Assembly (NCBI GenBank): GCA_902579605.1
Contig: CACHHD010000006.1
Span: 1 to 54,522 of the forward strand
Direction of reading: 5' to 3'
Length of the DNA stretch: 54,522 bases
Source of the DNA: an uncultured Pelagibacteraceae bacterium
Lineage (GTDB): Bacteria > Pseudomonadota > Alphaproteobacteria > Pelagibacterales > Pelagibacteraceae
Below are positions 1-54,522 of the stretch, one piece after another. The notes below the pieces were generated by a model that saw only the letters and a program-made list of their open reading frames with translations, ran no database searches and was not told where the DNA came from. Every line of letters starts with the position of its first letter. The first letter of the stretch is position 1. A program made the translations under genes and the position numbers.

Positions 1-906
1 AATTTCTTTAACCCTGTTTAAAATTTTTTTTGATTTAATCAAACCTGATTGAGACTTATTAATTAAGTCTATTTGGGAAGGATCACCATTTACTACTATT
101 TTTGAATTTTCACCTATTCTTGTTAAAAACATCTTTATTTGAGTCAAAGTAGCATTTTGAGCTTCGTCTAATATTGCAAAAGAATTTTTCAAAGTTCTAC
201 CTCTCATGAATGCTAATGGCGCAATTTCTATTTCACCTGACTCGATTTTTTTATTTATTTTTTCGAATCCAAAAAGATCGTAAAGTGCATCATACAATGG
301 TCTTAAATATGGATCTACTTTCTCTTTCATGTCGCCAGGTAAAAATCCTAATTTCTCGCCTGCCTCTACAGCTGGTCTAGATAGAATTACTTTTTCTACT
401 TTTTTTTCAAACAACATGGTCATTGCAACAGATACTGCTAAAAAACTTTTTCCTGTACCTGCTGGACCTAGAGCCATAGTTACATCGTTTTTTATTAAAG
501 CTTTAATGTAATCTGATTGTTTCTTTGATCTTGCTATAACTGTTTTCTTCGGAGTTTTAATTAGTTGATCTAAATTATGAACATTTGATTTAAAATTCAT
601 ATTTTTTTCCTTTACTGATAACATCAAATCTTGTTTTTCAATTAAATTAGTTTTCAAATATTTATTAATAAGAAACTTAATAGCTTCAGAAGCTTTGTTA
701 ATATTATTATCATCTCCTTTAATCGTAATAGAATTTCCTCTGAAAAAAATTTTAGTTTTAGTTAATTTCTCTAGCTCATTTAAATTGTTATTAAATTCAC
801 CTACAACTGATATCAAAACATCATTATTGTGAACTTTGATATTAATTGTCTCTTTATCAATTTTTTTAAGACTATAGCTCTGATCTAAATTTTGTATTTT
901 TGACAT
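1..906 (-). CDS. phoH: PhoH-family ATPase (partial, C-terminus beyond window)
   Basis: Reading leftward from an ATG at 906, 302 codons are open to the window edge, so the C-terminus is missing. PhoH proteins are cytosolic P-loop ATPases with an N-terminal KH-like region, linked to RNA metabolism and the phosphate regulon. The Walker A motif GPAGTGKS is near residue 145 and the Walker B-like ILDEAQN near residue 245. The motif FMRGRT, typical of the family, lies just before Walker B. It follows miaB with a 2-bp gap, in the alphaproteobacterial order fur-miaB-phoH (ybeY would be expected beyond the edge). The exact physiological role of PhoH is not settled; the family assignment is secure. Confidence 0.95.
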   Translation of the reverse strand, partial: MSKIQNLDQSYSLKKIDKETINIKVHNNDVLISVVGEFNNNLNELEKLTKTKIFFRGNSITIKGDDNNINKASEAIKFLINKYLKTNLIEKQDLMLSVKEKNMNFKSNVHNLDQLIKTPKKTVIARSKKQSDYIKALIKNDVTMALGPAGTGKSFLAVSVAMTMLFEKKVEKVILSRPAVEAGEKLGFLPGDMKEKVDPYLRPLYDALYDLFGFEKINKKIESGEIEIAPLAFMRGRTLKNSFAILDEAQNATLTQIKMFLTRIGENSKIVVNGDPSQIDLINKSQSGLIKSKKILNRVKEI

Positions 907-908
907 AT

Positions 909-2264
909 TTAAGCAGCGAGGAACTTATCGGTGTCCATTAGCTCACCGTAAATTGTATGTTGGGTAAATTTTTTAATAATAACATTTTTCTCTTGGCCAG
1001 TTATATTTTTTTTTGAATAAACTATCACCGGGTTTTGATATTCATCTCTACCAAAGTATTTATTTTTTTCATTCTCCATTTTATTTTCAAATAGGACTTT
1101 TACTACACTATTTAGAAGATTTTGTTTATAATTAAATTTAATTTTTTCTGCTATTTTTTGAAATGTTATAAGTCTTTTTTGTGCCAGTTTTGTTTTAATA
1201 ATTTTCATAGATCCCGCTGGGGTACCTGGTCTTGGGCTAAAAATAAAAGAATAGGAAGTTATAAATTTTACTTTTTCCATTAACTCACATGTTTTTTCAA
1301 AATCTTGATCTGTTTCACCAGGATAAGCAATGATAAAATCACTAGTAAATTTTATTTTTGGTTTTTTTTCTTTTAAAATATTTATTGTATCTAAATATTC
1401 CTTAATAGTATGTTTTCTATTCATGCTCTTAAGTATTTTATCTGAGCCAGATTGTACTGGTAAATGTAACAGCGGCATAAGTTTTGTACTATTTTGATAT
1501 ACTTCAAGTAAATCACTTGTCATGTCTTTTGGATGTGAAGTTGTATAGCGAATTCTTAAAAGTTTCTTTCTTTTTTCTAGAGCATATATAAGGTCGGAGA
1601 GACGTTTATTATTATTTTTATATGCGTTAACGTTTTGACCTAATAAAGTAATTTCACGCGCTCCATTATCAATCAGTTCATCAGCTTCATTTAATATTTC
1701 ATTAAAATTTCTAGAATATTCTGCTCCTCTAGTGTAAGGGACCACACAAAATTTACAAAACTTATCGCAACCTTCTTGAATTGTTAAAAAAGCTGAAATT
1801 TTAGAATTGTCATTTTTTATTAATTTAAGTTGATCAAATTTTTGGATAGTTTCAAAATTTGTAATCTCATGTTGGGTTTTTTTACTTTCTATATCCTTTA
1901 TAACTTTGTTTATTGATTGATAAGATTGAGGACCTATAACCGCGTCAACATAACGATCTTTTTTTAAAATTAAATCTCCCTCAGCCTGAGCTACACATCC
2001 AGTGATAATAAGTATAGGTTTTTTTTTATTTTTATATTCCTTTTTTACTCTACCAATATCATGGAAAACTTTTTCAGTCGCTTTTTCTCTAATATGACAA
2101 GTATTAATTATATAACAATCTGCATCTGATTTTTTTTTGGTCGGAAAATAATTAATTTTTTTTGCTATATCTAATATTCGGTTACTATCGTACTCATTCA
2201 TTTGACAGCCAAAAGTTTTTATAAAAATTTTCTTTTTCAAATTATTTTTTATCTTTTGATCCAT
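909..2264 (-). CDS. miaB: tRNA-2-methylthio-N6-dimethylallyladenosine synthase
   Basis: Radical SAM methylthiotransferase that adds the 2-methylthio group to i6A37 of tRNAs reading UNN codons. The N-terminal UPF0004 domain supplies three cluster cysteines in KTFGCQMN, NTCHIRE and TGCVAQ. The central radical-SAM motif is CDKFCKFC (CxxxCxxC), and a C-terminal TRAM region follows. The 451-residue length is normal. I chose the ATG at 2264; a TTG at 2273 would add three residues. Either start overlaps the fur 3' end by more than 20 bp, suggesting translational coupling within the tsaB-fur-miaB-phoH run. Confidence 0.96.
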   Translation of the reverse strand: MDQKIKNNLKKKIFIKTFGCQMNEYDSNRILDIAKKINYFPTKKKSDADCYIINTCHIREKATEKVFHDIGRVKKEYKNKKKPILIITGCVAQAEGDLILKKDRYVDAVIGPQSYQSINKVIKDIESKKTQHEITNFETIQKFDQLKLIKNDNSKISAFLTIQEGCDKFCKFCVVPYTRGAEYSRNFNEILNEADELIDNGAREITLLGQNVNAYKNNNKRLSDLIYALEKRKKLLRIRYTTSHPKDMTSDLLEVYQNSTKLMPLLHLPVQSGSDKILKSMNRKHTIKEYLDTINILKEKKPKIKFTSDFIIAYPGETDQDFEKTCELMEKVKFITSYSFIFSPRPGTPAGSMKIIKTKLAQKRLITFQKIAEKIKFNYKQNLLNSVVKVLFENKMENEKNKYFGRDEYQNPVIVYSKKNITGQEKNVIIKKFTQHTIYGELMDTDKFLAA

Positions 2265-2667
2265 AAAGTTCAAGTTTATGGTCTACTAATTTATACCCTA
2301 ATTTTTTTGCAATCTTAATTTGTAATTCTTCAATATCTTTATCTACAAATTCAATTATTTCTCCAGTATTAATATCTATTAAATGATCGTGATGCTCATC
2401 TGTAGATGGTTCGTACCTTGACTTACCCTCTTTAAAATCGTGACGCTCTATAATTCCTGACTCTTCGAAAAGTTTTAAAGTTCTGTAAACCGTTGCAATG
2501 CTTATTTTTTTATCTATTAAACTGACTCTTTTATGTAACTCGTCAACATCTGGATGATCTTTTGAACCGAAAGTTGATTTTGACTCGGACATGACCTTAG
2601 CTATGATCCTTCTTTGTTCCGTAAGTCTAACACCTTTTTTTTTACATTTTTCCTCAATCACACTCAT
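2242..2667 (-). CDS. fur: Fur-family metal-responsive transcriptional regulator
   Basis: 141-residue Fur superfamily repressor. The N-terminal winged helix ends in ISIATVYRTLKLFEESGII, the family recognition-helix region. The dimerisation domain contains the metal-binding HHDHL motif followed by GEIIEF. The C-terminal CxxC structural zinc pairs of gammaproteobacterial Fur are absent: the only cysteine is near the N-terminus. Lacking those cysteines is common in alphaproteobacterial Fur/Mur proteins, so the metal sensed (iron or manganese) cannot be told from sequence. It sits between tsaB and miaB, its usual alphaproteobacterial place; rimI, which commonly separates tsaB and fur, is missing. 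Confidence 0.9.
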   Translation of the reverse strand: MSVIEEKCKKKGVRLTEQRRIIAKVMSESKSTFGSKDHPDVDELHKRVSLIDKKISIATVYRTLKLFEESGIIERHDFKEGKSRYEPSTDEHHDHLIDINTGEIIEFVDKDIEELQIKIAKKLGYKLVDHKLELYGSKDKK

Positions 2668-2677
2668 TTTATATTAT

Positions 2678-3067
2678 TTAATCCTCTTGCTGATAAATTG
2701 GGTTAACCATTTTATTTTTTAATTGGTTATTTTTTATTAAATTCTCAATATTTTCAAGTTTTAATTCTGATAATTGGTCGCTTTTATAGCCATATAGTTT
2801 AGATCCATGTACAATTTGAATTCCTTTTGCCACAGACAAAGATATTCTTATAGAGGAATAGCTTCCGGGACCCATATTAACTATTATAGAGTATTTATTG
2901 CTTAATTTGACTTTATACTTATTAGTAAAACTAATAATATTACTAACAAGTAAATTGTTAGAATTAATATTATTTTGTAATTTTTCTTTAAAGAATTTAC
3001 TATTATATTTTAAACCTAATGAATTATTTTTGCCTGTGCAGCTAATTATTAAGAAATTTTTTATCAT
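2678..3067 (-). CDS. tsaB: short TsaB-like protein (t6A tRNA modification)
   Basis: TsaB is the inactive ASKHA-fold partner of TsaD in synthesis of N6-threonylcarbamoyladenosine at tRNA position 37. The signature is MGPGSYSSIRISLSVAKGI (family: GPGSFTGLRIGLSTAKGL), with an N-terminal strand FLIISCTGKNNSLGL. I started at the ATG at 3067 because the family N-terminus begins there; an upstream start at 3121 would add unrelated residues. At 129 residues it is much shorter than the usual 200-230, holding essentially the N-terminal lobe that contacts TsaD. Its 5' end overlaps the divergent deacetylase gene. The fold match is good; whether it is functional is inferred. Confidence 0.8.
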   Translation of the reverse strand: MIKNFLIISCTGKNNSLGLKYNSKFFKEKLQNNINSNNLLVSNIISFTNKYKVKLSNKYSIIVNMGPGSYSSIRISLSVAKGIQIVHGSKLYGYKSDQLSELKLENIENLIKNNQLKNKMVNPIYQQED

Positions 3068-4079
3068 CTTTTTATTTTTTATAACATTAAAACTTAATTT
3101 GTATTCATCTGAAACAGTCATCGATGATTTTGGTATAATTACTATAATGTATCACCGATTTGAAGAAAATAAATACCCTTCTACAAATATAAGAATGACT
3201 GATTTTAAAGAACATCTAGAGATGATAAAAAAAAATAATATAAAATTTGTAAATCCATTAAATTTTGAAGATGAATTAAATAATAACAAAAATCAAAGAA
3301 AAGTATTGATTACAATAGATGATGGTTATCAATCATTTTATGACAACGCATGGCCAATACTAAAAGAATCTAAAATCCCTTTTATTTTGTTTATAAGCAC
3401 AAGAGAAGTTGGAAAAAACGGTTACATGTCTTGGAAGAATATAAAGGAAATAGAAAAATATGACTTTGTCGAAATTGGAAATCACAGCCATACTCACGAC
3501 TATCTTATTGATTTTGATGATGCTGCCATAGAAAATGATTTAAAAAAATCTATAAGCATCTTTGAGGAAAATCTAGGAAAAAACTCTATCTTTTTCTCTT
3601 ATCCTTTCGGGGAATATAGCTTAAGTTTGAAAAAAATTGTCATAAATTTAGGTTTTAAATATGCCTTTGGTCAACATTCTGGTGTTGTAGATTATACTAA
3701 AAATTTTTTTGAAATGCCGAGATTTCCAATTAATGAGAAATATGGAGAAACTGAGAGATTCAAAACTATACTCAAAACTTTACCTTTTCCTTATAAGAGT
3801 ATTCAACCTAAGGAGAGATATATAAGTGATAAAAATAATCCACCTAGAGTAAGTATTCAATTCTATGATAATTTAAAAAATTTAAAAAATATTAATTGCT
3901 TTTCAAATGAAGAAGATAAATGGAGAAATTCCGAAATTAATTTAGATGATAAAAATAAACTTACAATTAGTTTAGAAGGAAAATTTATTACTGAGCGTGG
4001 CAGAATTAATTGTTCCTTAAGGGAAGTAAACGGTTTTTATAGATGGCTTGGTGTTCAGTTTGTAGTTAAAGAAAAGTAA
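3036..4079 (+). CDS. secreted polysaccharide deacetylase family protein (NodB domain)
   Basis: About 347 residues if translation starts at GTG 3036 (TTG 3030 is the alternative). This start gives a lysine pair and a hydrophobic stretch (IIKKFFIIFLFFITLKLN), a plausible signal peptide or anchor. The NodB homology domain follows: ITIMYHRF, the metal-binding TIDDGY motif, the GNHSHTHDYL motif supplying two metal histidines, then FSYPFGEYS. Known members remove acetyl groups from N-acetyl sugars; the substrate here is unknown. The C-terminal ~100 residues form a small beta-rich part I do not recognise. The start region overlaps the divergent tsaB by about 30 bp, so no separate intergenic promoter exists. 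Confidence 0.85.
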   Translation: MQLIIKKFFIIFLFFITLKLNLYSSETVIDDFGIITIMYHRFEENKYPSTNIRMTDFKEHLEMIKKNNIKFVNPLNFEDELNNNKNQRKVLITIDDGYQSFYDNAWPILKESKIPFILFISTREVGKNGYMSWKNIKEIEKYDFVEIGNHSHTHDYLIDFDDAAIENDLKKSISIFEENLGKNSIFFSYPFGEYSLSLKKIVINLGFKYAFGQHSGVVDYTKNFFEMPRFPINEKYGETERFKTILKTLPFPYKSIQPKERYISDKNNPPRVSIQFYDNLKNLKNINCFSNEEDKWRNSEINLDDKNKLTISLEGKFITERGRINCSLREVNGFYRWLGVQFVVKEK

Positions 4080-4080
4080 C

Positions 4081-5607
4081 TTAAAGTTGTATATCTTTTT
4101 TAACAACCGAGTTTGTTAATTGGACAGTCTCAAAATCAGATAGATCATTTTGTTTGATTATTTGCTCTAAAATGTCTGTATATTCTTTTCCAGTTTGAGC
4201 ATATTTATCTAGAGTGTCCGTTAGGTCTAACCCTTTAATGCTTTTGTTTCTTTTTCTAATACTATGTCTTTTCTCTCTGAATTCTGAATAACCTTTATGA
4301 GTATTTAAATTGTTTTTATAAGCCTTTACCGATGCTCTTAAAATTGGGAATCTCAAAATTTTATGACCTTCATGCTTACCTTTATTTAAAGGTTCAATAC
4401 CTTGACCAGTCCAAGTCCATTGACCAAAAATTGCATTACCTTCTAAAGCAAATCTTGAAGTTCCCCATCCACTTTCCTTTGCAGCCTGAGCCAGAGCTAT
4501 TGAAACAGGAATAATATCCATTCTTTTATCTAATTCTGAAAAATCTGAATTTTTGACTTTATATTCTCTTAGTTTAAGTCTCAACCAGGATTTTTCTTTT
4601 TCAGACGTCATTTTTTTTGAAATAATTTTTCTTAATTTAATTTTGTCGTCTAATATCTTTTCATTTTCTGCTACAACTAAGGGTAAAACAATTTTGATAA
4701 ATGTTTCTTTCTTAAGCTTTGTATCTTTAATTTCGTCTAGGTCTTTAGGAAACTGAGTAAAATAAATTGGCTTTACCTTTTTTTGATACCTTACTGTTTT
4801 TAAATCATAATCAACATCTTCGAATAAACTTAGTACTGTTTCTGTTTTAATATTTAAATTAGGTAACACCAGTTCTGTAACCTGACTTGGAGATTTTTCT
4901 TTTTTTGGCTCAGTTTTTTTTACTTGTTTTTCTTCAACTTTTTTTGGTAGTTTTTTTTCTTCTTTCTTTTTTACTTCTTTTTGTTTTTCAATTTTTTTCG
5001 ACTTATCTTTCTCAATTTGGACTAGTTGAATTTTTTCAGTTTTATCAAAGTTTTCTTTTAAAGTGAAAAAGACTATACCAATTGCACATACAAAAACGGC
5101 AATTCCAAAACCTTTTACCAATTTATTGATTTTTGTTTTTTCGACTTCAGAATTATAAAAACTACTGAAGGTATTAACAAAAGCACTAGAAATAAAATTT
5201 GAAACCGTTGAAAATAACTTGGGAAAAGTATTTAAGATACCGAGACCAATATTCCCTGCGTTTCTCCATAAGTTAACGAAAAAATTTCCAAGACCTCCTG
5301 TAGTATCGTCATATAAACCCGTTGCTCCCCTTTTTGTTTTTTTGAAAAATCTCTCAACACCATCTGTTGTTTCGCTGTAGATACCAGAAACTTCTTTACC
5401 TGCTTTTGAAATTGGATTTGTAAAACTTTTTTTAAAAAAACTTACATTAAAATCTTTTGGAATTGGAACATTATTTTTTTTTAATATATGCTCTATTTGT
5501 TGAGTAGTAAGATTTTTCTTTCGTTTAATATAATTTTGTATTTCTGTAATTTTATAAATTCTTCCTAATTCAAGTAATTTATCTCTGTAAGAAAGATTTT
5601 TTTTCAT
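4081..5607 (-). CDS. Bax-like glucosaminidase-domain membrane protein
   Basis: 508 residues with a single membrane segment near 165-185, a lysine/glutamate-rich linker (about 195-245), and a C-terminal Bax/glucosaminidase (mannosyl-glycoprotein endo-beta-N-acetylglucosaminidase-like) domain from about 370. Motifs are IALAQAAKESGWGTSRFA, in which the glutamate is the expected catalytic acid, and NAIFGQWTW. The N-terminal cytoplasmic part has a short tandem repeat: GIYSETTDGVERFF near 75 and GLYDDTTGGLGNFF near 97. This predicts a peptidoglycan-cleaving enzyme anchored in the inner membrane. It abuts nfuA with no gap. The enzyme fold is well supported; the N-terminal half is unrecognised. Confidence 0.82.
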   Translation of the reverse strand: MKKNLSYRDKLLELGRIYKITEIQNYIKRKKNLTTQQIEHILKKNNVPIPKDFNVSFFKKSFTNPISKAGKEVSGIYSETTDGVERFFKKTKRGATGLYDDTTGGLGNFFVNLWRNAGNIGLGILNTFPKLFSTVSNFISSAFVNTFSSFYNSEVEKTKINKLVKGFGIAVFVCAIGIVFFTLKENFDKTEKIQLVQIEKDKSKKIEKQKEVKKKEEKKLPKKVEEKQVKKTEPKKEKSPSQVTELVLPNLNIKTETVLSLFEDVDYDLKTVRYQKKVKPIYFTQFPKDLDEIKDTKLKKETFIKIVLPLVVAENEKILDDKIKLRKIISKKMTSEKEKSWLRLKLREYKVKNSDFSELDKRMDIIPVSIALAQAAKESGWGTSRFALEGNAIFGQWTWTGQGIEPLNKGKHEGHKILRFPILRASVKAYKNNLNTHKGYSEFREKRHSIRKRNKSIKGLDLTDTLDKYAQTGKEYTDILEQIIKQNDLSDFETVQLTNSVVKKDIQL

Positions 5608-6150
5608 TTATACTGCCTCGACTGAATTTACTTCTTTAACATAATGTTTAAGTAAATTTTGTACGCCCTGCTTTAAAGTCATAATAGAACTAGGACACCC
5701 AGAACATGCGCCTTGTAATTCTACTTTAACGACACCTTTGTCAAAAGATTTAAATTTTATATCTCCTCCATCTCTTGCTACTGCTGGCCTTATTTTGGTA
5801 TCCAATACATCTTTTATTTTAGAAATAGTTTCGTTTTCGTCAGAAACTTTATCTTTTATGTTGTTAGTCAATATTGGATCACTATTTTTTTCAAAATAAT
5901 CATTTAAATGTGAAATTATCACTGGCTTTAAACCATCCCATGAAACATTTTTTTCTTTTTTCACTGTTAAAAATTTATCTGAAATTAAAATTAATTCGAC
6001 TCCTGAAAGACTTAATACCCCTTTTACAAAAGGAATATTAATGTTTTTTAAGTTTGATTTTTTAAACTCCTCAGTTCCAACTTTAGATAAAATTTTTTGC
6101 GATAAAAATTTTAACGAATCTGGGTTTGGTGTTTGTTCTACTTGTATCAT
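5608..6150 (-). CDS. nfuA: NfuA-type iron-sulfur cluster carrier
   Basis: 180-residue Fe-S carrier. The N-terminal Nfu_N domain starts IQVEQTPNPDSLKFL. The C-terminal NifU domain carries RPAVARDGGDI and the cluster-binding CSGCPSS (CxxC). Such proteins deliver 4Fe-4S clusters to recipient enzymes; MiaB, encoded nearby, is a plausible client by family knowledge. It lies between trpS and the glucosaminidase gene in the order murJ-trpS-nfuA seen in many alphaproteobacteria. ATG start at 6150, 15 bp after the trpS stop. Confidence 0.93.
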   Translation of the reverse strand: MIQVEQTPNPDSLKFLSQKILSKVGTEEFKKSNLKNINIPFVKGVLSLSGVELILISDKFLTVKKEKNVSWDGLKPVIISHLNDYFEKNSDPILTNNIKDKVSDENETISKIKDVLDTKIRPAVARDGGDIKFKSFDKGVVKVELQGACSGCPSSIMTLKQGVQNLLKHYVKEVNSVEAV

Positions 6151-6165
6151 TGTAGAATATTTATA

Positions 6166-7167
6166 TTACACAAATCCTACTATTTCACGTATCTTTTTTA
6201 GGTTTTCCTCAGCAATAATACTGGCTTTTTGTTTGCCTTTTTTTAATACATCTTCTAGGTGCTTTTTATCTTTCATTAATTTAGCAATATTTTTTCCGAT
6301 TGGACTTATTGTCTCAACAAGCTTTTCAGATAGTCTTCCTTTCAAAGAGGAAAAGTCTTTTCCTACAAATTCCTTAATAGTTTTCTCAAAACTTTGATCT
6401 GATAAATCTGAATAAATACTTATTAAATTATAAGCCTCTGGTCTATTTTTATATTCATTTAAATTTTCAGTAATTGGATCGGCATCAGTTTTTGCTTTTT
6501 TAATTTTTTTCATGATTTCATCTGGACTGTCTTTCAAATTAATTCTTGAGTAATCAGACTCATCAGATTTGCTCATTTTTTTTGTTCCGTCTCTTAAACT
6601 CATAACTCTAGAAATATTTTTTTGTATTAAAGGCTCAGGTAATGGAAAAAAATCTGTTTTTCCAAAATCATTATTAAATTTTTGAGCTATATCTCTCGAT
6701 AATTCTAAATGTTGCTTCTGATCTGCTCCGACTGGTACATGTGTGGCTTTATATAATAATATGTCTGCTGCCATCAAGTTTGGGTAAATATACAATCCAA
6801 CACTAGCTTTCTCTTTGTCTTTGCCGGCTTTATCTTTAAATTGGGTCATTCGATTTAACCAGCCAACTCTACAAACACAATTTAATATCCAAGCTAATTC
6901 TGCATGCCCACTAACTGAAGATTGATTAAAAATAATACTTTTATCTGAATCTAATCCTGAAGCTAAAAAACCTGCAGTAGTTTCTAATATATTTGAATTT
7001 AACTCTTTCGGATTTTGAAAACTTGTAATTGCGTGTAAGTCAACAACACAATATATACAATTCATTTTTTTTTGTAATGCAACGAAGTTTTTTAAAGCTC
7101 CTAGATAATTTCCAAGATGCAAATTGCCGGTTGGTTGGACTCCAGAAAATACTAATTCTTTTTTCAT
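6166..7167 (-). CDS. trpS: tryptophanyl-tRNA synthetase
   Basis: 333-residue class I aminoacyl-tRNA synthetase charging tRNA-Trp. The HIGH-equivalent is in [12 protein letters not shown] (residues 12-23) and KMSKS is at 197-201. The dimer-interface region and tryptophan pocket sequence [18 protein letters not shown] (about 144-161) are intact. It follows murJ with a 1-bp gap and is almost certainly cotranscribed with it. Confidence 0.97.
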
Positions 7168-7168
7168 A

Positions 7169-8695
7169 TTAATTTGTTCTAAAACTTTTTAAATTAAGTA
7201 TTTTTAAAAAATAACAAATTAAAAAATACAATAAAGCTACAAAGATTACTATAAATAATAAGTACAAAATTTTATAATCACTTGAATAACTCAAGTTTTT
7301 TGCAAAATAATTTAAACCTACAAGAAAAACAGAAGACATTATCAATGTTGATAATACGATTTTAGCAAAGTGAATATAAAACTTAGACTCGATTCTAAAG
7401 TAACTATTTTTAGAAAGAAGAATTAAATAATAAAAAACTCCTATCCACGTAGATAAAGTTGTAGCAATAGGAATTATAACGAAGCCAATTTTATTAAAAA
7501 ATAAAATACTTATTAAAACATTTATAAAAACAACAATAGACGAGACTTTAAACGGTGTAATTGTATTGTCTCTAGCAAAAAAGAAATTAGCAAATATTTT
7601 TAAGATTGCAAAAGCTGGTATACCATAACCAAAGTATTTAAGTGCTAGCGACGTTTGTGCAATATCATTTTTAGTAAATGAGCCATAACCGAATAAAGCA
7701 TTAACTATTTCCTCTGAACCAATAATTAAAGCTATACCAGCTGGTAATGATAATAATAAAGATAATTCTATGGACTTGTTTTGTAATTTATTTGCTTGAA
7801 TCATTTGTTTATTTTTAATTAATTTACTGAGCACTGGTAAAGACACTGTACTCACTGCAATTCCAGCAATAGCGAGATTTATTTGATATACTCTATCAGC
7901 GTAGTATAGATAAGAAACTGCTCCAGCTTGAAATGACGCTATTATTGTTCCTACCAGGATACTAATTTGGATCACTCCAGAGGAGAAAATACTGGGTAAA
8001 AGTTTTTTAAGGAAAAATTTTACTTTGCGTCCTATCTTTTTTTTAAAAATTAATGAGGGGCGATAGTATTTTGATGCAAAAAATATCAAAAAAATTAATT
8101 GTATAAGTCCTGATATCGAAACACCATAAGATAAATTAAGAGCATAATCTGATTTCAAATAATATGAGAGTATTAAAGAAAAAATTAGAATTAAATTTAA
8201 AAAAATTGGGGCGGCCGCTGCAGCCGCAAACTTATTTTCAGAGTTTAGTATCCCGGCAAAAAAGGAGGACAAACTTACTAATGCCAAAAAAGGGAAGGTG
8301 ATTCTTGTTAAATCGACTGCCAAATTAAATTTGGTATTATTTTCTATAAAGCCTGGAGCAATTAAATAAACAACATATGGAGTAAAAATTTCTACTATTA
8401 AAACTATCATAAAAAGTCCCAAAGTTAGTAAAGTTAGAACCTCATCAGCGAATTTTTTACCCTTTGTTTTGCCTTTTATCTTTTCTGCAGTATAACTCGG
8501 TATAAAAGCCGCATTAAATGTGCCTTCAGCAAATAGTCTCCTAAATGTATTTGGAAGCCTAAAAGCGACAAAAAAAGCATCAGCGTAAATGGAAGTTCCT
8601 AAAAATATAGCTATCAGTATATCTCTAAAATAACCAAGAACACGGCTTAACATCGTATAAAAACTAAAAACAGTGGTTGAAGATAATAAATTCAT
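7169..8695 (-). CDS. murJ: lipid II flippase MurJ (MviN)
   Basis: 508-residue polytopic inner-membrane protein of the MOP exporter superfamily, moving lipid II to the periplasm for peptidoglycan synthesis. The N-terminal family signature is clear ([16 protein letters not shown], then [21 protein letters not shown], then FNAAFIPSY), with about 14 hydrophobic segments following. It is the first gene of the leftward murJ-trpS-nfuA run and is divergent from maeB across a 57-bp gap that must hold both promoters. Confidence 0.96.
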
Positions 8696-8752
8696 ATTTA
8701 AGACAAAATTATTAGTGATATATTCACTTATATATTACATACTCAAAATCCA

Positions 8753-11038
8753 ATGACAAAAAAATCAAAAATTGATCATTATACAGATAAAGAGGCCTTG
8801 GACTTTCATATAGGTAATAAGTCTGGCAAAATTGAGGTTAATTCCTCTAAACCTTTAATTTCAAAAAGAGACTTATCGCTGGCTTATTCGCCTGGTGTAG
8901 CAGCGCCAGTTAAAGAGATTTCTAAAGATTCTTCTAAGGCTTACGACTATACCTCCAAAGGAAACTTAGTAGCTGTAATAAGTAATGGTTCTGCGATTCT
9001 TGGTTTAGGGAATCTAGGTTCATTAGCTTCGAAACCTGTCATGGAGGGAAAAGCCGTCCTTTTTAAAAGGTTTGCTGACATAGATTCTATTGACATTGAG
9101 ATAGATAATAAAAATGTAGATGAAATAATTTCTACAATAAAAAATATTTCAGGAACCTTTGGTGGAATAAATTTAGAAGATATTGCTGCACCTGATTGTT
9201 TTATTATAGAACAAAAGTTGAAAGAAATTCTAGATATTCCTGTATTTCATGATGACCAACATGGCACGGCAATTATTACAACTGCAGCTTTGATAAATGC
9301 TTTGGATATCTCAAAAAAAAAAATTGATAAAGTTAAGATAGTTGTTAACGGTGCTGGTGCGTCTGCTATAGCATGCACAAATTTATTTAAAAAAATAGGT
9401 GTTAAAAATGAAAACGTAATTATGTGTGACAGAAAAGGGGTAATTTATAAAGGAAGAGATAAAGTGGATCAATTTAAATCAGCACATGCAATTGAAACTA
9501 AAATTAGAACTTTAGATGAAGCCATGAAAGGAGCTGATGTTTTTCTAGGACTTTCAGCAAAAGATGTAGTCAGTCGTGAGATGATAAAATCAATGTCTAG
9601 AAATCCTATAATATTTGTGTGCGCAAACCCCGATCCTGAAATTAAACCTGAAATAATTAATGACGTTCGTGATGATGCCATAATAGCTACAGGAAGATCT
9701 GACTATCCTAATCAGGTAAATAATTTAATTGGTTTTCCTTATATTTTTAGAGGCGCACTAGACGTTAGAGCTAAAATTATAAATGAAGAAATGAAAGTTG
9801 CTGCAGCAAATGCCATAGCTTTGTTAGCAAGAGAAGATGTGCCAGATGAAGTAGTTTCAGCCTACGGGGGTGAAAGACCAAAATACGGAAAAGAGTATAT
9901 AATACCTTCAACTTTTGACCCAAGACTTGTTAGAAGAATACCTTCCGCGGTAGCCGAAGCAGCGATGAAAAGTGGTGTTGCTAGAAAAAAAATTATTGAT
10001 TTTGAAAATTACAAAGACCAACTTTCTGCAAGATTAGATCCTTCCATGTCTTTAATGCAAGGTATTAATTCTAATGTTAAAAAAAGTCCTAAAAGAGTTG
10101 TTTTTGCAGAGGGAGAAGACGAGAATATGTTGAAAGCAGCTATAGAGTTTGGAAAAAATAAATTAGGAACACCAATTGTAATTGGAAATGAGAAAAGGGT
10201 AAAAGAAACGTTAAATAATATTGGTTTAGATGAAAACTTTAAAATTGAAATTGTAAATTCGACTGATAAAGATAAAAGAGAGAAATATACAAAATATTTA
10301 TACAAAAAGCTTCAAAGAACAGGTCAGCTCGAGAGAGATGTAGATCGACTTATACGAAATGATAGGATTGCCTTTGGTTCTTCAATGGTTGCTTGTGGAG
10401 ATGCTGACGCTATGGTTACAGGAAATATTAGACATTATGCAGCCTCAATTGAAAAACTAAAACATGTTTGTGATGCAAGAAAAGGGGAACCAATTTTTGG
10501 TATGACAATGATGGTGTTTAAAGGACGCACAGTTTTAGTTGCTGATACTAATGTAGAAGACTTTCCTTCTTCTAAAAGATTAGTTGAAATTTCAAAATCA
10601 TGTGTAAGAGTATCAAAACTTTTTGGATTTGAACCTAAAGTTGCTTTTTTGTCCCACTCAACATTTGGTAAACCAATTTCAAGAAATACAAAACATGTAA
10701 GAGATGCAATTGATTTATTAAAGGAGGAAAAAGTAAATTTTGATTTTGATGGAGAGATGCAGCCAGATGTAGCTTTGAATCCAATTTATCAAGAAATTTA
10801 TCCTTTTTCGAAAATAGTAGGTAGAGCAAATATTTTAATTATGCCAGCGCTTCATAGTGCTGCTATTTCAACTAAATTAATGAAATCTTTTGGAGATGCA
10901 AAATTAATTGGACCATTACTAATTGGATTAGATTTACCTATAGAGGTGGCTCCTTTAAGATCAAGCACTTCTGATATTTTAAATCTTGCATCTATTGCAG
11001 CTTATTCTTCAGACGTAATTGATTATAATAAAAATTAA
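8753..11038 (+). CDS. maeB: NADP-dependent malic enzyme with C-terminal phosphotransacetylase domain
   Basis: 761 residues: a malic enzyme part (about 1-420) fused to a phosphate acetyltransferase-like part (about 435-761), the usual MaeB architecture. The malic part has LAYSPGVAAP, the metal-binding HDDQHGT and the nucleotide-binding GAGASA. It decarboxylates malate to pyruvate with NADP reduction. The PTA-like part (KRVVFAEGEDENMLKAA onward) is generally regulatory, binding acetyl-CoA, rather than a working acetyltransferase. ATG start. Its stop overlaps the convergent BON-protein stop by 4 bp. Confidence 0.96.
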   Translation: MTKKSKIDHYTDKEALDFHIGNKSGKIEVNSSKPLISKRDLSLAYSPGVAAPVKEISKDSSKAYDYTSKGNLVAVISNGSAILGLGNLGSLASKPVMEGKAVLFKRFADIDSIDIEIDNKNVDEIISTIKNISGTFGGINLEDIAAPDCFIIEQKLKEILDIPVFHDDQHGTAIITTAALINALDISKKKIDKVKIVVNGAGASAIACTNLFKKIGVKNENVIMCDRKGVIYKGRDKVDQFKSAHAIETKIRTLDEAMKGADVFLGLSAKDVVSREMIKSMSRNPIIFVCANPDPEIKPEIINDVRDDAIIATGRSDYPNQVNNLIGFPYIFRGALDVRAKIINEEMKVAAANAIALLAREDVPDEVVSAYGGERPKYGKEYIIPSTFDPRLVRRIPSAVAEAAMKSGVARKKIIDFENYKDQLSARLDPSMSLMQGINSNVKKSPKRVVFAEGEDENMLKAAIEFGKNKLGTPIVIGNEKRVKETLNNIGLDENFKIEIVNSTDKDKREKYTKYLYKKLQRTGQLERDVDRLIRNDRIAFGSSMVACGDADAMVTGNIRHYAASIEKLKHVCDARKGEPIFGMTMMVFKGRTVLVADTNVEDFPSSKRLVEISKSCVRVSKLFGFEPKVAFLSHSTFGKPISRNTKHVRDAIDLLKEEKVNFDFDGEMQPDVALNPIYQEIYPFSKIVGRANILIMPALHSAAISTKLMKSFGDAKLIGPLLIGLDLPIEVAPLRSSTSDILNLASIAAYSSDVIDYNKN

Positions 11039-11616
11039 ATTTTATTCCTACTTAACTCATTAGCTAAGTAAATTGATGGGATAATCTTCTCAACATCATA
11101 TATTTTTTCTGCTTCGGACAAAACCTCTTTTTTTTCATCAGTATCCATAGCAATACCAAAAATATAAATTTTCCTATCTATTGTTTCCAATGTGTAGTTT
11201 CTTGACTTAGTTTTCTTATTGAAAATTAATGCTGTTCTTAACTGACTAGTAATTAAGATATCTTTTGCTGTTTGTTTAAAATTAGAGTCGCCTTTTATTG
11301 TTATAGCATTTTTTACTTCTCTAACACCTTTTGTTTCCCAGGCTAGTTTAGTGATTTTTATTTTTTCCTCTGGTTCTTCAACTGTTCCAGCTAAAAAAAT
11401 TCTACCGTCAAGAACTTCTACTTGTATTTTTAAAAAGTATTTTTTTTCGTTTAAGGATAGCCGAGCAACTAAGTTTTTTTGCATTATAGTATCATCTATC
11501 TGCATTCCTATAGTTCTTGGATCAAAAGTTATATTTACTCCAGCTCCAAACCGTGATGCAGGAGAACAACTGTAAAGAAAGATAACAATTAATATTGATG
11601 ATAAAAAATATTTCAT
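11035..11616 (-). CDS. BON-domain lipoprotein (DolP/OsmY-like)
   Basis: 193 residues beginning with a lipoprotein signal peptide; the lipobox is FLYSC, so the mature protein starts at Cys16 or so. Two BON-like repeats follow, the first around VEVLDGRIFLAGTVEE, the second around YTLETIDRKIYIFGIAMD. BON lipoproteins of this size sit at the outer membrane and bind phospholipid. It is directly downstream of rsmI with a 4-bp ATGA overlap; a BON lipoprotein next to rsmI is also the E. coli arrangement (rsmI region and yraP). Outer-membrane role is inferred. Confidence 0.85.
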   Translation of the reverse strand: MKYFLSSILIVIFLYSCSPASRFGAGVNITFDPRTIGMQIDDTIMQKNLVARLSLNEKKYFLKIQVEVLDGRIFLAGTVEEPEEKIKITKLAWETKGVREVKNAITIKGDSNFKQTAKDILITSQLRTALIFNKKTKSRNYTLETIDRKIYIFGIAMDTDEKKEVLSEAEKIYDVEKIIPSIYLANELSRNKI

Positions 11617-12443
11617 TTTTTATGTTTTAAACAAATATTATAAATAATTTTTTTTGATATTTTTTCTTTTTTTGACATTAGTTCTACAACATCTTTTACA
11701 GTATAACTTTTTAAGTATTTTGTAACTTGTTTTTCTATATTACTTAAATTGATTGTTGGTAACTCTTTATTAATTTTTTTTGAAATCACAACTGTTAGTT
11801 CGCCTTTGATAGGCGTGTTAAATGTTTTCATTTTATTTATTTCATATCTGTAAAAAGTCTCATATTTTTTGGTCATTTCTCTAGCAATAAAGATTTTTCT
11901 TCCAGGAAAATATTTTTTAAAATATTTGATGTAAAAATTTATCTTAATTGCTGGAATAAAAAAGACTATTGAACAATCTTCGATATTTATTTTTTTTAAA
12001 CATTTATTCAACTCGTTCTCAGTTTTTGGCAAAAAACCATAAAATAAAAATTTATCACTGAACCCTGAGAGGCTAACTGCAGCAGTGATTGAAGAAGGTC
12101 CAGGAATAGTGAAAATATCGTATCCTTGATTAATACATTCTTTGATTATGATATTTCCTGGATCAGACAAAACAGGAGTACCTGCATCTGATATCAAAGA
12201 CAAAATTTTGCCCTCATTTAAATATTGTATAATTTTATTAAGTGATTTCTTCTCATTAAACTTATGATATGAAATTAATTTACTTTTTATGTTAAAATTA
12301 TTTAAAAGCTTCAATGAATGTCTGGTATCCTCACAAAGTATGAAATCTGATTTTTTTAAAATTTCAACTGCTCTGAAAGTAATATCGTTTAAATTTCCTA
12401 TAGGCGTAGAAACTACATATAGGCCTTTTTTGAAATTGCTCAT
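11613..12443 (-). CDS. rsmI: 16S rRNA C1402 2'-O-methyltransferase
   Basis: 276-residue SAM-dependent tetrapyrrole-methylase-fold enzyme methylating the ribose of 16S rRNA C1402. Signature motifs: LYVVSTPIGNLNDITFRA at the N-terminus, then CEDTRHSLKLL, LISDAGTPVLSDPG and the PGPSSITAAVSLSG loop. Length is normal. The ATG start at 12443 overlaps the divergent LpoA-like gene start (TTG 12436) by 8 bp. Confidence 0.96.
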   Translation of the reverse strand: MSNFKKGLYVVSTPIGNLNDITFRAVEILKKSDFILCEDTRHSLKLLNNFNIKSKLISYHKFNEKKSLNKIIQYLNEGKILSLISDAGTPVLSDPGNIIIKECINQGYDIFTIPGPSSITAAVSLSGFSDKFLFYGFLPKTENELNKCLKKINIEDCSIVFFIPAIKINFYIKYFKKYFPGRKIFIAREMTKKYETFYRYEINKMKTFNTPIKGELTVVISKKINKELPTINLSNIEKQVTKYLKSYTVKDVVELMSKKEKISKKIIYNICLKHKK

Positions 12444-13602
12444 TTATTTTTTTAAAAAATTAACTGTAATTATTTATATATTATTATTCTTAAATATTAA
12501 CTCATTTGCTAATGAAAATAAAAAAACTCTCAGAGTTGGTCTTTTAGCTCCTTTTAGCGGAGAATATAAAGAAATGGGTCAATCTATAATGCTCTCACTC
12601 CAGTTAGCTTTGACAGAAATCGGTGATGATAATGTAAAGATCTATCCTAGAGATTCGGGGTTTAACAATCCTGAAAAGCTTATTCAGGCCTTGGCGTCTT
12701 TAAGAGATGAAAATGTAAAAATAGTAATTGGTCCAATAAGTCATGAAGATTTTAAAAATTTGTCAGATTTTAAAGACATGATTTTCATCTCTCCATCAAA
12801 TATTAATCCAAGAGTGCAGAGTAATATTTTGAGTATAGGAATAAGTTTAGAATCTCAAATCACATCGATTGAAAACTTTATAAAGGAAAATAAGAGAAAA
12901 AAAACTGTAATTATGTATCCCAAAAACAAATATGCAAATTTAATTGACTCTAAGATTAGTAGTATCGATCTAGATAACAAAAAAATTTTTAAATACAACT
13001 CGGACCCAAAATTGCTCACTGCTGATATAGAAAAACTTACAAATTATAAACAAAGAAAAAAGAATCTAATTTCTAGAGTAAAACTGTTGGAAGATAAAGA
13101 TGATGAAGTTTCAAAATTAGAACTTAAGAGACTAGAACAAATGTATACTATAGGAAAAGTAAATTTTGACTCGGTAATAATAATTGACTTTGGAGATAGT
13201 TTAAAAAGTGTGTTAACCTCTCTAGTTTACTCAGATGTAGATCAAGAAGAAGTTTTAATAGTTACAGTAAATCAATGGTTTGATAAAAGTATTTTTTTAG
13301 AAAATTCTATCAAAAGTTTATATTATCCATCTGTTAATATTAAAAATTTCAAAAAATATACTGATAAATACTTAGAGATTTATGGTGTTCAACCAAGTGA
13401 AATTACGATTCTTACATATGATGCTTTGGGATTGATTTATTATATCTGGAATAAAAAAAATTATAAAATTTCTTCACTAAAAGACTTTATTATGAAAGAT
13501 AATATTAAAGGTAAAATTGGGACTTTTAATTTTAAAGATGGAAAATTAATTCAAAAACTTGATATGTATAGAGCTTCAGATAAAAAATTTATTAGATTTT
13601 AA
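12436..13602 (+). CDS. penicillin-binding protein activator-like (LpoA/LppC) periplasmic protein
   Basis: About 388 residues from TTG 12436, which yields a short basic N-terminus and hydrophobic signal peptide ending near NINSFANE. The mature part has the type I periplasmic-binding fold seen in LppC/LpoA and branched-chain amino-acid receptors (LRVGLLAPFSGEYKEMGQSI, later YDALGLIYYIW). In alphaproteobacteria this gene next to rsmI is annotated as penicillin-binding protein activator. No lipobox is visible, unlike enterobacterial LpoA. Its 3' end overlaps the convergent rdgB by 27 bp. A role in peptidoglycan synthesis is family inference; a plain ligand-binding function is possible. Confidence 0.8.
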   Translation: MLIYFFKKLTVIIYILLFLNINSFANENKKTLRVGLLAPFSGEYKEMGQSIMLSLQLALTEIGDDNVKIYPRDSGFNNPEKLIQALASLRDENVKIVIGPISHEDFKNLSDFKDMIFISPSNINPRVQSNILSIGISLESQITSIENFIKENKRKKTVIMYPKNKYANLIDSKISSIDLDNKKIFKYNSDPKLLTADIEKLTNYKQRKKNLISRVKLLEDKDDEVSKLELKRLEQMYTIGKVNFDSVIIIDFGDSLKSVLTSLVYSDVDQEEVLIVTVNQWFDKSIFLENSIKSLYYPSVNIKNFKKYTDKYLEIYGVQPSEITILTYDALGLIYYIWNKKNYKISSLKDFIMKDNIKGKIGTFNFKDGKLIQKLDMYRASDKKFIRF

Positions 13603-14175
13603 TTTTTTTTTTAATTTTTTAAAGGCAATATTTCTGTGATCAATTTTCATCTTTTGGGTTCTACTCATTTGTCCATAAGAAATTTTATAGCCAATAGGAA
13701 TAAAAATTGGATCGTAACCAAATCCTTTATTACCAATAATATTTTTAGAAATTTTTCCATTTACTTTTCCAATTGCAGTTATAATTTTTTTTTTGTTTAT
13801 CTTAATGGATAAACTACAAATGAATTTAGCTTTTCTGTTTTTGCTTTTAGACAATTTACTTAAAATCACTTTCATTGCTTTATAAAAATTACCGTACTTT
13901 TTAGCCCACCTCGCAGAAAAAATTCCAGGTCTATTATTTAGTGCAGATACTTCTAGCCCTGAGTCATCTGATAACGAGATCATCTTTGACTTTATATAAA
14001 AATAATTTGCTTTGAGTTCAGAATTGCTTTGAAAAGTTTTTCCTGTTTCTTTTGGAGCTTTTATTTTTAAAGTTTTTGGCGAAACTTTCTTTATATCTTT
14101 ACTTATTAGATAGCTTATTTCCTTGAATTTTCCATTATTATGAGTGCCAATTAATATAATTTTATTTTTTTTCAT
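13576..14175 (-). CDS. rdgB: dITP/XTP pyrophosphatase (Ham1/RdgB)
   Basis: 199-residue house-cleaning nucleotidase that hydrolyses deaminated purine nucleotides (XTP, dITP) to monophosphates. Motifs: IGTHNNGKFKEI at the N-terminus, SLSDDSGLEVSALNNRPGIFSARWA in the centre, and the GFGYDPIF motif plus SYGQM near the C-terminus. The C-terminus is lysine-rich and overlaps the 3' end of the LpoA-like gene by 27 bp. Divergent from grpE across 44 bp. Confidence 0.95.
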   Translation of the reverse strand: MKKNKIILIGTHNNGKFKEISYLISKDIKKVSPKTLKIKAPKETGKTFQSNSELKANYFYIKSKMISLSDDSGLEVSALNNRPGIFSARWAKKYGNFYKAMKVILSKLSKSKNRKAKFICSLSIKINKKKIITAIGKVNGKISKNIIGNKGFGYDPIFIPIGYKISYGQMSRTQKMKIDHRNIAFKKLKKKLKSNKFFI

Positions 14176-14219
14176 ATAAGACTGGTAATTAATAATTTAA
14201 CTATTATATAGCAAATTAT

Positions 14220-14783
14220 ATGGGTGAATCTAGTAAAGATAAAAAAAATATAGAGATTGAAGACAAATTAGGATCAGATGTAAAATCTAAATCAGAGCCA
14301 TCTATTGAGGAACAATTAAAAACTTCAGAAGAAAAATTACTTAGAGTACTTGCTGACTCGGAGAATCAAAGAAGAAGATTTGAAAAAGAGGTAAAAGATG
14401 CTTTTGAATTTGGAGGTTTTAATTTTGCTAAGGAGATACTGGTATTGTTAGATAATCTTCATAGAGCAAAAAAATCTATTTTAGATGACGAAGTTTTAAA
14501 AAAAAGTAAAGAATTTGATAAATTTGTAAAAAATTTAGAAATAATAGAAAAAGACCTAATTTCAATTTTTGAAAAAAATAAAATAATAAAAATTAATTGT
14601 TTAAATGAGAAGTTCGATCCCAATTTCCATCAGGCCATGCTTGAGATAGAAGATGAGAAAACAAGCCCTGGGACTATTGTTCAAGAAATTCAATCCGGAT
14701 ACATGTTTAGTGATAGGCTACTTAGACCCTCACTTGTTGGAATTTCGAAGAAAAAAGATGAAAAAACAACCAAAAAAACATGA
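14220..14783 (+). CDS. grpE: nucleotide exchange factor GrpE
   Basis: 187-residue cochaperone that releases ADP from DnaK. It has an acidic/lysine-rich disordered N-terminus, a long coiled-coil (LADSENQRRRFEKEVKDA), and the beta-domain signature (FDPNFHQAMLEIED ... GTIVQEIQSGYMFSDRLLRPSLVGI). First gene of grpE-dnaK-dnaJ. I saw no CIRCE element or clear heat-shock sigma-32 promoter in the 44 bp upstream. Confidence 0.97.
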   Translation: MGESSKDKKNIEIEDKLGSDVKSKSEPSIEEQLKTSEEKLLRVLADSENQRRRFEKEVKDAFEFGGFNFAKEILVLLDNLHRAKKSILDDEVLKKSKEFDKFVKNLEIIEKDLISIFEKNKIIKINCLNEKFDPNFHQAMLEIEDEKTSPGTIVQEIQSGYMFSDRLLRPSLVGISKKKDEKTTKKT

Positions 14784-14842
14784 AATTACGTCTTGTAGAA
14801 AATTATTTAGACCCCATATAAAGAATGTAAACAAAGGAAATC

Positions 14843-16768
14843 ATGAGTAGAGTTATTGGTATAGACTTAGGGACGACAAATTCTTGTGTAGCGATAATGG
14901 ATGGCACACAAGCAAAAGTGTTGGAAAATGCTGAAGGTGCAAGAACTACACCTTCCGTAGTAGCTTTTTTAGAAAAAGAAGAAAAGTTAGTTGGTCAGCC
15001 AGCAAAAAGACAAGCTGTGACTAATCCCGAGGACACAATTTTTGCAGTAAAAAGACTTATAGGAAGAAAATTTGATGGACCTTCCGTACAAAAGGATATT
15101 TCAAAAGTTCCATATAAAATTATTAAATCAGACAATGGTGATGCATGGGTTGAAGGTAAAGGTAAAAAATATTCTCCAGCTCAAATCTCTGCTTTCGTTC
15201 TTCAGAAAATGAAAGAGACAGCTGAAAAATATTTAGGCCAAGCAGTAACAAAAGCAGTCATAACTGTACCTGCTTATTTTAATGACTCACAAAGACAAGC
15301 AACAAAGGATGCCGGTAAAATTGCAGGTTTAGAAGTTTTAAGGATTATAAATGAACCAACAGCAGCATCGCTAGCTTACGGTTTAGATAAAAAGGGTGGA
15401 AAAAAAATAGCAGTTTACGATTTGGGTGGAGGTACATTTGACGTTTCAATTTTAGAAATTGGTGATGGAGTATTCGAGGTTAAATCTACTAATGGTGATA
15501 CTTTTCTAGGTGGTGAAGACTTTGATGATACTATTGTTGATTATTTAATTAGTGAATTTAAGAAAGATAATGGAATTGACTTAAAAACTGATAAGCTCGC
15601 TTTACAAAGATTAAAAGAGGCTGCGGAAAAAGCTAAGATAGAACTTTCCTCTGCAACTCAAACAGAAATAAATTTACCATTCATTACGGCAGATAAATCA
15701 GGTCCTAAACATTTGAACTTAAAATTTACCAGGGCTAAGCTTGAAGCATTAGTTCAAGGTCTAATTGAAAGAACTTTAAACCCCTGCAAAACTGCTCTAA
15801 AGGACTCTGGGTTTTCTGCTGCAGAAATCAATGAGGTGGTTTTAGTTGGTGGAATGACTAGAATGCCTAAAATTATAGAGACAGTAAAAAACTTTTTTGG
15901 AAAAGAGCCAAATAAAAGTGTTAATCCGGATGAAGTTGTAGCAATGGGTGCAGCTATCCAAGCTGGCGTACTTCAAGGAGATGTAAAAGATGTTTTACTT
16001 TTAGATGTGACGCCACTTTCATTAGGTATCGAAACTTTAGGTGGTATATCTACAAAACTTATTGATAAAAATACAACTATACCAACAAAAAAAAGCCAAG
16101 TATTTTCCACTGCTGAAGATAACCAGCCCGCTGTTTCAATAAGAGTTTTACAGGGTGAAAGAGAAATGGCAGCTGATAACAAACTTTTAGGAAACTTTGA
16201 GTTAGTTGGTATACCTCCGGCTGCGAGGGGAACACCTCAAATTGAGGTAACTTTTGATATTGATGCAAACGGCATAGTAAGCGTTTCCGCAAAAGATAAA
16301 GGAACAGGAAAAGAGCAAAAAATACAAATTCAAGCCTCTGGTGGTTTATCTGAAGAAGAAATAAACAAAATGGTTAAAGATGCTGAAGCAAATAAAGAAG
16401 CTGATAAAAAGAAAAGAGATGGAGTTGATGCAAGAAATCAAGCGGATAGTATAGTTTTCTCTACAGAAAAAAGTTTAAAAGAACATGGAGATAAAATTTC
16501 TTCTGAAGAGAAAAAAGCTATTGAAGCTGGTATTACAGATCTCAAAGAGTCTTTAAAAGGTACAGATGCAGAGGATATTAAGAAAAAAACACAAAATTTA
16601 ATACAGGCCTCAATGAAGCTTGGTGAAGCTGTTTATAAGAGCCAACAAAAAAATCAACCTAAAGACAATGATAAAAGCGACGGTCCTAAAGATAAGGGCA
16701 ACGATAAAGAAAACGTAGTTGACGCTGATTTTGAAGACGTAAAAGAAGATAAAGAAAAAAGCGCCTGA
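14843..16768 (+). CDS. dnaK: molecular chaperone DnaK (Hsp70)
   Basis: 641-residue Hsp70. The ATPase domain carries [32 protein letters not shown] and the [10 protein letters not shown] motif. The substrate-binding domain begins near [14 protein letters not shown], and the C-terminal tail is charged with a [11 protein letters not shown] ending typical of proteobacterial DnaK. The start is preceded by AAAGGAAA, a good ribosome binding site. A 59-bp spacer separates it from grpE. Confidence 0.98.
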
Positions 16769-16791
16769 GATAGAAAAAGGAGCAATTTCTT

Positions 16792-17919
16792 GTGGCAAAA
16801 AGAGATTATTATGAAATCTTAGGTGTATCTAAATCCGCTTCTAAGGATGAAATCAAAAAAGCTTATCGCAAGTTAGCATTAAAATATCACCCAGATAAAA
16901 ATAAGGGAGATAAAGCTTCCGAGGACAAATTTAAAGAAGCGAGCGAAGCTTATCACGTATTATCTGACGACAAAAGAAAGACAAATTACGATCAGTTCGG
17001 TCATGCGGCGTTTGAAGGTGGTGGCAATCAAGGTTTTGGTAATTTTGATTTTGGATCTTCGTTTTCAGATATATTTGAAGATTTTTTTGGTGAAGATATA
17101 TTTGGAGGTGGAAGAAGATCTAGTAGAAGAGCATCTAATAGAGGGAATGATCTAAGATATGATGTATCTATAAGTATGGAAGAGGCTTATTCAGGTTTAA
17201 ATAAAAAAGTAAATTATACTACTTATAAAAAATGCTCTAAATGTGCTGGACAGGGTTCAGAGCCAGGTTCGAAACCAATTACATGTAACTATTGTAATGG
17301 AAGAGGTAAGGTAAGATCTAGCCAGGGTTTTTTCACGATTCAGCAAACTTGTCCGGAATGTAGCGGTTATGGTGAGATGATAAGTAATCCTTGCAGGCAG
17401 TGCGGAGGTAATGGAAAAATACAAAGCAAAGAGAGTGTCGCTGTTAAAATTCCTAAGGGTGTTGATGACGGAACTAGAATTAGGGTTTCGGGTAAAGGTG
17501 AAGCGGGAAACAAAGGAGGGTCAACAGGAGATCTATACTTATTTGTTTCTGTAGACAATCATAGCATCTTTAAGAGATCAGATGAACATTTATATTTTGA
17601 ATTACCTATTTCCTTCACTGATGCAGCTTTAGGGACTTCTGTTGAGGTGCCTTCTATAGACGGTGGTAGAGCCAAAATTAAAATTCCAGCAGGAACACAA
17701 CATGGAAAACAGTTAAGACTTAAAGGTAAAGGGATGCCGTTACTAAGAGGAAATGGTTATGGAGACTTATACATCAAAATTATTACAGAAGTTCCATCAA
17801 ATTTAAATTCAAAACAAAAGGATCTTTTAGAAGAATTTAGAAAAATAGAATCAGAAAAATCTAGCCCAATTATTAAAAATTTTTTTGAAAAAGCAAAAAA
17901 ATTCTGGAAAAATTCTTGA
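16792..17919 (+). CDS. dnaJ: chaperone DnaJ (Hsp40)
   Basis: 375-residue type I Hsp40. The J domain has the HPD motif ([10 protein letters not shown]), followed by a glycine/phenylalanine-rich region, four zinc-binding CxxCxGxG-type repeats ([32 protein letters not shown]) and the C-terminal client-binding domain. The start is GTG at 16792, supported by the immediate [12 protein letters not shown] family N-terminus and an AAAGGAG ribosome binding site. It stimulates DnaK ATP hydrolysis. Followed by a small membrane protein gene after 6 bp. Confidence 0.97.
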
Positions 17920-17925
17920 TTTTCA

Positions 17926-18093
17926 ATGGCTATGCAAGAGATAATGTCTGTTATATTTCTATTAGCAGTATTGTTTTTAGTTTTACCTTCGTTTTTAAAT
18001 ACCAACAGCAAACTTAAACAATTCATTCAAAATATTTCTATTTGGGCTGTAATTGTCTTTATTATTGTTGTAATTATAAGTCTTATTATATAA
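17926..18093 (+). CDS. small two-helix membrane protein (55 aa), hypothetical
   Basis: An ATG at 17926 opens 55 codons to a TAA at 18091-18093. The protein starts MAMQEIMSVIFLLAVLF, has a short polar middle (NTNSKLKQFIQNIS) and ends in a second hydrophobic stretch (WAVIVFIIVVIISLII). Two membrane helices in a hairpin are predicted. The stop overlaps the dapB start by one base (TAATG), and dnaJ ends 6 bp upstream, so the ORF exactly fills the space between two real genes. That, with its membrane-like composition, is why I believe it. Function unknown; a DnaJ-linked or envelope-stress role would be speculation. An internal ATG at 17932 is an alternative start. Confidence 0.72.
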   Translation: MAMQEIMSVIFLLAVLFLVLPSFLNTNSKLKQFIQNISIWAVIVFIIVVIISLII

Positions 18094-18869
18094 TGAAAAA
18101 AATCAATTTAGCTATAACAGGCTGTTTAGGTAAAATGGGACAACAACTCATACGGTCCTCAAAAAATAATAAAGATTTCAAACTAGTTTCTTTGACAGAA
18201 AATAGAAGAGTTTCAAAAAAAATTTATGGGATTAGTATAGAACTAAATACTGCAAATGCATTTAAAAACGCCAATGTGATTATAGACTTCACAGTGCCCA
18301 AATGCACTTTTCAAGTATTAAAAATTGCATCAAAATTAAAAAAAAGAGTTGTAATCGGTACTACCGGGTTTTCCCGAAGAGAAGAAAATATTATTAAAAA
18401 ATTTTCAAGAAAGATACCTATTCTTAAAGCTGGTAACATGAGTTTAGGAGTAAATCTTTTAATGTATTTAACAGAAATAGCATCTAAATCTCTTAGTGAT
18501 AACTTTTTAAGTAAGATTTTTGAAGTTCATCATAAAAATAAAAAGGATTATCCATCTGGAACAGCTTTAATGTTAGGAAGAGGCATAGCTGATGGAAAAA
18601 ATAAAAATTTTTATAATCTAATAGGAAAAAAATATTTAAACAAAAAAATATTTCCTTATGGTAAAAAGATAAATTTTAATTCGATTCGAAAAGGTAGCAT
18701 AATTGGTGAACATGAAGTAAAATTTTCTAGTGGCAAAGAAATTATTACTTTGAATCATGAGTCTTTCGATAGAGCTTTATATTCTGAGGGTGCGTTAACT
18801 GCATCTAAGTGGTTGATGAAAAAAAAACCGGGTCTCTATTCAATGAGAGATCTGTTGAATTTTAAGTGA
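18093..18869 (+). CDS. dapB: 4-hydroxy-tetrahydrodipicolinate reductase
   Basis: 258 residues from the ATG at 18093. It reduces the DapA product in lysine and diaminopimelate synthesis. N-terminal Rossmann motif ITGCLGKMGQQLIR, then VVIGTTGF, the active-site region VHHKNKKDYPSGTALMLG (family: HHxxKxDxPSGTA) and NHESFDRALYSEGAL near the C-terminus. It is translationally coupled at both ends: a TAATG junction with the small membrane protein and a GTGA junction with nth. Confidence 0.96.
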   Translation: MKKINLAITGCLGKMGQQLIRSSKNNKDFKLVSLTENRRVSKKIYGISIELNTANAFKNANVIIDFTVPKCTFQVLKIASKLKKRVVIGTTGFSRREENIIKKFSRKIPILKAGNMSLGVNLLMYLTEIASKSLSDNFLSKIFEVHHKNKKDYPSGTALMLGRGIADGKNKNFYNLIGKKYLNKKIFPYGKKINFNSIRKGSIIGEHEVKFSSGKEIITLNHESFDRALYSEGALTASKWLMKKKPGLYSMRDLLNFK

Positions 18870-19519
18870 ATAAAAGAGAGAAATCTTTAATTATTCAAAA
18901 AATATTGAATAGTACTTATCCAAAAGTTCCTATTCCTTTAAACTATAAAAATATTTTCACTCTACTCATTTCGGTTTTACTTTCAGCGCAATGCACAGAT
19001 GTAAATGTTAACAATGTAACCAAAAATATTTATCCAAGATATAATCACCCCAAACATTTTGTAAAGTTGGGTAGAAAAAAAATTGAGAGACTAATTAAAA
19101 AAATTGGTATTTTTAGAGTCAAAGCCAAAAGTATTTATTATTTATCAAAAACCTTGATTGAAAAATATAATGGTAAGGTACCAAATACTTATGAAGAATT
19201 AGAACAACTGCCTGGTGTTGGTCATAAAACAGCAAGTGTTGTGATGTCTCAAGGGTTTGGATATCCAGCATTTCCCGTTGATACTCACATACATCGCTTA
19301 GCTCAAAGATGGGGTTTGACGAATGGTAAAAGTGTTACTCAAACTGAAAAAGATTTAAAAGACATTTTTTCTAAAAAAAATTGGAATAAACTCCATCTTC
19401 AAATTATCTGGTATGGTAGAGAATACTGCAAAGCAAGGGATTGTTATGGTTTGACTTGCAAAATTTGTAAAAGCTGTTACCCAAATAGAAAAAAAAAATT
19501 TATTACAAAGAAAGCATAA
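18866..19519 (+). CDS. nth: endonuclease III (DNA glycosylase/AP lyase)
   Basis: 217-residue base-excision repair enzyme for oxidised pyrimidines. The helix-hairpin-helix LPGVGHKTASVVM contains the catalytic lysine, and the catalytic aspartate is in PVDTHIHRLAQR. The C-terminal iron-sulfur region has five cysteines spaced C-x4-C-x4-C-x2-C-x2-C, which differs from the textbook C-x6-C-x2-C-x5-C. GTG start, overlapping the dapB stop as GTGA. Family assignment is certain; the cluster ligands are not. Confidence 0.94.
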   Translation: MNKREKSLIIQKILNSTYPKVPIPLNYKNIFTLLISVLLSAQCTDVNVNNVTKNIYPRYNHPKHFVKLGRKKIERLIKKIGIFRVKAKSIYYLSKTLIEKYNGKVPNTYEELEQLPGVGHKTASVVMSQGFGYPAFPVDTHIHRLAQRWGLTNGKSVTQTEKDLKDIFSKKNWNKLHLQIIWYGREYCKARDCYGLTCKICKSCYPNRKKKFITKKA

Positions 19520-19520
19520 T

Positions 19521-20447
19521 ATGAAAATTTTAGGAATAGGAAACGCTATTGTAGATGTCATATGTAAAATTGATGATAAGTTTTTGAAAGATAACAATCT
19601 AACCAAAAGCACAATGAAACTAGTAGATGAAAAGGAATTTAAAAAATTACTAGAGAATTTGAAGATTCAAAAAACTATATCTGGTGGCTCAGTAGCTAAT
19701 TCCATTGTGGGGCTATCTCAACTTGGTAATAAAACTGGTTTTATAGGTAAAGTAAATGATGATGATTTGGGTAGAAAATATTTTGAAGGTCTTAAAAAAG
19801 AAAAAGTTGACTTCCACTACACCACTAAAGCGGAAAAAATCCCTACTGGGACATGCTTGATCTTAATTACTCCAGACACGGAGAGAACAATGTGTACTTT
19901 TTTAGGTGTTGCAGGGAAAATAAGTGAAAGTGATATTGATGTAAAAGTGGTCAAGCAAAGTGAAGTTACCTTCCTGGAAGGGTACTTGTGGGATAAGGGA
20001 GAGCCACAAAAAGCATTTAATAAAGCAATAAATAACTCTTTACAAGCAGCCATGTCTCTTTCTGATTTATTTTGTGTAGAACGACATAAAGAATATTTCT
20101 TAGATTTAGTCCAAAATAAATTAAGCATCACTTTTGCTAATGAGCAGGAAATTATGGCATTAATAGATACAAAAAATTTTAAAGACGTTATTGCTTTTGC
20201 AAAAAGTGTCAATAAAGTTGTAGTAGTAACCCGAGGAGAGAGGGGTGCTATAGCAGTCCAAAATGATCAGGTTGTAGAATGTAGTGCTGAAAAAAATTTA
20301 AAGATTATAGATCTTACAGGTGCAGGTGATTTGTTTGCTGCGGGATTTCTTCACGGATACGTAAATAAATTATCATTGAGAGAAAGCTTAAAAAAAGGAA
20401 CAGAATTATCTTCCAAAATTATTCAACAAATAGGAGCAAGACTTTAG
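19521..20447 (+). CDS. PfkB-family carbohydrate/adenosine kinase
   Basis: 308 residues of the ribokinase fold. Substrate-side motif SGGSVANSIVGLSQLG (PfkB signature 1) and the C-terminal signature IDLTGAGDLFAAGFLHG with the catalytic aspartate. The N-terminus (ILGIGNAIVDVICKID) and overall sequence resemble the alphaproteobacterial group labelled adenosine kinase, but sequence alone does not fix the sugar or nucleoside. One base after nth; likely last gene of the grpE-to-kinase rightward run. Confidence 0.87.
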   Translation: MKILGIGNAIVDVICKIDDKFLKDNNLTKSTMKLVDEKEFKKLLENLKIQKTISGGSVANSIVGLSQLGNKTGFIGKVNDDDLGRKYFEGLKKEKVDFHYTTKAEKIPTGTCLILITPDTERTMCTFLGVAGKISESDIDVKVVKQSEVTFLEGYLWDKGEPQKAFNKAINNSLQAAMSLSDLFCVERHKEYFLDLVQNKLSITFANEQEIMALIDTKNFKDVIAFAKSVNKVVVVTRGERGAIAVQNDQVVECSAEKNLKIIDLTGAGDLFAAGFLHGYVNKLSLRESLKKGTELSSKIIQQIGARL

Positions 20448-20473
20448 TTGCTGTAAATTAAGTTTGAATATTA

Positions 20474-20596
20474 TTATTCAGAATATTTAATTTTCTTTTT
20501 TCTTTTAAAGCTACCTTTTCCTTTTTTGGGTTTAATGACTCGCGGCCTGTATTTAGAAGTCATTAAATCTTTGGCAAATTTATTTCTTTTCTTCAA
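20474..20596 (-). CDS. arfA: ArfA-like alternative ribosome-rescue factor (40 aa)
   Basis: Reading leftward, TTG 20596 to TAA 20474 encodes 40 residues. The core FAKDLMTSKYRPRVIKPKKG (7-26), continuing KGSFKRKK, aligns without gaps to E. coli ArfA around ...LFRQRVEKNKKGKGSYMRK. Shared residues include R-x-R-V-x-K-x-K-K-G-K-G-S-[FY]-x-R-K. ArfA recruits RF2 to ribosomes stalled on nonstop mRNA. The TTG overlaps the response-regulator stop as TTGA, so coupling is likely; an internal ATG at residue 12 would give 29 aa. The protein ends soon after the KGKGS motif, where truncated functional E. coli ArfA also ends. The family call is from memory of the motif, not a search. Confidence 0.72.
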   Translation of the reverse strand: MKKRNKFAKDLMTSKYRPRVIKPKKGKGSFKRKKKIKYSE

Positions 20597-21222
20597 ATAG
20601 TGTAGCCTTCTTTTTCACTTTTTATAAATTTATCATCTTTAAAAGTATCATTAATTTTTTTTCTTAATCTATATATGTGTGTTTCTACAGTATGAGTGTC
20701 TGCATCTTTTGAGTATTTCCAAATAGAGGTGAGTATTTCTCTTTTTTTTTGAAATGATTTATCTTTTAATAATTCAATTAATTCGATTTCTTTCTCAGTT
20801 AATTCTAAAGACTGTCCATCTTTTATCAATTGTCTAGTATTTTTATTAAGTATGTAATTATTTATTTTTAAAGATGAGTTTATCAGAAACTTTTTTTTTA
20901 CAAAATTGTTGTTAATGGCTTTATTTATTTGATCTATTGTAGCTGGTAATGGTAATTTTTCTATATTCTCTATTCCTTTAATATTTTTTGTTTGATGAAT
21001 AATAATCTTATTAATAAAATCATTTTTTAATATATTTTTAGTTTTTTTATTATTTAATGCATCTTCATGAATTATAAATCCCTGATAATTATCCATTAAC
21101 TTATTATTATTTATATTATCTACAACTTCTAAATCAAAGTTTAAATGATCTTTAAGTTCGATTAATGAGTCATTAAACTCTTTATTTCCGAATGCTAAAA
21201 TGATATTTTTTTTTTCACTCAT
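20593..21222 (-). CDS. OmpR-type DNA-binding protein with degenerate receiver domain
   Basis: 209 residues. The C-terminal half is an OmpR/PhoB winged helix (LELTEKEIELIELLKDKSFQ, then THTVETHIYRLRKKIN, ending EKEGYTI). The N-terminal half has receiver-like length and strand pattern but lacks the usual acidic pair after strand 1 (ILAFGNKE), a clear phosphoacceptor aspartate (GFIIHEDAL) and the lysine before the fourth loop (KLPLPATI). It probably works without phosphorylation or has a different input. It shares its start region with the divergent L,D-transpeptidase gene (CATG) and is coupled to the ArfA-like gene. Targets unknown. Confidence 0.82.
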   Translation of the reverse strand: MSEKKNIILAFGNKEFNDSLIELKDHLNFDLEVVDNINNNKLMDNYQGFIIHEDALNNKKTKNILKNDFINKIIIHQTKNIKGIENIEKLPLPATIDQINKAINNNFVKKKFLINSSLKINNYILNKNTRQLIKDGQSLELTEKEIELIELLKDKSFQKKREILTSIWKYSKDADTHTVETHIYRLRKKINDTFKDDKFIKSEKEGYTI

Positions 21223-21712
21223 GAACTTAATTTTAAAAAATAAATTTATTTATTTAAATGATTATAGGATAAAATGTGCTATTGGTAAAAGAGGAATTAC
21301 AAGTAAAAAAAGTGAAGGGGATAAATGTACTCCAAGAGGGAAATTTAAACTTAAATATGTTTTCTATAGAAAAGACAGGGTTAAAAAGTTTCACTCAAAA
21401 CTTAAATTAATAGCCATAAAAAAAAATTTTGGTTGGTGTGATGATATATCTTCAAGACACTATAATAAGTTAATAACTTTTCCTTTTGAAGGAAGGGCTG
21501 AAAAACTTTACTTAAATAAAAAAAACTATGACATCATAATTGTTCTTGACTATAATTTAAATCCCATAAAAAAGAATAAAGGAAGTGCAATATTTCTTCA
21601 TGTTGCGAGCAGAAGCTACTCACCGACACTAGGGTGCGTCGCTATTTCCAAATCAGATATAATATTACTTTTATCTTCCATAAATAAAAACACTTTTCTT
21701 AAAATAATTTAA
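21221..21712 (+). CDS. YkuD-type L,D-transpeptidase catalytic domain protein
   Basis: 163 residues from ATG 21221. The catalytic YkuD pattern is present: histidine in IFLHVA and the SYSPTLGCVAIS motif with the nucleophilic cysteine. A substrate-strand motif (CTPRGKFKLKYVFYRKDR) is typical of the small alphaproteobacterial subgroup. Members cross-link peptidoglycan or attach lipoproteins to it. No signal peptide is visible, even though the reaction is periplasmic; this short form is common in alphaproteobacteria. The start overlaps the divergent response-regulator start by two bases. Stop overlaps the convergent yggS stop by 4 bp. Confidence 0.86.
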   Translation: MNLILKNKFIYLNDYRIKCAIGKRGITSKKSEGDKCTPRGKFKLKYVFYRKDRVKKFHSKLKLIAIKKNFGWCDDISSRHYNKLITFPFEGRAEKLYLNKKNYDIIIVLDYNLNPIKKNKGSAIFLHVASRSYSPTLGCVAISKSDIILLLSSINKNTFLKII

Positions 21713-22356
21713 TTTCTTTTTCCAAAAATTGCACTTCCAATTCTAACATGCGAAGCACCATATTTAACTGCAAGTTTATAATCATTTGACATGCCTATAC
21801 TCAATTTTTTAAGTCCAATTTCATTATTCAAATCAGAAATTTTTTGAAAATATTTTTCTGGATTTCCGTCATTAGGTGGAATAGCCATCAGGCCAATAAC
21901 TGATAATTTAAGTTCCTTATTGCAAAAATTATAAAAATTTTTAAGCTCATTAATTTGTATCCCTCCTTTTTGCTCTTCAGAACCGAGATTAATTTGAATA
22001 AAATATTTTAGATTTTTTTCTTTTTCTTTTTGTCTTTTACATAGCTCTTTTGCAAGTTTTTCACTATCTAAAGAATGTATAAAATCAAATATTTCAACAG
22101 CCTTTTTAGCCTTATTAGATTGTAACTGTCCTATCATGTGAAGCTTTAAGCTACTTATATTTTTTTTTAATGCTATCCATTTTTTTTCTGCTTCTTGCAC
22201 TTTATTTTCACCATAATGTAAATGTCCATAATCTATCAAAGGTTTAATATGTTCTAATGAGAATGTTTTACTGACTGCAATTATCTCTGTTTGCAAAGTG
22301 GGGTCATTATCTTTAATTTCTTGTTTTATTTTATTGAAACTGTTTATTATGCTCAT
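21709..22356 (-). CDS. YggS-family pyridoxal phosphate homeostasis protein
   Basis: 215-residue PLP-binding TIM-barrel protein (PLPBP/COG0325). The PLP lysine is in EIIAVSKTFSLEHI, and the phosphate-binding end is LSIGMSNDYKLAVKYGASHVRIGSAIFG. HYGENKVQEAEKK and LHMIGQLQSNKAKKAVE are family signatures. Members buffer cellular PLP and are not enzymes with a known reaction. The ATG at 22356 directly abuts the ATG of the divergent ThiE-like gene (CATATG). Confidence 0.95.
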   Translation of the reverse strand: MSIINSFNKIKQEIKDNDPTLQTEIIAVSKTFSLEHIKPLIDYGHLHYGENKVQEAEKKWIALKKNISSLKLHMIGQLQSNKAKKAVEIFDFIHSLDSEKLAKELCKRQKEKEKNLKYFIQINLGSEEQKGGIQINELKNFYNFCNKELKLSVIGLMAIPPNDGNPEKYFQKISDLNNEIGLKKLSIGMSNDYKLAVKYGASHVRIGSAIFGKRN

Positions 22357-22932
22357 ATGTTTATATATAAAAAAAAATACTATTTATTTGTCGAAAATAC
22401 TAGAAAATTCAATTTAAATTTAATAAAAAAAAGAAATAAGTTTCATATAATTTATAGAAACAATAACACTAAAGAAAAATTACTTGATCTAATAAACTTT
22501 AGAAACAATTGTAAAAAAAAAGGCATACATTTTTACGTAGCTAATAATACTGTTCTACTATCAAGACTTAGAGCGGATGGTTTGTATATTTCTGCTTATA
22601 ATAATAATTTATTGTTAAATATTTTTTCAAGAATAGGATATAAATTGATTGGTTCTGCTCATAATCTTAAGGAAGTTGACATTAAGGTTAAACAAGGATG
22701 TAGAGAAATTATATATTCAAGATTATTCAAAACAAATTACAATTATAAAAAAGGTCATTTAGGGGTTAATAAATTTAACATGGTTTCTATAAGATCTAAG
22801 GTTGAACTTGTTCCGCTTGGTGGAATTAATAAAGACAACTTGAGTAAAGTTAAATCTGTTAGATGTAATTCTTTCGCTTGTTTATCAGCTATAAAAAAAA
22901 AGCCGGCTAAAATAATTAACCGGCTTTTTTAA
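22357..22932 (+). CDS. ThiE/TenI-like protein (degenerate thiamine-phosphate synthase fold)
   Basis: 191 residues from ATG 22357. It resembles thiamine phosphate synthase/TenI in strand order: FYVANNTVLLSRLRADGLYIS (family: ADGVHLG), LIGSAHNLKEV (family: GxSxHxxxE) and ELVPLGGINKDNLSKV (family: ALGGI). The expected gaDYvxxGPxxxTxTK segment is replaced by GCREIIYSRLFKTNYNYKKG, so synthase activity is doubtful. A thiE-like gene next to yggS is an alphaproteobacterial pairing. The last dozen codons lie inside a bidirectional terminator hairpin. Confidence 0.72.
   Translation: MFIYKKKYYLFVENTRKFNLNLIKKRNKFHIIYRNNNTKEKLLDLINFRNNCKKKGIHFYVANNTVLLSRLRADGLYISAYNNNLLLNIFSRIGYKLIGSAHNLKEVDIKVKQGCREIIYSRLFKTNYNYKKGHLGVNKFNMVSIRSKVELVPLGGINKDNLSKVKSVRCNSFACLSAIKKKPAKIINRLF
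22893..22930. terminator. bidirectional intrinsic terminator between ThiE-like gene and porin
   Basis: A run of A, then GCCGG, a 13-base loop region, CCGGC and a run of T form a GC-capped hairpin flanked by A/T tracts (A run 22893-22901, T run 22925-22930). It can terminate both the rightward ThiE-like transcript and the leftward porin transcript; the nine-A tract gives a long U tail on the porin strand. It lies entirely inside the C-terminal codons of the ThiE-like gene. Such a GC-rich stem stands out in this AT-rich sequence. Confidence 0.85.
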
Positions 22933-22950
22933 TTTTTAAATACTAACTAA

Positions 22951-24033
22951 TTAAAACGCTAATGAAATCGCGGCAATAGTTTCGTTTACTTCATCGCCTT
23001 TAGTGTACGACTCATTTTCTGTTTCTGATCTAGATAGTGATAATGTTGCACCACCCATTGTGTAAGAAACATCAAAAGTTTGCATTTTCATTTCAACATC
23101 TGTTCTTGTAGTTGCTGCAGCTACTGATTTAGCAACATTTCTTTCTTCTGAATTCTCTTCAGTGAAAGATACTGACAAGTTGTCATTTACTGCAAAACCG
23201 ATTGAGTAAGCATCGTTCATATAGCTTGTTGTTCTTGCAGTTGCTGATGCTGTGTTCATTCTCTGTGCTGGTACGCTTCTAGTTTCTCCGTAACCTACTG
23301 ATAGTTGACCGATTGAGTAGTTAGCAGCTAAAGAACCACCTTCTGCATCATATCTGTCATCTCTGTTACCCATATCGCCGAAACGATAGTAAGAACCAGA
23401 AATTTTTAGTCCATCAATTGGAGCTGCTGTTATAGCGTATTGATCCATAGAACCACTTACTGAACCATTTACTGAGTTTACAGAGTGAGAAGAAGCGTTA
23501 GCACTTCCACCTGCACCACCTGGTGTAGTTCCTGCTTTGAATGTCATACCGAAAGGTAGCAAGTCTGCTGGAGCATGATACTGAATGTTATTGTATGAAC
23601 TAATGTTAGATCCATACTGCATAGTAGTTCCTGTTCCAGAACCACCACCATAACCATTATCAGAACCTACGCCGTACGCAGAGTTATCAAATGCGTATTT
23701 TGTTGATAGACCACACTCAGATACACATAACTTGATTGTACCGTAGTCAGTTCCGAAAGCTATGTTAGCATCGTCCTGTACTGTAGCACCGTCAATATCT
23801 TGTGCATATGACCATGTCATACCGTTATCAAGTTCTCCTGAAGCAGATAATGAGAACTCGTTTGATATTCCAAGTCCTTTACCAATTCCATGAACACCTG
23901 ATGTGCTCGAATTTCCTAAGATAGTGTAAGTTGCCTTAACACCACCAGTTACTGCGAAGTCACCAGCGAAAGCCGATGTAGCAACAGCTACTGAAGAAAT
24001 CATCGAGAACAATAGTTTTGTTAATTTATTCAT
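22951..24033 (-). CDS. outer-membrane porin, alphaproteobacterial type
   Basis: 360 residues with a Sec signal peptide (MNKLTKLLFSMISSVAVATSAFA, cleaved after the AFA). The mature part begins GDFAVTGGVKATYTILG and is built of alternating aromatic/hydrophobic beta strands, ending in a phenylalanine (TIAAISLAF), the outer-membrane insertion signal. Glycine-, serine- and tyrosine-rich with few lysines, unlike its neighbours, and less AT-rich; this fits a very highly expressed porin. A cysteine pair (LCVSECGL) may form a small disulfide loop. A strong ribosome binding site AAGGAG lies upstream of ATG 24033. Two flanking control elements (palindrome and terminator) suggest a monocistronic unit. 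Confidence 0.88.
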   Translation of the reverse strand: MNKLTKLLFSMISSVAVATSAFAGDFAVTGGVKATYTILGNSSTSGVHGIGKGLGISNEFSLSASGELDNGMTWSYAQDIDGATVQDDANIAFGTDYGTIKLCVSECGLSTKYAFDNSAYGVGSDNGYGGGSGTGTTMQYGSNISSYNNIQYHAPADLLPFGMTFKAGTTPGGAGGSANASSHSVNSVNGSVSGSMDQYAITAAPIDGLKISGSYYRFGDMGNRDDRYDAEGGSLAANYSIGQLSVGYGETRSVPAQRMNTASATARTTSYMNDAYSIGFAVNDNLSVSFTEENSEERNVAKSVAAATTRTDVEMKMQTFDVSYTMGGATLSLSRSETENESYTKGDEVNETIAAISLAF

Positions 24034-24054
24034 TGTTTCTCCTTTGTTTAAAAA

Positions 24055-24070
24055 GTTAATTATAATTAAC
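24055..24070. promoter_or_regulatory. 16-bp perfect palindrome upstream of porin, overlapping a -10-like TATAAT
   Basis: GTTAATTATAATTAAC is its own reverse complement and lies 22 bp upstream of the porin start codon. On the porin strand it contains TATAAT at 24064-24059, placed well for a -10 box with a short leader. No convincing -35 is seen at the usual spacing. It could be an operator or simply the core promoter. Palindromes arise easily in AT-rich DNA, so function is inferred from its position only. Confidence 0.4.
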
Positions 24071-24236
24071 AGGGTATTTATCTAATTTTTAGTGATGAAA
24101 TTGTACAAAAACTTATTAATTACCTAGATTATCTTATATGGTGTGATAATTATGCAACATATTAAAAACCCTGATTTTATTGAATTTATTGGATTTTATT
24201 TAAACAATGCTATTAAATATAACTGAAGTCTTAATA

Positions 24237-24755
24237 ATGAGAAACTTTATCAAAATAATAGTATGTTTTTTTATATTTTCACTGCTGTTTTCATGTGGAA
24301 AAGGTTTTTTTAAAAAAGTTGATACCAGAGAAGTTCCAATATCAGGTCCAGAAAGAGCAAAGAAAAATGTTAGAGAAGGTAGAGGAGTTGCCCTTAAAAA
24401 TATAGTTGGGGGAAATCGTTCAACTAACTATGAATTTAGTACCTCTAATCCTATGTGGCGAGCTACGTTAGATGTCTTGGATTTTTTACCTTTGTCAGAA
24501 GTAGATTATTCAGGTGGTGTAATTATTTCAGATTGGTACACTGACGACACAAACAAAAATCAAGCTCTTAAAATTACAGTGAGATTTTTATCAAATACAG
24601 TTCAAACAAATAGTTTAAAAGTAACAGTTCATAGAAAAAAGTGTTCAGTTAATCAATCTTGTAATGTTGAATTATTTAAATCCAGAATACAAGAGGAGTT
24701 AGTTGGAACTATTTTAAGAAAAGCTGCTATTTTAGAAAAACAAAAAAAGAAATAA
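24237..24755 (+). CDS. DUF3576-type lipoprotein
   Basis: 172 residues from ATG 24237; an ATG at 24207 would put ten extra residues before the signal. It has a lipoprotein signal with lipobox LLFSC before GKGFFKK. The body matches what I recall as the alphaproteobacterial DUF3576 family: NPMWRATLDVLDFLPLSEVDYSGGVIISDWY followed by a charged C-terminus. Located just upstream of leuS and lptE, its usual neighbours, hinting at an envelope role. Function unknown. The 203-bp space upstream, shared with the porin, should hold promoters for both. Confidence 0.8.
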   Translation: MRNFIKIIVCFFIFSLLFSCGKGFFKKVDTREVPISGPERAKKNVREGRGVALKNIVGGNRSTNYEFSTSNPMWRATLDVLDFLPLSEVDYSGGVIISDWYTDDTNKNQALKITVRFLSNTVQTNSLKVTVHRKKCSVNQSCNVELFKSRIQEELVGTILRKAAILEKQKKK

Positions 24756-24767
24756 AATATTAATTAT

Positions 24768-27296
24768 ATGGAAAGATTCAATTTTCAAGCAATTGAAAAA
24801 AAATGGCAATCTACTTTCGAGAAACAAAAACTTTATAACAATAAAAGTTCAAAAAAATTTTATTGTCTAGAAATGTTTCCTTATCCATCTGGCAAAATTC
24901 ATATGGGTCATGTCAGAAATTATACTATTGGTGATGTTATCGCACGATTTAAGTTTATGAATGGATATAATGTTTTACATCCTATGGGTTGGGATGCTTT
25001 CGGTTTGCCAGCAGAAAATGCAGCCAGAGAAAATAAACTTCATCCAAAAAAATGGACTGAGAAAAATATCTCTGAAATGAAAAGGCAACTGAAGCTTATG
25101 GGTTTATCAATTGACTGGGATCTGGAAGTTTCAACTTGTGATGAAAAATATTATAAACACCAACAAGAAATATTTATCGATTTTTACAATAAAGGTTTAG
25201 TAAAAAGAAAAGAAAATTACGTAAACTGGGACCCAGTTGAACAAACTGTATTAGCTAACGAACAAGTAGTAAATGGAAAAGGTTGGCGCTCAGGTGCGGT
25301 CGTCGAAAGAAAAAAACTTTCACAATGGTTTTTTGATATCACTAAGTTTTCGGATGATTTGCTTAAAGGTCTTGATAAATTAAATAATTGGCCTGAAAAA
25401 GTTAAGACTATGCAAAAAAATTGGATAGGAAAGTCTATCGGCTGTGAGATAAAATTTGATATTATTAGTGAAAAAAAAAAAATTAACGTTTTTACAACTC
25501 GCCCAGATACAATTTTCGGAGCATCATTTTTGGCAGTGTCTGTAGATCATCCTATATGTAACGAGTTTATAAAAGATGAAAAATATAATAAGTTCAAAGA
25601 CGAATGTCTTAAAGTTGGAACTACAGAAGAAGCGTTAGCCAATGCCGAAAAAATTGGTTTTGACACAAAGTTGTTAGCAGTTCACCCATTCATTAAGGGA
25701 AAAAAATTACCTGTTTATGTGGCTAATTTTATTTTAATGGATTATGGAACTGGAGCAATATTTGGATGTCCTGCGCATGATCAAAGAGATTTAGATTTTG
25801 CAAAAAAGTATAATCTTGAAGTAACAGAGGTTGTTTCGGATAATCCATCAATTTTAAAAGATTTTAGTAGTTTGACAGAGGCATATTCAGGGGATGGAAC
25901 AATTATAAATTCAGATTTTTTAAATGGTTTAAAAGTGGATGAAGCAAAAATCAAAATTATTAAGGAAATAGAAAAGAGAAAAATAGGTCAAAAAAAAATT
26001 ACTTTTAGATTAAAAGATTGGGGTATTTCTAGGCAAAGATACTGGGGTTGTCCCATACCTATGATTCACCTTGAAGATGGATCAATCGTACCGGTAGAAA
26101 AGAATGAATTACCTATTAAACTACCTGAGGATATTGATCTAAGTCAAAATGGAAACCCTTTGGAGAATCACAAAAAATGGAAAAATACATTTCATAAAAA
26201 GACAGGCAAACCTGCAACGAGGGAAACAGATACTTTAGATACCTTTGTGGATTCATCATGGTATTTCTTAAGATTTTGCTCGCCTAATACAACTAAAGAG
26301 CCTTTTAATATTCAGAAAGCAAATTATTGGATGCCTGTAGATCAATATATTGGAGGTATAGAACACGCAATTTTACATTTGCTTTACTCCAGGTTTTTCA
26401 TGAGAGCATTGAAAAAAAATAACAATAAAATTAATGATAATGAGCCATTTAAAGGTTTGTTTACTCAAGGTATGGTTTGTCACGAAACCTACAAAGATCA
26501 AAATGGAAAATGGCTAACTCCTTCGGAAGTCGAGAAGAGCTCTGAAGGAAAATATAAGAAGATATCAGACAAAAGTGAAGTTAGAGTGGGTGCTTCGGAG
26601 TCTATGTCTAAATCAAAAAAAAATGTAGTTGACCCAGAAAATATGATTAAGTCGTATGGAGCAGATGCTGTGAGATGGTTTATACTTTCAGATAGTCCGC
26701 CAGAAAAAGATATTCAATGGTCCAATCAAGGAGTTAATGCTGCTTACAAGTTTCTTCAAAAAATTTACAATCTTTGTTGTGTTGTAAATGAAAGATCTGA
26801 AGAGAAAAATACTTTAAATAAAGAATTTGACTTAAAGATGAATTCATATGTAAATAAAATTACAAAATCAATTAATGACTTTAACTTAAATGTAGTAGTA
26901 GCAAATGTTTACGAAATTTATAATTTGTTTAATAATCACCTTAATAAAGAAGTAAGCAATAAAAGTCTTAAAGCAAATTTGATAAACTTAATGAAAATTC
27001 TAATTCCTTTCACGCCTCACATAGCTTATGAATGTTTGGAAATGTTAGAAGCAAAAGATAACAATAGTTGGCCTAAAGTAAATACCAAGTTAGTACTTAA
27101 AGAAAAAATTAATATGGCAATACAAGTAAATGGTAAAACGAGAGATGTTATTGAAATAGAGAAAGGAGTAAGCCAAAATTCTGTTATCAAACTTTGCAAA
27201 AATAATGACAAGATAAAAAATAAAATTGATGATAAATCAGTTAAAAGGATTATCTTTGTGAAAGATAGAATTATAAACTTTATAATCAATCAATGA
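24768..27296 (+). CDS. leuS: leucyl-tRNA synthetase
   Basis: 842-residue class I synthetase charging tRNA-Leu. The HIGH motif is in [18 protein letters not shown] (about 38-55), the large CP1 editing domain includes [14 protein letters not shown] and [16 protein letters not shown], and the KMSKS-equivalent is SMSKSKKN. C-terminal anticodon-binding and tail domains are present ([13 protein letters not shown]). Its stop overlaps lptE as ATGA. Confidence 0.98.
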
Positions 27297-27754
27297 AAAT
27301 AATTTATTTATTTTTAGTTATAATAATACTGACTAGTTCATGTGCTTACAAAAAAATGAACTCGGCAGATAAAAAAAAATTTCATATTCAAAATATAGAA
27401 ATTACGGGTGATAAAAGAACATCTTTTATTATAAAAAAGAAAATAAACAGATTTTCAAATAATGAAGGTAAAAACAAAATTAATATTTTTATTGAACTTG
27501 AAAAAGAGAGAAAAATTCAAGAAAAGGATATTAGAAACAAAGTAACAAAGTATAAACTTTCAATTAATGCCAATTTAAAAGTATCAGATATAGAATCCAA
27601 AAAAGAGCTTAATAGGACCTTTAATTCAAATCAAACATATATAGTTGAATCAAATTATTCTAATACTGTTAACAACTTAAAAGAAGCTAACAATTTATTG
27701 ATCGAGACGATAGTAAATGAAATATTAGATCAACTAAGAATTTACTATAATTAA
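27293..27754 (+). CDS. lptE: LPS assembly lipoprotein LptE-like
   Basis: 153 residues; signal peptide with lipobox ILTSSC before AYKK. The short beta-alpha body ([23 protein letters not shown] ... [19 protein letters not shown]) is poorly conserved, as usual for LptE. Its place between leuS and holA, with 4-bp and 1-bp junctions, is the conserved proteobacterial position of lptE. LptE plugs LptD in the outer membrane for LPS export. Assignment leans on synteny plus lipobox. Confidence 0.82.
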
Positions 27755-27755
27755 A

Positions 27756-28754
27756 ATGATTTTTAAAAGTTTTGAAGTTGAAAATAATATAAATATAATA
27801 TCTAAGTTTAAATGCGTGCTTATATATGGTGAGAATATTGGTCTTAAAGATGATATCAAAAAAAAGTTTGTAATCTTAAATAAAGATGCTGAATTAATAA
27901 ATCTTTATGAAGAAGATTTTTTAAAAAATAAAGATATCTTAACTAACGAGACTCAAAATATTTCTCTATTTACAAGAGAAAAACTAATTATCATTAATCA
28001 AGCGAACGAGAAAATATTAAATGAAATTGAGAGTTTGTTAAATAACACTACGCCAGTAAAAATTTTACTGATATCAGAAATTTTAGATAAAAAATCAAAG
28101 TTGAGGTCGTTTTTTGAAAAAAAAAAGAATTTAGCAGTTATAGCTTGTTATAACGACACAGAAATAACTTTAAGAAATTTAGTTCAAAAAGAATTAAATA
28201 ATTTTAAAAATATTAATAAAGATACAATTAACATGATTATAAAATATTCAAATTTAAATCGTAAGACTATTCTAAATAATCTTGAAAAAATTAAAAATTA
28301 TTTTGATAAAAAGATCTTAGATTACAACAGTTTAGAATCTTTATTAAATGCTGACAGGAACGAAATATTTGAAAATATTAGAGACGCGGCACTTGTAGGT
28401 GAAAAAAATAGACTAAATGAACTCATGAGCAATTTTAATTTTACACCAGAAGACACTTACATTTATTTAAACATGCTTAATTTTCGATTATCTAAACTTT
28501 TAGACATACATAGGCAAAATTTAGGGGAGAATATGGATCAAACGATAGATAAAATGACACCTCCTATATTCTGGAAAGATAAACCTATATATCGAAAACT
28601 TATCAAAAAGTGGGATAAACAAAGGACAATTGAAGGTCTTACATACGTAGGTAAAATTGAAAAAAAGATCAGGAGTAAATCAAACTTAAATCCTCTTACA
28701 CTTGTAAAAAATTCAATTACAAATATTTGTTCTAACTCTTGGAATATTTTTTAA
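27756..28754 (+). CDS. holA: DNA polymerase III subunit delta
   Basis: 332 residues of the clamp-loader delta subunit, which opens the beta clamp. Family features: N-terminal AAA+-like fold (IISKFKCVLIYGENIGL), a conserved middle (LRNLVQKELNNF) and C-terminal helical region (AALVGEKNRLNELM ... TYIYLNMLNFRLSKL). Located after lptE as in most proteobacteria. The 3' end overlaps the convergent parB by 23 bp. Confidence 0.93.
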   Translation: MIFKSFEVENNINIISKFKCVLIYGENIGLKDDIKKKFVILNKDAELINLYEEDFLKNKDILTNETQNISLFTREKLIIINQANEKILNEIESLLNNTTPVKILLISEILDKKSKLRSFFEKKKNLAVIACYNDTEITLRNLVQKELNNFKNINKDTINMIIKYSNLNRKTILNNLEKIKNYFDKKILDYNSLESLLNADRNEIFENIRDAALVGEKNRLNELMSNFNFTPEDTYIYLNMLNFRLSKLLDIHRQNLGENMDQTIDKMTPPIFWKDKPIYRKLIKKWDKQRTIEGLTYVGKIEKKIRSKSNLNPLTLVKNSITNICSNSWNIF

Positions 28755-29586
28755 GAAGATTAGAAATTAGTTCTAACTGATCCAGGTTTTTATATTCTAT
28801 AGATAACTTGCCAGAGTTATTTTTTTTATTTTGTATAGTAACTTTCAACCCAATTGATCTTTCAATATCTCTTTGCGCATCAAATATGTTCGGATCAATA
28901 GTAAACGACTTTGTTTTCCTTTTTTTTATATTTTCAATTGATCTAGCAGACAGCTTTTTAGCTACTATCTCTTCTGCTATAGCGGAAGCATTTGGCATAC
29001 CAATTAACGGGCGTGCTTGACCTGCTGTTAACTCACCTTGTTCTATCATGGCAATAATATCTTTAGGTAAATTAAGTAATCTTAAAGTGTTACTTATATG
29101 ACTTCTGCTCTTAGACATAAAGCTGGATATTTTGTCTTGATCGTATCCGAATTCCTCGTGTAATCGTTTATAGCCTTTGGCTTCTTCTATAATATTTAAA
29201 TCTTCCCTTTGAATATTTTCAACAATAGCCACCTCTAATGTTTCACTATCATTTAGATCTAGAATTGTTATTGGAACTTCATGTAAACCAGCTTTCTGAG
29301 CAGCTAACCATCTCCTTTCGCCAGCTACAATTTCATAAAGCTCGGAAGATGATTTATTTTTTCGGACGGCTATTGGCTGTATTATTCCGTTTTTTTTTAT
29401 TGATTTAGAAAGTTCTTCTAACTTTTGTTCATCGAAAATTGTTCTAGGTTGATACTTGTTTCTTGCCAACTCTCCTATAAGGGCCTTTTGCTCATTACTC
29501 TCAATTTTAGCAGTATTTTCGGGCCTTTTTTGATCCCCGAACAATGCTGATAATCCTTTACCTAAACCCTTTTTTTTAGAATTCAT
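28732..29586 (-). CDS. parB: chromosome-partitioning protein ParB
   Basis: 284-residue CTP-dependent DNA-sliding clamp that loads at parS. N-terminal KKGLGKGLSALFG, ParB/Srx domain with QPRTIFDEQKLEELSKSI and the GERRWLAA motif, central helix-turn-helix (KISSFMSKSRSHISNTLRLLNLP) that recognises parS, and a C-terminal dimerisation segment. The start overlaps the parA stop as ATGA. Two matching parS-like palindromes lie within rsmG, about 1-1.1 kb upstream in the same operon. Confidence 0.97.
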   Translation of the reverse strand: MNSKKKGLGKGLSALFGDQKRPENTAKIESNEQKALIGELARNKYQPRTIFDEQKLEELSKSIKKNGIIQPIAVRKNKSSSELYEIVAGERRWLAAQKAGLHEVPITILDLNDSETLEVAIVENIQREDLNIIEEAKGYKRLHEEFGYDQDKISSFMSKSRSHISNTLRLLNLPKDIIAMIEQGELTAGQARPLIGMPNASAIAEEIVAKKLSARSIENIKKRKTKSFTIDPNIFDAQRDIERSIGLKVTIQNKKNNSGKLSIEYKNLDQLELISNLLKKYSKS

Positions 29587-30377
29587 GCTGCGCTTCCTAT
29601 TTTATTTGTTTGACTTTTGAACTCTTCAGCTAATTTGAAGTATGCTTTGCTACCACTGCATGATTTATCATAAGTAACGCAAGGTTGACCATGGGACGGG
29701 GCTTCGGACAATCTAACATTTCTTGGAATTACAGATTGATATACTTTTTCTTTAAAATAATTTCTTGCTTCTTTATCAACTTGAGATGATAATTTGTTTC
29801 TTTTATCAAACATAGTTAACAAAATTCCTCTCACATTTAAAGATGGATTCAAATTAATTTTAATCCTGTCTATTGTTTTAACTAATTGGGTTATTCCTTC
29901 TAAAGCAAAAAATTCTGTTTGAAGTGGAACTAATATTTCATTAGCTGAAACTAAAGCCATGATTGTCAATAAACTTAATGAAGGTGGACAATCTATAAAA
30001 ATATTATCGTACTTATTTACAATTTCTGAATTTTTACTAATAATTTCTTTTAAGATGAAAGCTCTATTTTCATCATTAGCTGTTTCAACTTCTAAACCAG
30101 AAAGATTTACATTAGATCCAAAAATATCTAAATTGCTTATGTCAGTTTTTTGTAATCCGTCTTTTAAATTTATTTTTTTGATAAGAAGATTATAAATATT
30201 TTTCTCATCATCATTATTTGACTTTCCTAGACCAGTCGTTGCATTTCCTTGGGGGTCCAAATCTATAACTAAATTATTTTGACCCATTATGGACAGTGAT
30301 GCGGCTAAATTTATAACAGTAGTGGTTTTACCCACTCCACCTTTTTGATTTATGACAGCTATTATATTTGGTTTCAC
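29583..30377 (-). CDS. parA: chromosome-partitioning ATPase ParA
   Basis: 264-residue deviant Walker ATPase. Walker A is NQKGGVGKTTTVINLAASL near the N-terminus; the Walker B-type strand is NIFIDCPPSLSLLT. It segregates the origin region together with ParB-parS. The start is GTG at 30377. It lies 5 bp downstream of rsmG in the conserved mnmE-mnmG-rsmG-parA-parB order. Confidence 0.97.
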   Translation of the reverse strand: MKPNIIAVINQKGGVGKTTTVINLAASLSIMGQNNLVIDLDPQGNATTGLGKSNNDDEKNIYNLLIKKINLKDGLQKTDISNLDIFGSNVNLSGLEVETANDENRAFILKEIISKNSEIVNKYDNIFIDCPPSLSLLTIMALVSANEILVPLQTEFFALEGITQLVKTIDRIKINLNPSLNVRGILLTMFDKRNKLSSQVDKEARNYFKEKVYQSVIPRNVRLSEAPSHGQPCVTYDKSCSGSKAYFKLAEEFKSQTNKIGSAA

Positions 30378-30382
30378 AAAAT

Positions 30383-31003
30383 TTATTCTGCATTTAGGAT
30401 AATTATTTTAGAATCATTATCTGTAATGCTTTTCTCTAATCTATACTCATAATTTCTCATCTGGGAAGTATTATTTATCTCATATTGTGCATTTTTTCCT
30501 TTCATTACGATAAATTTATGTTTTTTTACACAGTTTTCACGTGAAATATTCAATATATAGGGTAGCTTTCTAAACGCTCTACAAACGATATGATTAGAAT
30601 CAATTTTTACTGAGTTCACATCACTGCAAATAATCTTACAGTTTAATCCTAATAATTTCGATATATTGGTCAAAAAAGCTGATTTTATTGACGATTTCTC
30701 ATATAATTTCACGTGAAAATTGTAATTCTGGTAGTATAAAGCTAATATAATACCAGGAAAGCCCGCTCCTGAACCTAAATCAGCTATTCCAGTACAAGTT
30801 TTAGCATCAATAAATTTAATTAGTTGGGCGCTATCTAAAATATGTCTATCCCATATCTGCTTTTCAGTGCTTTTGGCAATTAAATTGCGTTTTTTATTAT
30901 AAAGGAGAAGATTTTTAACAAATCTATCTAATTTTTTTATCTTTAGAACATCAAATTCGAAGTTTTGGACAAGAATTCTTTTAACATTTGCTTCACTTAT
31001 CAA
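30383..31003 (-). CDS. rsmG: 16S rRNA (guanine-527-N7)-methyltransferase
   Basis: 206-residue SAM methyltransferase (GidB). Motifs: the N-terminal helical start with [23 protein letters not shown], the SAM loop [19 protein letters not shown] and [13 protein letters not shown]. The start is TTG at 31003, overlapping the mnmG stop as TTGA. The coding sequence hosts two copies of the 12-bp parS core TTTCACGTGAAA. Confidence 0.95.
30535..30546. other. parS-like centromere site 1
   Basis: TTTCACGTGAAA, a perfect 12-bp palindrome equal to the core of the canonical bacterial parS (TGTTTCACGTGAAACA). The outer two bases on the left and one on the right differ from that consensus. It lies inside rsmG about 950 bp upstream of the parB start. 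Binding by ParB is inferred from sequence and context. Confidence 0.78.
30707..30718. other. parS-like centromere site 2
   Basis: A second exact copy of TTTCACGTGAAA inside rsmG, 172 bp from the first. A 12-bp exact palindrome occurring twice within 200 bp of a ParB operon is very unlikely by chance. Outer bases deviate from the canonical 16-mer. Confidence 0.78.
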
Positions 31004-32868
31004 GCTGAAGCTCTTTTTTTTAGAGATTTGATATAACCTAATAGTATTATAGCTGCAGCTGGTGTTACCCCGTCAATTCTTAGGGCTTGACCTAAAGTTT
31101 TCGGCCTCACGATTTTTAACTTAGACTTAATCTCATTAGATAGACCGCTAAACATATCGTAGTCAATCTTATCGGGTATCTTGATACCCTCATCTTTTTT
31201 AAATGCAGCTATGTCATGAGACTGTCTTTTCAAGTAGCCAGAGTAGTGAGCATCAATTTCAACTTGATCATCTAAATCAGGTTCGAACGAAGGTAGCCTA
31301 GGCCATATCTGCCTTATTTTGGCCATATTTAAATTTCGCTGAGACATCAATTCTATTCCAGATCTTTTAACACCATCCTGAGCAATTTTTATTTCATACT
31401 TACTTGCTTCAGTAGGAGATATTAAATTTGATTTGAGATAATCAAGTATCTGAATTAATTTTTTTTGTTTATCTAAAAATATTTTTGATCTTTCAATTCC
31501 TACACAATTTATTTTAATACCTGATGGTGTTAGCCTTTGATCGGCATTATCTGCTCTTAAAGATAATCTGTACTCAGCTCTAGATGTAAACATACGATAT
31601 GGCTCTGATACACCTTTAGTAATTAAATCATCAATCATCACTCCAATATAAGACTCGGATCTATCTAAAATAAATTCTTCTTTTCTTAAAATTTTAAGAG
31701 CAGCATTTATACCGGCAATTAATCCCTGAGCAGCAGCTTCTTCATAACCAGTAGTTCCATTAATTTGTCCTGCTAGAAATAACGATTTAATTTTTTTTGT
31801 CTCTAAAGTCGGATTTAGCTCTCTAGGATCTACATAATCGTACTCTATAGCATAACCTGCCCTTTTCATTTCAACACACTCTAAACCCTTGATTTTACTT
31901 AATATTTTGAGTTGAACCTCCTCTGGTAAAGATGTAGATATTCCATTTGGGTAAACAGTATTGTCCTTTAATCCTTCTGGTTCTAAAAAGATTTGATGTT
32001 TTTGTTTTTCTTTAAACTTAACAATCTTATCTTCAATAGATGGACAATATCTTGGTCCAACGCCTTTAATGTTACCAGAGTACATCGCGCTCTTATTAAT
32101 ATTGTCGCTAATAATTTTATGCACCTCATCATTTGTATATGTCATGCCACAAGAAATCTGTTTGTTTTCTAGTTTAGAAGTTAAGAAAGAAAAAAAGTAA
32201 GGATCATTATCGGCTGGCTGCATTTCTAAATCATCGTAATTAATTGTGGAACCATCTAACCTAGGAGGAGTACCAGTTTTCAATCTACCTATTTTCATTT
32301 TAAATTTAGCAAGTTGTTCGCTCAGCCCGGTGGATGGTTTCTCATCATATCTCCCTGCTGGGATTTGAGTTTCACCTATATGTATTAAGCCATTTAAAAA
32401 TGTTCCAGTCGTCAAGATAAGTTCTTTACATCTAATCTCCTTACCACTTTGACATAAAAATCCTACAACCTGACTATTATTAAACAAAAATTGAACTACT
32501 GGATCGGCCATTACAGTTAAGTTTTTATAATTTAGTAGAATTTTTTGCATGTGCATCTTATAAAGAGCTCTATCTGATTGTGTACGTGGTCCTCTAACTG
32601 CTGGACCTCTGCTTCTGTTCAATAATCGGAATTGTATACCTGATTTATCGGAGACAACGCCCATCACACCATCAAGTGCATCTATTTCACGAACCAAATG
32701 GCCTTTGCCTAGTCCGCCTATAGCTGGATTACATGACATCTCACCAATAGTCTCAATTTTATGTGTAAAAAGTGCAGTATTGACGCCCATTCTAGCGGAA
32801 GCTGCAGAAGCTTCACATCCTGCGTGTCCACCACCTATAACTACTACATCATAGCTTTCTTTAATCAT
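31000..32868 (-). CDS. mnmG: tRNA uridine-5-carboxymethylaminomethyl modification enzyme MnmG (GidA)
   Basis: 622-residue FAD protein that, with MnmE, modifies the wobble uridine (U34) of several tRNAs. N-terminal FAD-binding [37 protein letters not shown], and [22 protein letters not shown]-type segment (here [20 protein letters not shown]) are diagnostic. Full length. It is 42 bp downstream of mnmE, its functional partner. Confidence 0.98.
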
Positions 32869-32910
32869 GAGGTGAATGTAACGTTCTAAATTAATAATAC
32901 AAGAGCTATT

Positions 32911-34239
32911 TTATTTGCCTATACAGAAGTCCTTAAATATAGATCCAAGTATTTCTTCTACATCTACCTTGCCAACTATACTACCTAAATGACGTGTAGC
33001 CATTCTAAGATCCTCAGCAGCTAATTCTAAGTCTTTGTTTTGATCTTTCTTTAGAAACTTATCTATCTCTTTCAAACACTCGTTTAGCTTTACTCTATGT
33101 CTCTCTCTTGTAATTAAAGCATTGTTATTTGACGAAAATTTTTTATTTAACTTTTGTTTGATTAAATTTATTAACTTATCAATATTCTTATTATCTTTTA
33201 CAGAAACTAGTACGGTATCTACATCAAATTTATAATTTTCTTTAGCTTGAACATCAGATTTATTTAGTAAAACTATTGAGTCTTTATTAATCATAGATCT
33301 TATTTTGTCGCTAATTTTTTTGTTTGAATTATCAATTACTACAATATTTAAATCGGCTTCTTTAAATTTACTTAACGCTAAAGATATTCCTTTTTTTTCA
33401 ATATCATTTTTTGCTTCTCTGATCCCAGCTGTATCTGCAAGAATAACTGGATAACCATCTAAATTTAGATACGTTTCAATGACATCTCTAGTTGTTCCAG
33501 CTTCATCAGAGACTATTGCTGCATCTCTTTTTGATAATAAATTTAATAAAGATGATTTTCCAACATTGGTTTCACCAACGATTGATACTCGGAATCCGTC
33601 TCTGATTTTTTCACCTACTTTATTATCATTAATAATTTTGCTTATATCACTGTGAATCGATTTAATTGATTTATGGGCTTCTTTTAGGACATTTTCAGGA
33701 AGGTCATCCTCAGCAAAATCAATTTTAGCCTCAATAAAAGAGAGTGACTTTATCAATTTTGATCTTAAATCATCGTAATATTTGGAAGCATGTCCATTAA
33801 CTAAATTTACTGCTTGCTTTCTTTGTAATTCAGTTTCTGAATGTATTAAATCGCCTATACTTTCAGCTTTTAATAGGTCAATTTTATTATTTTGAAAAGC
33901 TAATTTTGTGAATTCTCCAGGTTCAGCCATTCTACAGTTTTTTTGACTTGATAATACTTTAAGAAAATAACTAATTATTGCGTTACTTCCATGTACATGA
34001 AATTCTGCTAAATCGTCGCCCGTAAAACTATTTGGCTTTGGAAACCATAAAATTAAAGCTTCTGGATCAATAATAGTATCATTGCTTGGATCAAAAAATT
34101 TACATAGGTTTATTTCATTTTCTTTAATCTTATTCTCTTTAGAAATCAGTTTGCATATACTTAAAGTATCAGGTCCCGACATTCTAATAATAGCTATACC
34201 ACATGGACCTCTGCCAGAAGACAAAGCAAAAATATTCAT
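32911..34239 (-). CDS. mnmE: tRNA modification GTPase MnmE (TrmE)
   Basis: 442 residues. The N-terminal folate-binding domain (SSGRGPCGIAIIRMSG) is followed by a helical domain and an inserted G domain with P-loop GETNVGKSSLLN, switch region DEAGTTRDVIE, DTAGI and NKSD motifs. The C-terminal CIGK carries the catalytic cysteine (family CxGK). It overlaps the ubiH-like stop by one base. Confidence 0.98.
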   Translation of the reverse strand: MNIFALSSGRGPCGIAIIRMSGPDTLSICKLISKENKIKENEINLCKFFDPSNDTIIDPEALILWFPKPNSFTGDDLAEFHVHGSNAIISYFLKVLSSQKNCRMAEPGEFTKLAFQNNKIDLLKAESIGDLIHSETELQRKQAVNLVNGHASKYYDDLRSKLIKSLSFIEAKIDFAEDDLPENVLKEAHKSIKSIHSDISKIINDNKVGEKIRDGFRVSIVGETNVGKSSLLNLLSKRDAAIVSDEAGTTRDVIETYLNLDGYPVILADTAGIREAKNDIEKKGISLALSKFKEADLNIVVIDNSNKKISDKIRSMINKDSIVLLNKSDVQAKENYKFDVDTVLVSVKDNKNIDKLINLIKQKLNKKFSSNNNALITRERHRVKLNECLKEIDKFLKKDQNKDLELAAEDLRMATRHLGSIVGKVDVEEILGSIFKDFCIGK

Positions 34240-35369
34240 TAGTTTAAACCTAGGTTTGCAACTCTTTTGGTAATTTTTTTTAATAATGTTGATTTGGAAA
34301 AATTATTTAAGATGTTTTCTTTTATTGGGTCTAAATATTTATTGCTCTTAAAAAATTTTCTTGTTGTGTCTATCCCTAATCCCATCAGTAAATTTTCTGG
34401 TTTCCGGCTGTCTGATAAATCTTTTGGAATATTTGAATCTTTTAGAGTTAACCCCAATCTAAGGTTGTTGGAAATTAGTTCATTCAATTTTTCAATATCT
34501 CTTAAAATTAGATTGAACCCTTGTCCTGCTAAAGGATGAACTACATGCAGTCCATCTCCTAAAATTATTGCATTCTTTTTATAATAGTTTCTTTTTAGTG
34601 ATAATTTTAGTGGGTAACTTTGAATATTCCCTAAAGATATTTTATTTGTTTTTAATAAATTTGATAGTTTGGTTTTTAAGTAATTTGTAATATTTTTTTT
34701 GTTTTTTACAAAATATATATCTTCAATACTCCATACTACAGAAAATTTATTTTTATTATAGGGTAATATCGCTAGGGGTCCTTCTTTCAAAAAAAACTGT
34801 TGAGCACCAATACCTTTAATCTGATGTTTAACATTACAAGTTATGGAATGCTCTTTGTAATTTTTTTGGATTTCCCTGTTGCCACTTATCTTTTGATAAA
34901 TTGGAGAGTTTGCCCCCAAACACAAAACTAATAAGTCATATGATTTTGAAGAAAGATTAGTAAAGATTTTATTTTCCGCTAGATCGATTGATTTGATTGT
35001 TTTTTTTTGAATTTTAATTTTAGTTTTTTTCAATAGTTTAGATAAATGTTCTTTAATCAATCTATTTTCAAAAAAATACATTAAACTTTTATTTTCATCA
35101 AAATTTAAAAAATTTTTTATTTGATTACTCTTTTCAAAAAAAAGATTAATTTTTTTTACAGGATAAAATAATTTTAAATTGATATTTTTTATCTTAGATT
35201 TTAAGAATTCCATGTTTTTCTCAGATATTGCTGTGACTCTTAAATCTTTGTTTTTAGAAGTATTATTTTCAAGTATTAAATCTATATCTAATCCTCTTTC
35301 ACTTAAAACTAGAGCAGATATCAGGCCAGTTAAACCACCGCCTACAATGCATATTTTATGTTTTTTCAT
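34239..35369 (-). CDS. UbiH/COQ6-type FAD-dependent hydroxylase (ubiquinone biosynthesis)
   Basis: 376-residue flavoprotein monooxygenase. The N-terminal dinucleotide motif is CIVGGGLTGLISALVLSERG and the FAD ribityl-binding motif GDGLHVVHPLAGQGFNLILRD is typical of the UbiH/UbiF/UbiI/COQ6 group. It probably hydroxylates the quinone ring; which carbon is not deducible. Located between mnmE and the divergent ftsK, a location seen in other alphaproteobacteria. Confidence 0.88.
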   Translation of the reverse strand: MKKHKICIVGGGLTGLISALVLSERGLDIDLILENNTSKNKDLRVTAISEKNMEFLKSKIKNINLKLFYPVKKINLFFEKSNQIKNFLNFDENKSLMYFFENRLIKEHLSKLLKKTKIKIQKKTIKSIDLAENKIFTNLSSKSYDLLVLCLGANSPIYQKISGNREIQKNYKEHSITCNVKHQIKGIGAQQFFLKEGPLAILPYNKNKFSVVWSIEDIYFVKNKKNITNYLKTKLSNLLKTNKISLGNIQSYPLKLSLKRNYYKKNAIILGDGLHVVHPLAGQGFNLILRDIEKLNELISNNLRLGLTLKDSNIPKDLSDSRKPENLLMGLGIDTTRKFFKSNKYLDPIKENILNNFSKSTLLKKITKRVANLGLN

Positions 35370-35402
35370 AAAAGTGATAAAAAGTAAGTATTACGATTCG
35401 AT

Positions 35403-37481
35403 ATGAACACAAACTTTTTAAATAGTTTAACAAATTTTTTGAAAAAGCGAACCTTTGAGTTTATAGGATTGGTACTGATTTCTCTAGGAATAGCTTTAAC
35501 AATTTCATTCGCGACTTATTCTCCCTCAGATCCTTCTTTAATATATGGTGAAACAAGCTCAAATATAAAGAATTTCTTTGGAGTATATGGTAGTAAAATT
35601 TCTGATTTTTTATTACAAAGTTTTGGTTTGATTTCGTTCTTAATCCTAGGAACATTAATCTCTTGGGGCTTTAAGTTAATTTTTGAGAAAGAGTTAAAAA
35701 ATATAATATTCAAATTATTTTTCCTTACTTTATATCTTGTTTTTGGCTGCACATTTTTACATATTACTTTTAATAATTCTTTTTGGTTGATTGACAATGG
35801 CAACTCAGGTTTTGTCGGAGAAATAGTTTATAATTTTATATTTCAATATACAAAAATAATCGAAAACCAATATGCTAGTTTTGTTCTCATCATTTTAACT
35901 ATTTTATTTTTTATTTTAAGCTCTGCAATTAATCTGAAAAATATTTTTTCGAAGATACTTTCATTTTCTTTCGTTAATAAAAGTAAAAATACAGAAAACT
36001 TTAATAATGAAACAATTAGAGAAAATGTATCAGACAGTGAAAAAAGAGAAGTTCAACAAACTTTCCTTTTTGCTAAAGAGGAAACAAAATCAATTGAAAA
36101 ATCAAAAAAATTTCAATTACCATCGATTGATTTGTTAGAAAAAAATAATTCAAAATTATCTGCTGTCGAAATGAATAAAAATAGACCCGATGCGAAATTT
36201 ATAGAAGGTATATTAAAAGATTTTGGTATTAATGGACAAATACAAAAAATCAATAATGGGCCTGTCGTTAGTTTATATGAGTTCGAACCTGCTGCTGGAA
36301 TTAAAGTTTCAAAGATCATAAATTTAACTGACGACTTGGCCAGGAATACTAGTTCGACATCGGCAAGAGTGGCGGTCATACCTGGTAAGAATACAGTAGG
36401 AATAGAAATACCAAACGAAAATAGAGAAAGTGTGTTTTTAAGAGAAATTATATCTAATGATCGATTTAAAAGTCGTGATTTGAAACTACCAATAGCTTTA
36501 GGAAAAAGTATTTCAGGTATACCTATAATCGGTGATTTAACTTCAATGCCTCATTTATTAGTTGCAGGTACTACAGGGTCAGGAAAATCTGTTTGTATTA
36601 ATACAATAATAACATCCTTGTTGTACAAATTAAGTCCAGAATTATGTAAATTAATTTTGATTGATCCAAAGATGTTAGAGCTTTCAGCCTATGAAGGAAT
36701 TCCTCATTTATTATCTCCGGTCATTACAGATGCAAAAAAAGCCACTTCTGCTCTTGGGTGGACAGTAAAAGAAATGAACAATAGATATAAACTTATGTCA
36801 AAAGTTGGAGTAAGAAATATTGATGGGTATAACGAGAAACATAAATTAAAAATGCCTTATATTGTTGTTGTAGTAGACGAAATGTCAGATCTTATGTTAG
36901 TTGCTGGAAAAGAGATTGAAAATTACATACAAAAATTATCTCAAATGGCTCGAGCTGCGGGTATACATATTATAATGGCAACGCAAAGACCAAGTGTAGA
37001 TGTAATAACAGGAACGATTAAAGCTAATTTTCCAACGAGAGTCTCTTTTCAAGTTAGTTCAAAAATAGACAGTAGAACTATACTTGGAGAACAAGGAGCA
37101 GAACAATTATTAGGAAAAGGAGACATGCTTTTTATGTCATCTGCAAATAGAATAATAAGAATTCATGGTCCTTATGTTTCAGAACAAGAAATTGAAAAAA
37201 TAAGCAGTGTTTTGCGCGCTCAAGGTAAACCTGATTATATTGAGGATATTACCATTTCTTCGAATAATTTGGGTGATGAAATCACTATATCAGAGGAAGA
37301 AGGTGATGCACTCTACAACGAAGCAATAAATATAGTCAAATCAGAGGGAAAGGCTTCGACTAGTTTTTTACAAAGAAAGCTACAAATAGGATATAATAGG
37401 GCAGCTAGAATTATTGATATGATGGAAGAAAAAGGGATAGTAAGTAAAGCAAATCATGTTGGTAAGAGAGAGGTATTGTAG
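35403..37481 (+). CDS. ftsK: DNA translocase FtsK
   Basis: 692 residues. About four membrane helices lie in the first ~180 residues, then a short linker, the RecA-like motor (Walker A GTTGSGKSVCIN; Walker B IVVVVDEMSDLM) and a C-terminal winged-helix gamma domain (TSFLQRKLQIGYNRAARIIDMMEEKGIV) that reads KOPS. It pumps DNA at the septum and activates XerCD at dif. The linker is short compared with E. coli, as in most alphaproteobacteria. Confidence 0.97.
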   Translation: MNTNFLNSLTNFLKKRTFEFIGLVLISLGIALTISFATYSPSDPSLIYGETSSNIKNFFGVYGSKISDFLLQSFGLISFLILGTLISWGFKLIFEKELKNIIFKLFFLTLYLVFGCTFLHITFNNSFWLIDNGNSGFVGEIVYNFIFQYTKIIENQYASFVLIILTILFFILSSAINLKNIFSKILSFSFVNKSKNTENFNNETIRENVSDSEKREVQQTFLFAKEETKSIEKSKKFQLPSIDLLEKNNSKLSAVEMNKNRPDAKFIEGILKDFGINGQIQKINNGPVVSLYEFEPAAGIKVSKIINLTDDLARNTSSTSARVAVIPGKNTVGIEIPNENRESVFLREIISNDRFKSRDLKLPIALGKSISGIPIIGDLTSMPHLLVAGTTGSGKSVCINTIITSLLYKLSPELCKLILIDPKMLELSAYEGIPHLLSPVITDAKKATSALGWTVKEMNNRYKLMSKVGVRNIDGYNEKHKLKMPYIVVVVDEMSDLMLVAGKEIENYIQKLSQMARAAGIHIIMATQRPSVDVITGTIKANFPTRVSFQVSSKIDSRTILGEQGAEQLLGKGDMLFMSSANRIIRIHGPYVSEQEIEKISSVLRAQGKPDYIEDITISSNNLGDEITISEEEGDALYNEAINIVKSEGKASTSFLQRKLQIGYNRAARIIDMMEEKGIVSKANHVGKREVL

Positions 37482-37483
37482 AG

Positions 37484-38041
37484 TTGAAATTTTTGAGAGC
37501 TATTATTTTTTTTAGCTTTTTCTTAAATTTTACAAATTCTAAAGCAGTTGAAAAATCTGAAATCATAAACAAATTAAGAAATATTGATAATATTCAATTT
37601 AGTTTTAATCAAAAGACAAATAAGAATATTGAAAGAGGAGAATGTATTCTCGTTTTTCCAAACAAATTAAAATGTAATTATAAAGACAAGAATAAAAAAG
37701 AACTTATTGTAAATAAAAAAATGATGGCAATTACTCAAAAAAGGTACGGTAAAACACTCTTTTATCCTTTATCTAAAACCACTTTCATAAATATTCTTAG
37801 TAAAGATGAATTAATAAAAATAATAAGGGAAAGTGATACAGTTATCGATAATTATCTTAATGTAATTTATATAAAAGAGGACAATACAAAAATATTGATT
37901 AAATTTCACAAGGAAACTTTTTTGTTAGCTGGATGGGTAACGTTAGACCAATATAACAATCAAATAGTATTTGATATACAAATTAATTCAATCAATCAAA
38001 TAGTTGATGATGAGATTTTCAATTTACCAACTAAAAGTTAG
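37484..38041 (+). CDS. lolA: LolA-like outer-membrane lipoprotein carrier
   Basis: 185 residues from TTG 37484, two bases after the ftsK stop. A cleavable signal peptide (FLRAIIFFSFFLNFTNSKA) is followed by a beta-rich body with the LolA-type segment IERGECILVFPNKLKCNYKDK and a C-terminal FDIQINSI. LolA shuttles lipoproteins across the periplasm. ftsK-lolA adjacency is conserved in proteobacteria and supports the call. Its stop overlaps the convergent GNAT gene by 4 bp. Confidence 0.84.
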   Translation: MKFLRAIIFFSFFLNFTNSKAVEKSEIINKLRNIDNIQFSFNQKTNKNIERGECILVFPNKLKCNYKDKNKKELIVNKKMMAITQKRYGKTLFYPLSKTTFINILSKDELIKIIRESDTVIDNYLNVIYIKEDNTKILIKFHKETFLLAGWVTLDQYNNQIVFDIQINSINQIVDDEIFNLPTKS

Positions 38042-38547
38042 GCTACAAAATCTATTTGTTCTTTTTTGAACAATTTAAAACCTCTTGATAAATAATTTGC
38101 CAAAGCGTACTTGTGGTCTAAAGAACAAGTATGAACCCATACTTTCTCGGCTTTATTATCTTGAGATGTTTTAAGAACGTGCGTTAATAACAATGATCCA
38201 AATCCTTTAGATCTATATTCACTTAATATTCCCATATTTATAAGTTCAAATTCTTTATTTTCATGTCTTTCAACTTCATAGTAGCCAACTAAATCATTTG
38301 TGTTATTTTTAAGAACCCAAGTATCCAAAAACGTATTAGTGGAATATTTCAGCCATTGCTTATCTGTCCACACTAATCTGTCTCTCCAAAAATGATCTTT
38401 TCCAATTTGTTTATAGAAAAATTTATTTATCTCGTAATTTTTTTTATTATTAAGACAGATTTTAAATGAATTTTTGTTTTCAATTTTTATAATATTTTCA
38501 TTTTTTGAAAATTCATATTCTAAAAAATATCTTTGAACTTTTTTCAT
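38038..38547 (-). CDS. GNAT-family N-acetyltransferase
   Basis: 169 residues. The acetyl-CoA-binding motif is MGILSEYRSKGFGSLLLTHVL (R-x-x-G-x-G), followed by the VWVHTCSLDHKYALANYLSRGFKLFKKE region typical of GNAT enzymes whose substrate is a small molecule or protein. The acceptor is unknown. It overlaps the HIT-protein start by one base, so it is likely cotranscribed with the his genes upstream. Confidence 0.82.
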   Translation of the reverse strand: MKKVQRYFLEYEFSKNENIIKIENKNSFKICLNNKKNYEINKFFYKQIGKDHFWRDRLVWTDKQWLKYSTNTFLDTWVLKNNTNDLVGYYEVERHENKEFELINMGILSEYRSKGFGSLLLTHVLKTSQDNKAEKVWVHTCSLDHKYALANYLSRGFKLFKKEQIDFVA

Positions 38548-38903
38548 TAAATAACCATTTTCCCAATCTTTTCACCTGCAAATATATGAAAATGTAAGTG
38601 TGGAACCTCTTGACCGCCATCTGAGCCAATATTTGATAACACTCTATAACCTTTTTCAGAAGCCTTCAGCAAGTTTGAAACATGACTTACTGCCTTATGG
38701 AATTCAATAATTTCTTTATCACTCGCTTTTTTGTTAAAATCATCTAAATCAATGTATTCTCCTTTAGGAATCACAAGCGCATGAATTTTTTTTTGAGGAC
38801 TTATGTCGTGAAAAGATAACACATAATCATTTTCAAAAATCTTCTTACAAGGTATTTCACCTCTTATAATTTTAGCAAAAATGTTATTTTTATCGTAGGG
38901 CAT
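38547..38903 (-). CDS. HIT-family nucleotide-binding protein (HinT-like)
   Basis: 118 residues. N-terminal NIFAKIIRGEIPCKKIFEND and the histidine triad HLHFHIFAG (H-x-H-x-H) near the C-terminus define the HinT branch. Family members hydrolyse purine nucleoside phosphoramidates. Directly adjoins hisE with no gap. Confidence 0.93.
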   Translation of the reverse strand: MPYDKNNIFAKIIRGEIPCKKIFENDYVLSFHDISPQKKIHALVIPKGEYIDLDDFNKKASDKEIIEFHKAVSHVSNLLKASEKGYRVLSNIGSDGGQEVPHLHFHIFAGEKIGKMVI

Positions 38904-39176
38904 TTACTTTTTTCTTTTTGCTAATTCTTTCATAACATCTTCGATTTTTATATCGTTAGTTTCAAAGTATACTAGAAGATGATATATCACATCTGCACTT
39001 TCATGAATTTTATTTGTGTTTTTTTCCACAGACTCTATAAGTTCGCTTAGCTCCTCTTGAACTTTAGAAAGAGATAAGTTTTTGTCATTTAGTAGTTTAT
39101 TTGTATAAGATTTATCAGGAGAAGAGTTTTTTCGATCTCTGATTGTTTTTATTAAATCTTCTAAATCTTTAAGCAT
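38904..39176 (-). CDS. hisE: phosphoribosyl-ATP pyrophosphatase
   Basis: 90-residue all-helical enzyme of the MazG-like superfamily, second step of histidine synthesis. Conserved metal-binding glutamates are in KVQEELSELIESVE, followed by ESADVIYHLLVYFE. One base separates it from hisF. Confidence 0.93.
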   Translation of the reverse strand: MLKDLEDLIKTIRDRKNSSPDKSYTNKLLNDKNLSLSKVQEELSELIESVEKNTNKIHESADVIYHLLVYFETNDIKIEDVMKELAKRKK

Positions 39177-39177
39177 T

Positions 39178-39936
39178 TTAAATCCTAACGGGTATTCCTT
39201 TAGACTTCAAATAATCCTTAACTTCTTTGATTGAGAGTTGTCCAAAATGAAAAATAGATGCAGCTAGTAACGCGCTTGCGCCTCCTTTTTTAACTCCCTC
39301 ATAGAGATGATTTAAGTTACCAACTCCTCCAGATGCAATTACAGGTATTGTTAAAGAGGATGTTATTATTTTTAATAACTCCAGATCATATCCTGTTTTA
39401 GTACCATCTTTATCCATCGAGGTTAGAAGAATTTCGCCAGCCCCATAATTTTGAACTTTTTTAGCATACTCAATTGCATCTATGCCTGTTTTATTTCTAC
39501 CTCCATGTGTAAAAACCTCCCATTTTTGTTCTGATATTTTTTTTGCATCTACTGCAACTACTATACATTGTGCTCCAAATTTTTTTGAGGCTTCTTTAAC
39601 AAAATTCATGTCTTTAACAGCTGCAGTATTGATGGAAACTTTATCAGCTCCAGATAGAAGCAGGTTGCTTATATCTTCTAAATTACTAACTCCTCCACCA
39701 ACAGTAATTGGTATAAAACAGTTTTTTGTGGTTTTTTTAACTACTTCTAGCATTGCTTTTCTTTTTTCATGCGTTGCAGTTATATCTAAAAAACATATTT
39801 CATCAGCACCACCTTCATAATACAATTGCGCCTGGGCGACTGGATCTCCTGCGTCTATTAAATCAACAAAATTTACTCCTTTTACAACTCTTCCATTATC
39901 TACATCCAAACAAGGTATAATTCTAACATTCGACAT
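39178..39936 (-). CDS. hisF: imidazole glycerol phosphate synthase cyclase subunit
   Basis: 252-residue TIM-barrel enzyme. [18 protein letters not shown] contains the catalytic aspartate, and VAVDAKK and [16 protein letters not shown] carry the second catalytic aspartate and the phosphate loop. HisF needs ammonia from the glutaminase HisH, whose gene is not at its usual place in this cluster. Overlaps the hisA stop by one base. Confidence 0.97.
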
Positions 39937-40649
39937 TAAATTTTTCCTAATTCCCTAAGATTAATTTTTTTTTCATAAATTGCCTTCCCGATAATTATTC
40001 CTTCAATTTTTTTATTATCATTGATCACTTTGTTGACATCATCAATTGAGCTTATTCCTCCAGAGATAACAAAGGGGATATTAAATGTCTCTGCTAACTT
40101 ATACGTATCTTTAAAATTTGGACCATCTCTTGTGCCATCTCTATTTATATCTGTATAAATTACTCTTGAGAGACCATAATCTTTAACTTTTTCTAAATAA
40201 TCGTATACATCTAAATCTGTTTGATCTTTCCATCCAGATATAGCAATTTTATTTGATCTAACATCTAAAGCTAGAGCTATTGATGTTGTATATTTGTTGC
40301 AACATTTTTTTAAAAAACTATCATCTTTTATTGCAGCAGTCCCTAAAATAATTTTATCAGCTCCTATCCCAACAAGTTTTTTAACACTTTCTTCATTTCT
40401 TATTCCACCTCCGACCTGTACCTTAAAATTGAATCTTTTAATTATATTTTCAATTATATTTAAATTCTTCAACTCGCCTGCCAAAGCACCATCTAGATCA
40501 ACAATATGCAAATATTTAAATTCATTTTCGAAAAAAATTTCAGCTTGGCGAATTGGGTCTTCATTGTATATCTTTGCGCTAGAGAACTCGCCTTTGGTTA
40601 ATCTAACGCATTTTTGATTTTTAAGATCAATTGCCGGAAATATGTTCAT
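39936..40649 (-). CDS. hisA: ProFAR isomerase HisA
   Basis: 237-residue TIM-barrel isomerase of histidine synthesis. [17 protein letters not shown] has the catalytic aspartate, [16 protein letters not shown] the phosphate-binding loop, and [15 protein letters not shown] the second aspartate. It directly follows hisB after a 12-bp gap. Confidence 0.97.
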
Positions 40650-40661
40650 ATATTAAACTTT

Positions 40662-41252
40662 TTAAAGTGAACCTTTAGTAGATGGAATTGAATTCCTTAT
40701 TCTTTTATCAATTGTAAAAGCTTCCTTTAAAGATCTTGCTAATCCTTTGAAACATGACTCAATTTTATGATGACTATTATCTCCATATAGATTTTCAACA
40801 TGAAGTGTGATCCCTGCTGATTGAGAAAAGGCTTGAAACCACTCTTTAAAAAGTTCGGTATCCATTTCTCCTAGTTTTTCAACTTTAAGATCTACTTTCC
40901 AAATTAAATATGGTCTATTAGATATGTCCAAAGATACTCTACTTAAAGTCTCGTCCATAGGTATCATAGTAGAAGCATACCTTTTAATTCCTTTTAAATT
41001 TCCTGCAGCTTTTTTAATAGCCTCACCTATTGCAATTCCGCTGTCTTCTGTTGTGTGATGAAGATCAATATGAGTATCCCCTTTTGCCTTTATATTTAAA
41101 TCTATCAACGAATGCTTTGATAATTGTTCAAGCATGTGGTCTAAGAAACCTATTCCAGTTTTAATATTATATTTGCCCTTGCCATCAATATTGGCTTCAA
41201 CAGAAATGCTAGTTTCTTTCGTTTTTCTTAATATTTTAGCTTTTCTTTTCAT
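40662..41252 (-). CDS. hisB: imidazoleglycerol-phosphate dehydratase
   Basis: 196 residues from the ATG at 41252, which matches the family N-terminus ([18 protein letters not shown]); an ATG at 41309 would add 19 unrelated residues. Manganese-binding motifs are [29 protein letters not shown] and the late [16 protein letters not shown]. Monofunctional, without a phosphatase domain. First gene of the leftward his run and divergent from hslV across 102 bp, which holds a TATAAT at 41282-41287 and no gene I can support. Confidence 0.96.
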
Positions 41253-41354
41253 AAAATAGCCGATTAATCTTATGATATATATATAATTAGGCTTTTTATC
41301 AATAAACACAAAATGTCTATTGAAGAAATAAAATTAATCTCCACATAGAATATC

Positions 41355-41894
41355 ATGAATACAGCTGAAAAATGGCATGGAACCACAATTGTTCTTTTAA
41401 GGAAAAATAATCAAACCATAGTTGTTGGGGATGGGCAAGTCAGTCTTGGCAATACAGTGCTTAAAAGCAAAGCAAAAAAAGTCAGAAAAATTGAAAAAAG
41501 AAATGTAATAGCCGGTTTTGCTGGTTCTACCGCAGACGCACTTACGTTGTTTGAAAGACTGGAGGCCAAACTTGAGAAGCATGCGGGAAATCTCTCAAGA
41601 GCTGCTGTAGAATTAGCAAAAGATTGGAGAAGTGATAAATATTTAAGAAGACTTGAAGCTTTAATGGCAGTAGCTGATAAAGAAAAAAGTTTTATTATTT
41701 CAGGAACAGGAGACGTTTTAGAGCCTGAAGATGGAATTATTGGTATTGGATCTGGAGGCAATTATGCTCTTGCTGCGGCAAAAGTTCTGATGGATACAGA
41801 TATGAAAGCGGAAGAAATAGCAAAAAAGGCCATAAAGGTTGCATCTGAAATTTGTGTTTTTACAAATAACAATATTACAATGGAAAAATTATAA
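41355..41894 (+). CDS. hslV: ATP-dependent protease subunit HslV
   Basis: 179-residue proteasome-like peptidase of the HslUV complex. The precursor reads [18 protein letters not shown]; after removal of the first nine residues the catalytic threonine is exposed. [22 protein letters not shown] and [16 protein letters not shown] are diagnostic. One base separates it from hslU. Confidence 0.98.
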
Positions 41895-41895
41895 A

Positions 41896-43275
41896 ATGTC
41901 AGGATCAAAAAAAATTACAAACTTAAATTTAGTAAAAGATAGAGAAAAAGTGGAACAAAGTAAAGTAAGCGCCTTATCTCCTAGAGAAATAGTTTCTGAA
42001 TTAGACAGATATGTAATTGGCCAAAAGGAAGCAAAAAAAGCTGTAGCAGTTGCATTAAGAAATAGATGGAGAAGACAAGCTTTATCTGATGAAATGAAAG
42101 ATGAAGTTTTGCCCAAAAATATCTTAATGATAGGACCAACAGGGGTTGGAAAAACCGAAATTTCTAGGAGATTATCAAAATTAGCTGAAGCACCATTTAT
42201 CAAAGTTGAAGCTACAAGATTTACAGAAGTGGGCTACGTGGGAAGAGACGTCGAACAAATTATTAGAGATTTAGTGGAGATTGCAATAGCAATGGAGCGT
42301 GAAAAAAGAAGAAAAGAAGTTAACGCAAAAGCTCAATTGCTAGCAGAAGATAAAGTCCTAGACGCACTTGTAGGAAATAAAGCATCAGTGGCGACTAGAG
42401 AAAGTTTCAGGAAAAGACTAAGGAACGGTGACTTAGATAACAACCAAATTGAGATAGAGGTAACAGATACAACTTCATCAATGCCTAGTTTTGAAATTCC
42501 TGGTATGCCTGGCGCAAATGTTGGTATGGTAAATTTAGGTGAGATACTAGGTAAATCTATGGGAAATAAAAAAGGTAAAAAGAAAAAGATGACTGTTAAA
42601 GAGTCACATGAAATTTTAGTGGCTCAAGAATCAGATAAAATGATTGAGGAAGATAAAATTGTACAGGAAGCAAAAAAATCAACTGAGGATAATGGAATCG
42701 TTTTTTTAGATGAGATTGATAAAGTTTCTGCTAGAGGAGATAGAGTAGGTGGAGACGTTTCAAGAGAGGGGGTTCAAAGAGATCTTTTACCACTGATTGA
42801 AGGAACGACAGTAAACACAAAACATGGACCTATTAAAACTGATCACATATTATTTATTGCCTCAGGAGCCTTTCAACTCGCAAAACCTTCTGATTTACTC
42901 CCAGAATTACAAGGAAGATTACCTATTAGAGTAGAATTAAGTGCGCTTAATGAGAAAGATTTTATTAGAATTTTAAAAGAACCGGATAATAGTTTGATAA
43001 AACAATACAAAGCTCTTTTAAAAACAGAAAATGTAAATCTTGAATTTAAAGATGATGGTATTGAGATGCTTGCTAAAGTTTCTACAGAGGTAAATTCTTC
43101 TATCGAAAATATTGGAGCCAGAAGATTACACACTATTATCGAGAAAGTATTAGATGATATAAGTTTTAACGCAACAGACAAAGCTGGAGAAACAATAATC
43201 GTTGATAAAGAGTTTGTGCAAAAAAACTTGGGTGATTTGGTAAAAGATACAGATCTTTCAAAATTTATTTTATAA
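41896..43275 (+). CDS. hslU: ATP-dependent protease ATPase subunit HslU
   Basis: 459-residue AAA+ unfoldase from ATG 41896. [33 protein letters not shown] is split here across the N-terminus; Walker [15 protein letters not shown], Walker [16 protein letters not shown], and [14 protein letters not shown] for the pore region. The variable I domain (about 140-230) is intact. It ends LSKFIL, matching the HslU tail that docks into HslV. 3' overlap of 6 bp with the convergent Smr gene. Confidence 0.98.
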
Positions 43276-43683
43276 TTCTTTGAGTTTTATTAATAAAGCA
43301 CCTTCTCCTCCCTCTTTTTGAGGTGGATTAATGATCGATGAAATTAGCTTTGAGATTTCTGGATTTGAATTAATAAATTCAGGAACAGAATATCTTAGTT
43401 TGCTTAAGTCCATAGACTTATAAACGTCATCATGATTTGAATGCAATCCTTTTCCCGTAATTAAAAGTATTTCTTTGTAGTTTTTTTCACTACAAGATTT
43501 AATTATATCTTTTACTTTCTTGTTAGCTTCATCTAAAGTTAATCCATGCAAATCAAACCTAAATTTTCGGGTTGAACTATTAATTTGAAGTGTTTTATCT
43601 TTATCGGGAACTCGAGAAGTATCTTCTAAAAAGTTTTTCCAATCTTCCTTATCTTTTTGTGAGAGAGTATCTTTTTTTTTCAC
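43270..43683 (-). CDS. Smr-domain protein
   Basis: 137 residues from GTG 43683. The Smr (MutS2 C-terminal-like) domain is seen in [21 protein letters not shown], then [11 protein letters not shown] and the [10 protein letters not shown] ending. Smr domains are endonucleases or RNA cleavage factors; this stand-alone form is common in proteobacteria with unclear targets. The start overlaps the Tim44-like stop as GTGA. Confidence 0.9.
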
Positions 43684-44288
43684 TTAGGTAGAATTTCAGC
43701 TAAATACCAATTGGGGCTATTACTTGTCTCTTTCTTGGAAAATTTCCAATGATCTGTTACGGTTTTAATTCTATCAGGATTGCCCTCTAAAACATTTTTA
43801 TTTTTATCTTTTTTAACCGAAATTATATCAGATACAAATTTAACTGTAGCAAAGATATTATCTTGAACCTTTTCATATTTTTCAAGACTCGACTCTTTCA
43901 TGCCAATAAATGTTAATTCAGATTTAATCCCCTTATCTTCTCTATCAGAAATGGCTTGGTTAAAATTAGTGGCCATTCTTGGTGTCAAAAGATTTTTTAA
44001 ACCCTTTTTATCTCCTTTAGCAAAAGCTGTAATTATAGTCTCATAAGCTATTTCAGCTCCTTTAATAAATTTTTCTTTTTCTTCGCCTTCTAATTCATTA
44101 GAATTTTTCTTTTTAAACTTAACTTCTTGCTTATTTCGAAATTCTTCAAACTTTTTCTCTGAAAATCTAGGATAAATTTTGTCCTCATGACCAGTTTTTC
44201 TTCCTAAGATACTTCTTAATCTCAAGATTATAAATCCAGCTATCATCGCTAGTAAAATAATATCTATATATCCAAAGTTACTACTCAT
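43680..44288 (-). CDS. Tim44-like domain membrane-anchored protein
   Basis: 202 residues: one N-terminal membrane helix (YIDIILLAMIAGFIILRL), a charged linker, and a C-terminal Tim44-like domain (FIKGAEIAYETIITAFAKGDKKGLKNLLTPRMATNFNQAI). Alphaproteobacterial homologues (TimA-like) are related to mitochondrial Tim44, which links the translocon to Hsp70. Bacterial function is uncertain. It is divergent from fxsA-secB across 44 bp, a conserved arrangement. The mltA gene often found between this gene and smr is missing. Confidence 0.88.
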   Translation of the reverse strand: MSSNFGYIDIILLAMIAGFIILRLRSILGRKTGHEDKIYPRFSEKKFEEFRNKQEVKFKKKNSNELEGEEKEKFIKGAEIAYETIITAFAKGDKKGLKNLLTPRMATNFNQAISDREDKGIKSELTFIGMKESSLEKYEKVQDNIFATVKFVSDIISVKKDKNKNVLEGNPDRIKTVTDHWKFSKKETSNSPNWYLAEILPK

Positions 44289-44332
44289 TATTTGCTAAAT
44301 ATACATTATTAATATATTTTTGTATCAGACAA

Positions 44333-44746
44333 ATGAACACAATACTAATATCAATTATAGCAATTCCAATAATAGAAATATTGCTTTTTATTAAGATCGG
44401 GGAGAATATTGGGGCTATTAACACGATTTTGCTTATTATTTTTACCGCAGTAGTCGGTATTTATTTTGCGAGAATCCAAGGAATAAAAACAATAAAGTCA
44501 GGTTTTATTAACCTCTACCAAAATAAATTACCCGTATATGAAATATTGTCTGGGGCATCAATAGCTGTCGCAGCTATGTTTCTTATAATTCCAGGATTTT
44601 TTACCGATACGATCGGTTTTCTATTACTTATCCCTCTTACAAGAAAGATTATTCTGTCACCAATTATGAGAAAAAATAAAAATTACACTAAAGATAATAA
44701 AACTATTGAGGCAGAGATAATTGACGAAAAAAAAGATGAACTATAA
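44333..44746 (+). CDS. fxsA: FxsA-family membrane protein
   Basis: 137 residues with three or so membrane helices; family start IPIIEILLFIKIGENIGAINT, then FARIQGIKTI, then GFFTDTIGFLLLIPLTRKII. E. coli FxsA affects exclusion of phage T7 when overproduced; native role unknown. It overlaps the secB start by 11 bp. Confidence 0.92.
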   Translation: MNTILISIIAIPIIEILLFIKIGENIGAINTILLIIFTAVVGIYFARIQGIKTIKSGFINLYQNKLPVYEILSGASIAVAAMFLIIPGFFTDTIGFLLLIPLTRKIILSPIMRKNKNYTKDNKTIEAEIIDEKKDEL

Positions 44747-45152
44747 AGTTGTTGCAAAATATATTAAACATTTAAATTTCGATATCTCTAAACCAGAAAT
44801 ATTTCTTTCTTTAACTAAAGATATATCTAATTACAAATTTAAAATAGATATAAAAAGTAATAGGTACAAAGAGAACATCATAGAGATTGAAACCTCTTTA
44901 TCTTTAACTCCTAAAAGTACAATTTCAGAAAGAATTAATGCTCAAGTTACTTATGCAACTTTAGTTGAATTAGATAAAACATTAACTAATAAGAAAGAAT
45001 TAGAGGAAATTATATTAATCAAAATACCTCAAGATTTATATCCTGAATTAAGAAGGGTTTTTATCTTTATTTTTGAAAGTTCAGGATTTAAGGATATCAA
45101 CATAGAAAAAGAAATTGATTTTAAAAAACTATATCTTTCAAGAAAAAACTAA
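44736..45152 (+). CDS. secB: protein-export chaperone SecB
   Basis: 138 residues from ATG 44736. The SecB pattern is recognisable though divergent: AKYIKHLNFDISKPEIF at the N-terminus (family: YxKDLSFENP), ERINAQVTYATLVELD in the middle, then IPQDLYPELRRVFIFIFESSGF (family: xPxxLFPFARxxI...GGF) and DFKKLY. Holds precursors for SecA. Adjacent to fxsA and dnaQ as in other alphaproteobacteria. Its stop overlaps the convergent dnaQ by 4 bp. Confidence 0.9.
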   Translation: MNYKVVAKYIKHLNFDISKPEIFLSLTKDISNYKFKIDIKSNRYKENIIEIETSLSLTPKSTISERINAQVTYATLVELDKTLTNKKELEEIILIKIPQDLYPELRRVFIFIFESSGFKDINIEKEIDFKKLYLSRKN

Positions 45153-45811
45153 AAAAAATTCTTTTTTAATTCAGATTTCAAGAAAAGCCTATGCTTTTCT
45201 AATTCTTCTTTAGAAGGTTGAACGATTTTTTTTGAATAATTCATTTTGTTACTATAAATTATCTTTTTGTCATTGTTAGTGCCTAAGGAAAGTTTAGGTT
45301 CTTTAGCATCCAAAAGATTAATGTAAACTTCACGCAGTAATTCGCAATCTAAGAGAGCATTATGCTTTGTTCTTCTTGAAAGATCAATATTAAATCTCTT
45401 ACATAAAGCATCTAAAGAATTGGATGTTCCAGGAAATTTATTTCTTGCTAGTTCAAGAGAGTCAATAATTTTATTTTTTTCTATTATATTTTTTTTTAAT
45501 TGTTTTAACTCAAAGTTAATGAACGATAGATCAAATTGTGCATTATGAATTATTAAATCTTTGTCTTGAATGAAAGACAAAAATTCATCCGCAACTTCTC
45601 TAAATTTAGGTCTATCTTTTAGAAATTCGGTTGAAAATCCATGTATTTTGAAAGCTTCTTCAGGAACATCTCTTTCAGGGTTAATTATTTTATGAAAAAC
45701 TTTTTTTGTTGCTATAAGATCATTTGTTTCTATACAAGCTATTTCAACAATTCTATGACGGTCCCTAAATGATAACCCAGTTGTCTCAATATCTAGAAAA
45801 ATTTCTGACAT
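45149..45811 (-). CDS. dnaQ: DNA polymerase III epsilon subunit (3'-5' exonuclease)
   Basis: 220 residues of DEDDh exonuclease. Exo I: IFLDIETTGLSFRDRHRIVEI; Exo II: LIIHNAQFDLSFINFEL; Exo III: KHNALLDCELLREVY with the catalytic histidine. Proofreading subunit of the replicative polymerase. The C-terminal tail is the expected polymerase-binding segment. Overlaps the coaE stop by one base. Confidence 0.95.
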   Translation of the reverse strand: MSEIFLDIETTGLSFRDRHRIVEIACIETNDLIATKKVFHKIINPERDVPEEAFKIHGFSTEFLKDRPKFREVADEFLSFIQDKDLIIHNAQFDLSFINFELKQLKKNIIEKNKIIDSLELARNKFPGTSNSLDALCKRFNIDLSRRTKHNALLDCELLREVYINLLDAKEPKLSLGTNNDKKIIYSNKMNYSKKIVQPSKEELEKHRLFLKSELKKNFF

Positions 45812-46362
45812 TATTTTATTATACTATTTACTTTTCTTTTGAGAATAAACTTTGATCTGTTATTAACAATTAAAAAATCACAAAATTTAATTTTCTTTTT
45901 AGAGCTAATTTGAGCCTTATCTAAGATTTTAAACATGCTTTTGTCACCACCTTTTTTTATGTAGCGTTTCAATCTTAACTTGTAGGGGGCGGTAACCAAT
46001 ATTATAAAATCAAAATAATCCATTAGTTTACTTTCGATAAGTAAGGGAATTTCAAATAGAAGAAATTTTTTATTTTTGTTTTTTTTTGAAAATTCTCTCA
46101 TTTTTTTCCTTACTAAAGGATGTATTATTTTGCCGAGTTCTTTTAGGTTTATTTCCTCATTTAAAATTTTATTTTTAATTTCTTTTTTAATATTTTTTTT
46201 TCTAATCTTAAATTTTTTTATCAATTTTTTCCTAAAATGATTTTTGAGATATAGATTTTTTACCTCTTTATCTGCACTAAAAAGGTCTTTTTTGTTTTTT
46301 GATAATATTTTTGCTACTGTAGATTTACCTGATGATAGAGATCCTGTAATTCCAATTTTCAT
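45811..46362 (-). CDS. coaE: dephospho-CoA kinase
   Basis: 183 residues from ATG 46362, chosen because the P-loop MKIGITGSLSSGKSTVAKIL starts there; an ATG at 46398 would add 12 residues and overlap aroE. It phosphorylates dephospho-CoA, the last step of CoA synthesis. FEIPLLIESKLMDYFDFIILV is the second family motif. Very lysine-rich. Four bases separate it from aroE. Confidence 0.95.
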   Translation of the reverse strand: MKIGITGSLSSGKSTVAKILSKNKKDLFSADKEVKNLYLKNHFRKKLIKKFKIRKKNIKKEIKNKILNEEINLKELGKIIHPLVRKKMREFSKKNKNKKFLLFEIPLLIESKLMDYFDFIILVTAPYKLRLKRYIKKGGDKSMFKILDKAQISSKKKIKFCDFLIVNNRSKFILKRKVNSIIK

Positions 46363-46366
46363 AATT

Positions 46367-47191
46367 CTAATTTTCCTCCAATAACTCAAGAAGCTCATCG
46401 TCCACTTCAGGGTTAATTTTGTTCCATAAATAAAAAGATTTTTGACCTTGATAAATTAGCATATTGAGACCGTTGAAAGTTTTTAATTTGTTAGACTTAA
46501 AATATTTTATCATTTGTGTCTTAGGGGGATTATATATTGTGTCAATATAAACCATACTCTTTTTAAAATTGCTAAAATCATTTTTGAAATCATCGTTAGG
46601 TTTTAATCCTAAGCTGGTTGCATTTATCAAAACATCAAATTTCTCAAGTTTATTCGAACAATCTTCCCATTTTATGAGATTTATTTGCTTAAATTTCCTT
46701 TTTAAAAATAAAGATTTTTCGTAAGTTCTGTTTGCCAAAGTAATATCTTTAATATTAGATTTTATTAAAGCTAAAATTATTGAAGGAGCAACTCCACCAG
46801 CACCTAAAATTAGAACTTTTTTATTTTTTTTTTCTTGTTCCGAAAACGATTTCAGATATGCTGCTTGAAATCCAAATACATCAGTATTTTCACCAATTAA
46901 ATTATTATCTTTATCAACGAGTATAGTATTAACAGAATGTGTGTCTCTCGCATCATTAACTGTTTTGCTTAAAAAGGGTATTACTGATTTTTTGTAAGGC
47001 AGCGTTACATTTATTCCTTTAATCTCTCCATTCTTAACTTTTTTAATAATACTTGGTATTTCGTCTTCACTTATGTTTAATAATTTATATTCAGCATTTA
47101 TTTTATATTTTTTAAACCAATAATTGTGCATTGTTGGTGATAATGAATGTGATATTGGGTTACCAATAATTGCAAATTTGGTTTTGTTCAT
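46367..47191 (-). CDS. aroE: shikimate dehydrogenase
   Basis: 274 residues. Shikimate-binding NPISHSLSPTMHNYW and GINVTLPYKKSVIPFL with the catalytic lysine; NADP-binding VLILGAGGVAPSIILAL; C-terminal GLNMLIYQGQKSFYLW. Fourth-step enzyme of the shikimate pathway. Start overlaps maf as ATGA. Confidence 0.97.
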   Translation of the reverse strand: MNKTKFAIIGNPISHSLSPTMHNYWFKKYKINAEYKLLNISEDEIPSIIKKVKNGEIKGINVTLPYKKSVIPFLSKTVNDARDTHSVNTILVDKDNNLIGENTDVFGFQAAYLKSFSEQEKKNKKVLILGAGGVAPSIILALIKSNIKDITLANRTYEKSLFLKRKFKQINLIKWEDCSNKLEKFDVLINATSLGLKPNDDFKNDFSNFKKSMVYIDTIYNPPKTQMIKYFKSNKLKTFNGLNMLIYQGQKSFYLWNKINPEVDDELLELLEEN

Positions 47192-47772
47192 AATTTATAA
47201 TTACCAATATAATTCTTTATTTCATTTATCGGCAATCCCATAATAGAATTTCTATCTCCTTTGATGTATTCAAATAAATCTAAGCCATCCGCTTCTATTT
47301 GGTAAACACCATATGATAAAAGAGTTTCGGTTTTTATCTTTTGTAAATAAATCTCTAATTTTTTATCTGACAAATTTTTCATTTTAAGTTCTGATTTATC
47401 AGTATAATTCCATATCATTGAGCCATTTTTTGAAATGCAAACTGAGCTTATTAGGAAATGTTTTTTTCCATTTAACTTTTTAAGTATTTGCATAGCTTCA
47501 CTTCTTGATGTTGGTTTGTTAATAAGCTTGGAGTCTAAAGATATCACGCTATCTGCACCGAGGACGAGCTGGTCTGGTGTTTTTGAGCTTATTTTAATTG
47601 ACTTTAATTCGGCTAAATTTTTTGAAATTATTTCAGGGTCTGCACCTTTTTCAAGAAGAGCGTCTTTTACTTGATCCTCATCAACATTTGAGGGAACAAC
47701 TGTCGAGTCAACACCGCTGTCATCAAGTATTTTTTTTCTGACACCGCTTTTAGATGCTAATATAATTTTCAT
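47188..47772 (-). CDS. maf: Maf-family nucleoside triphosphate pyrophosphatase
   Basis: 194 residues. N-terminal phosphate-binding IILASKSGVRKKILDDSG, catalytic LVLGADSVISLD, and C-terminal YGVYQIEADGLDLFEYIKGDRNSIMGLPI. Maf enzymes hydrolyse noncanonical or modified nucleotides; substrate subtype not determinable here. Overlaps ppsR as ATGA. Confidence 0.95.
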   Translation of the reverse strand: MKIILASKSGVRKKILDDSGVDSTVVPSNVDEDQVKDALLEKGADPEIISKNLAELKSIKISSKTPDQLVLGADSVISLDSKLINKPTSRSEAMQILKKLNGKKHFLISSVCISKNGSMIWNYTDKSELKMKNLSDKKLEIYLQKIKTETLLSYGVYQIEADGLDLFEYIKGDRNSIMGLPINEIKNYIGNYKL

Positions 47773-48590
47773 TTACTCTTTTTAATTTCTATTATTTTAA
47801 TTATTGACGCCGCGGTTTCCTCAACAGACCTCCGGGTTACATCAATAGTTGGCCAATTATTTTTTTTAAAGAGATTTTTAGAGTCTTCTACTTCTTTTTT
47901 TATTGATTTTATGTCTGTATAATTAGAAGATCTGTTTTCTTGCATTAATGCCACTCGATTGCGCCTGATATCAACAAGTCTTTCTGGGTCAGCGAATAAA
48001 CCTATAATACAGCATTTGAAATTATTTGATGTTAATGTTTCTGGAATAGGTTGATTAGGAACTAAAGGTATATTGGTGGTTTTATAACCTCTGTTCGCTA
48101 AATAAAATGATGTTGGTGTTTTGCTAGTTCTGCTTACTCCAAGTAAGATTACATCTGATTTAAATAAGTCTTCGGTTTTTTTCCCATCATCATGTGACAT
48201 TGTAAACTGGATTGCTTCGATCCTCTTGTAATAATCTTCATCTAGAACATGTTGTGCGCTAGGTTTGTGTATGGCTTTTTGATTGAGTAGTTTTGAAAAG
48301 GCGAGAATTAAATTACCTAAAACTCCGAAGCAAGGTATGTTTGCTCCTTCACATTTTTTTGATAAATATTTTGCTAATTTTGTTTCAACAACCGTGTAAA
48401 GAACAATTGGATTGCGTATTTTTAAACTTTCTTCTACAATTTTATCTACTTGTTGTTGTGTTCTAACAAAGAAAAACTCTTTTTTTTCATATTCAAAGCT
48501 TTTAAATTGTGATTGTAGTGACAAAAAAATTCTATCCAACGTTTCGCCTGTGGAATCAGAAATAAGATATACATTGTATTTTTCGTTCAT
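47769..48590 (-). CDS. PEP synthetase/PPDK regulatory protein (kinase-phosphotransferase)
   Basis: 273-residue DUF299 protein. YLISDSTGETLDRIFLSL at the N-terminus, the ADP-binding P-loop-like VILLGVSRTSKTPTSFYLANRGYKTTNIPLV, then RNRVALMQENRSSNYTD. Members switch phosphoenolpyruvate synthase or pyruvate phosphate dikinase by ADP/Pi-dependent phosphorylation of a threonine. The target gene is not in the window. First leftward gene beside the putative origin. Confidence 0.94.
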   Translation of the reverse strand: MNEKYNVYLISDSTGETLDRIFLSLQSQFKSFEYEKKEFFFVRTQQQVDKIVEESLKIRNPIVLYTVVETKLAKYLSKKCEGANIPCFGVLGNLILAFSKLLNQKAIHKPSAQHVLDEDYYKRIEAIQFTMSHDDGKKTEDLFKSDVILLGVSRTSKTPTSFYLANRGYKTTNIPLVPNQPIPETLTSNNFKCCIIGLFADPERLVDIRRNRVALMQENRSSNYTDIKSIKKEVEDSKNLFKKNNWPTIDVTRRSVEETAASIIKIIEIKKSK

Positions 48591-48873
48591 AATTCTGTTA
48601 GTAATAATTGAATAACTCCCTCTTATACCCCGTTGTATATATTGAAAAAAAATTATTCACATCAATAAACATATTTATAACATCTTATTCTATGTTAATT
48701 GTTTTATACATCAAAACATCAATGTGTGAATATAATTCAAATAATAATTTAATTAATGTTAAAATTTAACAAGTTAATGGGTATAAAATGTTTAAAACAA
48801 GGTATAATTAATTATAATCTCTACCAACATGACCTATTACAATAACTACTCTTATTTATATAATATTTAATTT
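48591..48873. other. candidate chromosomal replication origin (oriC)
   Basis: The longest gene-free stretch in the window, between the leftward ppsR and rightward hemE; in Caulobacter and Rickettsia the origin lies next to hemE. It contains a DnaA box TTATTCACA at 48653-48661 and a one-mismatch box in opposite orientation at 48725-48733 (TGTGAATAT), both flanking an AT-only-like stretch, a cluster of TTAA motifs (48749-48777), and a 14-bp palindrome TATAATTAATTATA at 48803-48816. The genes diverge outward on both sides. It probably also carries the ppsR and hemE promoters; TATAAT at 48859-48864 is only 9 bp from the hemE ATG. Only one box is exact, so certainty is moderate. Confidence 0.6.
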
Positions 48874-49884
48874 ATGAGTAAATTGTTAAATTGTTTAATT
48901 AAAAAAGATTTTTCTTGTGTACCAGTTTGGTTCATGAGACAAGCAGGTAGATATTTGCCAGAATTTAGAGAATTAAGACAACAAAACCCAGATTTTATAA
49001 AACTATGTTTTGATAGTGATCTTGCTACAAAAATCACCCTACAACCATTAAATAGATTTAATCTTGACGCAGCAATAATATTCTCAGATATATTAGTCGT
49101 CCTTTACGCACTTGGACAAAAAATTAAATTCAGAGACAAAAAGGGCCCTTGGAATTTTAATTTTAGCATAGATAAATTATTAGAGACAAATGAAAAAGAT
49201 TTTACATCTAAGCTTAATCCAATTTATAAAGCAATTAATAAAACAAGAGGAATTCTTAAAAAAGACAAATCTTTAATAGCTTTTATTGGCGCGCCTTGGA
49301 CCTTAATAATTTATTTATATAATTTAAAAGAAAAAAAAAATTTAAAAGAAGGTACAATTATTAAAAACAAAAAGGAGGTTGAACTTGTTTTAAAAAAATT
49401 AGTCGAATTTCTTAAAATTCATATAATTAATCAAAAAGAGGCAGGAGCCGACATAATACAAATATTTGACTCTTGGGCCGGTCTTATCGAAGAAGAAAAT
49501 ATAAATCAATACTGTTACAAACCAAACAAAGAGCTAGTTAGTTTTTGTAAAGAAAATAATATTCCTTCTATTTGCTTTCCCAAGGGCCTTAATCAGAAAT
49601 ATAAAAAATTTATAGAAGAAGTTCAGCCAGATGCAATTAACATAGATCAAGAAATTGACCCTATATGGGCCAGAGACAACCTAGGAGAAATTTGTATTCA
49701 AGGTGGATTAGATCCAAAATTACTTCTAAAAAGTGAAAAATTAGTAATAGAAGAAACCGATAAGTATTTAGAGATTTTCAAGAATAATCCCTACATATTT
49801 AATTTAGGACATGGTATTCTACCTGAAACAAATCCAGATATAATTAAAAAAATTGTAGACAAGGTTAATTTAATAAAAAGATGA
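48874..49884 (+). CDS. hemE: uroporphyrinogen decarboxylase
   Basis: 336 residues. The signature PVWFMRQAGRYLPEFRELR is at the N-terminus, with the catalytic aspartate in NLDAAIIFSDILVV, FIGAPWTLIIYL, and FNLGHGILPETNPD near the C-terminus. It converts uroporphyrinogen III to coproporphyrinogen III. ATGA overlap with hemH. Confidence 0.97.
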   Translation: MSKLLNCLIKKDFSCVPVWFMRQAGRYLPEFRELRQQNPDFIKLCFDSDLATKITLQPLNRFNLDAAIIFSDILVVLYALGQKIKFRDKKGPWNFNFSIDKLLETNEKDFTSKLNPIYKAINKTRGILKKDKSLIAFIGAPWTLIIYLYNLKEKKNLKEGTIIKNKKEVELVLKKLVEFLKIHIINQKEAGADIIQIFDSWAGLIEEENINQYCYKPNKELVSFCKENNIPSICFPKGLNQKYKKFIEEVQPDAINIDQEIDPIWARDNLGEICIQGGLDPKLLLKSEKLVIEETDKYLEIFKNNPYIFNLGHGILPETNPDIIKKIVDKVNLIKR

Positions 49885-50873
49885 ATAATGAGCACCCAAA
49901 AATAAATTTCGGTAAGACAGGAGTCCTATTGGTTAATCTAGGAACACCAGATTCTACTAAATGGATTGATATAAGAAAGTATTTAAAAGAATTTTTATCT
50001 GACAGAAGAGTGATAGAAGCTAACCCTTTTCTTTGGCAGACTATTCTCAATTTATTTATACTGAACCTGAGACCATCTAAAACCGCCAAGGCATATAAAG
50101 AAATATGGATGCAAAAAGAAAACATGTCACCGTTAAGATATTACACAATTATGCAAACAAAAAAGTTATTAGACAGAATCGGCAACAAGAATTTAATCGT
50201 TGATTATGCTATGCGATATGGAAACCCAAGTATAAAAAGCAAAATATACAAATTACACGAAGCGGGCTGCGAAAAGCTTGTAGTTCTACCTCTTTATCCT
50301 CAATATGCAGCCGCAACAACCGCCACTGTTTGTGACGAGGTTTATCGAGTTTTAATGAGCATGAGATGGCAACCTAGTTTACAAATAATACCTCATTACG
50401 AGTCAGATCCGCTTTATATTAAAGCGCTCATTAATAGTTTAAATTTTAAAATATCCAAATTAAGCTGGAAACCAAATCTCGTTTTAGCATCATAACATGG
50501 AATACCTCAAAAATATTTTGATAAAGGCGATCCTTATTATTGTTACTGTCATAAAACGTCTAGATTGCTCTCCCAAAATTTTAAAGATGTTGAGATAAAA
50601 ACAACTTTTCAGTCAAGGTTTGGTCCGGAAGCGTGGCTCAAACCATATACAGACAAAACTCTAGAGTCTTTACCAAAACAAGGAAAAAAAAATGTTTTAG
50701 TGATCTGTCCTGGTTTTTCCTCTGACTGTGTTGAAACTCTTGAGGAAATTTCTATACAAGGCAAGGAAAGCTTCCTGAAGGCTGGAGGAGAAAATTTCGA
50801 TGTTGTCCCATGCTTGAACGATAATGATGATCATATAAACTTACTTGAGAAATTAACAAAAAATTTTTTATAA
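49881..50873 (+). pseudogene. hemH: ferrochelatase, interrupted by an in-frame TAA
   Basis: The last heme step, insertion of iron into protoporphyrin IX. The reading frame runs 49881-50873 (330 codons) with clear family sequence throughout: VLLVNLGTPDS, YPQYAAATTATV, then after the stop HGIPQKYFDKGDPYYCYCHKT, QSRFGPEAWLKPYT and CPGFSSDCVETLEEI. A single TAA at 50493-50495 (codon 205) interrupts it without a frame change, where relatives have a residue before the catalytic histidine (LASxHGIP). TAT or TAC (tyrosine) would differ by one base. It may be a sequencing error or a real nonsense mutation. Ends one base before hemJ. Confidence 0.9.
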
Positions 50874-51308
50874 ATGAACGCGTATTTAACATTCAAAGCT
50901 CTTCACTTAATAGCAGTTATATCTTGGATGGCCGGTTTACTTTATTTGCCAAGGATTTTTGTTTATCATGCTGAGACTAAAGAAAACAACGAACAATCTG
51001 AAACTTTTAAGTTGATGGAAAAAAGATTATATTTTTACATCATGAATCCAGCAATGGTTTTATCCTGGGTTTTTGGATTGCTTTTAATCCACTCCCAAGG
51101 AATTGCCAGCCTAGCATTATTCTGGATGCAAATTAAATTTGGTTTGGTAACAATTTTAACAGCCTATCACTTTTATTTGCTAATTTGCTTAAAAGACTTC
51201 GAATTTAATAATAATAATAAAAGCTCAAAATTCTTCAGAATTATGAATGAAGTGCCCACGGTTTTATTAATTATCATCATTTTTGTTGTTGTTTTTAAAC
51301 CATTATAG
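50874..51308 (+). CDS. hemJ: protoporphyrinogen IX oxidase HemJ
   Basis: 144-residue membrane protein of the HemJ/UPF0093 family with four helices. ALHLIAVISWMAGLLYLPRIFVYHAE has the conserved histidine and arginine, followed by EKRLYFYIMNPAMVLSWVFG. It oxidises protoporphyrinogen IX, just upstream of ferrochelatase in the pathway. Directly adjoins hemH; hemE-hemH-hemJ-rho is the conserved alphaproteobacterial origin-side order. Confidence 0.95.
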   Translation: MNAYLTFKALHLIAVISWMAGLLYLPRIFVYHAETKENNEQSETFKLMEKRLYFYIMNPAMVLSWVFGLLLIHSQGIASLALFWMQIKFGLVTILTAYHFYLLICLKDFEFNNNNKSSKFFRIMNEVPTVLLIIIIFVVVFKPL

Positions 51309-51311
51309 TGC

Positions 51312-51341
51312 TTGAATTCTTTATAAAAAGACCTATATTAA
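51312..51341 (+). promoter_or_regulatory. possible sigma-70-type promoter for rho
   Basis: In the 61-bp gap between hemJ and rho there is TTGAAT at 51312-51317 and, 18 bp on, TATTAA at 51336-51341 (TATATT with 16-bp spacing is the alternative). Both boxes are close to the consensus and spacing is acceptable. AT-rich DNA gives such matches often, so this is tentative. Confidence 0.35.
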
Positions 51342-51369
51342 GATTACTCACCTCAAACAAAACAATCTC

Positions 51370-52641
51370 ATGAACTTACAAGAATTAAAAAAACAAAGCC
51401 CAGCAGATTTAATATCTCAAGCTGAAAAACTTGGGATCGAAAATCCGAGCACATTAAGAAAACAAGAAATCTTATTTGCGATTTTAAAAAAACTAGCTGA
51501 AAAAAATGAGCAAATTAGCGCTTCTGGTGTTCTAGAAGTTTTGCAAGATGGCTTTGGTTTTTTGAGAGCGATAGAATCGAATTATTTACCTGGACCGGAT
51601 GATATTTATGTAAGTCCTAGCCAAATAAGGAGATTTGGTCTGCGTACTGGGGACACAGTCGAGGGTGAAGTAAGAGCGCCAAAAGATGCAGAAAGATACT
51701 TTGCTTTACTTAAAGTAAATAAAATAAACTTTGACGAACCTGAAAAGGGGAGAAATAAAATTGCTTTTGACAACCTTACACCTCTTTATCCCAATAAAAG
51801 AATTAAACTAGAAGTGGAAAGCACCAAGATAGAGAAAAAACCAGACAACACTGCAAGACTTATAGATTTAGTAAGTCCAATAGGTAAGGGCCAAAGATCT
51901 TTAATTGTATCACCCCCAAGAGCTGGAAAAACTATGATATTACAAAACGTGGCTCAATCTATAACTGCCAACCACCCTGAAATTTATTTAATGGTTCTCT
52001 TGATTGATGAGAGACCAGAAGAAGTTACAGACATGCAAAGATCTGTTAAGGGCGAAGTTGTTTCATCTACTTTCGATGAACCAGCATCAAGACACGTAGC
52101 TGTAGCCGAAATGGTAATAGAAAAAGCAAAAAGACTTGTGGAGCATAAAAAAGATGTTGTTATATTATTAGACTCAATTACTCGTCTAGGAAGAGCATAT
52201 AACGCGGTGGTACCAAGTTCTGGAAAGGTTTTAACAGGGGGTGTAGATGCAAATGCGCTGCAAAGACCAAAAAGGTTTTTTGGTGCTGCTCGAAACGTAG
52301 AGCAAGGAGGGTCTTTGACAATAATTTCAACAGCGTTAATAGACACAGGAAGCAGAATGGATGAAGTAATTTTTGAAGAATTTAAAGGAACAGGTAATTC
52401 AGAACTTATTCTTGATAGAAAAGTTGCCGATAAAAGAATTTACCCTGCACTAGATATAACGAGATCAGGAACTAGAAGGGAAGAGTTGCTATTTGCTAAA
52501 GACGATTTATCCAAAATGAACGTTCTAAGAAGAATAATCAGTCCCATGGGCACTATGGACGGCATAGAATTTTTGATATCAAAAATAAAAGATACAAAAA
52601 ATAACTCAGATTTCTTTAATTCAATGAATAAATCAAATTAA
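51370..52641 (+). CDS. rho: transcription termination factor Rho
   Basis: 423-residue hexameric RNA helicase. N-terminal helical and cold-shock-like RNA-binding domain ([16 protein letters not shown] ... [18 protein letters not shown]), P-loop [29 protein letters not shown], and the Q/R loops near RLGRAYN and [20 protein letters not shown]. Length is normal. Confidence 0.98.
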
Positions 52642-52660
52642 TAAAACTATTTAAATTATT

Positions 52661-53290
52661 TTATTGAACAGTCTCGTTATCAAATGAATTATCGTAAGAA
52701 TAAAATTTAACTATATCTAGTAAAGTATTAGTTTTATCAGATAAAGTTACAGTCTCTAATAACTTTTGCTTTTCTTCATTTGAAATTGGCGCTATCATTG
52801 ACAGGGTGTTTATTTTTTGTGTCTCATCAAGTTTTTCAAATTCTTTCCAATTGATCATTAATCCATTTTTTTCAAAAAACTTTTTTATTTTTTCTGTAAA
52901 TCCATTGCTGTCATAATTTTTCTCTTTTTCATTAGTTACAAGTAAATCTTGATTAAATTTTTTATAATCTACTTCAAACTCTCTATATCTTTTCTCATTT
53001 ATAATTTCTTTTGTAATCTCAAATCTAGTTATTCCAGTTAAATTAATTATAATTCTGCCATCAGAAGTTTCTTGATAGTCACTTATTTTTCCAAGACAAC
53101 CAACCTTATATACTAAGCTATTTTCTTTTTTTGATTGAACCATACCCATTAATTTATCACTCCTAAAACTGTCATTGACCAAATCTAGATATCTGTCTTC
53201 AAAAATATTTAACGGTAAATTGGTTCTTGGAAAATAAATTACTCCACTTAGTGGGAATACTGGTATTTGTTTAGGGAATTTTTTCTCCAT
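52661..53290 (-). CDS. LON substrate-binding domain protein (Lon-N-like)
   Basis: 209 residues with the LON N-terminal domain only: IPVFPLSGVIYFPRTNLPLNIFEDRY, then VGCLGKISDYQETSDGRIIINLTGITRFEI. No ATPase or protease domain. Stand-alone proteins of this kind are common in alphaproteobacteria, function unclear. Convergent with rho across 19 bp. Confidence 0.9.
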   Translation of the reverse strand: MEKKFPKQIPVFPLSGVIYFPRTNLPLNIFEDRYLDLVNDSFRSDKLMGMVQSKKENSLVYKVGCLGKISDYQETSDGRIIINLTGITRFEITKEIINEKRYREFEVDYKKFNQDLLVTNEKEKNYDSNGFTEKIKKFFEKNGLMINWKEFEKLDETQKINTLSMIAPISNEEKQKLLETVTLSDKTNTLLDIVKFYSYDNSFDNETVQ

Positions 53291-53398
53291 ACACTCAATT
53301 ATAAGATTAATAATTTAGAACTGTCAATTTGTAATTATATACTTTTAACATAGCTAATAGCATCATATAGTGCGATATAAATAATGATCGAGTATCTG

Positions 53399-53427
53399 TT
53401 TACGTTAGTGAATAAATTAATTATACT
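53399..53427 (+). promoter_or_regulatory. sigma-70-type promoter of tRNA-Gly
   Basis: TTTACG at 53399-53404 and TATACT at 53422-53427 are exactly 17 bp apart, placing the start of transcription within a few bases of the tRNA 5' end at 53437. The 146-bp gap upstream (53291-53436) shows no gene; it also has to carry the Lon-N-like promoter on the other strand. Confidence 0.6.
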
Positions 53428-53436
53428 ATTTTTATT

Positions 53437-53511
53437 GCGGGCATAGCTCAGTGGTAGAGCGTCTCGTTGCCAACGAGAAGGTCGAGGGTTCAAGTCCCTT
53501 TGCCCGCTCCA
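53437..53511 (+). tRNA. tRNA-Gly (anticodon GCC), CCA encoded
   Basis: A complete cloverleaf: 7-bp acceptor stem GCGGGCA/TGCCCGC, D arm GCTC...GAGC, anticodon stem TCTCG/CGAGA enclosing TTGCCAA with anticodon GCC, T arm with GGGTTCAAGTCCC, discriminator T and an encoded CCA (53509-53511). Reads GGC and GGT glycine codons. Free-standing with its own promoter. Confidence 0.98.
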
Positions 53512-53571
53512 AACAATAGCGACCAAATTTCCATTTTTTTTTGCTAATTTTAAGATATTATTATCCTCATT

Positions 53572-54072
53572 ATGTTTAAATTAATTATTAGTTTAATAAT
53601 TTTTTTTCCGTCCATTTGTTTTGCTTCGTCCATGAAGATGATTGGCGAAAAAGGGAATATCAAAGAAGTGACAAAAGTTATTAAAGTAAAAATGTTTGAT
53701 AACTACTATGAGCCAAATGAAATTACTGTTAAAAAAGGCGAAACAGTAAAATTCATTGTTCAAAATGTGGGTGAGCTTGTCCATGAATTAAATATAGCAA
53801 CCAAAGAAATGCACAAAAAGCATCAACCTGAAATGGCGAAAATGGTAGAAAATGAAATACTCTTAGCTGACAGAATAGATAAAAATAAAATGAAAGAGAT
53901 GGCAAAAATGGATCACTCTATGGCACACAAACATGCCAATAGTGTTTTGCTTGAACCAAATAATACTGGAGAGATAATTTGGAAGTTCAGTACTTCAGCA
54001 AAATTGGAAATTGCATGTAATGTACCTGGTCATTATGAAGCCGGGATGATAGCTAAGATAATTAAAGATTAA
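53572..54072 (+). CDS. secreted cupredoxin-family copper protein
   Basis: 166 residues. A signal peptide (LIISLIIFFPSICFASS) precedes a plastocyanin/azurin-like fold. Predicted copper ligands are His71 (GELVHELN) and Cys149, His154 and Met159 in ACNVPGHYEAGM, the classic type 1 arrangement. A methionine/histidine-rich insert (about 80-122, with HKKHQPEM and MDHSMAHKHAN) may bind additional copper. Likely periplasmic electron carrier or copper-handling protein; the partner is unknown. Confidence 0.87.
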   Translation: MFKLIISLIIFFPSICFASSMKMIGEKGNIKEVTKVIKVKMFDNYYEPNEITVKKGETVKFIVQNVGELVHELNIATKEMHKKHQPEMAKMVENEILLADRIDKNKMKEMAKMDHSMAHKHANSVLLEPNNTGEIIWKFSTSAKLEIACNVPGHYEAGMIAKIIKD

Positions 54073-54074
54073 TA

Positions 54075-54410
54075 GTGGACGATTTAGCCGACAAAAAATG
54101 TATACCATGTGAAGGTGGAATTCCCGCCTTTGATATAAAAGAAATACATAAATATTTAAAAAAAGTTGATGGATGGGAAGTCCTTGAAGATAAAGATAAA
54201 AATTTTTACATTGAAAAAAATTTTAAATTTAGCAATTATATAGAAAGTGAAAAATTTGTTATCAGTGTCGGAAAAATTGCAGAAACAGAGGGCCATCACC
54301 CAGATATTATTTTTGGTTGGGGATACGCTAAGATTAAAATTTCCACTCACGCCATAAAGGGCTTGGCCGAGAGCGACTTTGTGCTGGCTGCTAAAATCGA
54401 CAGAATCTAA
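54075..54410 (+). CDS. pterin-4a-carbinolamine dehydratase
   Basis: 111 residues from GTG 54075. Family motifs are VDGWEVLEDKDKNFYIEKNF, then VGKIAETEGHHPDIIFGWGYAKIKISTHAIKGL, with the catalytic histidine pair (HHPD). It recycles oxidised tetrahydropterin and can be a DNA-binding cofactor; no phenylalanine hydroxylase gene is seen nearby. The stop directly abuts the convergent purH stop. Confidence 0.93.
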   Translation: MDDLADKKCIPCEGGIPAFDIKEIHKYLKKVDGWEVLEDKDKNFYIEKNFKFSNYIESEKFVISVGKIAETEGHHPDIIFGWGYAKIKISTHAIKGLAESDFVLAAKIDRI

Positions 54411-54522
54411 TTAATGATTAAAATGTCTTATCCCAGTAAAGATCATTTTGATCTTAGCTTTGTTTGCGGCTTCTATAACTTCTTTATCTCTTATTGATCC
54501 TCCTGGTTGAACAATAGTTTTA
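54411..54522 (-). CDS. purH: PurH C-terminus (AICAR transformylase/IMP cyclohydrolase), partial
   Basis: Reading leftward from the right edge, 37 codons end at TAA 54413-54411. The residues include [20 protein letters not shown] and [11 protein letters not shown], the highly conserved C-terminal end of PurH (family: [17 protein letters not shown] ... GxRHFxH). The rest lies beyond the window. Confidence 0.93.

Follow-up and report, generated by a model that had tools for sequence, protein, structure and literature searches.

A conserved gap between divergent PPSR and hemE genes as the very probable replication origin of a SAR11 genome

The window, by which we mean the whole 54,522-bp stretch of DNA analysed here (G000:C6:1-54522), belongs to a Pelagibacteraceae (SAR11) genome of 974 kb that is 80.5% complete and distributed over 29 contigs. 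Within it, a reverse-strand gene of the PPSR/DUF299 (COG1806) type and a forward-strand hemE gene diverge from a gap of 283 bp, the proposed oriC. The genes and features of the locus are as follows.

47769-48590, reverse strand: flanking PPSR/DUF299 (COG1806-type) gene (NF003742, 314 bits, cut-off 225)
48591-48873, no strand: PPSR-hemE gap, proposed oriC
48596-48604, reverse strand: inverted DnaA-box-like site TTACTAACA at the PPSR end (10.0 bits); the aligned block TGTTAATAA is kept across genera, and genus g9 has TTATAAACA there
48653-48661, forward strand: DnaA box TTATTCACA (12.4 bits); five relatives of genus g1 have TTACTCACA
48693-48701, reverse strand: weak box-like site CAATTAACA (6.2 bits)
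48725-48733, reverse strand: inverted box-like site ATATTCACA (8.8 bits); replaced by ATACTCACA in relatives including L007 and L034
48821-48829, forward strand: degenerate box CTACCAACA of the proposed unwinding element (5.2 bits)
48830-48833, forward strand: 4-bp spacer TGAC
48834-48848, forward strand: proposed DnaA-trio array CTA TTA CAA TAA CTA, with a middle T in three of the five triplets
48874-49884, forward strand: flanking hemE gene (TIGR01464, 322.5 bits, cut-off 302.95)

Both flanking genes of the hemE/COG1806 (DUF299/PPSR) arrangement are therefore identified above their NCBIfam cut-offs, and hemE is followed by hemH, a UPF0093 gene that we take to be hemJ, and rho. The hemH frame (49881-50873, forward strand) contains one in-frame stop with Pfam Ferrochelatase matches on both sides, reflecting either a broken gene or a sequence error. 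The GC fraction of the gap is 0.19, compared with 0.22-0.41 per kb across the window, and its AT content is above that of the genome. When the first 908 bases, an open end, are left aside, the gap is narrowly the longest stretch of the window outside open reading frames of at least 100 aa, as an earlier, sequence-only reading of this DNA had stated together with the divergence of its flanks; the runners-up are 53291-53571 (281 bp, containing a tRNA-Gly) and 38904-39177 (274 bp). Rfam models gave no match at 47500-50500 with E-values up to 1 and only the tRNA-Gly over the whole window, and the single-strand folding of the gap is ordinary (z of -1.0).

The sequence-only reading had also identified an exact DnaA box at 48653-48661 and an inverted near-match at 48725-48733, and both are borne out: TTATTCACA matches TTATNCACA exactly and TTATCCACA with one mismatch, and the inverted ATATTCACA is one base off TTATTCACA. 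However, a single box is weak evidence by itself, because counts of these patterns lie near or below chance. The window contains 13 one-mismatch matches to TTATCCACA versus 16.2 expected, the whole genome contains 28 copies of TTATNCACA versus 40 of a reversed control pattern, and shuffling the gap produces one TTATNCACA in 4.6% of cases. In addition, TTATTCACA occurs in just one of the 29 g1 gaps, that of the window, and the sister locus L033 carries TTACTCACA at its position. A matrix trained without g1 recovers more: five sites scoring 5 bits or more in the gap, versus a shuffle mean of 1.7, with four of 200 shuffles reaching five, and none of the 283-bp tiles of the 54.5-kb window has more matrix sites than the gap. 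The gap thus holds several boxes by the matrix and one copy by the strict TTATNCACA pattern, so that the earlier count of about two boxes, from which a minimal origin had been suggested, was an undercount. The 14-bp palindrome listed among the origin marks does exist (TATAATTAATTATA, 48803-48816) and occurs in three of 72 gaps (the window, L033 and L035); the TTAA clusters named with it are not enriched (9 versus 6.8 expected, sd 2.1), and both were set aside as origin marks. The case for an origin rests on comparison with relatives.

To this end, we compared 75 loci: 30 best matches including the window, 40 picked across genera, and five Pelagibacteraceae contigs matched through the hemE of the window. 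hemE itself was found in 122 of 147 genomes of the family. The divergent PPSR-hemE pair and a gap of 255-297 bp are found in 72 of the 75 loci, covering ten genera and one unassigned contig, with no identical pair among the 72 gaps; some hemE starts are alignment proxies, so a few of these gap lengths may be off by some codons. The three loci without the arrangement all belong to genus g9.

DnaA boxes of the form TTATYMACA are strongly enriched in these gaps when each genus is compared with 200 dinucleotide shuffles. We found 37 copies in the 29 gaps of g1 (2.3 expected), 12 in nine gaps of g2 (0.7), 12 in six of g3 (0.6), 33 in 15 of g4 (1.2), seven in three of g5 (0.2), four in two of g6 (0.2), three in three of g12 (0.2) and three in the one gap of g14 (0.1), and in each of these genera none of the 200 shuffles reached the observed number. 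Genera g7 and g8 and the unassigned contig have one copy each, a number that 14-24 of 200 shuffles also reach. Tile scans of four complete relatives, with matrices trained without the tested genus, show that no other tile is as dense as the gap in the roughly 485 kb scanned in G026 (six sites) or the roughly 514 kb scanned in G005 (five sites); with three sites each, it ties with three other tiles in G040 and with two in G009.

The DnaA proteins of these organisms allow the shifted form of the boxes to be interpreted. The DnaA of the window genome passes TIGR00362 and shares RRSR, LPEIG and RDHTT with domain IV of E. coli DnaA (1j1v), residues that we take to be DNA-contacting; among 12 SAR11 DnaA loci, RRSR and RDHTT are present in all 12 and LPEIG in 11, with LPDIG in one. 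Since the recognition residues are canonical, the TTATTAACA form is more likely a weaker or AT-drifted site than the sign of a new specificity.

The edge of the gap next to hemE carries a second type of signal. We anchored an alignment on the hemE-adjacent box (74 rows: the 72 loci and two g9 loci); this anchoring fixes the spacer at one length in every row, and the phase after it is constant. Averaged over 12 groups, the middle position of the triplets is T at a frequency of 0.80, versus 0.11 and 0.09 in the other phases, and the third place is A at 0.89; none of 1,000 row shuffles reaches this pattern, a result that is not to be read as a probability because the rows are related. A looser published rule, at least three NAN within 16 bp, is satisfied by 42 of 74 rows compared with 43.6 in shuffles and has no discriminating power here, since shuffles satisfy it equally often. 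The element does not look coding, because TAA stops fall in the frame that puts the variable base third. In the window itself, the boxes and triplets are degenerate: the hemE-edge box CTACCAACA has three mismatches to both TTATTAACA and TTATCCACA, beyond a limit of two, whereas many g3, g4, g6 and g14 loci have TTATTMACA at the aligned position, with zero or one mismatch. The stretch AACATGACCTATTAC at 48826-48840, which joins box, spacer and triplets, has its sole exact copy in the genome here.

Two g9 genomes, G009 (L177) and G022 (L178), provide an informative exception. There, PPSR and the gap are followed directly by rho, named from its likeness to the rho of the window, and hemE, hemH and hemJ are absent between them. 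Both genomes nevertheless keep the PPSR-end box and the hemE-edge element, the latter now before rho, as TTATAAACATGACCTAATAAC in G009 and TTATAAACATTCCCTAATAAT in G022. Its persistence without hemE shows that the element is more than a piece of hemE regulation. G009 has a hemE homologue (29% identity) at 718 kb and its PPSR gene at 140.5 kb; we observed that this distant homologue is not far from the inferred terminus. As a separate observation, the g9 locus L075 contains two exact parS-like sites, at 1884 and 5143, no more than about 6 kb away from a hemE homologue with 34% identity.

Strand asymmetry was analyzed in relatives only, because the window genome is in 29 contigs, and was calculated from sampled stretches covering 37-44% of each of the four complete genomes. 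Third-position (GC3) skew turns at the gap or within about 45 kb of it in three of the four. In G026, the best GC and GC3 arcs start at the 327-kb stretch, which includes the gap at 335.6 kb, with a finer GC3 minimum at 292-302 kb, 34-44 kb from it. In G005, the GC3 arc starts at 1,102 kb and the cumulative GC3 minimum falls in the 1,086-1,096 kb bin, with the gap at 1,090.1 kb. In G009, the arcs start at 182 kb and the cumulative GC3 minimum is in the 131-141 kb bin, with the gap at 141.4 kb. The skew of G040 is weak and ambiguous and does not localise the turn (best arcs from 257 kb for GC and 578 kb for GC3; gap at 359 kb). For GC3, a turn at or near the gap, which the sequence-only reading had named as supporting evidence, is seen in three relatives; plain GC is less clear, and AT skew agrees in G026, roughly follows the GC of the same genome in G040, and disagrees with the locus in G005 and G009.

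Sites matching a consensus that we take to be parS-like lie within 20 kb of the gap. Three were found in the evenly sampled 1.6 Mb, each in a different one of the four genomes and at distances of 9.4, 16.9 and 19.7 kb, and none in the 1.48 Mb sampled more than 40 kb from the gap. A fourth lies about 18.5 kb from the G040 gap, in an extra stretch outside the even sampling. Among the 40 cross-genus loci, eight hold such a site (seven in g4 and one in g9, L075), and L003-L037 have none. The best match in the window, which ends 4.6 kb past hemE, has three mismatches and is located at 30533.

Diverging genes also suggest a different explanation: that the gap is a two-way promoter region of PPSR and hemE, with conserved transcription-factor sites, and that the origin lies elsewhere. 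Promoter-like matches in the gap number eight versus 4.6 expected from shuffles, and, against four close relatives, the gap as a whole is 0.72-0.93 identical, an ordinary level that does not exceed that of the other gaps compared. We consider this explanation very unlikely in view of the hemE-edge element and PPSR-end box that persist in the two g9 genomes without hemE at the locus, the box-like sites that are densest at the gap in two genomes and tied in two, and the skew and parS-like sites that point to its neighbourhood. A promoter role alongside the origin role is possible.

The CtrA and IHF sites associated with other origins of this type are missing from the gap of the window. It contains neither TTAA-N7-TTAA, the CtrA pattern, nor the IHF consensus WATCAN5WTR, which across the family occur 34 times in 30 of 72 gaps (17.5 expected) and 36 times in 31 of 72 (23.1 expected), respectively. 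We did not treat the missing CtrA sites as excluding this origin type, because accepted members, one Wolbachia strain and Ehrlichia ruminantium, are also described as lacking them (PMC1914354). In g1, the extended pattern TTAA-N7-TTAAC appears 17 times in 15 of 29 gaps versus 1.6 expected, although CtrA seems absent, and these repeats could represent a response-regulator (CtrA-like) switch rather than DnaA sites. We regard this as very unlikely: the window gap has no TTAA-N7-TTAA, a survey records no ctrA in Pelagibacter (PMC2877005), and the repeats may instead be closely spaced TTAACA box cores. Moreover, of the four OmpR-type regulators in the window genome, one of which is PhoB by cut-off, three score 23.6, 140.5 and 102.8 among the matches listed for a Rhodobacter-type CtrA model, far below its cut-off of 350. 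CtrA control at this origin appears unlikely. The window also encodes an OmpR-type DNA-binding protein (20593-21222, reverse strand) whose Pfam match is the C-terminal DNA-binding domain, without a receiver domain. GANTC is depleted, with two occurrences in the 72 gaps versus 10.7 expected and none of 200 shuffles as low; a gradient of GANTC methylation from origin to terminus is reported for Pelagibacter (PMC9516812).

In the 11 complete genomes that we compared, 61-74 kb separate dnaA from PPSR. The start of the G005 record is about 1 kb away from the DnaA C-terminal domain and about 71 kb away from the inferred origin. An origin beside dnaA is extremely unlikely: such an arrangement is common in bacteria (PMC6669920), an automatic rule applied to a set including Pelagibacter assigned oriC to dnaA if the skew lay within 7% of the chromosome (PMC2031905), and the best plain-GC arc of G005 starts at the record start beside dnaA (0.123 versus 0.118 at 1,102 kb), but the GC3 of G005 and G026 favours the hemE locus, and the better box cluster next to dnaA that the sequence-only reading had named as counter-evidence was not seen. 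Within 2.5 kb, dnaA is accompanied by two sites of 8 bits or more in G026, none in G005 (record start not wrapped), two in G040 and one in G009, and in the window genome a single weak site lies just beyond dnaA.

Taken together, the conserved gap length, the box enrichment, the phased element kept without hemE and the parS-like sites support the candidate origin that had been proposed beside hemE, and we conclude from these sequence comparisons that the gap is very probably the oriC of this SAR11 genome, of the alphaproteobacterial hemE/DUF299 type. Its predicted anatomy comprises the inverted box-like site at the PPSR end, the box-like sites in the middle, and, at the hemE edge, a box separated by four bases from triplets in constant phase. 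If initiation proceeds as in the basal unwinding system described for Bacillus subtilis and other bacteria, DnaA-ATP would load onto the boxes, and a DnaA filament would run from the hemE-edge box onto the triplets, whose complement reads 3'-GAT/AAT/TAT-5'. Melting of the AT-rich DNA preceding hemE and loading of the helicase would follow, with one fork leaving through PPSR and the other through hemE.

This origin type is known from Caulobacter and Rickettsia. The Caulobacter origin was identified experimentally at the same hemE/COG1806 locus (PMC1914354), and the Cori of C. crescentus is described with the same two flanking genes, an AT-rich gap and DnaA boxes; unlike the window gap, which has neither consensus, it carries five CtrA sites and one IHF site (PMC1914354). 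The oriC of Rickettsia prowazekii, between hemE and RP001, has the same flanks and a gap of 384 bp with 82.6% AT, about 100 bp longer, and Rickettsia origins are reported to carry CtrA sites (PMC1914354). At the family level, the SAR11 element resembles the basal unwinding system in its box, its short spacer and its phased triplets complementary to 3'-GAT/AAT/TAT-5' (PMC8287927, PMC6669920); it differs in lying beside hemE rather than dnaA and in its TTATTMACA-type boxes, and in the window two of the middle triplets break the pattern. Among the titles and abstracts of the open-access literature that we searched, none places a SAR11 origin at hemE or reports DnaA-trios in alphaproteobacteria, and we found no paper there on the anatomy of the SAR11 origin.

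A related element may extend beyond the family. Across the class, hemE was found in 122 of 144 genomes, and in 21 of the 29 best-match loci taken from other families, PPSR and hemE diverge across 289-1067 bp. A regular expression for the element found little. An expectation-maximisation motif search on 28 of the 29 loci (L197-L225; L218 was dropped for having too little upstream DNA) identified a CTAC/CAAC-rich element before hemE, with a log-likelihood of 229.5 versus 96-120 in six shuffled sets; the sites of L205, L206 and L225 look doubtful, and related loci inflate such scores. In the 26 bp upstream of this element, TTNTNCACA is matched with at most one mismatch in 11 of the 28 loci, compared with 1.3 expected from composition-only shuffles. 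These results hint at a class-wide element before hemE.

More broadly, we suggest tentatively, at somewhat less than even chances, that the SAR11 origin is a reduced, CtrA-independent version of the alphaproteobacterial type, with a near-constant gap, shifted TTATTAACA-type boxes read by a DnaA with canonical residues, depletion of GANTC and a phased unwinding element that persists without hemE, and that hemE-type origins may be marked throughout the class by a related triplet element preceding hemE. If this is true, the element could be used for placing oriC in fragmentary genomes. SAR11 bacteria rank among the most numerous cells of the ocean, and a sequence-defined oriC would offer an anchor for read-depth estimates of growth, fragmentary genomes included; a study of SAR11 coverage slopes anchors on a terminus inferred from coverage (PMC9589681). 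With dnaA so far from the proposed origin in the complete genomes, our analysis argues against placing SAR11 origins at dnaA by convention, and it raises the question of how initiation is timed in organisms without a reported CtrA and with GANTC depleted at the origin.
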